Assembly (NCBI GenBank): GCA_028818385.1
Contig: JAPPNY010000172.1
Span: forward strand, 1 to 36,029
Source of the DNA: Spirochaetaceae bacterium
GTDB taxonomy: Bacteria > Spirochaetota > Spirochaetia > SZUA-6 > Bin103
Direction of reading: 5' to 3'
DNA length: 36,029 nt
The position numbers and the translations under genes are program-made. Of this stretch, positions 1-36,029 are shown piece after piece (position 1 is the first letter of the stretch; each line of letters starts with the position of its first letter). Under the pieces are notes generated by a model. It saw only the letters and a list, made by a program, of their open reading frames with translations, searched no databases and was not told the DNA's origin.

Positions 1-193
1 GGACGATCGCTTGCTACTTCAGCCCTCGTAAGGTGGGGTTCAGCGGACGCTTACGATGTAGGCGGTGTAACTTCCGGACAATCTCTCGCTCGCCGGTGTC
101 TCCTAACCTACGGTATCGTCACTAAGCAGAGTTGCACCCAATGGGACAGCATGGGGAACGCACGAAAGCGGCCGAACAAAAGGGATAACGACC

Positions 194-1249
194 GTGGTCA
201 AGAACATTCACTGGAAGACGATATCGCGTTTCGAATCGCATGATTATGTTGCGAAGTGGTATTACAAAGCCCATGGAAGAGAAGCGAATACCGCGAAAGT
301 GAGTCAGATCAGCGCATGCTTCGCGCACGGCCGGGAGTATTTCAGGAACGCAGAGCGCGCAGAGATGAGCGTCAAGCCGTTGCTTCTGTACTACGGGATC
401 CTGGCGTGCTGCAGGGGTGTGGTCCTGGCAAACGACTCCACGAAGAAGGAGGAATCACTCAAACCGGGGCACGGTCTCGAAACGATTGACTGGCGGAACA
501 CGCTTGCCGGCGGGATAAAGAATGTTCTCAAGCTTCGGATTCGAGCGACTGACGGGACTTTTCGTGAACTAATGGATGTTTGTTGGCATCTCAAGACGCT
601 GCATCTCTTCGACGGTGCCACAGACTCGATGGTTTCAACCGGTCAGCAGCTGGGACAGGTTCGATTTGCAGCCGACGGGAGCCAATTGACGCTTGAAGAT
701 CTGATTTCCCGTCTACTCCAAACAGGACTGGCGTACCCAGAGCTTACCGGGCAACGGCCCAAGATGTATCGTGGCGCGAGAATCGCATCGCACCCTGAGG
801 TGCACCTCGCGTTCCCGTTGGTCGGAATCCCTGAGGAGCTGAAGACGCTTGCCGATAGACCAGACGTCCATGTTGGATCATCGAATCAGATCGCGCCAGG
901 TCTCAGGCAAGCCGACGATGCAGGAGACTGCCTGATCTTTGTCCGCGGACAGAACGTTGCTGACCTGGATTTTCCCGTATCGCACTATGGGGGTGAGGGT
1001 GAGTACATGGTCGTGATGTCGGACTTCCCCAACGGCGACAAACTGACCGAGTTCGTGAAACTCTATCTCGTTTCTTACATTCTTGGAATGATAGTGCGAT
1101 ATTATCCGTCGATCTGGACGGCGCTGTTGCGGAACGAGAAGGGGGATTTTGCACAGCCGCTCCTGGTGGACGCGATAGAGGCAATTGAGGACAGATTCGC
1201 AGAGCAACTGTCGCATCAAATGACGGGTATAATCAGGAAGGACGACTGA
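194..1249 (+). CDS. YaaC-like family protein
   Basis: This 351-residue protein resembles the YaaC family, named after a Bacillus gene whose function is unknown. The clearest matches are an N-terminal helix with LLLYYGILACCRGV (residues about 64-77), and a C-terminal stretch with YILGMIVRYYPSIW (about 295-308) followed by a conserved acidic helix. The length is close to the family's usual 310-350 residues. The start is GTG, with AGGG about 10 bases upstream; no ATG lies near the conserved N-terminus. No signal peptide or membrane segment is evident, so it is probably cytoplasmic. It stands alone, about 240 bases upstream of a degraded toxin-antitoxin pair and in AT-richer DNA than the core of the window. 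That fits an accessory or defence-island position, but no role can be assigned. Family assignment is moderately sure; function is unknown. Confidence 0.72.
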   Translation: MVKNIHWKTISRFESHDYVAKWYYKAHGREANTAKVSQISACFAHGREYFRNAERAEMSVKPLLLYYGILACCRGVVLANDSTKKEESLKPGHGLETIDWRNTLAGGIKNVLKLRIRATDGTFRELMDVCWHLKTLHLFDGATDSMVSTGQQLGQVRFAADGSQLTLEDLISRLLQTGLAYPELTGQRPKMYRGARIASHPEVHLAFPLVGIPEELKTLADRPDVHVGSSNQIAPGLRQADDAGDCLIFVRGQNVADLDFPVSHYGGEGEYMVVMSDFPNGDKLTEFVKLYLVSYILGMIVRYYPSIWTALLRNEKGDFAQPLLVDAIEAIEDRFAEQLSHQMTGIIRKDD

Positions 1250-1452
1250 CTCACCTCCTCCAGTAGTTTGCATCATGACGCCCGTGGCGAATCTCTAACC
1301 GGTCTAAATGGTTTACTGTAACGATTGCATGTTCTTCTGCTTCTACAATGACTCCCCTTTACGATGACCGATCAGGATTCCCTCTACTGCATTCGACGGC
1401 GGTCGATGGCGTTCGCCTGCGCACCGAGCGGATGATCCAGACGCCGTTCATC

Positions 1453-1481
1453 TTGACAACAGTAAACCTCTAACGCATTCT
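1453..1481 (+). promoter_or_regulatory. Possible sigma-70 promoter for a leaderless antitoxin mRNA
   Basis: A perfect TTGACA (1453-1458) is followed after 17 bases by CATTCT (1476-1481), a poor -10 box. A start of transcription about 7 bases further on would coincide with the GTG at 1488, which has no Shine-Dalgarno sequence. The -35 box is seen directly; promoter activity and leaderless translation are inferred. Confidence 0.3.
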
Positions 1482-1487
1482 CGAAGC

Positions 1488-1730
1488 GTGAAACAGAGGG
1501 GCGGGACGCTGCTGGAGGACGAGCTCGCCAGGGAGGTTCTACGTGTCGCGGCTGAGGAAGGCAGGCGCATGAGCGACGTGATCAGCGGAGCGCTCATCGG
1601 CTACCTCGCCGAGCGACAATCGGACCAGCAACGGGCCACGCAGGCGTACCGTGTGTTCTGTGAGAGCCCGATGCAGGTCGCCCCGGCCGACCTGCATCTC
1701 ATCCTCGACGACGACATGCTGGCAACGTGA
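1488..1730 (+). CDS. Ribbon-helix-helix antitoxin-like protein (VapB type)
   Basis: This 80-residue protein has the pattern of a short ribbon-helix-helix antitoxin. A brief strand (GGTLLEDELA, residues about 4-13) is followed by a helix, a turn at EEGRRMS and a second helix, SDVISGALIGYLAER. The C-terminal tail (residues about 50-80) is acidic and would be the toxin-wrapping segment. Its stop overlaps, by the bases GTGA, a GTG that opens a reading frame with the PIN-toxin N-terminal signature SIDANILL. That is the classic layout of a vapBC operon. Such antitoxins dimerise, bind their own promoter and neutralise the toxin. Here the toxin frame is broken (see 1727-1870), so the antitoxin may be an orphan. 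The GTG start has no ribosome-binding site, and the next in-frame ATG (1569) would cut into the fold. Confidence 0.55.
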   Translation: MKQRGGTLLEDELAREVLRVAAEEGRRMSDVISGALIGYLAERQSDQQRATQAYRVFCESPMQVAPADLHLILDDDMLAT

Positions 1731-1870
1731 CGGTGTAGGCGATCGGCACGCGATCGCGGTGCTCAATCGATGCGAACATCCTGCTTTGTCCGGAAGGTTC
1801 GCTGCACGCAGGCGACGATCAGTCGCCATTCTCTTGTTTGCGGCGCCCCTGGAAGCGTGCCGCCGAATGA
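1727..1870 (+). pseudogene. Remnant of a PIN-domain (VapC-type) toxin
   Basis: Starting at the GTG that overlaps the antitoxin stop, the frame reads V-T-V, then TAG (1736-1738). It then resumes in the same frame with SIDANILLCPEGS (from 1763) and ends at TGA 1868-1870. The segment IDANILL is the hallmark first strand of PIN-domain ribonucleases; its Asp (GAT, 1769-1771) is the first of the metal-binding acidic residues. After about 35 residues the frame is lost and the remaining PIN motifs are not recognisable. The nonsense codon, the early stop and the missing body mark it as a pseudogene. The identification rests on one motif plus the position after an antitoxin. Confidence 0.5.
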
Positions 1871-2433
1871 TGCTCAAGCCGCGAGCGACCGGCAGGCTCA
1901 CGGGACCCAACCCGCCCGCGCCCCGAGTTCGGGCGGCCCGTGCACGTTTACCGGACCAATCTGGACCCTTTGGAAGGCATGGAACTGCGGATCGATGCGC
2001 ACAGCAGCGCCGACTTGCCATAGCGCTCGACCTGTAATCGTGCTCCCCAAGATGCTCTCCAGGAAGCAGTGTTTCCCAGGACACCGGATGGCATATCCCC
2101 GTCGCCCACTTGCCTACGCGCAATAATGAGGATATAAAATCAAACCGGAGAATACCCCGATCCACACATCTAACTTGCTCTGCAATAGCTATTGACCTCA
2201 GATCCGCTTTATGCCCACCTTTCAGATGCCCGTCGTCGACGGACCAGAATGCTCGGTGACTCGCCCTGCAGAGAACGTTGAAGTACTCAGCGGGTTCTAA
2301 CAAAAGGACTCAGGAAGGAATGTGAACCGGAGACTATACTTGCCTTGGAAGTCCTTGCAGGAGAGTAGAACCGCACTACAGCGAAACAGATGGACAAGCG
2401 GGAATCCAGCTAGGCGGCAAAAGGAAGGATGAG
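1871..2433. other. Intergenic stretch with no recognised gene
   Basis: This 560-base stretch probably starts with decayed toxin DNA. A short open segment around 1928-2020 could be old coding sequence, but no family is recognisable. From about 2110 the sequence turns AT-richer. The last bases before 2434 hold a strong ribosome-binding sequence (AAGGAAGGATGAG) for the next gene. No tRNA, transposase or inverted repeat was seen. Confidence 0.4.
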
Positions 2434-3573
2434 ATGGCATTGGCGAAGTGGTGGGACGAGCATCAGCGGCTGACAGTTGCGTTAAGGCAGACACGAAGTG
2501 CGTATGAGCGCGACACAGCCGGTCGCGACTTACACACCGGAACGGACATAGCCAATCAGTGGATGTTCATCGCGGCCTGTTATTCCGGCTTGGAACAGAG
2601 CCTCAAAGTCATCGCGGCCGCCCACCTTGACATTTCCGTTGAGGATGTACGCAAGAGTGTGCCGCGCGGCCGCGGCCATGATCTATCTATTCTTTTTAAG
2701 AATCTTGATCACGAAGCTAAGTGCGTATTGATGAGATATTACGCTCGCTTCCAGTCGCTTCACAGCTATATTCCTATCGGCTCCCTTCCGGATTTCCTTC
2801 AGTCGATTTCAAGAACGGATGGAAAGGGTTATGAACGTTGGCGGTACTCTCTGATCGAAACGGACAATGACCTGCCAACGAATAGCGCGGAGGCCATGTT
2901 GGCCATATGGACATCGAGCAATCAGTTGATTGGGCAGCGGCTTGGGATCGAACCCATAGTGATGCCGGAACACGCATTGATGCGCGAATTGGGCGAGCTG
3001 TTACCGCGCGTGTCGACGGGAGATGATGCGACTCAGCCACGTTGGAGGGAGTGTTATGAGAAACCCATAAACTGCGCTGCGCAGATGCTTTGGGATGAGC
3101 ACCGTGGGATCAATACGACGTCTTCCTGGATACAATCATGGATAGAGGCAATAAAGGAGAGGAGCACCCAAAGTAGAGAACTGAGGCACTTTATCGTTCG
3201 AGCTACGGGTAGTGGGACGACTGGACTTAGCATTTGTTGGGATGATGAGGCGAAATGCTTCGCTAATGTTCCGTGGAACATGCAATCCGTTGTAGAGAAC
3301 GAAGCGCCCGACGGTGCGCGGGAGCTTTACTCGTCGGCGTGGGATGCGCGCCCGGAGGTTCTGCGTCGAACTCATCAGAATGGCTTTACAGTGAGAGAAA
3401 ACTGGGAGAGTGCGAATTCCCTTGATGGCCGATGGTGGCGTACCGTCGTGGCAGAAAAGACTCATGGGTCCGGCGTGCGAGACGTGCTCACCGCTTGGCT
3501 TCACGATTACGATCTGTACGTTGAACTAGAGGGGGAAGCGACTGATTTGTTTAGACATTGGGAGTTCAAATAG
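2434..3573 (+). CDS. Hypothetical protein, possible HEPN-like N-terminus
   Basis: This 379-residue protein is not assigned to a family. The start is firm: ATG preceded by AAGGAAGGATGAG. Residues about 40-100 are helical and recall HEPN-type domains of abortive-infection and toxin proteins, with AACYSGLEQSLKVIAAA and GHDLSILFKNLD. The canonical R-x4-6-H catalytic motif is not clearly present; R-x3-H occurs just before the LSILF helix. The middle (about 180-260) is Trp-rich and helical. The C-terminal third looks like a small alpha/beta region with several Trp-Glu pairs. There is no signal peptide or membrane helix. It is a single-gene unit in AT-richer DNA between a decayed toxin-antitoxin locus and the ATP-grasp operon. 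It is a real gene by length and start; the HEPN suggestion is weak. Confidence 0.6.
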   Translation: MALAKWWDEHQRLTVALRQTRSAYERDTAGRDLHTGTDIANQWMFIAACYSGLEQSLKVIAAAHLDISVEDVRKSVPRGRGHDLSILFKNLDHEAKCVLMRYYARFQSLHSYIPIGSLPDFLQSISRTDGKGYERWRYSLIETDNDLPTNSAEAMLAIWTSSNQLIGQRLGIEPIVMPEHALMRELGELLPRVSTGDDATQPRWRECYEKPINCAAQMLWDEHRGINTTSSWIQSWIEAIKERSTQSRELRHFIVRATGSGTTGLSICWDDEAKCFANVPWNMQSVVENEAPDGARELYSSAWDARPEVLRRTHQNGFTVRENWESANSLDGRWWRTVVAEKTHGSGVRDVLTAWLHDYDLYVELEGEATDLFRHWEFK

Positions 3574-3970
3574 AGTGAGGTTTTCACGATCATCGTATCC
3601 TATGGAACTCGCTGGTATTCTGATGTCGACCATAGGGCGTCAGCCAGTCACATCGCCGACACGATAGTTAGCACTGACGTATCACGAGGCGAAGTCGACT
3701 CGCCCTCGACGTATATAGGCAGAGCTTCAAGGTTCTCGGTCATCCTTCGTGCTTCGCCTCCTGCTTGCGTTGGCTCAGATTCACATTGCTTACGTCAACA
3801 CATCAAGCATGGACCTGCAGCCTCGAGTCACGGATAAGATGCAGTGGCCGGCTTGTCAATGCCCCTTTGACTGTCGTATGACTCCGGCGACGTGCTCGAC
3901 CCTCTAATACCCATCTTCTCGTTTGCCTCGGAGTCGATGGCCCTTCGTCGGTGAGGACAGGCCCAAGGAC
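3574..3970. other. Intergenic region upstream of the ATP-grasp operon
   Basis: These 397 bases hold no recognisable gene. They mark the change from AT-richer DNA to the GC-rich core. A promoter for the ATP-grasp operon should lie here, but no well-spaced -35/-10 pair was found. An in-frame TTG at 3923 would extend the ATP-grasp protein by 16 residues. Confidence 0.4.
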
Positions 3971-5323
3971 ATGACCTACAATGAGTGGCAGCATGCGGAC
4001 GGCCGTATCTGCGATCACTACGGGCCTCTGGTTCACACCTTGGAGGAGCTCGGCGCCGCCGAGCTGGGCCGCCGCTGGGAGGACGCAGCCCGCCAAGTCA
4101 GTCTGGACGCGTTCACCTTCTACCTGGACCCGAAACGGTTCCGGCCCACGCCGGCCGACTGGATTCCCCGCATCGTCCCGCCGGACCACTGGCAGCGGAT
4201 CGCCGCCGGCGTCGCGCAGCGCCTCAAGGCGATCAACCGGTTCCTGGTGGACCTGTACGGCGGCGGCCAGGACATCGTGCCGGACGACGTGGTCTACACC
4301 TCCCGCCACTTCTACCCGGAGGTGCAGGGCTTCCGGCCGCCGCGGGACCTGTTCGTGCACATCTACGGCGTCGATCTCGTGCACCTGGGCGACGGACGCT
4401 ACGTCGTGCTGGAGGACAACCTGCGCATCCCGTCCGGGATCAGCTACCAGCTCAAGACCGTCGAGATCGCATCGCGCGTCGTTCCCGAGCTCGCCTCCGG
4501 CTACGACATCACCCCGTACGCCATCCGGGACGCGTACCTGCAGATGTTCCGGTCGCTGTGCGACTCCCCCTCCCCCGCCTGCGTGCTGCTGACCGACGGG
4601 CGGTACGGTTCGGCCTTCTTCGAGCACCGCTACCTCTCGGACCTGCTCGGCATTCCCCTGGTGGAGGGCGCCGACCTTTACGTCGGCCACGACGGGCGCG
4701 TGTACGCGCGTACCCTGGACGGCGACTACGCCGTGGACGTGGTGTACCGGCGGGTCGAGGACCTGGAGCTGTTCGTCCCCGGCCTGCGCGAGGCGTACCT
4801 CGACAACCGCGTGGTGCTGGTCAACGGCATCGGCACCGGCGTGGGGGACGACAAGCTGGTCTTCCTGTGGGTCCCGGACATGATCGAGCGCTACCTGGCC
4901 GAGCCGCCGGTCCTGGCACAAGCGGAGAGCTACAACCTGCAGGATGGCGAGCAGCGCCGCTACGTGCTCGAGAACCTCGAGCGCCTGGTGATCAAGGCGC
5001 GCGGCGGGTACGGCGGCATCGGCGTGTTCGTGATGCCGGATCTGGGCCCGGCGTACAAGACGCGCGTGGCGCACGGCATCCTGGAGAATCCGGAGATGTT
5101 CATCGCGCAGGAGGCGCTGGACTTCTCCCGGCACGTGGTCTTGAATGAGCGCACCGGCATGCTGGAGCCGCGCCACGTGGACCTGCGGGTATTCGCCATT
5201 CAGGGCGCGGACGGGGAGGTCACGGTGTTCCCCGGCGGCCTGACCCGGGTCGCCCTGGAAGGCGGGCGCATCACCAACAACTCTTCGGGGGGACTGTGCA
5301 AGCCCACGTGGGTGCTCGGCTAG
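3971..5323 (+). CDS. Circularly permuted ATP-grasp type 2 protein
   Basis: This 450-residue protein belongs to the circularly permuted ATP-grasp family (DUF404/DUF407), predicted to form amide bonds or modify peptides using ATP. Recognisable blocks, in order, are HADGRICDHY near the N-terminus, VLEDNLRIPSGISYQ, LLTDGRYGSAFFEH, VDVVYRRVEDLELF, NGIGTGVGDDKLVF, the ATP-binding loop IKARGGYGGIGVFV, the block FIAQEALDFSRHV, LEPRHVDLRVFAI, and the terminal NNSSGGLCKPTWVL. All blocks are present, so it should be active. The ATG at 3971 starts just before the conserved N-terminal block and is preferred to an in-frame TTG at 3923. Its end overlaps the transglutaminase gene by 28 bases, and an alpha-E gene follows. 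These three families commonly travel together and are thought to act on one peptide-like substrate, which is unknown. Confidence 0.88.
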   Translation: MTYNEWQHADGRICDHYGPLVHTLEELGAAELGRRWEDAARQVSLDAFTFYLDPKRFRPTPADWIPRIVPPDHWQRIAAGVAQRLKAINRFLVDLYGGGQDIVPDDVVYTSRHFYPEVQGFRPPRDLFVHIYGVDLVHLGDGRYVVLEDNLRIPSGISYQLKTVEIASRVVPELASGYDITPYAIRDAYLQMFRSLCDSPSPACVLLTDGRYGSAFFEHRYLSDLLGIPLVEGADLYVGHDGRVYARTLDGDYAVDVVYRRVEDLELFVPGLREAYLDNRVVLVNGIGTGVGDDKLVFLWVPDMIERYLAEPPVLAQAESYNLQDGEQRRYVLENLERLVIKARGGYGGIGVFVMPDLGPAYKTRVAHGILENPEMFIAQEALDFSRHVVLNERTGMLEPRHVDLRVFAIQGADGEVTVFPGGLTRVALEGGRITNNSSGGLCKPTWVLG

Positions 5324-6216
5324 CTGCACAGACGGTCACGGCGTCGTATATCTACGCAGCGCACTACGGTTACTCCGACTGCGTCCTGCACAACGACAAT
5401 CATCTCCGCATTTCTCCCACTGCCGATGCCTCCCAGGAACCGCTGGACCAGCAGTTGTGGACCCGGCCCGAGGGCCGCTCCGTGAAGTACCGCGACCGCT
5501 TCGGCAACCGCGTGCAGCGCGTCCGCATCGTCGCACCGCACGACCGCCTGGTGGTCGCCACGGCGGGACGGATCCGGCTGGCGGTCACGGCTCCAGCGCC
5601 CGACGACGTCGGCGTGGACGAGGTCACCGATCTGCCGGACGGCTTCGACTTCGCGTTCCGGTCGCCGCTGGTCGATCCCGACGGCGTCGCGGAAGTGGCG
5701 CGGGAGGTCGCAGGCGACGCCGTCTCGCTGCTGGCGGCGGTACGCGCGACCGTCGAGTGGGTGCACCGCGAGATCGGCTACCGGCGCGGCGCCACCGGCG
5801 TCACGACCACGGCCGAGCAGGTGCTGGCAGCCAGGGAAGGGGTCTGCCAGGACAAGACCCACCTGGCCCTGGGCATGCTGCGCGCCCTGGGCATCCCCTG
5901 CCGCTACGTCAGCGGCCTGCTCACCGGACAGGTGGGAGAGACCCATGCCTGGCTGGAGGTGCTCCATCCACGGTCCGGCTGGGTCGCGGCCGACCCCACC
6001 CGCGGGGTGCTCTTCCCGCCCGCCAGCGACTACATAAAGCTGGCCGTCGGCCGCGACTACTCGGACGTGTCCCCGGTCTCCGGATCGTTCCTGTCGACAG
6101 GCGCGGCCACCGAGTGCGCGGCCATTTCCGCGGTGCGGTTTGCCGACACCGAGGCCGTGCTCGATGATGCGCTCGAACTGCTTTCGACGGCCTACGTCGT
6201 CAGGAACGGCGCCTGA
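5296..6216 (+). CDS. Transglutaminase-like cysteine protease family protein
   Basis: This 306-residue protein has an N-terminal beta domain (residues about 15-110) and a transglutaminase core. The catalytic triad is visible: Cys184 in GVCQDKTHLALG, His217 in GETHAWLEV and Asp233 in AADPTRG. In bacteria this family, paired with circularly permuted ATP-grasp and alpha-E proteins, is predicted to cut or transfer isopeptide bonds. The GTG at 5296 overlaps the previous gene by 28 bases and follows a GGGGGG tract about 4 bases away; an in-frame GTG at 5308 is an alternative. The overlap suggests translational coupling. No signal peptide is seen, so it is probably cytoplasmic. The N-terminal part, before TASYIYAAHYGYS, is somewhat short and irregular compared with typical members. 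Confidence 0.85.
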   Translation: MQAHVGARLAAQTVTASYIYAAHYGYSDCVLHNDNHLRISPTADASQEPLDQQLWTRPEGRSVKYRDRFGNRVQRVRIVAPHDRLVVATAGRIRLAVTAPAPDDVGVDEVTDLPDGFDFAFRSPLVDPDGVAEVAREVAGDAVSLLAAVRATVEWVHREIGYRRGATGVTTTAEQVLAAREGVCQDKTHLALGMLRALGIPCRYVSGLLTGQVGETHAWLEVLHPRSGWVAADPTRGVLFPPASDYIKLAVGRDYSDVSPVSGSFLSTGAATECAAISAVRFADTEAVLDDALELLSTAYVVRNGA

Positions 6217-6248
6217 CCGTCCGAGAACTTCCGAAGGAACGGCACGAC

Positions 6249-6764
6249 ATGGATCCAAGAACGATGAGCCTGGGAACCGATCGCTGGCTGACCGACTCCC
6301 GCGTCTACAACCTGATCTGGCTGGGGCGCTGGATCGAGCGCGCCCAGAACGTCGCCCGCATGCTCCTGTGGGCGGCCGAGCACGAGGCGACCAACGACCT
6401 GCGGGACGTGCTCGGCATTGCCGCCGACATGCGCGGCATCACCGTGGCGGCCGACGATTCGGCGCTGGACGTGCTGTTGACCCGCGACAGCGGCGCATCG
6501 CTGCGCGGCTGCCTGGAGGCGGCCCGCTACAACGCCACCCACGTGGCCCCGGTCGAGGTGACCCGCATCGTCGGCACCGCAATCGAGACGCTCAACCGGC
6601 ACGACCCGGCCTTGTCGCCGGCCGACCTGGCGGCGCTGATGCGCAGCATCCTGGCCACGCTCGACGAGCTGCACGGCGCGGTCGAGGAAGCCTGGTTCCA
6701 CTCCGACGCGCTCTCCGAGGAAGAGGTCTACCGCCGCTTCGTCCAGCAACAACAGCAGCAATAG
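6249..6764 (+). CDS. Alpha-E domain protein, half-length
   Basis: The 171-residue product starts with the alpha-E signature VYNLIWLGRWIERAQNVARML (residues about 18-38, shown here without a break of function) and stays all-helical. Alpha-E (DUF403) proteins are usually about 310 residues, so this is roughly the first half of the family, or a compact variant. The C-terminus reads SEEEVYRRFV followed by six glutamines coded by CAA/CAG repeats, which looks like a slipped-repeat tail. It follows the transglutaminase gene by 32 bases, with AAGGAACGG upstream of its ATG, and completes the ATP-grasp/transglutaminase/alpha-E trio. A 39-bp stretch of its 3' end (6712-6750) occurs again at 13197-13235 with 36 identical bases. 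The second copy ends in RQRK and a stop rather than poly-Gln. Truncation here is possible. Confidence 0.72.
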   Translation: MDPRTMSLGTDRWLTDSRVYNLIWLGRWIERAQNVARMLLWAAEHEATNDLRDVLGIAADMRGITVAADDSALDVLLTRDSGASLRGCLEAARYNATHVAPVEVTRIVGTAIETLNRHDPALSPADLAALMRSILATLDELHGAVEEAWFHSDALSEEEVYRRFVQQQQQQ

Positions 6765-6798
6765 CAGCTCGCGACAATACCCTCTTTCGTACCCTTGA

Positions 6799-7860
6799 TC
6801 AGGAGTTACTACCCTCTTTCGCCAACACACGCCAACGAGCGCCGCGGCCGCGACCGCTGCACGTGACCTCGCCCGACCTCCGCATGTCAGCCAGGAGGCG
6901 ACGAATCCACTCGCGTCCGACCCCTGGACATGCGCGTTCCAGGTCCTGCAGGCGGAAATCTCCCGGCTGTGCGCGAATCGCGGCCAGAACCAGCGCCGCC
7001 TTGGCGCCACGCGGGGCCTGAACCTCTCCAACCCGTTCTTCGAGCTCTCGATAGCCGCGACGAACGATCGTGAGGGCGAAGTCGAGCCATGGCGTCAGTT
7101 CGTGCCTGCCGTCGTGCCAGCCTTGCGAGCTGAGATGCAGGCACTCGTAGTAGCGCTCCCGGACCTGCTCTACCAGGCGTTCGAGGCTCAGGTAGCGGCC
7201 GACCCGGTAGTCGTGTTGGTAGAGCGCCAGGAGGGTCAGCAGGCGTGACACGCGCCCATTGCCATCCCGGAATGGATGGATGCAGAGAAAGTCCAGCACG
7301 AGTGCGGCGATGGCGACCAACGGTGGGATGTGGTCCTGGTCGAGCGCGTGCCGGTAGCGGTGGCAGAGTTCCTTCACCGCGGCCGGCGTCTCCGCGGCCG
7401 GCGCGCAACGGAACCGCACCACCGGGGCGCGTCCGGGGTGCATCTCGACGATGTCGTTGTCGATCCGCTTGAACTGACCGGCGTCGCCACTGGCGGATTG
7501 GCAGAGGGCATGCAGGCGAAGCAGGGTGTCCGGAGTGATGGGAAGATCGGCGTAGCCGGAGTGGATGTCCTCCAACGCACGGCGATAGCCCTGCACCTCT
7601 TGTTCGGACCGATCGCGAGGACTGGATCGGCCAAGAACCAGCGCGTGCAAACGCTCGCGTCCGACCGTCACGCCTTCGATGCGATTGGATGACTCGGCGC
7701 TCTGAATGATGGCAGCGTCACGCAGTGCCTTGAGGACCTGCGGCGACTGGCGGGAGAACAGATCCTGTCTTCCCTTGGATTCCGCGATGTCGTTGAGCAG
7801 CCACGCGGTGCTCATCGGCAGTTGGTGATCGCGCAGTCGGTTGCCGCGAAACGAATTCAT
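6799..7860 (-). CDS. Fic family protein (AMPylase-type)
   Basis: The 353-residue protein has the full Fic motif HPFRDGNGRVSR (residues 195-206), whose His is the catalytic base for moving AMP, or another phosphate-containing group, onto target hydroxyls. An inhibitory-helix motif S-x3-E-G (SNRIEG, residues 58-63) lies in the N-terminal domain, so this is a self-inhibited class II Fic. A winged-helix-like region (about 285-345, with DLERACPGVGREWIRRLL) ends the protein. The N-terminus (LLNDIAESKGRQDLFSRQSPQV) is that of the widespread bacterial Fic_N group. ATG 7860 is chosen; a TTG lies one codon upstream and an ATG at residue 16. It converges on the alpha-E gene and is intact, unlike the decayed restriction genes just upstream of it. 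Targets are unknown. Confidence 0.9.
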   Translation of the reverse strand: MNSFRGNRLRDHQLPMSTAWLLNDIAESKGRQDLFSRQSPQVLKALRDAAIIQSAESSNRIEGVTVGRERLHALVLGRSSPRDRSEQEVQGYRRALEDIHSGYADLPITPDTLLRLHALCQSASGDAGQFKRIDNDIVEMHPGRAPVVRFRCAPAAETPAAVKELCHRYRHALDQDHIPPLVAIAALVLDFLCIHPFRDGNGRVSRLLTLLALYQHDYRVGRYLSLERLVEQVRERYYECLHLSSQGWHDGRHELTPWLDFALTIVRRGYRELEERVGEVQAPRGAKAALVLAAIRAQPGDFRLQDLERACPGVGREWIRRLLADMRRSGEVTCSGRGRGARWRVLAKEGSNS

Positions 7861-7899
7861 CAATCAGCGAGGGAATTCGAGGTCGCAGTCATTGCCTCG

Positions 7900-8849
7900 T
7901 CACCCCGCGGCCAGCGCGAAGCCGTGTTGTTGCTGTGTGAGGAAGTGGCCGAAGACCAGGTTCGACTTCACCGTGATCTCGTCCTCGAAGTACGACTCGG
8001 GCAATCCCGTTTCGTCGCCGTAGAGGAAGTCGAAGACGGTCTGCTTCACCTGATCGCACGTCGCAATCCCGTCAGCGTGTCCGTGAATCTCACCAGCTTG
8101 AGCTGTAACGGTGCCGACTTCATCCTTCTCTCCATCCGCCCTATTGAGCTCCGCCTCGATCTCTTCGATGGTGGGCAGACTGCCCTTCAGATCGTCTGGC
8201 AGGACGTCGACCAAGCGGGTCTCCCAGTCCGCGATGCCGAGGGGTTTGGCGAGGTCGCGCAGGGCGTACTCCACGACTATGCGGTCCTTGCCCTTGCAGA
8301 GCACCAGGCAAATGGTGGCGCGTCATCGGGGTGTCGCTGTCGCCGACCTCAGGCGGCACCTGCCGTCCGACGAAGGCGAATCCTGCCCCGTCTCCAGCAG
8401 GAACCGTTGAATGTGGTCAACGAGCCCCTTCTCCAGCTCCCGTTCCGTGCGCGGTTCGGCGGTGCCGAGGAAGTCGAATAGGTACGAGTTCTTGAAAACC
8501 TGCGTGGCCAGATCGGAGTCGGCCGTCGGCAGCGTCCGAGGGAAGTTTGGTGACGGTGCTGCCCTGACGCTCGTGCTGCCGGCTCTCGATCTGAACGGCG
8601 AGCACGTTGCGGCTCCAGCCCTCCTCACGAGCCTTGGCGGCGTACCAGAGCCGAACGCCCTCGTCGTCAATCTTCTCCAGCAAGGCGATGTTGTGGTACC
8701 AGGTGATTTGTGCAAGCACCTCTTGCACGACTTCGCGCTTGGGCTAGGCTGCGGCGAAGGCACGCATGTACTTGGGGTTGCGGGGCGAGAATCCCCGCAT
8801 GTCCGGGAACGCCGCCCGGAGATCATGCGAGAGGCGGTCGACGGTCCCG
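7900..8849 (-). pseudogene. Decayed DUF1016 (PDDEXK nuclease, YhcG type) with extra C-terminal tail
   Basis: Read across frames, this stretch gives VDRLSHDLRAAFPDMRGFS, PRNPKYMRAFAAA, a TAG stop, then PKREVVQEVLAQITWYHNIALLEK, REEGWSRNVLAVQIESR, a frame change, then FKNSYLFDFLG and LVDHIQRFLLETG, another frame change into FAFVGRQ, and finally CKGKDRIVVEYALRDLAKPLG to GSLPTIEEIEAEL. This order is that of DUF1016 nucleases. The block that should follow FAFVGRQ, with the FYIDLLFYH and ELK metal-site motifs, is missing, so the catalytic core is deleted. The tail from about 8150 to 7900 (TVFDFLYGDETGLPESY and onward) is not DUF1016 and recalls HsdR C-termini, though weakly. At least one nonsense codon, two frameshifts and the core deletion make it clearly dead. 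Confidence 0.75.
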
Positions 8850-9246
8850 GAGCGTCGTTGTCGAGCTCCTGGTACTCGGCCTTGGGCAGGGCGCCGCGCA
8901 GGGTCTCGTAGTCCTTCTCGATCTGCTCCATCGCATCGATGATCGCCTGCGCGCGGTCGGCGCCGTCAGGCAGGGAGACGAGATGATCGAACTGCGCTTC
9001 GGCGTGCAGGAAGATCGCGCCCTTCCGGGAGAAGTCCTCCTTGGTGAGTGCGCGTGGCCTGCCGGCGCGCCTCGGAAGGGAGGGCTCGATCTCGGCCTTG
9101 ACCTTGAGGAAGCGGCTGTAGGCGTGGCGCAGGAAGATCAGCCCCATCACGGGCAGGAAGTACTCGTTGCTCGCGAATGGGGAGGTGGCCCGCAGGTTGT
9201 CCGCGCTGGACCAGAGCCTCTTCTCGATTTCGCCGATGTGCTCCAA
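8850..9246 (-). pseudogene. N-terminal fragment of a type I methyltransferase subunit (hsdM')
   Basis: About 130 residues match the start of HsdM: IEKRLWSSADNLRATS, PFASNEYFLPVMGLIFLRHAYSRF, then ALTKEDFSRKGAIFLHAEAQFDHL and LRGALPKAEYQELDNDAP. The order and spacing are those of the HsdM N-terminal helical domain. It breaks off at about 8850, where a one-base frame shift joins it directly to the DUF1016 start (VDRLSHDLRAAF). The whole methyltransferase domain, including the SAM and NPPF motifs, is absent, so it cannot methylate. The first codon would be TTG at 9246. HsdM with HsdS and HsdR normally forms a type I restriction complex; neither partner is intact here. Confidence 0.72.
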
Positions 9247-9259
9247 CCGTGTCCTGCTC

Positions 9260-9488
9260 AGATTCCCGGATCCGTCGATTCGACGGTCTGGGTGGAGTCG
9301 CCTGGGATCTGGCTACCGCTGATGTCCATGGTATCTGTTCCGTCGGCTCCGTACGCCATGGCCGTCCACAGGCACCCGGCCAGCGAGTCCGTAATTGCTT
9401 GTCAGCGAGCGACCTGAAGCCGGTGTCGCGCTTGATGCGCAAGGTACACCGCGTTCTCGTTCCCGGACAACCAAGGCTCCTCCATCAT
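9260..9488 (-). pseudogene. Remnant of a helix-turn-helix (excisionase/AlpA-type) gene
   Basis: From ATG 9488 the frame reads MMEEPWLSGNENAVYLA; after a frame change it continues IKRDTGFRSLADKQL. This resembles the start of the small helix-turn-helix proteins (…EEPWLS…L-G-IKRDTVYKWI…) that often precede hsdM or DUF1016 genes. The rest is scrambled, ending with a stop near 9260. A second, shorter copy lies at 10200-10290. Both end in the same 18-base TCCGGGAATCTGAGCAGG. Confidence 0.5.
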
Positions 9489-9569
9489 GGCACTGATCAT
9501 CTGTCGTCCACCACACCCGACGTGAAGCACAGTCAGTCTATACCCCGGGCTGGACAGCGCGATCCAAGA

Positions 9570-9690
9570 GGCTCCGTGATTTGTGCAGCGGCCTGCTGCA
9601 CTATTTCGCGCCGGCCCGCGCCGCGGAACATGCGCGCATGTACTTGAGGTTACGCGGTGAGAATCCCGCATGTCCGAGAACGCTCCCGGA
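9570..9690 (-). pseudogene. DUF1016 fragment, copy A
   Basis: The minus strand encodes GFSPRNLKYMRA and then, after a frame change, REIVQQAAAQIT. These are consecutive parts of the DUF1016 nuclease N-terminal domain. Flanking DUF1016 sequence is missing on both sides. The DNA is similar to the matching part of the longer remnant at 8700-8800. Confidence 0.65.
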
Positions 9691-9720
9691 GGTCGTCCGA
9701 CCCATGGACTCAGACCAGAC

Positions 9721-10050
9721 ATGGCGAGAGCCCGGTTCTTCACAGATGAGCAGGTCCCAAATGCGGTCATCATGGGCCTTCGCCGCAGAGGCGTGGATGT
9801 CCTGACCGTTCCCGAAGCGGGAACGCTGGGAGCCTCGGACGGCGAGCAACTGCGACGGGGCGCGAGACGAAGGCCGGGTCATCTTCACGCAGGATGATGA
9901 ATTCCTGCGATTGGCGGCGACGGACTCCAGCCATGCCGGCGTCGTATATGCTACCAAGAACGTCCGATTGGACAGATCATCCGCGGTCTGATGCTGATCC
10001 GCGAGGTGCTGGAGGCCGGAGAGATGGCCGGTCACGTGGAGTTTCTGTGA
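9721..10050 (+). pseudogene. DUF5615 PIN-like toxin gene with two frameshifts
   Basis: The first frame reads ARARFFTDEQVPNAVIMGL, RRRGVDVLTVPEAGTLGASDGEQL, the start of a DUF5615 PIN-like protein with its D-E metal site in FFTDEQVP. Near 9857-9870 the frame shifts to RDEGRVIFTQDDEFLRLAA and HAGVVYATKNVR. Near 9969 it shifts again to QIIRGLMLIREVLEAG and EMAGHVEFL, stop 10048-10050. Put together, these three pieces give a full-length DUF5615 protein of about 110 residues, so the gene is recently broken rather than fragmentary. DUF5615 proteins usually pair with a DUF433 antitoxin just upstream; none is present here, the upstream DNA being a DUF1016 scrap on the other strand. Sequencing error could cause two indels, but the neighbouring decay makes true loss more likely. 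Confidence 0.72.
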
Positions 10051-10069
10051 GCCGGAGATCGACTGGAGC

Positions 10070-10170
10070 AGGGCCAGATTGCGGCGCCAACGAATCTGTG
10101 CAGCGGTGCGTTGCACGATTTGGCGATCCGGTCGAGCCGCGGCGAAGACGCTCATGCAGCCCTACGTCTC
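10070..10170 (-). pseudogene. DUF1016 fragment, copy B
   Basis: The minus strand encodes VFAAARPDRQIVQRTAAQIR, then WRRNLALLQS, which is the DUF1016 segment immediately after the PRN-KYMRAF block. It ends abruptly where the opposite-strand DUF5615 gene begins. Together with copy A and the longer remnant this makes three partial copies of one DUF1016 segment in 2 kb. Confidence 0.62.
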
Positions 10171-10199
10171 GCAGGGCCGCCTCCGGGAACCGTTTCTCT

Positions 10200-10290
10200 C
10201 TCCTGCTCAGATTCCCGGACTCGCCGATCCGCCGGTCCGGCCACTTGTAGACGGTCTCGCGCTTGATGACCGAATCGGCCGATCAAGTCG
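10200..10290 (-). pseudogene. Second helix-turn-helix remnant
   Basis: The minus strand reads IKRETVYKWPDRRIGESGNLSRR. IKRETVYKW is the recognition-helix region of excisionase/AlpA-type proteins. The middle of the gene is deleted relative to the copy at 9260-9488, but both share the terminal TCCGGGAATCTGAGCAGG (here 10202-10219). It overlaps the last few bases of the radical SAM gene. Confidence 0.42.
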
Positions 10291-12040
10291 TCGCTACCGC
10301 GGACCGGAAGGACGCTACCGCGTCGTCGATACCATCGGCGTGGAAGCGAAAGTCGGCCGGTATCGACCGGTAGCGTGAGTCCACGCGAGCCAGCAGCGCC
10401 TCCCTCCGGCCGTCGGACGCGTCCTCATTCGTCCCGGGACGCGAAACGGTCTCCCGGAACAGCGTCAGCTCGGCATCCAGGAATTCCTTGAACGCCTGGA
10501 ACATCTGCTGATGACGGGTGAACTTCTCGAAGTGATAACCCAGCGCCGCCAGGCGGATCGCCTCCGCCAGCATGGTGGGATGGTCCTTGGAGACCTTCGC
10601 GATGAACGTGCTGTAGGCAGGGATCTGACCGGGGGAAAGGCGCCCGCGCACCATCATCAGCGCCGGATAGACCTGGTGCCTGGCCAGGGACGGGCTCACG
10701 TGCGGCAGCGGCTTCAGGTGCTCGAACAAGGTCAGGCAGCGCTCGAAGTAGTTCTCGAGGGTGGGGTCATAGACCGTGGAATTCACCCGCAGGTATCCCT
10801 CGATCAGTTTCGCCGGGTCCATCTGCGGCACGAAGTTCAGGGTGGTCGTGCTGGTTCCCGCGGGCACGTCAAGGAGCCGGCCTTCCGCTTGCATCCGGTG
10901 GTAGAGGTCCGTTCCCTTCAAGGCGGTCAGCATCCCGACCAGCGCCATCGGAATGCCGGCGTCCTGAATGAACTGGATCTGGGAACCGAACACCCGCTCG
11001 TCATCTCCGTCCAGCCCCAGGATGAACCCGCCCATCACCTGCATGCCCTTGTGCTGGATCTTGCGCACCGCGTTCAGCAGGTAGTCCGGTTCGCGCGTGC
11101 TGATGTTCTGCGGTTTCTTGGTGATCGCCAGGGCTTTCGGGTTGGGCGTCTCGATGCCCAGGAACACGCCGTTGAAGCCGGCTGCGATCATCGCGTCCAT
11201 CACCGTGTCCATGCGCGCCAGGTTCACGCTCGCCTCGGTGAACAGCCGGAACGGAAACTTGTGCGCGCGCTGCCACTCGGCGACCACCGGCAGCAGCTTC
11301 AGGGCCTCGCGCTTGTTGCCTATGAAGTTGTCGTCGACCAGGAACAGGTAGCCGCGCCAGCCCAGCCGGTACAACGCTTCGAACTCCTCGACCATCTGCT
11401 CGGGCGACTTGGTACGCGGCACGCGGCCGTAGAGCTTGGTGATGTCGCAGAACTCGCAGTCGAACGGACAGCCGCGGGAGAATTGCACGCACATGGCGTG
11501 ATAGTCCGCCAGCTCGACGAGGTCGAAGCGCGGGATGGGCGTCCGCGTGACATCGGGTTTGCGCGGCTCGCGATACATCGGTTTGGCTCTGCCGGCTTCG
11601 AGGTCCTGCAGGAACCGGGCGAAGGTCTCTTCCGCCTCGTCCAGAACGAAGTGGTCGACGCCGGCGATCTCCTCGTGGCACGCGGTCGGATAAGGCCCGC
11701 CCGCGACCACGGGCACGCCGGCACGGTTGCACCGTTCGATCACCGTGCGCAGCGATTCCCGCTGCACGATCATGGTCGACGTGAACACCATGTCGGCCCA
11801 GTCGAGGTCGGAGTCCTCCAGGGGGGAGACGTTCATGTCGACGACCCGCAGGTCGTACTCCGGAGGGAACATCGCCGCGACCGTGAGCAGCCCGAGCGGC
11901 GGGAATGCGGCCTTTGCGCCGAGCAACTCCAGGGCGTAGTTGATGCCCCAATAGGAGGGCGGATGGTCGGGATAGACCAGCAAGGCATTACGCACGGCCG
12001 AGTTCCCGTGGCGTGAGTCCCGTTGTGAGACGTTCACCAT
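10283..12040 (-). CDS. B12-binding-type radical SAM protein with DUF4070-like C-terminus
   Basis: The 585-residue protein has an N-terminal B12-binding Rossmann-type domain (residues about 20-150; FPPLGLLTVAAMFP, VVDMNVSPL, VVAGGPYPTA). A radical SAM domain follows, with the cluster motif CPFDCEFC (Cys191, Cys195, Cys198). The C-terminal helical region (about 400-540) is like DUF4070. The usual cobalamin DxHxxG loop is not seen (D-x-N instead), so base-off cobalamin binding is uncertain. The architecture is shared with the hopanoid methylase HpnP group, but that group is broad and no substrate can be named. SAM-radical chemistry would occur in the cytoplasm. It follows the Cache-domain gene by 17 bases on the same strand, so the two are probably cotranscribed. 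The C-terminus runs into the gene graveyard at 10.2 kb. Confidence 0.82.
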   Translation of the reverse strand: MVNVSQRDSRHGNSAVRNALLVYPDHPPSYWGINYALELLGAKAAFPPLGLLTVAAMFPPEYDLRVVDMNVSPLEDSDLDWADMVFTSTMIVQRESLRTVIERCNRAGVPVVAGGPYPTACHEEIAGVDHFVLDEAEETFARFLQDLEAGRAKPMYREPRKPDVTRTPIPRFDLVELADYHAMCVQFSRGCPFDCEFCDITKLYGRVPRTKSPEQMVEEFEALYRLGWRGYLFLVDDNFIGNKREALKLLPVVAEWQRAHKFPFRLFTEASVNLARMDTVMDAMIAAGFNGVFLGIETPNPKALAITKKPQNISTREPDYLLNAVRKIQHKGMQVMGGFILGLDGDDERVFGSQIQFIQDAGIPMALVGMLTALKGTDLYHRMQAEGRLLDVPAGTSTTTLNFVPQMDPAKLIEGYLRVNSTVYDPTLENYFERCLTLFEHLKPLPHVSPSLARHQVYPALMMVRGRLSPGQIPAYSTFIAKVSKDHPTMLAEAIRLAALGYHFEKFTRHQQMFQAFKEFLDAELTLFRETVSRPGTNEDASDGRREALLARVDSRYRSIPADFRFHADGIDDAVASFRSAVATT

Positions 12041-12057
12041 GCGTCACCAGAACGCGC

Positions 12058-13050
12058 TCACTCTCCTCCTTCGCCGGAAAGGAAGATCCCGGAGCCGACG
12101 ATGAGCTTCTGATCGGAGTTCGGAACCGGGAAGCCCTTGGCGTAGCCGATCTTCGGAGAGCCGGTCTCCTCATCGCCTTCGACCGTCGGATCGTCGAAGT
12201 TGTACCTGAGAAACATGCCCTCCTCGTTCTCGCGCGCGCCGTTTATCATTTCGTGCACGAACTTGACGCCGTTCACGTCCACGCGATCCATGTTGACCAG
12301 CCTGCCCTCGAGATCGCTCTGCGTTGCGTGAAACAGGATGATGCCGGAGCCGCTGACGACCCACAGATAGATCGAACCTTGCTTCCAGTGTCCGCCTTCC
12401 TGACGAAACGTGTTCCGGACCGGAATCAGGCCGCGGAAGTTCTCGGACATCACGCCGATCTGGTAGGCCCTTGCCGCCTCTTCGACGAAGGCGATCAGCG
12501 TTTCCCGGTCCACGACCTCCGACGCGGTCACGGAAGGCTCAGGAAGATCGGCATAGGTGATCGGAACATGGGAGACGTCCTGGGCGTACCCACCGACCAG
12601 CACGAACGTCCTGCCCGTTATGCCCGACGTGTACTCGACGGCATAGGCCGTCTTCGGTCCGTCGACGTGGTATTCGACGAAGCCGCCGCCTGCTGCGGCG
12701 GTGGCGAGCAGCTCCGCGACGACCTTCAGCCCGCGCTCATCCTCGACGCCCATCAGGTTCCTGCTCTCCGCCGCGCGATCGTTCCCGTGAATGAAGGGGT
12801 ATCCGTTCTTCAGGAAGATCACGAGGAACATCTCCCCGGACTTCAAGTTGCCCTCCACCCCTAGCCGTTCCCTGAGCCGCGCTCCTTCGTTGACGTCCGT
12901 GATCGCCTCGATGAATTGCTTCGTTTCCTCGACAAATGCCTTGAGGCTGTCGCGGTCGGTGACATCGCCGGCCGTCGTGCGGGCATGTGCCGCAGCGCTC
13001 GCGAGGATCCCCAGCATCAGGACGCCAAGCAGGGACCGCATCTTCGTCAT
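12058..13050 (-). CDS. Secreted protein with two Cache domains
   Basis: From ATG 13050 the protein has 330 residues and a clear signal peptide (MRSLLGVLMLGILASAAAHA, residues 4-23). The mature part contains two similar Cache-type modules. The first covers about residues 30-165, with SGEMFLVIFLKNGYPFIHG. The second covers about 180-325, with GSIYLWVVSGSGIILFHA and FVHEMINGARENEEGMF. There is no later membrane helix or signalling domain, so it should be a free periplasmic or extracytoplasmic ligand-binding protein rather than a chemoreceptor. Upstream in-frame starts extend to 13134 but lie before the signal sequence; GGGAA precedes ATG 13050 at a usable distance. It is 17 bases upstream of the radical SAM gene on the same strand. 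Small-molecule binding is inferred from the fold; the ligand is unknown. Confidence 0.75.
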   Translation of the reverse strand: MTKMRSLLGVLMLGILASAAAHARTTAGDVTDRDSLKAFVEETKQFIEAITDVNEGARLRERLGVEGNLKSGEMFLVIFLKNGYPFIHGNDRAAESRNLMGVEDERGLKVVAELLATAAAGGGFVEYHVDGPKTAYAVEYTSGITGRTFVLVGGYAQDVSHVPITYADLPEPSVTASEVVDRETLIAFVEEAARAYQIGVMSENFRGLIPVRNTFRQEGGHWKQGSIYLWVVSGSGIILFHATQSDLEGRLVNMDRVDVNGVKFVHEMINGARENEEGMFLRYNFDDPTVEGDEETGSPKIGYAKGFPVPNSDQKLIVGSGIFLSGEGGE

Positions 13051-13140
13051 CGACAGATTCCCGCTTCTCATAGGCTCTGGATAGCACAGCACCCGCATCG
13101 TGTCGACTTCCTCGCGACCGGGAGATCGAGCCACCGCTGC

Positions 13141-13189
13141 AGGAACAGCCCCGGCACGAAGGCATGGGACACGACGGGATGGTCGGGCA
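13141..13189 (-). repeat. Displaced copy of the glgP 3' end
   Basis: These 49 bases match the last codons of glgP (15116-15164) at 45 of 49 positions, in the same orientation. The encoded peptide PDHPVVSHAFVPGLFLQ parallels GlgP's PDHPFLPHPFVPGLFLQ, but the stop codon is lost. The match stops sharply at 13189. Seven bases later a copied alpha-E 3' end begins. Confidence 0.9.
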
Positions 13190-13196
13190 CGGTAGA

Positions 13197-13243
13197 TCTC
13201 CGAGGAAGAGGTCTATCGGCGCTTCGTCCGGCAACGGAAGTAG
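13197..13243 (+). repeat. Displaced copy of the alpha-E gene 3' end
   Basis: Bases 13197-13235 match 6712-6750 in the alpha-E gene at 36 of 39 positions, same strand. The peptide is SEEEVYRRFVRQRK followed by TAG (13241-13243), while the parent reads SEEEVYRRFV and then poly-Gln. The match begins sharply at 13197. The MetE-like gene ends inside this copy on the opposite strand (stop at 13213), so its last residues are antisense alpha-E sequence. Confidence 0.9.
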
Positions 13244-14340
13244 CCGGGATCGGCGCGTGCCGTCTCCCGCAGCATACGCGCGGCCGCGACTTCTGCCGTC
13301 AGCTTGGCGTATACCTCGTCCATGGAGACGTCGGCGCCCGAGCCCGGTGCAAAGCCGCAGTCCGGGTTGAGGGTGATACGCTCCGGCGCGACGAATTGCA
13401 GCGCCGCTTCCACCCGCTGCACGATCTGAGCAGCGGTATCGATCTGCCCGGGCGTTACGCTGACGCAGCCGAGACCGATCTGCAGTTCCTCTCGCAGATC
13501 GCGCAACACCTGCATGTCGCCGGCCTCCGGAGTGGTGAACTCCAGCGTCAGGTGCTGCGCTTGCAGCCGATTGAGCTGGGCGACGATCGGCGCGTAGCCG
13601 CCGCGATGGCTGCGCTCACCGCGTGCACGCGCACCGGCGCGCCGACAGAGGTGCACGGCGGTCGTCACGTCCGCAGCCATGGCGTGATGACCGCTCAACA
13701 CCTGGTTCACCATGTCCACCGAGAAGTCGGCCGCAGCGTCGGGATCTTCGTAGCCGGCCCGGACGTCGGGATCCACGAACAGGCACAGGTGCGGGTCGTC
13801 GATCTGAATCACGTCCGCCCCGGCGTCACACACCAGTTCCACCTCGCGTCGCAGGATCGGCACGCAGTCGCGCACGAACTGCTCTCGCGTGGGATACGCC
13901 TGCGACGAGCGCTGCGCATCCCACATGCGTTGGCCGAGCAGCGCCGGTGCCGGCAACGTGGCTTTCACGGCACGCGACGTCACGCTCTTGAGAAACGCAA
14001 CCTCACGAGCGATGAACCCCGCCGCTTTGGGCGCCAGCCTGTCTACCACCACCGTCCATGGGCGACCGTCGGCAGGGTTGGCCGAAAGCTCGAAGCCGTG
14101 GGCCAGCTCTGCAATCACGCCGATGTAGGACCGGCGCCGCCACTCACCGTCGGTGACCACGTCGAGACCGGCGTGCTCCTGCATGGCGACGACGTAGCGG
14201 ACGGCGGCGTCCATCCGCGCGCCGTAGTCCTCCGCGGCAAGGGACCCGGAGGCACCGATGAGGTCGCGAACGAATTGTGGTCGCGGTACGGAACCTACCA
14301 CCGAAGTGGGAAACAGGAAGCGCTCGCGATTGTCACCCAC
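13213..14340 (-). CDS. MetE-like cobalamin-independent methyltransferase family protein
   Basis: From GTG 14340 the product has 375 residues, the size of the single-domain MetE C-terminal (UROD/MetE) family. Zinc ligands are visible: His230 and Cys232 in VHLCRR, and Cys328 in NPDCGFAPG. The block DVIQIDDPHL (residues about 177-185) corresponds to the IQIDEPAL strand. Full MetE makes methionine from homocysteine and methyl-folate, but it is about 750 residues. Stand-alone C-terminal proteins often use other methyl donors or thiols, so the substrate is open. The start overlaps the stop of the upstream nucleotidyltransferase gene (14333) by 8 bases. A GTG at 14349 is an alternative, and residues further upstream in the long frame are antisense-like and not real. 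The last six codons lie in the duplicated alpha-E 3' end, so the C-terminus was reshaped by that rearrangement. Confidence 0.8.
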   Translation of the reverse strand: MGDNRERFLFPTSVVGSVPRPQFVRDLIGASGSLAAEDYGARMDAAVRYVVAMQEHAGLDVVTDGEWRRRSYIGVIAELAHGFELSANPADGRPWTVVVDRLAPKAAGFIAREVAFLKSVTSRAVKATLPAPALLGQRMWDAQRSSQAYPTREQFVRDCVPILRREVELVCDAGADVIQIDDPHLCLFVDPDVRAGYEDPDAAADFSVDMVNQVLSGHHAMAADVTTAVHLCRRAGARARGERSHRGGYAPIVAQLNRLQAQHLTLEFTTPEAGDMQVLRDLREELQIGLGCVSVTPGQIDTAAQIVQRVEAALQFVAPERITLNPDCGFAPGSGADVSMDEVYAKLTAEVAAARMLRETARADPGYFRCRTKRR

Positions 14341-15109
14341 GCGCGCCACCGCCGTCCCAGTGCGCGCGCGCCAGCTCGAAGTCCTGCTGGGTGTCGATCT
14401 CCATGTACTCTCCGGGCGTGTCGACGTGCGCGATTGGCACGCCCTGTTCCAGCATATCCTGGTACAGGTGGATGAGGTAGGCCTTCTCGAATGACGGCGC
14501 CTCTCGGAAGCTGGCACCGGCGTAACGGCGCCGGCAGCGATGATAGTGCTCTCTCAAGAGCGTGGCTCCCGAGCGGGAGAACTTCGAGACGCCGGTGAAC
14601 TCGCCGTACGCGGCAGACTCCCCAATGTCGCGATGGATGCGCGTGATCCGTCCATCAGCCGCGATTACCTTCTCGGCGTCGTCCGCCGGGTGGTCAGTGC
14701 GGTATCGGTAGCGGTCGGACCACTCCGTGTCCACGACCAGAGCGATGTCGTGGCAGTCGTTCATCACCCGCCGAATGACCTCCGGGGTAAACAGGATGTC
14801 GGAGTAGCAGCAGATGAAGGGCCCGTCCATCAGATCCTCGGCGTGCATCAGGGAGGCAAGGATGTTGTTGCGCTCCCAGTTGGCGTTGGTCCGGAACGTG
14901 AGCCGCGGATACGCTGCGCGGACGACGTCGATCCGGTAGCCGCCGATGAAGCAAACATCGTCGATGCCGTTGTCCCGGAAGGCCGCCAGCACCCAGTCGA
15001 GTATGCGCTGTCCGCCCACCTCGGCGAAGCACTTGGGCGTGTTCTCCGTGGCAGGCATCAAGCGACTGCCGCGCCCGGCTCCGATGATGATGCCGCGCGT
15101 GCGTGTCAT
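14333..15109 (-). CDS. Nucleotidyltransferase of the choline/phosphonate cytidylyltransferase-like group
   Basis: This 258-residue GT-A fold enzyme opens with IIIGAGRGSRLMPATENTPKC, the nucleotide-binding loop of sugar- and choline-phosphate nucleotidyltransferases (G-x-G-x-R, then P-K). Then come ILDWVLAAFRDNGIDDVCFI, the metal-site strand FICCYSDILFTPEVI and LVVDTEWSDRYRYRTDHP, with AEKVI and YGEFTGVSKFS further on. These later blocks recall LicC/PntC-type CTP-using enzymes rather than glucose-1-phosphate enzymes. It would activate a phosphorylated headgroup or sugar in the cytoplasm. The ATG at 15109 overlaps the glgP stop as ATGA, so translation should be coupled to glgP. Its own stop overlaps the MetE-like start. 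Longer starts (to 15205) run into glgP and are rejected. A link to glycogen (ADP-glucose synthesis) is possible but not favoured by the motifs. Confidence 0.78.
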   Translation of the reverse strand: MTRTRGIIIGAGRGSRLMPATENTPKCFAEVGGQRILDWVLAAFRDNGIDDVCFIGGYRIDVVRAAYPRLTFRTNANWERNNILASLMHAEDLMDGPFICCYSDILFTPEVIRRVMNDCHDIALVVDTEWSDRYRYRTDHPADDAEKVIAADGRITRIHRDIGESAAYGEFTGVSKFSRSGATLLREHYHRCRRRYAGASFREAPSFEKAYLIHLYQDMLEQGVPIAHVDTPGEYMEIDTQQDFELARAHWDGGGARG

Positions 15110-17670
15110 CCCTGGAGGAACAGCCCCGGCACGAAGGGATGGGGCAGGAAGGGATGGTCGGGCATCACGCGCACCGTCGCGGCCACCCTCCCCGTCCTTT
15201 GGCACACCGCGCTGGCACGGTAGGTCGCCGAGTCGCCGTGCCGTTCGATCAGCTCCATCGGCGTGCTCTGGCCGTCGACGATCTCGTCGTCGCCCGGCTG
15301 CAGGTCGATGCTGCCGGGCAGCGCGCCGTGATAGAGCGCCACCTGCACGTCGGACGGCTCCAGTCCGCCCAGCCGGATGCGCGCGGTGACGTCCAGCGAG
15401 TCGCCCACCTCAAGCGTGGCAGAGCTGTCGGAGTCGAGCTGCTCGACCGCGATCCCCGGCCAGTGGTGGTGCAGCCGCTGCAGGTGGCCGGCGAGCTCCA
15501 CGGCGTCCCGGTACCCCGAGTCGCGCAGCCGGCGGGCGTGCGCGAGCGCCGGCTCGTAGAGGTTGCCGTGGTACTCGGCGACCATGCGCTGCGCGCTGAA
15601 GTGCTCGCCGATCACGGTCATGGAACGCCGCATCTTGGCGATCCACGCGCGCGGCAGGCCGTCGATGCTGCGGTCGTAGAACATGGGGATGACCATGTGC
15701 TCCAGCTCCGCGAACACGGCGTCGGCCTCCAGCTCGTCCTGGATGTTCTCGTCCTGGTAGGTCTCGCCCGAGCCCACGGACCAGCCGATGTCGGGGCTGT
15801 ACGCCTCGTCCCACCAGCCGTCCAGAGTGGACACCATCAGCGATCCGTTGACCGACGCCTTCATGCCGCTGGTGCCGCTGGCCTCGTGCGGGCGGCGCGG
15901 GATGTTGAGCCACACGTCGCACCCCGCGACCAGGTAGCGCGCCACGTTGATGTCGTAGTCGTCCAGGAAGACCATCCGGCTGCGCAGGTCGTGCTCGGCC
16001 GCGAACTGGACGATGCGCCGGATCATCTCCTTGCCCTGGTGATCGTTGGGGTGCGACTTGCCGGCAAAGATGATCTGCACCGGCTGCTCGCGGCTGCTGA
16101 GCAGCCGCACCAGGCGCTCCGGTTGCCGGAAGAGCAGGCCCGGGCGTTTGTAGCCGGCAATCCGGCGCGCGAAGCCGATCGTCAGAGCATCCGGGCGCAG
16201 CGCCACCTCGGCGGCCCGCAGATCGGCTTCCGCGGCCCCTTCGCGCCGCATCTGCGCCACGATGCGCCGGCGGGCGAACCAGATCACCCGTTCGCGGCGC
16301 CGCTCGTGCGTCCGCCACAACTCCTCGTCGGCGATGTTGTCCACCTGCCGCCACACCGCCACCTCGGGAGCGTGCTTGGCCACCGCCGGCCCCAGGTAGC
16401 GCACCAGCAGCTCCTGGACGTCGTGCGAGATCCAGCTCCGCAGGTGGACGCCGTTGGTGATGTGGCAGATCGGCACCTCGTCCGCCGGCACGCCCGGCCA
16501 CAGGCTGCGCCACATGCGGCGCGACACCTGGCCGTGCAGCTTGCTGACCCCGTTGCAGTGCGCGGCCAGGCGCAGCGCGAGCGGCGTGAGCCCGAACTGG
16601 CCGTGCGCGTCGCCGTCGTGCCCGATGCGGCCCAGCGACAGGAACTCGTGCTCGTCCAGCCCCAGGGCGGAGCGCAGCACTCTGGCCTGGTCCAGCACCA
16701 GGTGCGGATCGAACGTCTCGTTGCCGGCCGGCACCGGTGTGTGGGTGGTGAACACCGTGGTGCTCCACACGGCCTGCCGCGCCTCGAAGTAGCCCATGCC
16801 GTGCTCGTGCATCAGCTCACGGACCCGCTCCAGGGCCAGGAACGCCGAGTGCCCCTCGTTCATGTGGGTCACCGCGACCGGGATCTCCAGGGCGCGCAGC
16901 GCACGAATGCCGCCGATGCCCAGCAGCAGTTCCTGGCGCAGGCGCATGCGGCGGTCCGACACGTAGAGCTGACCGGTGATCTCACGCGTCGACGGGTCGT
17001 TGGCGTCGATGTCGGTGTCGAGCAGATAGAGCGGCACGCGTCCCACCCGGACGCGCCAGATGCACGCATGCGCCCGTTCTCCGCCCAGATCCACGGTAAC
17101 CGTCACCGGCTCGCCGTCTGCAGAAGTGCACAGCATGAGTGGCATGTTGTAGAAGTCGTTGGCCGGAAAGCTCTCGAGCTGGTGGCCGTCCATGGTGACG
17201 CGCTGGCGGAAGTAACCGGTGCGGTAGAGCAGCCCGACGCCCACGACCGGCAACCCCAGGTCGGAGCAGCTCTTCAGGTGGTCGCCGGCCAGCACCCCCA
17301 GGCCGCCGGAATAGATCGGCAGGGTGGCGTCCAGGCCGAACTCCATGGAGAAGTAGGCGATCATGGCGTCCCGCGGGCCCGAGTACCACGGATCGGCCTG
17401 CAGGTAGTCGTGGTAGTCGGCGATGACCTGGTCCATGTGGGCGAGGAATGCCTTGTCCCGCTCCATCTCGTGGAGCCGCTCCTGCGGCAGCTCGCTGAGC
17501 AGCCGTAGAGGGCTCTGCTGGGCCTGCTCCCATGCGTCGGCGCCGAACCGCATGAACAGGCGGATGGCGTCGAAGTGCCAGGTAATCCAGAAGTCGTGAG
17601 CCAGCTCGGCCAGGGGCGCCAGGCGCTCCGGGAGGTGGGGCTTGACGGTAAAGGTGAGTCGATTCGCCAT
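15106..17670 (-). CDS. glgP: Alpha-glucan (glycogen) phosphorylase
   Basis: This 854-residue GT35 enzyme releases glucose-1-phosphate from glycogen or maltodextrin ends. The N-terminal DUF3417-type region (residues 1-110; HFDAIRLFMRFG) and the block AYFSMEFGLDATLPIYSGGLGVLAGDH place it in the bacterial long alpha-glucan phosphorylase group. NEGHSAFLALERV and HTPVPAGNETF are further family blocks. The pyridoxal-phosphate lysine lies in EASGTSGMKASVNG (Lys about residue 602). ATG 17670 follows CGAGGG at a good distance. The gene is divergent from glgX, which acts on the limit dextrin it leaves. Its stop overlaps the nucleotidyltransferase ATG. Its last 49 coding bases are copied at 13141-13189. 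The enzyme is complete, with all expected motifs. Confidence 0.95.
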   Translation of the reverse strand: MANRLTFTVKPHLPERLAPLAELAHDFWITWHFDAIRLFMRFGADAWEQAQQSPLRLLSELPQERLHEMERDKAFLAHMDQVIADYHDYLQADPWYSGPRDAMIAYFSMEFGLDATLPIYSGGLGVLAGDHLKSCSDLGLPVVGVGLLYRTGYFRQRVTMDGHQLESFPANDFYNMPLMLCTSADGEPVTVTVDLGGERAHACIWRVRVGRVPLYLLDTDIDANDPSTREITGQLYVSDRRMRLRQELLLGIGGIRALRALEIPVAVTHMNEGHSAFLALERVRELMHEHGMGYFEARQAVWSTTVFTTHTPVPAGNETFDPHLVLDQARVLRSALGLDEHEFLSLGRIGHDGDAHGQFGLTPLALRLAAHCNGVSKLHGQVSRRMWRSLWPGVPADEVPICHITNGVHLRSWISHDVQELLVRYLGPAVAKHAPEVAVWRQVDNIADEELWRTHERRRERVIWFARRRIVAQMRREGAAEADLRAAEVALRPDALTIGFARRIAGYKRPGLLFRQPERLVRLLSSREQPVQIIFAGKSHPNDHQGKEMIRRIVQFAAEHDLRSRMVFLDDYDINVARYLVAGCDVWLNIPRRPHEASGTSGMKASVNGSLMVSTLDGWWDEAYSPDIGWSVGSGETYQDENIQDELEADAVFAELEHMVIPMFYDRSIDGLPRAWIAKMRRSMTVIGEHFSAQRMVAEYHGNLYEPALAHARRLRDSGYRDAVELAGHLQRLHHHWPGIAVEQLDSDSSATLEVGDSLDVTARIRLGGLEPSDVQVALYHGALPGSIDLQPGDDEIVDGQSTPMELIERHGDSATYRASAVCQRTGRVAATVRVMPDHPFLPHPFVPGLFLQG

Positions 17671-17843
17671 TCGTGACCCTCGTAGCGGAACGGCTCAAAA
17701 CCGTTTCCGGCGTGGTAACAAGGAGTCTGTCGGTTTTGGCGCGTGAGCGCCATATCCGACGGACTCGGGGCGAGTCCCCGGAACCTGCTCCGCCGTCCAC
17801 CGTCTGGCACAGGTGCCCCCGGCGGTGGTACCCATTGACCACG
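17671..17843. promoter_or_regulatory. Divergent glgP/glgX control region
   Basis: The 173 bases between the two start codons must hold both promoters. Two small palindromes stand out: AAACCGTTT (17698-17706), with a CG-containing centre recalling LacI-family operators, and TGGCGC-GTGA-GCGCCA (17737-17752), six-base arms around a four-base spacer. No convincing -35/-10 pair was found. Operator function is a guess from position and symmetry. Confidence 0.3.
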
Positions 17844-19889
<2,046 letters not shown>

Positions 19890-19926
19890 GTTGTGCACAT
19901 AATCATATAGAGGAGCTGAGTACCTG

Positions 19927-19976
19927 CAAGGACCTGGCGTACCGGCCGCGCGAGCGGCCGGGCCGCCAGATCCTTG
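19927..19976. terminator. Long imperfect hairpin between convergent genes
   Basis: A 13-bp outer stem (19927-19939 with 19964-19976, one mismatch on the plus strand that becomes a G-U pair on the minus strand) encloses a 2x2 internal loop and a perfect 8-bp stem (CCGGCCGC/GCGGCCGG, 19942-19949 with 19954-19961) capped by GCGA, a GNRA tetraloop. It lies 37 bases after the glgX stop. No T-tract follows on either strand, so it is not a textbook intrinsic terminator. The better minus-strand pairing suggests it may act on read-through from the GH13-GT5 gene. Confidence 0.5.
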
Positions 19977-19993
19977 CCAAAGGCGGGGCTGGG

Positions 19994-20028
19994 CCAATAA
20001 CCGGAGCCCCGTGGGCTCCGGTTATTGG
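19994..20028. terminator. Perfect 16-bp hairpin at the end of the GH13-GT5 gene
   Basis: CCAATAACCGGAGCCC (19994-20009) is exactly complementary to 20013-20028 across a three-base CGT loop. The TAA stop of the GH13-GT5 gene (20022-20024) lies inside the right arm. It would be a bidirectional terminator between two convergent transcripts, though no T-tract follows on either strand. The palindrome itself is seen directly. Confidence 0.6.
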
Positions 20029-23000
20029 GGCGGGAGGTTCGCTGCCGGGATCGTCTCCTGAAGGGCGTGCAGCTCTTCCAGGTAGCGGCGGGCGGCGCCG
20101 TCCCAGTACACGATGTTGCGCCGCGCGTTGTTGCGGGCGCGGCGGATCTGCGCGGCCGTGGCGTGACGGAAGAACCACGTGCAGCGCGCCATCGCGTCCA
20201 GGAACGCGTCGGCCTGGTAGTCGCCGAACAGCACGCCATACCCGCTCACGGTCGAGCCCCGAAGCTGCAGCGGGGTCACCGTGTCGCGCAGGCCGCCGGT
20301 GGCGTGCGCGACCACCAGGCAGCCGCAGCTCATCGCCTCGAGCTGGGAGATGCCGCCGGGCTCGAACTGGGACGGCATCAGGAACGCGTCGGCGGCCAGC
20401 AGCGGCAGGCTGATCTCCTGGTAGCCGATCCGCGTGGCGACCGCGCCCGGATAGAACTCCATCAGGGCGTGCATGCCGGCGGCGAGCTCCTCCGCACGGT
20501 GGTCGTTGGGCGCGATGGGACCGCCCAGGATCGCCTGCACGCCCAGGTTGCGGAAGATCCCCTCGGAAGCCTCCAGCAGGATCTGAAACCCCTTCTGGTC
20601 GCTGACCCGATGGATCATCACGTACAGCACCTGGTCCGGATCGACCGTGAGCCCGTACTCGAGCTGCGCCAGCAGCTTAGTGCGCATGCGGGTGACCTCG
20701 TCCCGCCGCGCCTGGCTGCGGAAGCGGACGGCGTCCGGGTCGTCGGCCAGCAGCTCCGGGAACCGCCGTTCGAGCTTGGCGCGCAGCAACGGGTCCTCGG
20801 CGATACGGGCGCGCAGCCGCGGATACTGGTGCTCCTCCAGCCCGGAGCGCGACAGGCGCTGCCGGACGCCGCGCCGGAACCCGCGGGCGATGCCGTTGTT
20901 GATGCCGATCACGTCCTCCAGCAACGGCTCCAGCCCGTCGCAGTTCTGCTCGATCTGCCGCGCGTAGGAGGGGCTCACGGTGAACACCCGGTCCGCGAAG
21001 CGGATGCCGGCGGCCATCAGGTTGAACAGGCCGTCGTCACGCGGATCCGTGAACCGCGATGCGTGGTGTCCGGGGAGGTTGAACAGCCCGAACAGATCGG
21101 TGCCGTCCTCGTAGCGGCCATAGCAGTCGAAGTACTGCCAGCCGCCGTTGTGGATGATGTGCACGAAGCTGGTGCGCGCGAAGGGTTCCGCATAGTGCGG
21201 ATCGGCTCGGACGATGCCGGTGAGCAGGCCGGCAGCCGCGTCGTTGGTGGCGACCACCAGCGGATCGAGGTCGAAGCTGACGATCACCTCTGCCGCCGCC
21301 CGCGCCAGGCCCAGGCGGCGGCGGATGCGCTCGTTCGACCGGTAACCCCAGTACAGCCCGTCGAACAGCTCGTGGTGGTCGAGCAGGTAGTAGGTCACCC
21401 CGTCCACCTCGCCGGCGTGCACGCCCACCTCGTAGTGCTCGTCGCCGAGCTGAAACCTCACGTTCACGCCGGAGTAGGTGATGCCGTAACGGTCGATCGC
21501 GGCCTGCATCTTCTCCACCGCGCGCGGCTCGCCGGCGCGATACAGCGGCGTGATCACGGACAGCCGCTCGCCCAGGCGGGCCAGCTCGCGCGGCAGCTCG
21601 CAGGTCACGTTGGCCAGTCCGCCGCTCTTGGAGAACGGCTCCGCCTCCGCCGACACGAACACCACCGGGCGGCTGCGCAGTCCGTCCAGCACCCGTGCCA
21701 GCAGCCGGGAGCGCCGCGTGCGGCCTTTCCCCGGGGCGGGCAGCCTGGCTACCTCGCCGCCGCGGCCCAGGCCGCCTTCCCGGTGGGCGTGAAACAGCAC
21801 CCGCTTCAGGCCGAGGACGACAGCGTCGTGCTCGGCGTCCTCGTAGAGGGGCAGCAGCTTCTCGTCCAGAAACCGTCCCAGACCGCCACGAGTCGCCGCG
21901 GCGCGCGTGATCTCCCGGTACGCGAACGAGGGGTCCAGCCGCTCGCGGGGCGGCGCGTCCTGCAGGCGGTCGAACGAATCGCGCAGGAAACGCGGATACC
22001 CGGATTCGGCCGTCCGGCCGCCCGGGTCGTCGTCGGCGATCCGGTCGATGCGCAGCAGCTTCACCCGCTGCCGGTAGCTCACGGAGGTGGTCAGCGTGGA
22101 GTGTCGCAACTCCTCTCCCGTGTAGTGGGCGTAGCGGCGGGTGACCGGCGAGTAGGTGGGATCCGCCACCACGTAGCGCCCGGCGGGATCGATCGAGCCA
22201 TCCAGCGAGGAGGCGGCGGCGCGCATGTCGACGCTCACCGTGGCGCTGTCCGCCGAGAAGCTGCACACGGCCAGCCAGAGTCCCTCGGGGGCGGGCTTGA
22301 TCACCGCGGCCACCTGGTGATGGTCGGTAGGCACCAGCATCCCGCGGCCCGGGTTGCGGCGGTGGATGGCGTACACGTCGCGGAAGATGCGCTCGACGCT
22401 GCGGTCGGCGGCGTTGTCGAACCGGTTCCAGTCGACGTAGACGTTGTCCGGAAACACCTTCCACGCCTCGCCCTCGGCGTTGCCCTCGAAATCCATCACC
22501 ACGTTGCTCAGAAACGACGTAAGCGTGAGCACGGGCCGCAGGTTGTCGCGGCCGAAGGTGTTGACCGGGCGGCGCTCGTCATGGTTGCCGAACAATCCGA
22601 TCAGCTCGGTGCCGGGCGGCAGTGCGCCGCGGTAGTGCTGGTCGTACAGGTGGTAGACCTCGCCGACCGCGGAGGTCCCCTGGGCGATGCGCTCGCAGAT
22701 CTTGAACAGCGCCGAGTTGTACGAAACGATGCCGACGCGGCTGAGGTACTGCTCGCGTCCCCAGTACGCCTCGGCAAGGTGGACGTAGAAGGGCTTGCCG
22801 GCCGCATGAGCGGCCTGCTCCATCTCGCGCATCAGCAGGTAGTGCAGGGGGCTGGCGATCAGGTCCCGGCACGCCGAGTCGAAGAACCCGGTGGTGACGT
22901 AGTGGTCGTCGACGCGTTCGTTGACCACGACGGTGCCCTCGACCTGCTCCTCGTCGGAACGGGGGCCGGCCGGCACCGCCGGGGCGTTGTTGCGCTTCAT

Positions 23001-24920
23001 CATGATCGGCAGGGCGTGCGAGATGTCGCAGCGCACTCCGTCGACGTCGAACCGGTCGATCAGGGTGCGCACCGAATCGACCAGCCACTCCCACACCGAC
23101 AGGCGCCGGTAGTTGAGCAGCACACCGTCGTTCCAGCTCCCGTAGCGCCCGTCGGTCGAGGAGCGCGCGACCAGGGTGCCGTCGTCGTCGAAGCACTGCA
23201 CGACGTCCTCATCCGGCACGTCGTCGTGCACCCTTCGGTTGAGGTGCGGGATCACGTCCAGCAGCACCTTGATCTCGAACTCGTGGGCGGCGGCGACCAG
23301 GGTCCGCAGGCCGTCGTTCCCGCCGAGCGCCGGCTCCATCTCGGTCAGGCTCTCCGGCGCGAACGGCGAAGGCGAGGTTGCGTGGCCGGTCCAGTCCTCG
23401 CGGTTGCTGCCGCGTTTCTGTGCGCCCAGCACGTAGATGGCGGTGAATCCGTACTTGCGCTTGATCTCCGGGAGGTGCGCGGCGATGTCCGCGAACGTGC
23501 CCAGGCGGATCACCTGCCCGTGCTCGTTGTACACCAGTCCCGGATGCTCGCCGTCAGCCCAGTAGGCGCGGGTGTGTCCGTGGATGTCGGGAAAGATCTG
23601 CAACACCAGCTCGCCGCGGAGATCGGGCAGCACGTTGATGCGCCCGCTGCACTCGGCTTCCTGAACCCACTCCCGGCGGCCGCTGTCGAATTCCCTCGCC
23701 ACGCAGAAGTCGTAGTTCCCGAGCTCGTCGAACCGCCAGGTCGCGGTGTGCGGCGATCCCGGCGACGACCGGGCAAGATCGACGTCCACGTAGTCCAGGT
23801 CCGCCTCGCTCGGATAGCGCCGGTGGCCGCGGCCCCGGTAGATCCGGAGCCGGTACCGGCCGCGGCTGCGCGGGAGATCGAAGCTGAAGTGGTGCTCCGT
23901 CCCCTGCACGGCGGTCAGGAACGTCCGCGCAAGCGGAGCGGCGAATTCCTTGGGGGCGAGCATGCGCTCCAGCAGCAGGTTGGCGTGGTTGCGCACCTCG
24001 TCCAGGTCGTGCCCGGAGGCGGCGACCAGCAGCCGCATCACCTCGCGGCGCACCGAATCGCCGCCGTACGCCTTGGCGCGCTGTGCCATGCGCTCCAGGC
24101 GGCGCATGGCGGAAACGCAGATGGCGGGGTCGAAGTCCAGCGGCGCGTCGGCGCGCCGTGCGTTCAACTGGCGCAGCGTCGCCTGCCTGAGCGCCTGCGA
24201 GAAGCGCATCGGCCGCCGCTGCCGCTCGGGCTCGGGCTCGGCCGGGGTCAGTCCCGCGATCGGCTGGCGCAGGACGCCGAACAGGCGTTCCAGAACCTCG
24301 CGCCTGGGCGCGTCCAGCGGCTCCACGTGCGAGTAGCCGGTCTCGATCGCACGCTCTTCCAGCCGCAGGATGGAGAGCAGCGCTTCCGGCACCGTGCCGC
24401 CGCGATCCACCTGCTCCGCGGCCAGCAGGTCGAACAGGCGCAGGCCCAGGTAGATCGTCGGCTGACGCAGCTCCAGCGGTCCCTGCCCGACGCGCGCGAC
24501 GACGCCGGTCTCCCCTTCCTCGTAGAGGCAGGTAGCTTCCGGCGCTTCCCGAATCAGCACGAATCGCCGCCGTTCGAGCGCCTGGCGGCCCTCGCCCCCG
24601 ATCGCGGCGATCGCTTCATGCGTGAGGCGGACGGCGGCGTCCAGCCGTTCGATCAGCCGCGCGTCACGGTTGAGTCGGTCGGCCGTCGTGGGGCTCTTCG
24701 TCGCCGCCGCAACCGCCTCCGCACGGACGGCAGCCGTCCGCTCCGCGTGCTGCTCGGGGGCGGCGGCGCTCCACTCCGTGTCCGGCAGGAAGGGAAACGC
24801 CCGTTGCTCCGCGAACGCCCGCGCGACCGCCGCCCGCACCGCCGTGTGGTCGATGCCCGCCACCGTCAACGGCGTCGTCAGGCAGCCGCCGACCCCAACG
24901 ACTTCCGCGGCGCCGGGCAT
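20022..24920 (-). CDS. GH13 alpha-amylase-family and GT5 glycogen synthase fusion
   Basis: This 1,632-residue protein joins two complete enzymes. Residues about 1-370 are a helical N-terminus plus a beta domain (HHFSFDLPRSRGRYRLRIY). Residues about 420-1000 are a GH13 barrel with the nucleophile Asp in VDGVRCDISHALP (about 631), the acid Glu in HLAEAYWG (about 717) and the third Asp in GNHDERRP (about 780). From about 1083 a GT5 synthase begins with PVVFVSAEAEPFSKSGGLANV (shown in part: KSGGLANV is the ADP-glucose loop). It continues through IHNGGWQYFD to the E-x7-E motif EPGGISQLEAMSCG (about 1518), then HATGGLRDTV. Stand-alone GlgA is about 480 residues. The fused GH13 part probably trims, transfers or primes the glucan being made, but its GH13 subfamily is unclear. 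ATG 24920 is chosen; a GTG is one codon upstream. No signal peptide or transmembrane span, so cytoplasmic. Confidence 0.88.
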   Translation of the reverse strand: MPGAAEVVGVGGCLTTPLTVAGIDHTAVRAAVARAFAEQRAFPFLPDTEWSAAAPEQHAERTAAVRAEAVAAATKSPTTADRLNRDARLIERLDAAVRLTHEAIAAIGGEGRQALERRRFVLIREAPEATCLYEEGETGVVARVGQGPLELRQPTIYLGLRLFDLLAAEQVDRGGTVPEALLSILRLEERAIETGYSHVEPLDAPRREVLERLFGVLRQPIAGLTPAEPEPERQRRPMRFSQALRQATLRQLNARRADAPLDFDPAICVSAMRRLERMAQRAKAYGGDSVRREVMRLLVAASGHDLDEVRNHANLLLERMLAPKEFAAPLARTFLTAVQGTEHHFSFDLPRSRGRYRLRIYRGRGHRRYPSEADLDYVDVDLARSSPGSPHTATWRFDELGNYDFCVAREFDSGRREWVQEAECSGRINVLPDLRGELVLQIFPDIHGHTRAYWADGEHPGLVYNEHGQVIRLGTFADIAAHLPEIKRKYGFTAIYVLGAQKRGSNREDWTGHATSPSPFAPESLTEMEPALGGNDGLRTLVAAAHEFEIKVLLDVIPHLNRRVHDDVPDEDVVQCFDDDGTLVARSSTDGRYGSWNDGVLLNYRRLSVWEWLVDSVRTLIDRFDVDGVRCDISHALPIMMKRNNAPAVPAGPRSDEEQVEGTVVVNERVDDHYVTTGFFDSACRDLIASPLHYLLMREMEQAAHAAGKPFYVHLAEAYWGREQYLSRVGIVSYNSALFKICERIAQGTSAVGEVYHLYDQHYRGALPPGTELIGLFGNHDERRPVNTFGRDNLRPVLTLTSFLSNVVMDFEGNAEGEAWKVFPDNVYVDWNRFDNAADRSVERIFRDVYAIHRRNPGRGMLVPTDHHQVAAVIKPAPEGLWLAVCSFSADSATVSVDMRAAASSLDGSIDPAGRYVVADPTYSPVTRRYAHYTGEELRHSTLTTSVSYRQRVKLLRIDRIADDDPGGRTAESGYPRFLRDSFDRLQDAPPRERLDPSFAYREITRAAATRGGLGRFLDEKLLPLYEDAEHDAVVLGLKRVLFHAHREGGLGRGGEVARLPAPGKGRTRRSRLLARVLDGLRSRPVVFVSAEAEPFSKSGGLANVTCELPRELARLGERLSVITPLYRAGEPRAVEKMQAAIDRYGITYSGVNVRFQLGDEHYEVGVHAGEVDGVTYYLLDHHELFDGLYWGYRSNERIRRRLGLARAAAEVIVSFDLDPLVVATNDAAAGLLTGIVRADPHYAEPFARTSFVHIIHNGGWQYFDCYGRYEDGTDLFGLFNLPGHHASRFTDPRDDGLFNLMAAGIRFADRVFTVSPSYARQIEQNCDGLEPLLEDVIGINNGIARGFRRGVRQRLSRSGLEEHQYPRLRARIAEDPLLRAKLERRFPELLADDPDAVRFRSQARRDEVTRMRTKLLAQLEYGLTVDPDQVLYVMIHRVSDQKGFQILLEASEGIFRNLGVQAILGGPIAPNDHRAEELAAGMHALMEFYPGAVATRIGYQEISLPLLAADAFLMPSQFEPGGISQLEAMSCGCLVVAHATGGLRDTVTPLQLRGSTVSGYGVLFGDYQADAFLDAMARCTWFFRHATAAQIRRARNNARRNIVYWDGAARRYLEELHALQETIPAANLPPQ

Positions 24921-25066
24921 CACACGGCCCCGGCGGAGACGGATTCACGGCGCATGGCGCTCCCAAGATAGCTTGCCCCGGGCCGTCGGCCAACTCGGAC
25001 CAGGCGTTCCGGCAAACGGCAGTTCGACCGCGGAATCCTGGACAATCTTGACGCGCGAGGACTAGG

Positions 25067-26254
25067 ATGGCCCCCATGAACAGAGTGACCAGGACCCTCG
25101 CGGCGGCGATCGCCGCTCTTGCCGTCTGCGCGGCCGGCGCTGTCGCCGATCCGATCAAGATCGGCGTGCTGCTGCCTTCCTCGGGCGTCTACGCCGGACT
25201 CGGCGGCGACCAGGCGCTGGCCCTGGAGCTGGGCTTCGACGAGTTCGGCCGCGAGGTGGCCGGTCGCCCCATAGAGCTGATCCATGCCGACAGCGAAGCG
25301 AATCCGGGCACCGGCCTGGCGCTGATCAAGAGACTGGTCCTCAGGGATGAGGTGGACATCGTGGTGGGCATCATCTCCTCCGCGGTGGCCGGCGCCGTGC
25401 GTGACTTCGTGCACAACGCCGAGGTGCCGCTGATCGTCACCAACGCCGGCAACGACGACCTCACCGGCCCGCTCTGCAGCCCGTGGATCCTGCGCTCTTC
25501 GTTCTCCAACGCGCAGATCAGCCGCGAGATGGGGCCGTGGATGGCTGCCCAGGGCTACCGGAACGTGTTCCTGATGGCGTTCGACTACGCGGCGGGACAC
25601 CAGGCCATGGAGGCATTTCGCTCTGGCTTCGTCGCCGCCGGAGGCACCGTCATCGGCGAGGAGTATCCGCCGCTGGGCGAGACCGAGGACTTCGGCCCTT
25701 ACCTGGCGAAGGTGAAGGCCGCGAAGCCGGATGCGGCGTACGTGTTCTTCGCGGGCGGCCCGGCGATCCAGTTCGTCAAGGAGTGGGCGGCCTTCGGGCT
25801 GAAGGACGAGATCCAGCTCGCCGGCGCCGGCTGGCTCAACTCCGCGCTGTACGTCAACGCGCAGGGCATGGACGCCGAGGGAACCCTGGGGATCCTCAAC
25901 TACGTGCCGTCGATCGACACGCCGGCGAACCACGTCTTCCAGGAGAAGTTCCGCGCCGCGCACGGACGTGACGGGTCGGAGTTCGGCGTCGCCGCCTACG
26001 ACACCGCCCGCCTCATCGTCGAGGCCCTCGAGGCCACGGGCGGCGACACCGAGGACAAGGCGGCCCTGGTCGCGGCGATGCGCGACATCCGCTTCGACGG
26101 CCCCCGCGGACCGTTCCGCATCGATCCGGCAACCAACAACGTGATCCAGAACGTCTACATCTTCGAGGTCCAGGCCCAAGGCGACGGCGTCGCGGCGGTG
26201 GTCCAGGACATGGTAGCCGACGTCCAGGACCCGCCCAACGGCTGCGAGCTGTAG
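25067..26254 (+). CDS. LIV-type ABC transporter substrate-binding protein
   Basis: This 395-residue protein has a signal peptide (RTLAAAIAALAVCAAGAVA, cleaved near residue 27) and a type I periplasmic binding fold. Blocks typical of the LivK/HAAT family are IKIGVLLPSSGVYAGLGGD, ELIHADSEANP, KRLVLRDEVDIVVGIISS, PLIVTNAGND and KPDAAYVFFAGG. It would bind the substrate in the periplasm and hand it to the permeases encoded next. ATG 25067 has GAGG 6 bases upstream; an ATG at 25076 is a close alternative. Members bind branched-chain amino acids, amides, urea, aromatics or purine-related compounds, and residues here do not settle which. The downstream xdh genes suggest an N-heterocycle. It is divergent from the GH13-GT5 gene and starts the transporter operon. 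Confidence 0.88.
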   Translation: MAPMNRVTRTLAAAIAALAVCAAGAVADPIKIGVLLPSSGVYAGLGGDQALALELGFDEFGREVAGRPIELIHADSEANPGTGLALIKRLVLRDEVDIVVGIISSAVAGAVRDFVHNAEVPLIVTNAGNDDLTGPLCSPWILRSSFSNAQISREMGPWMAAQGYRNVFLMAFDYAAGHQAMEAFRSGFVAAGGTVIGEEYPPLGETEDFGPYLAKVKAAKPDAAYVFFAGGPAIQFVKEWAAFGLKDEIQLAGAGWLNSALYVNAQGMDAEGTLGILNYVPSIDTPANHVFQEKFRAAHGRDGSEFGVAAYDTARLIVEALEATGGDTEDKAALVAAMRDIRFDGPRGPFRIDPATNNVIQNVYIFEVQAQGDGVAAVVQDMVADVQDPPNGCEL

Positions 26255-26344
26255 CAGACCAGGGGCTGATCCTCTCGCGACGTACGTTCACCGCCCCGAT
26301 CCCGTGCACCTGTTGTACCTGGTAATTCGCGCGGCGGGGTAACC

Positions 26345-27226
26345 GTGCTCCTTGATCCTGGGTTTCTGATCGTCCAGACACTCAACGGGCTGCAGCTCTC
26401 GGCGCTGCTGTTCCTGCTGTCGATCGGGCTGTCGGTGGTGTTCGGGCTGATGAACTTCATCAACCTGGCGCACGGCACGCTGTTCATGGTCGGCGCCTAC
26501 CTGGCCCTGAGCGCGGTCCGCGCCTTCGAGTCCTTCTGGCTGGCCCTGCTGCTGGCCCCGCTCGGCGTCGCCGTGATCGGAGGACTGCTCTACGTGGTCC
26601 TGCTGCGCCACATGCAGCGGGCAGACCCCATGAAGCAGGTCCTGGTGACCTTCGGCCTGATCTTCGTCGGCATCGAGACGGTCGACATCATCTGGGGCTC
26701 GCTGCCGCACATCATCGACGTGCCGGCGCTGCTGTCCGGCCGCGGCTCCGTGCTCGGGCAGGTCTACCCCATCTACCGCCTGTTCATCATCGCCTTGGGC
26801 GTAGCGGCGTTCGTGCTGCTGTATCTGGGGCTGGAGCGTACCCGTGTCGGCGCCATCGTGCGCGCCGGCGTGGACGACCGCACCATGGTGGCGGCGCTCG
26901 GCATCGACATCGGCCGCGTCTTCTTCCTGGTGTTCTGCCTGGGGTGCCTGCTGGCCGGAGTCGCCGGCGTGATCGCGGCGCCGGTGCTTTCCATCGCGCC
27001 GGGGATGGACATGAAGGTGCTGATCCTGGCGCTCATCGTCGTGGTGCTAGGCGGCCCCGGCAGCCTCAAGGGCGTGGCCCTCGGCGCGCTGATCATCGGC
27101 ATCGCCGACACCTACGGCCAGGTCGTGCTTCCCGAGTTGGCACGGGTAACGATCTACGCCCTCATGGCCCTGATCCTGCTCCTCAAGCCGGCCGGACTGA
27201 TACCCGTCCGCAGCGGGAGCTCCTGA
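26345..27226 (+). CDS. livH: LIV-type ABC transporter permease, LivH family
   Basis: This 293-residue membrane protein has about eight hydrophobic helices. The LivH signature LSVVFGLMNFINLAHGTLFMVG is near the N-terminus (residues about 29-50), and VVLGGPGSLKGVALGALIIG, the loop that docks on the ATPase, is near 235-255. It forms half of the channel with the LivM protein. The GTG start follows GGCGGGGT; the 90-base gap after the binding-protein gene shows no clear hairpin. Its stop overlaps the LivM start as TGATG, so the two are coupled. The symbol denotes the family, not proven leucine transport. Confidence 0.88.
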   Translation: MLLDPGFLIVQTLNGLQLSALLFLLSIGLSVVFGLMNFINLAHGTLFMVGAYLALSAVRAFESFWLALLLAPLGVAVIGGLLYVVLLRHMQRADPMKQVLVTFGLIFVGIETVDIIWGSLPHIIDVPALLSGRGSVLGQVYPIYRLFIIALGVAAFVLLYLGLERTRVGAIVRAGVDDRTMVAALGIDIGRVFFLVFCLGCLLAGVAGVIAAPVLSIAPGMDMKVLILALIVVVLGGPGSLKGVALGALIIGIADTYGQVVLPELARVTIYALMALILLLKPAGLIPVRSGSS

Positions 27227-28235
27227 TGAACGGTCGCGACCCCCTCCAGCTCCCGGTGGCGGGAGTCCTCGCGGGCATCGCCGTCGCCGCCTGGTTCGGG
27301 GCCGACTACTTCGGCATGGAGTTGCTGGCCGAGGTGGCGATCCTGGCCATCTTCGCCATGAGCCTCGACCTCCTGGTGGGTGCCGCCGGCATGGTCTCGC
27401 TCGGGCACGCGGGCTTCCTGGCGCTCGGCGCCTACGCCACCGCCGCCGCCACGGTCCTCTGGGGCTGGCCGCCGCTCGCGGCGGTGGGGCTGTCCGTGGC
27501 GGCCGCGGCGGCGATCGCCGTAGGCGTCGGCTTCTTCGCGGTGCGCCTGACCGGCGTGTTCTTCATCATGATCACCCTCGCCATCGGGCAGATGGCCCAT
27601 GCCTACTTCGTCAAGGCGCGGGTCTTCGGCGGAGATAACGGCATGGCCGGCACGCCCCGTTTCGATCTGGCCCCGCTCGGGCTGGACTCCGGAGATCCGG
27701 CGGTGTTCGCCGCCTGCGTCCTCATCGCCGCGCTGCTGGTCTACCTCGCCCTGCTGCTCGTGCGCCGCGCTCCGTTCGGGATGATGCTCACCGCCATCCA
27801 TCAGAACCCTGGCCGTCTGGCGTCGCTCGGGTGCCCGGTGCGGCGCTACAAGCTGGCCGCCTTCGGCGCCGCGGGAGCCGTCGCCGGTCTGGCCGGAGCC
27901 CTCATGGCACAGCACACCGGCTTCGTGTCCCCGGACCTGGCCTTCTGGACCCTCTCGGGCGAGGCGCTGATCATCGTCATCCTGGGGGGCAGCGGCAGCC
28001 TGATCGGCGCCGCCGGCGGCGCGGCACTGTACATCCTCCTCCGCAATCAATTGAACGACGGCGCGTTCTGGAAAAGCCTCTCCCTCCCGCCGGAGATGGC
28101 CGATCACTGGCAGCTCATCATGGGGATGTTCTTCATCGCCGTCGTCCTGCTGGCCCGGGACGGCCTGTACGGGCGCCTCACGTGGGCGATCCGGCACGCG
28201 GCGCTGGCAGTCGTGCGGCGGAGAAGCCGAGCGTG

Positions 28236-28236
<1 letters not shown>
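27226..28236 (+). CDS. livM: LIV-type ABC transporter permease, LivM family
   Basis: This 336-residue membrane protein has about nine hydrophobic segments. LivM hallmarks are AMSLDLLVGAAGMVSLGHAGF (residues about 45-65), FFIMITLAIGQM, GDNGMAG, and the coupling loop VILGGSGSLIGAAGGA. It pairs with LivH to form the transmembrane pore. The ATG overlaps the LivH stop (TGATG) with GGAG seven bases upstream. Its own stop overlaps the next ATG in the same way. The C-terminal tail (RRRSRA) is basic and cytoplasmic. Confidence 0.9.
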
Positions 28237-28981
<745 letters not shown>

Positions 28982-28982
<1 letters not shown>

Positions 28983-29692
28983 TGGCGGATCCGCTGCTGT
29001 CCATGGAGGGGGTGGACACCTACTACGGGCGCAGCCACGTCCTGCAGAACGTGTCGCTGGAGGTGGCGGGCGGCAGCGTCGTCGCGCTGCTCGGACGCAA
29101 CGGCGCAGGAAAGTCGACCGCGCTCAAGTCGATCATGGGCATCGTCACGGCCGCGCGCGGCACCATCCGGTTCGCGGATGAGGCGATCGAGCAGTTGCCG
29201 CCGCACCGCATCGCGCGCCGCGGCATCGCCTACGTCCCGGAGGACCGCGGCATCTTCGCCTCGCTCACGGTGGACGAGCACCTGAGCCTGAACCGGCGGC
29301 CGGCGACTGGCGGCCCCGTCGTAACGGGGGAGGAGCTCTACGAGCGGTTTCCTCTGCTGGCCGAGCGGCGCCGCAACCGCGGCAACGAGCTGAGCGGCGG
29401 CGAGCAGCAGATGCTGGCCATCGCGCGCGCCATCACCCTGTCACCGCGCCTGCTGATCCTGGACGAGCCCACCGAGGGGCTGGCGCCGATCGTCGTCGAG
29501 CGCATCGCCGGAATCGTCCACGACCTGCGGGCGGACGGCATGACGATGCTGCTGGTGGAGCAGAACTACCCGTTCGCCATCGGGCTTGCCGAGCACGTCT
29601 ACGTGCTCGGCAAGGGCCGCATCCGCTGGCACGGAACCGCGGCGGAACTCGACCGGAGCCCCCAGGTCAGATCGACGTGGCTGGGGGTGTAG
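28982..29692 (+). CDS. livF: LIV-type ABC transporter ATP-binding protein, LivF family
   Basis: This 236-residue ATPase is the second nucleotide-binding subunit. It has Walker A GRNGAGKST, LPPHRIARRGIAYVPEDRGIF, which is diagnostic of LivF, the signature LSGGEQQMLAIARA and Walker B LLILDEPTEGLAP. The ATG overlaps the LivG stop (TGATG). This is the last transporter gene. Only 57 bases separate it from xdhC, with no hairpin seen, so transcription may continue into the xdh genes. Confidence 0.93.
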
Positions 29693-29749
29693 CGTCGTGA
29701 CGGCATGTGTTCCGGGCCGCAAGACACCGGTATTATCGGGCGACGAATC

Positions 29750-30715
29750 ATGAGCTCGTTCTGGGAGCGGGTTCACGGGCACCTCGGTGCGGGAATCCGG
29801 GTGTTCGTCGCCTGCGTCGCCGAGCACACCCGCGGATCTCCGGGGACCGCGGGCGCCAAGCTGCTGGTCGCCGAATCGGGCGAACTGTTTGGGACGATCG
29901 GCGGAGGTGCGATGGAGCAGCGGATGGTCGATCAGGCGAGGGCGCTGCTGCAGGGCGACAACCATCGGCCGGCGAAGCAGACGCTGGTGCATAGTGAGAA
30001 AGCGTCCGGTGATCAATCCGGCCTGATCTGCGAGGGAAGCCAGACCAACGTCTTCTGCGTGCTCAACGGACCGCGCGACCTGGCCAGCGTGCGCACCATC
30101 GTGGACAGAGTCCGAGACGATCAGCGCGGCTGGATCGAGATCGACGATGCCGGCCTGCGGCTGGCGGAGATCGGAGCCGGCTTCGACGCGCCGCGCATCA
30201 CATTCACGGAGGCGGACGGACGATGGCGCTACCGGGAACACCTTCTCAACCGGCGCCGGATCGCCGTCATCGGTGGCGGCCACTGCGCGGCGGCGCTGGG
30301 TGCGGTGATGGCGCCGCTGGGGTACCGGGTACACGTCTTCGACACCCGCGCGCACGTGGTCAGCCACGACCGCGCGACCGCGGTTGGCGGTCTCTCCATC
30401 GTAGCGGACTACGCCGACGCGGGCCCTGCGATCGACCATCCAGAATTCACCGCGACGGTCGTGATGACGGCGGATTACCGCACCGACGTGCGCGCTCTCC
30501 TCGGCGTCGCACCCCTGTCATTCGGTTTCATCGGGTTGATGGGCGGTAGAAAGAAGATCGCCCGGATACTCTCCCTCCTGCGGGAGGAAGGGATCTCCCC
30601 GGAGACGATCGAGCGCATCCACGCTCCGGTGGGTCTGGACATCGGCAGCGAGACGCCGGAGGAGATCGCAATCAGCATCGCCGCGCAAATCCTTCGCGAG
30701 CGCAACCGTCGGTAG
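29750..30715 (+). CDS. xdhC: XdhC-family molybdenum cofactor insertion chaperone
   Basis: This 321-residue protein matches XdhC/CoxI. The N-terminal XdhC_CoxI block has HTRGSPGTAGAKLLV and GELFGTIGGGAMEQRMV (residues about 25-65). The C-terminal NAD-like Rossmann domain has AVIGGGHCAAALG, MTADYRTD, FIGLMGGRKKI and HAPVGLDIGSETPEEIA. XdhC proteins receive molybdenum cofactor, promote its sulfuration and load it into xanthine dehydrogenase. The ATG at 29750 begins just before the conserved region; an ATG at 29705 lies upstream but adds an unrelated leader. Its stop is six bases before xdhA, so the three xdh genes form one unit. In many genomes xdhC is last; here it comes first. Confidence 0.9.
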   Translation: MSSFWERVHGHLGAGIRVFVACVAEHTRGSPGTAGAKLLVAESGELFGTIGGGAMEQRMVDQARALLQGDNHRPAKQTLVHSEKASGDQSGLICEGSQTNVFCVLNGPRDLASVRTIVDRVRDDQRGWIEIDDAGLRLAEIGAGFDAPRITFTEADGRWRYREHLLNRRRIAVIGGGHCAAALGAVMAPLGYRVHVFDTRAHVVSHDRATAVGGLSIVADYADAGPAIDHPEFTATVVMTADYRTDVRALLGVAPLSFGFIGLMGGRKKIARILSLLREEGISPETIERIHAPVGLDIGSETPEEIAISIAAQILRERNRR

Positions 30716-30721
30716 CACGCG

Positions 30722-32167
30722 ATGGCGCCGAGCACCCGGTTCATTCTCAACGACCGGCTGGTGGAGACGTCCGCTCCGGCGGGGCTGCTGCTGCTGGACT
30801 TCCTGCGGAATCATGAGCGGCTGACCGGCACCAAGGAAGGCTGCAAGGAGGGCGACTGCGGTGCCTGCGCCGTCCTGATCGGAGAGCTTGCGGGCGACGC
30901 CGTCCGCTACCAGCCGGTCACCTCCTGCCTGGTGCCGCTGGGGGAGGTGCACGGCCGGCACGTGGTCACGATCGAGGGGTGCAACCTGGACGCCGGGCTC
31001 ACCCCCGCGCAGGAGGCCGTCGTCGAGCACGGCGGCACGCAGTGCGGGTTCTGCACGCCCGGCATCGTGGTGTCCCTGCACGGACTGCTGCTGGATGACA
31101 CCAAAGGGCTCTCCCTCGAAGACGTGAAGTACTCCCTGAGCGGCCACCTGTGCCGATGCACCGGGTATCGCTCGCTTAAGGATTGCGCCGACACGCTGGA
31201 CCGCCGGATCGGCAGCCGGCTCGACGGGACCGGCGGCGATCGAGTAATGGCGATGGCCGCGGCGGGAGCGATCCCCGCCTACTTCACGACCATCCCGGAG
31301 CGGTTGCGGGCGCTACAGGAAGAGACACCTGCACCCGACGCCGATGCGGAGGCGGAGGTGCGCATCGCCGGCGGGACCGACCTGTACGTGCAACAGGGCG
31401 AGGATATCCCGGACCGCCGCGTCGAGGTGCTCAACCGGAGGCCGGCGCTGAAGGGCATCCGCATCCGCGACGACGAGTTCCGCGTCGGCGCGCTCACCAC
31501 CTTCGAGGAGTTCGGCGCCGACCCGCGTGTCGCCAAGGCGCTGCCCCGCATCGGGGCGTTCAACCACCTCATCGCCTCCTGGCAGATCCGCAACCGCGCC
31601 ACCCTGGCCGGCAACATCGTCAACGCCTCCCCGATCGGGGACTTCACCGCCCTGATGCTGGCCCTCGACGCGCGCGTCGTGCTGAACGACGGCGGCACGC
31701 GGCGGTCGGTCCCGCTGAAGGAGTTCTACCGCGGCTACAAGCAGATGGACCTGCGGCCCGGCGAGCTGCTCACCGAGGTAGCCTTCGCCGATCCGGCCGG
31801 CGCCCGGGTCAACTTCGAGAAGGTCTCCAAGCGAACCTGCCTCGACATCGCCTCCGTCAACAGCGCCTGCTCGATCCGCTGCACCGGGGACACCATCGCC
31901 GACGCGCATGTCAGCCTGGGCGGCGTGGCGCCAGTCCCACTCTACCTGCACGAGACCTCGCGGGCGCTCCGCGGCAGCTCCCTCGACCTGGACACGGCGT
32001 GGGAAGCCGTGCGCCTCTCCCAGCAGGAAATCGCGCCGATCACGGACGTGCGCGGCTCGGCCGAGTACAAGCGCCTGCTGGCCCGCCAGCTTCTGATCGC
32101 CCACTTCGTGACCCTGTTCCCCGACCGCTTCACGGTAGAGGCGTTCCACGCGCGGGGCGTGTCGTGA
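30722..32167 (+). CDS. xdhA: Xanthine dehydrogenase small subunit (2Fe-2S and FAD)
   Basis: The 481-residue subunit passes electrons from the molybdenum site to FAD. All eight cluster cysteines are present: Cys41, Cys46, Cys49 and Cys69 for the plant-ferredoxin-type cluster (CKEGDCGAC), and Cys108, Cys111, Cys144 and Cys146 for the second (CGFC, CRC). The FAD domain begins near residue 215 (RIAGGTDLYVQ) and includes NRATLAGNIVNASPIGDF (about 295-312). The C-terminal CO_dehydrogenase flavoprotein-type domain is intact, with YKRLLARQLL near the end. The length is normal for XdhA. No clear Shine-Dalgarno precedes the ATG, which fits re-initiation after xdhC six bases upstream. Its stop overlaps the xdhB GTG. 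Confidence 0.92.
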   Translation: MAPSTRFILNDRLVETSAPAGLLLLDFLRNHERLTGTKEGCKEGDCGACAVLIGELAGDAVRYQPVTSCLVPLGEVHGRHVVTIEGCNLDAGLTPAQEAVVEHGGTQCGFCTPGIVVSLHGLLLDDTKGLSLEDVKYSLSGHLCRCTGYRSLKDCADTLDRRIGSRLDGTGGDRVMAMAAAGAIPAYFTTIPERLRALQEETPAPDADAEAEVRIAGGTDLYVQQGEDIPDRRVEVLNRRPALKGIRIRDDEFRVGALTTFEEFGADPRVAKALPRIGAFNHLIASWQIRNRATLAGNIVNASPIGDFTALMLALDARVVLNDGGTRRSVPLKEFYRGYKQMDLRPGELLTEVAFADPAGARVNFEKVSKRTCLDIASVNSACSIRCTGDTIADAHVSLGGVAPVPLYLHETSRALRGSSLDLDTAWEAVRLSQQEIAPITDVRGSAEYKRLLARQLLIAHFVTLFPDRFTVEAFHARGVS

Positions 32168-34467
32168 ATCACATCGACTCCCACCTGCACGTGCGCGGCG
32201 AGTCGCAGTACGTGGACGACGTGCCGCCCCCGCCGGGGATGCTGCACGCCGCGGTGGCGGGCTCCCCGAAAGCGCACGGCATCATCACCCGGCTCGACAC
32301 CGCCGCGGCGAGCGCCGCACCCGGCGTGGTGGCGGTGCTCACCGCCGCCGACATCCCCGGCGTCAACCGCTTCGGCCCGATCATCGAGGACGAGGAGCTG
32401 CTGGTGGAGCGCGAAGTGTGCTTCATCGGCCACCCGATCGCCCTGGTGGTGGCCCGCACCGCCCACCAGGCGCGGCAGGCGCGCGAGCTGGTCGAGGTCG
32501 AGATCGACGATCTGCCGGTGGTGGTCGACCCGCGCGAGGCGTTCGCCAACAACGACCTGATCCATCCGCCACGCACGATGGCAGCGGGCGACGTCGCCGG
32601 TGCGTGGGACGACTGCGACGTGGTGGTCGACGGACGCTGCGAGATCGGCGGCCAGGAGCACCTCTACCTGGAGACGCAGCGAGCCCGCGCGGTGCCCGAG
32701 GAAGACGGAGCGATGCGGGTGTTCTCCTCCACCCAGGGGCCGGCAGCGGTACAGCACGTCGTGTCGGCCGTGCTCGGCCGGCCGATGCACAAGATCGAGG
32801 TGGACGTGAAACGGCTCGGCGGCGGCTTCGGCGGCAAGGAGGACCAGGCTACCCATTGGGCGGCGATGGCCGCGCTAGCCGCCGCGCACCTGGACGCGCC
32901 GGTGGAGCTGGTGCTGAACCGGCTGGACGACATCCGCATGACCGGCAAGCGCCATCCCTACTCCGCCGACTTCCGGATCGGGTTGACCGCGGACGGCAGG
33001 ATCCTGGCCTACCAGGCCACCTTCTTCCAGAATTCCGGCGCCTTCGCCGACCTGTCGCCGCCGGTCCTGGCGCGCACGCTGTTCCACGCCACCAACGCCT
33101 ACTACATCCCCAACGTGCGCGTGACCGCGGCGCCGTGCCGGACCAACCTGCAGCCGCACACCGCCTTCCGCGGCTTCGGCGGCCCGCAGGGCATGTACGT
33201 GATCGAGGCGGCCATCAACAAGGCAGCCGACGCGATGGGGATCGATGCCTCCGCGATCCAGCGCGCCAACCTGCTGCGCGACGGCGACGTGTTCCACTAC
33301 GGGCAGGTCGTGGAGCAGAGCCGCGCCGAGCGGACCTGGGACGAGATGGAGTCGGCGTTCGACGTCGATGGGATCCGGCATCGGGTCGACGAGCACAACC
33401 GGCGCACCTTCGCGGTCAAGAAAGGCTGCGCCCTGATGCCGGTCTGCTTCGGCATCTCGTTCACCAAGACCCACCTCAACCAGGGCAACGCCCTGGTCCA
33501 CGTCTACGCCGACGGCAGCGTGAGCGTGACCACCGGCGGCATCGAGATGGGCCAGGGCATCAGCAGCAACGTCGCGTCCGTGGTGGCGCGCACCTTCGGG
33601 ATCTCGCGGCAGCGGGTCCGGGTCGAAAGCACCAATACCACCAGGGTCGCCAACATGTCACCGAGCGCCGCCAGCGCAACCACCGACCTGAACGGCAACG
33701 CGGCGATCATCGCCGTCGAGACCATTCTCGACGGCATGCGCGAGGTCGCGGCCGGCGAGCTCCGGTCCCCGGACCTGGCCGCGATCACCGTCGCCGACGA
33801 GCAGGTTCGCATCGGCGGCGAGCCGGCGGACATGAGTTGGACCGACCTGGTCGGCCTGACCTACCGGGCTCGCAGGCGCCTGTCGGCCCACGGCTACTAC
33901 ACCACGCCGGGCCTCCACTACGACGAGGAGCGCGAGCACCGCCACCCGTTCGCCTATCACGTCTACGGCACCGCCGTGTTCGAAGTGACCGTCGACTGCC
34001 TGCGCGGCACCTACGCCGTCGACCAGGTGAAGATCGTCCACGACCTGGGCCGCACCATCAATCCGACCGTCGACCGCGGCCAGGTCGAGGGCGGCCTGGC
34101 CCAGGGCATGGGCTGGATGACCATGGAGGACCTGCGGTGGGACGCGGAGGGTCGCTGCCTGTCCCACGCGCTGTCCACCTACAAGGCCCCGGACGTCTAC
34201 TTCATGCCGGACGACATGGCCGTGAAGTTCCTGGAGCCGGAGGACAACCCCTACGGGCCGCTCGGCGCCAAGGCGGTCGGCGAACCGCCACTGATGTACG
34301 GCATCGGCGTCTTCTTCGCGATCCGCAACGCCATGAAGGCCTTCCGCCCGGACGCCGAGTTGACCCTCGACGTCCCGATGACCCCGGAACGCGTTCTGCT
34401 GGACCTGCACCGCGGAGACAGCACACGCAGCACTCCGCCGACTGCTTTTGGCCAGGTGTCCACGTAG
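32164..34467 (+). CDS. xdhB: Xanthine dehydrogenase molybdopterin-binding subunit
   Basis: The 767-residue catalytic subunit hydroxylates hypoxanthine and xanthine to urate at its Mo-pterin centre. Residues matching the bovine catalytic set are present: Glu of GGGFGGKE (about residue 226; bovine Glu802), Arg of TAFRGFGGPQ (bovine Arg880) and Glu of AVGEPP (about 706; bovine Glu1261). Retention of the Arg/Glu pair favours purines over aldehydes. EMGQGISSN and NTTRVANMSPSAAS are further family blocks. The start is GTG overlapping the xdhA stop (GTGA), beginning HIDSHLHVRGESQYVDD, the usual N-terminus. A long upstream reading frame is a shadow of xdhA. With xdhC and xdhA it forms the complete enzyme. 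Confidence 0.93.
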   Translation: MNHIDSHLHVRGESQYVDDVPPPPGMLHAAVAGSPKAHGIITRLDTAAASAAPGVVAVLTAADIPGVNRFGPIIEDEELLVEREVCFIGHPIALVVARTAHQARQARELVEVEIDDLPVVVDPREAFANNDLIHPPRTMAAGDVAGAWDDCDVVVDGRCEIGGQEHLYLETQRARAVPEEDGAMRVFSSTQGPAAVQHVVSAVLGRPMHKIEVDVKRLGGGFGGKEDQATHWAAMAALAAAHLDAPVELVLNRLDDIRMTGKRHPYSADFRIGLTADGRILAYQATFFQNSGAFADLSPPVLARTLFHATNAYYIPNVRVTAAPCRTNLQPHTAFRGFGGPQGMYVIEAAINKAADAMGIDASAIQRANLLRDGDVFHYGQVVEQSRAERTWDEMESAFDVDGIRHRVDEHNRRTFAVKKGCALMPVCFGISFTKTHLNQGNALVHVYADGSVSVTTGGIEMGQGISSNVASVVARTFGISRQRVRVESTNTTRVANMSPSAASATTDLNGNAAIIAVETILDGMREVAAGELRSPDLAAITVADEQVRIGGEPADMSWTDLVGLTYRARRRLSAHGYYTTPGLHYDEEREHRHPFAYHVYGTAVFEVTVDCLRGTYAVDQVKIVHDLGRTINPTVDRGQVEGGLAQGMGWMTMEDLRWDAEGRCLSHALSTYKAPDVYFMPDDMAVKFLEPEDNPYGPLGAKAVGEPPLMYGIGVFFAIRNAMKAFRPDAELTLDVPMTPERVLLDLHRGDSTRSTPPTAFGQVST

Positions 34468-34567
34468 TACCATCGCAGCCGACAGGGACACACGCGCGAT
34501 AGCTCAATTCAACCTTGGTCGCGTGCATTGGCTCAAATAGGATACAGCCAATTACAGCTTATGCCCA

Positions 34568-35710
34568 CTACAACTCTTGAGGTCGATCTTCCACAATCGT
34601 GACCGTGTATCTCGCTATCTCCTCGCCCTGTATTTTTAGATTGATTACGCCCCTAGACTTGAGCAAAAAACGCACCCGCCGGTTTGCACGGAGTTCAATT
34701 TCCCCGTGTTCCCCGACTTGCAGTAATCCCCGGACCTTCGAACTCTCACTAGCAACAGTCGCCATGTACGTGCGTCCACGACTAAGGCCGTTTAACCTGA
34801 ACCAGTCGACGTCGTCATTTTCGTGAAGACTAGCCTTTATCCCGTCTCGGATATTTCTAGTCACCGCAGCGTCCGCATCGTCGGGTGTGTCATTCGCCCG
34901 CGAACATGCATCTCCTTCGATTTGCTCTATTTCTAAGCGGTAGTATCCTAAGCGCGACTCTGACGCGGCAACTTCGACGTAAATCGGATCGTCTTCTGCG
35001 CAAACCAACGCTTTTGAGTACCGCCCTACACCGTCATCATCGTCGCTAACCACATAGTCGTTCACAAATACATTGACAATTGTATCGACCGAACTTGTGT
35101 CACTATTCTGCTCTACATTCTTTGTTTCGATTGAGAACAGTCCCGGTGACCGCGGCCTATACACGAACCAGTCAGAGTCGCCTATTTCCAAAGTGTGATA
35201 TTCAACGAGGGACTCGATCGCTCCGCTACGATAATCATTAGCATCCTCGAATTTGTCGGGCGGAATGACCCTCGCGACATTGACCAAGAATGCTCGTAAT
35301 ATCTCTATCGCGTCAGATTGGCTTGAAATAAACAACAGTGCAGGAGTGTCTACAACTATTCCCGCCGCGTACAAGCTATGTTCTCCGTCGTCGTCAGTTA
35401 AGTCCCAGAGTATCCGGAGCTCTTCTATCCCCTCTTGAAGCAAACCCTCGGTTTGGATGTCTTCATAGAAGTCCACGACTATCTCGACAATCTTTAGCAG
35501 ATCACCCGCGCCGAGATGATCGCGACTCCTAATAGTAAGGATCGTCGAGTACAGCTCAGCGTGCAAGTCACTGAAAGATCCATCGTCACGCAAAACACGG
35601 GCAAGGGCATGCTCCTTAGCACCGGTTTCTTGATAGGGAATCATGTATTGAGCTATCGCGCCGTAATCTGTGGATAGCCAGAAAAGGAAAGTACAAACAA
35701 CTGTCTTCAT
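34568..35710 (-). CDS. Secreted protein with two PPC-like beta domains, function unknown
   Basis: From ATG 35710 this is a 380-residue protein with a signal peptide (MKTVVCTFLFWLSTDYGAIAQ). A helical region (residues about 25-150) is followed by two beta-sandwich units of the PPC (pre-peptidase C-terminal) type. The first starts at GDSDWFVYRPRSPGLFSIET and ends YYRLEIEQI. The second starts NDDVDWFRLNGLSRGRTYMA and ends YTVTIVED. The D-W-F-x-(V/L) opening and paired strands are typical of PPC domains on secreted enzymes. No protease or other catalytic motif is visible. The protein is strongly acidic. The coding DNA is much less GC-rich than the xdh genes it converges on, which suggests different ancestry. 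GGGG precedes the ATG; an in-frame ATG at 35725 is an alternative. Confidence 0.68.
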   Translation of the reverse strand: MKTVVCTFLFWLSTDYGAIAQYMIPYQETGAKEHALARVLRDDGSFSDLHAELYSTILTIRSRDHLGAGDLLKIVEIVVDFYEDIQTEGLLQEGIEELRILWDLTDDDGEHSLYAAGIVVDTPALLFISSQSDAIEILRAFLVNVARVIPPDKFEDANDYRSGAIESLVEYHTLEIGDSDWFVYRPRSPGLFSIETKNVEQNSDTSSVDTIVNVFVNDYVVSDDDDGVGRYSKALVCAEDDPIYVEVAASESRLGYYRLEIEQIEGDACSRANDTPDDADAAVTRNIRDGIKASLHENDDVDWFRLNGLSRGRTYMATVASESSKVRGLLQVGEHGEIELRANRRVRFLLKSRGVINLKIQGEEIARYTVTIVEDRPQEL

Positions 35711-36029
35711 CGTTGCCCCCGTCATCTTTGTCCTTGGTAGTTTTGAGTTGCTGGAGTCCAATCAGCGGGTCTAAGTACGATTCTTCCCTCCCGCTCGGCG
35801 GTCTTGTCATAATCACATGCTCTATCAACAGGATTCCGCGCGACCTTCCAATCCTGCAAACGGAGCGGCGAATCCGACGCTGCATCCAACAAGAAGCCAA
35901 CAGTCTCCCGAGGGGGAAGGTCGATTCGTTTTTCTATCGATGTGGACCAATTTCCTCGTTGAATAGTTCCTCTTAGCCCGGCTTATTCGCGTAGGAGTGG
36001 AGAAAAAGTAGGCGCGTCCGCCGATTTGC
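35711..36029. other. AT-richer window end, no gene recognised
   Basis: About 320 bases upstream of the secreted-protein gene. Short open frames exist on both strands but show no family motif or convincing start. The promoter of the secreted protein should be here. No repeat or RNA gene was seen. Confidence 0.4.

What the first reader, a model, noticed from the sequence alone, without database searches (positions are those of the whole stretch)
13141..13243. A tandem-duplication scar joins copies of the glgP and alpha-E 3' ends
The 49 bases at 13141-13189 match the glgP 3' end (15116-15164, 45/49). Seven bases on, 13197-13235 matches the alpha-E 3' end (6712-6750, 36/39). Both are in parental orientation, and both matches end sharply on the side facing each other. 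That is the junction expected if the interval from inside alpha-E (6712) to inside glgP (15164) was once tandemly duplicated: right edge of copy one joined to left edge of copy two. The two halves now carry different cargo: Fic, restriction remnants, radical SAM and Cache on one side; MetE-like and nucleotidyltransferase on the other. So alpha-E and glgP were probably convergent neighbours, and this junction is a repeated landing or exchange site. The scar also supplied the C-terminus of the MetE-like protein.
Basis: partly seen in the sequence, partly recalled or inferred. Interest (0 to 1): 0.78.

Follow-up and report, generated by a model that had tools for sequence, protein, structure and literature searches.

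The report
Duplicated convergent gene ends with cargo
In an uncultured spirochaete, the facing tail ends of two neighbouring genes appear to have been joined into a small repeat by an error-prone DNA join, different genes now sit in each copy, and one of them takes its last few amino acids and its stop signal from the backwards reading of a dead gene tail; it is a clear genome scar of an ordinary kind.

Summary
13141-13189 copies the glgP 3' end (45/49) and 13197-13235 the alpha-E 3' end (36/39); the best of 100 shuffled windows gave 32/49 and 25/39. The copies lie in interlocked order, which one tandem-duplication-type join gives. I refine the join: the seven 'spacer' bases also come from glgP (13186-13204 vs 15214-15232, 17/19), after a 53-bp deletion between GGCA repeats, and the join sits at TCGCCGAG/TCTCCGAG. 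A misassembly is unlikely: a 98%-identical MetE homologue (P0124) carries the same alpha-E-antisense C-terminus with its own substitutions. The four family genomes held encode Ku; three have LigD_N. Cargo X is a patchwork with eroded hsd genes; cargo Y (NTP-MetE) is a unit elsewhere in a relative. The event type is known. Open: a small duplication before both insertions, or a one-sided illegitimate exchange between two cargo variants. 'Repeated landing site' rests mainly on this window.

The parts
6249..6764 (+). alpha-E gene (PF04168), native copy
   Evidence: Pfam E 6.7e-12; 97% identical homologues P0244, P0245
6712..6758 (+). native alpha-E 3' stretch, source of the right half of the scar
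6768..6775 (+). CTCGCGAC, left copy of a possible 8-bp direct repeat flanking cargo X; CTCGCGA also lies in the L001 gap
   Evidence: (474 of 20,000 random draws share an exact 8-mer); weak
6777..13110 (.). cargo X: Fic, eroded type I restriction (hsd) genes with a YhcG-type nuclease piece, B12-binding radical SAM, Cache-domain protein. Left edge firm, right edge uncertain (between 13088 and 13136)
   Evidence: homology to G003:C148 starts at 6777 and Cache homology to G003 ends at 13088; Pfam
6799..7863 (-). Fic-domain protein
   Evidence: PF02661 E 7.4e-18; 77% DNA identity to G003:C148
7899..10268 (-). eroded hsd region: collinear pieces of a longer region of G002/G003 with internal deletions, then a second diverged partial copy
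10283..12040 (-). B12-binding radical SAM protein, 89-91% DNA identity to G002/G003
12058..13134 (-). Cache-domain protein, 84% DNA identity to G003 (homology 12053-13088)
13111..13118 (+). CTCGCGAC, right copy of the possible 8-bp repeat
   Evidence: weak
13137..13189 (-). copy of the glgP 3' end (= 15112-15164); no glgP stop codon
   Evidence: 48/53 identical; translation
13186..13204 (-). further glgP-derived sequence (= 15214-15232) beyond a 53-bp internal deletion; its end is the imperfect 8-bp homology where glgP meets alpha-E
   Evidence: 17/19 match
13197..13243 (+). copy of the alpha-E 3' end (= 6712-6758), stop codon TAG at 13241-13243
   Evidence: 36/39 to native over 13197-13235, 41/47 to L001
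13213..14349 (-). MetE-like protein (PF01717); its last nine residues and TAG stop read the alpha-E copy in antisense
   Evidence: GTG start at 14349 inferred from homologue P0124
14333..15109 (-). nucleotidyltransferase (NTP_transf_3); its ATG overlaps the glgP TGA (ATGA)
15106..17670 (-). glgP (alpha-glucan family phosphorylase), native copy
15112..15232 (-). native glgP 3' stretch that was copied; 15165-15217 is missing from the copy

Best explanation
The scar is the join of an illegitimate, short-homology tandem duplication. In the window's lineage alpha-E (+) and glgP (-) were convergent neighbours with a short gap. A break or replication slip joined glgP at 15225-15232 (TCGCCGAG) to alpha-E at 6712-6719 (TCTCCGAG), giving two tandem copies of a unit of roughly 200-230 bp: alpha-E tail, gap, glgP tail. 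The outer copies kept both genes intact, so the inner tails were free to decay: 53 bp were lost between GGCA repeats and the glgP stop was lost. Cargo X came to lie in the first gap and cargo Y (nucleotidyltransferase plus MetE-like) in the second. Y became the downstream part of the glgP operon (ATGA overlap). MetE reads past the point where relatives' MetE ends and into the dead alpha-E tail in antisense, which gives it nine residues and a stop codon. Shown: the copies, their order, the empty neighbourhood in one relative, the antisense C-terminus and its presence in another relative's protein. Inferred: the enzyme route (Ku/LigD end joining or slippage), the size of the first duplication and the order of events.
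For: Interlocked order in parental orientation. Empty convergent site in L001, 50-bp gap. glgP origin of the spacer and 7-of-8 homology at the join. In the 53-bp glgP comparison 8 sites group scar with native against L001, 2 group scar with L001 and 3 are unique to the scar, so the copy is younger than the split from L001. Decay: 4 of the 5 scar-native differences change an amino acid, the three scar-unique ones all do (my reading), one hits L842, invariant in 19 aligned glgP proteins, and the stop is lost. P0124 ends ...ARADPGYFCDWTKRR against window ...ARADPGYFRCRTKRR*, and native alpha-E antisense gives TKRR* in the window and L001. Ku in 4 of 4 family genomes and 6 of 26 of the order; LigD_N in 3 of 4.
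Against: No intermediate (duplication without cargo, or with one cargo) was found. Two insertions into two tiny gaps is a coincidence unless the site is favoured. The sequence beside the two inner tails is no more alike than chance (7242 of 20,000 random draws score as well), so two full copies of the gap are not shown. The alpha-E three-way count is not clean: 1 site groups scar with native, 2 group scar with L001, 5 are unique to the scar. The ancestral state rests on one relative: of 21 genomes (G001 and 20 relatives) only G001 has this alpha-E. The window's own genome is not held, so Ku and LigD are known only from relatives.
Confidence: 0.55

Rival explanations
1. One-sided illegitimate exchange between two relatives (homology-facilitated illegitimate recombination). 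Lineage A had alpha-E-X-glgP and lineage B had alpha-E-Y-glgP. A piece of B that began in its alpha-E tail entered A, recombined by homology inside glgP, and its other end was joined at the short homology to A's glgP tail. One event gives the interlocked structure with two cargos.
For: Explains in one step why the two halves carry different cargo. The join shows short GC-rich homology. The class of event is published (PMC3240628, start of abstract seen). Cargo genes seem to move among these relatives: radical SAM is 89-91% identical to G002/G003, where glgP DNA is 76%.
Against: Needs two lineages with separate insertions at the same gap, neither of which was found. The scar glgP tail lacks a stop codon, so the stop must have been lost after the event. 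Radical SAM is also fairly conserved between G002 and G003 (89%).
Confidence: 0.3
2. Tandem duplication of the whole loaded interval (6-8 kb), followed by loss or replacement of one cargo copy.
For: Interlocked tails fit a duplication of any size.
Against: X and Y show no BLAST match to each other at E <= 1e-3, so one cargo copy would have to be removed completely and replaced.
Confidence: 0.08
3. Site-specific integration into gene 3' ends: two islands integrated at the alpha-E and glgP 3' ends, each leaving a displaced 3' end.
For: Each pair of direct repeats taken alone looks like an island between two copies of a gene's 3' end. The Fic protein has a weak, below-cutoff match to 'mobile mystery protein B' (25.6 bits, cutoff 124.4).
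Against: Two independent integrations would leave the displaced alpha-E end to the left of the displaced glgP end; the window has the opposite, interlocked order. No integrase or transposase family among the ORFs of X and Y scanned (Pfam; PHROGs for ten ORFs of 6799-10250).
Confidence: 0.04
4. Assembly chimera of two strains with different cargo.
For: Sharp facing edges are what a misjoin would give; no genome is held for the window, which may be metagenomic. No reads could be examined.
Against: P0124, a 98%-identical homologue from other sequence, carries the alpha-E-antisense MetE tail with different residues (CDW for RCR). The glgP tail has lost its stop codon and an invariant leucine, so it is not a working glgP end. 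The join holds extra glgP sequence beyond a deletion.
Confidence: 0.03

Closest known systems
Short-homology (illegitimate) tandem duplication joins in bacteria (e.g. Salmonella, PMC3411829; E. coli, PMC11111574; passages read)
   Same: Novel join with short direct homology; right edge of copy one fused to left edge of copy two; parental orientation
   Different: Old and fixed rather than a laboratory duplication; only the join tails are recognisable because different genes fill the gaps. The confirmed Salmonella duplication joins had 11-27 bp of homology, but that screen selected for longer homology; here it is 7 of 8 bases
Homology-facilitated illegitimate recombination (PMC3240628, start of abstract only)
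   Same: One homologous and one illegitimate end would give the same product in one event
   Different: No donor or recipient lineage identified here
Genomic islands inserted at gene 3' ends (attL/attR; recalled)
   Same: Direct repeats of gene 3' ends flank cargo
   Different: Interlocked order, no integrase found
Genes extended past a lost stop codon into neighbouring sequence (PMC3887535, listing and abstract start only)
   Same: MetE-like gene reads on into sequence that was not its own and stops at a latent stop
   Different: The captured sequence is the antisense of a dead copy of the alpha-E tail

Membership tests
Illegitimate tandem duplication join | Two segments in parental orientation with the downstream parental segment placed upstream | tested here: met
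   glgP tail 13137-13204 lies left of alpha-E tail 13197-13243
Illegitimate tandem duplication join | Parental segments were neighbours in the ancestor | tested here: met
   L001: convergent neighbours, 50-bp gap; one relative only
Illegitimate tandem duplication join | Short or no homology at the join | tested here: met
   TCGCCGAG / TCTCCGAG, 7 of 8 bases
Illegitimate tandem duplication join | Two full copies of the duplicated unit | tested here: inconclusive
   Only tails remain; the gaps hold different cargo, and the gap remnants are not significantly alike
Homology-facilitated illegitimate recombination | Donor allele joined by a homologous crossover on one side | not testable with these tools
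   No relative with alpha-E-Y-glgP DNA could be fetched
Integrase-mediated 3'-end island | Integrase gene in or beside the island | tested here: not met
   Pfam scans of the main ORFs of X and Y and PHROGs scans of ten ORFs of 6799-10250
Integrase-mediated 3'-end island | Displaced ends in nested order | tested here: not met
   Order is interlocked
Ku/LigD end joining as the route | Ku and LigD encoded | tested here: inconclusive
   Ku in 4 of 4 and LigD_N in 3 of 4 family genomes; the window's own genome is not held

The most novel reading that the evidence does not exclude
The gap between alpha-E and glgP is a recurrent exchange site in these spirochaetes. The scar records a single one-sided illegitimate exchange between two relatives that each carried different cargo there, and the antisense tail it gave to the MetE-like enzyme has been kept because it works as part of the protein.
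Probability: 0.2. Interest if true: 0.5.

Novelty: new member of a known kind. Interest (0 to 1): 0.3.

Why it matters
It is a well-preserved fossil of how cargo can gather between convergent genes: an empty site in a relative, a short-homology join, two different sets of inserted genes, decay of the inert tails, and a neighbouring gene that takes a stop codon from the antisense of a dead gene tail. In a lineage whose relatives encode Ku and LigD it could help tell how often end joining, rather than mobile elements, builds gene islands. The event type itself is well known, so the interest is moderate.

Tried and rejected
Misassembly was considered and judged unlikely on P0124 and the decayed glgP tail; no reads were available. 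Dispersed repeats: 26 genomes of the order searched with the 108-bp scar gave only G001's two native ends and one 24-base match in G021. Integrase islands: disfavoured by order and by lack of integrase hits. An 8-bp target-site duplication around X (CTCGCGAC at 6768 and 13111) was tested: 474 of 20,000 random draws of stretch pairs share an exact 8-mer (draws under 200 bp apart were skipped but stay in the 20,000), and a score test gave 947 of 20,000, so it is only suggestive. Likeness of the sequence beside the two inner tails: not significant (7242 of 20,000). Likeness of the L001 gap to the window's pieces: not significant on scores (466, 1094 and 2531 of 5,000). A terminator hairpin in the L001 gap: z -0.97, no terminator-like site; in 6600-15300 of the window 2 terminator-like sites against 4.0 expected, no promoter-like site. 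A plasmid search of 13100-15250 found nothing. A shared contig length (25069) of P0006 and P0154 was taken as a possible glgP-MetE link and dropped: P0154 is a distant homologue without the tail. Of 120 alpha-E homologues listed I read 18; none ends in the scar's FVRQRK, but P0255-P0257 (68-70%) end FVRQ...; since P0124's tail implies Q there, the window scar's R looks secondary. Five of the 18 (P0246, P0252, P0254, P0259, P0268) are truncated or frameshifted towards the C-terminus, a weak hint of variable downstream sequence that cannot be checked without DNA. Literature: listings were seen; passages of PMC3411829 and PMC11111574 were read; PMC3240628 and PMC3887535 only as the start of the abstract. 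I did not search for an earlier description of this locus.

Full report
What was checked. The window carries alpha-E (6249-6764, +) and glgP (15106-17670, -) with 8.3 kb between them. Self-BLAST extends the glgP copy to 13137-13189.

Ancestral arrangement. A search of genome contigs with a 19-sequence glgP alignment found 27 loci, two of them above 50% identity: L001 (titled uncultured Spirochaetia bacterium, 86%) and L002 (Spirochaetaceae bacterium, 72%). In L001 the alpha-E operon and glgP are convergent and separated by 50 bp, with no cargo. Of 21 genomes searched with alpha-E (G001, which is the L001 genome, and 20 relatives) only G001 has it at E <= 1e-5, so the ancestral state rests on one relative.

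The join. The copies sit in parental orientation but in interlocked order: X, glgP tail, alpha-E tail, Y. One tandem-duplication-type join gives this. The seven bases between the reported matches belong to a 19-base stretch (13186-13204) that matches glgP 15214-15232 at 17/19; none of 33,332 other window 19-mers tested does as well in glgP 15165-15400, and 52 of 20,000 random spacers do. The simplest reading is that the glgP copy once ran to about 15232, lost 53 bp between two GGCA copies, and was joined to alpha-E at TCGCCGAG/TCTCCGAG.

Age and decay. In the 53-bp glgP comparison 8 sites group scar with native against L001, 2 group scar with L001 against native, and 3 are unique to the scar. 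In the 47-bp alpha-E comparison the counts are 1, 2 and 5. The glgP part places the copy after the split from L001; the alpha-E part does not decide, being dominated by changes unique to the scar. The glgP copy reads on without its stop codon. Four of its five differences from the native end change an amino acid, and one replaces a leucine (L842) that is invariant in 19 aligned glgP proteins, as expected of a dead copy.

Misassembly is unlikely. The MetE-like protein ends RETARADPGYFRCRTKRR*, where the last nine residues and the stop read the alpha-E copy in antisense. P0124, 98% identical, ends RETARADPGYFCDWTKRR; its W is what the window's native alpha-E antisense frame gives. Of nine MetE homologues whose sequences I read, out of 120 listed, only P0124 has this tail; the 82% homologue P0125 ends differently, and G003's MetE ends soon after the conserved part...LLRRSP*. 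P0124 stands for a cluster of 57 member sequences, of which only the representative was seen. No reads were examined.

Cargo. X is a patchwork: Fic (77% DNA identity to G003), collinear pieces of a longer hsd region of G002/G003 with internal deletions, radical SAM (89-91% to G002/G003) and Cache (84% to G003). G002 and G003 are 76% identical to the window in glgP DNA, so radical SAM has probably moved between lineages, although it is also fairly conserved between G002 and G003 (89%). Radical SAM and Cache are adjacent in G003 too, but in the opposite order. X is somewhat poorer in G+C (about 0.60-0.67 in 500-base windows) than the alpha-E operon and glgP (mostly 0.67-0.73). Y (NTP-MetE) occurs as one block at G003:C149:7315-9111, 74% identical. 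The nucleotidyltransferase ATG overlaps the glgP TGA, and MetE overlaps the end of the nucleotidyltransferase, so Y looks translationally coupled to glgP.

Mechanism. Ku is encoded in 4 of 4 genomes of the family and 6 of 26 of the order, LigD_N in 3 of 4. That makes end joining possible in this lineage but does not show it; replication slippage would leave the same join. At three deletion junctions of the hsd remnant the flanking BLAST blocks overlap by 5 bases at one (8333-8337) and abut or lie 2 bases apart at the other two (8064/8065, 8850/8853), so short homology is not a constant feature there. Bacterial duplication joins with short homology are documented (PMC3411829, passages read; PMC11111574, passages read).

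What stays open. A small duplication followed by two insertions (0.55) and a one-sided illegitimate exchange between lineages with different cargo (0.3) predict the same window. They differ in relatives whose DNA could not be fetched here. The 'repeated landing site' idea is reasonable but rests on X and Y in this one window and on weak hints from truncated or frameshifted alpha-E homologues.

Verdict. A real, well-resolved scar of a known kind, with a pleasing side effect (an antisense-derived protein end and stop codon). Interest 0.3.

Noticed in passing
10283-13134; L075 2661-5538: Radical SAM and Cache genes are adjacent in the window and in G003:C110 but in the opposite order, on the same relative strand, as if permuted by a duplication and loss or by a circle.
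   Followed up: partly
8703-10268: Two diverged partial copies of an hsdM-like stretch lie in tandem (8703-8830 vs 9576-9700, 76%; 9252-9291 vs 10201-10240, 85%).
   Followed up: partly
10289-12002: Radical SAM gene is 89-91% DNA-identical to G002/G003 although glgP DNA is 76% identical: probable transfer between lineages.
   Followed up: partly
14333-15109: Nucleotidyltransferase start overlaps the glgP stop (ATGA), so acquired cargo looks translationally coupled to a resident gene.
   Followed up: no
alpha-E homologues P0246, P0252, P0254, P0259, P0268: Five of 18 alpha-E homologues read are truncated or frameshifted towards the C-terminus; P0252 stops at ...DTLSEE, the place of the scar's short homology.
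   Followed up: no
G001-G026: Ku is present in all four genomes held of this spirochaete family but in only 6 of 26 of the order.
   Followed up: no
6799-7863: The Fic protein has a weak, below-cutoff NCBIfam match to 'mobile mystery protein B'.
   Followed up: no
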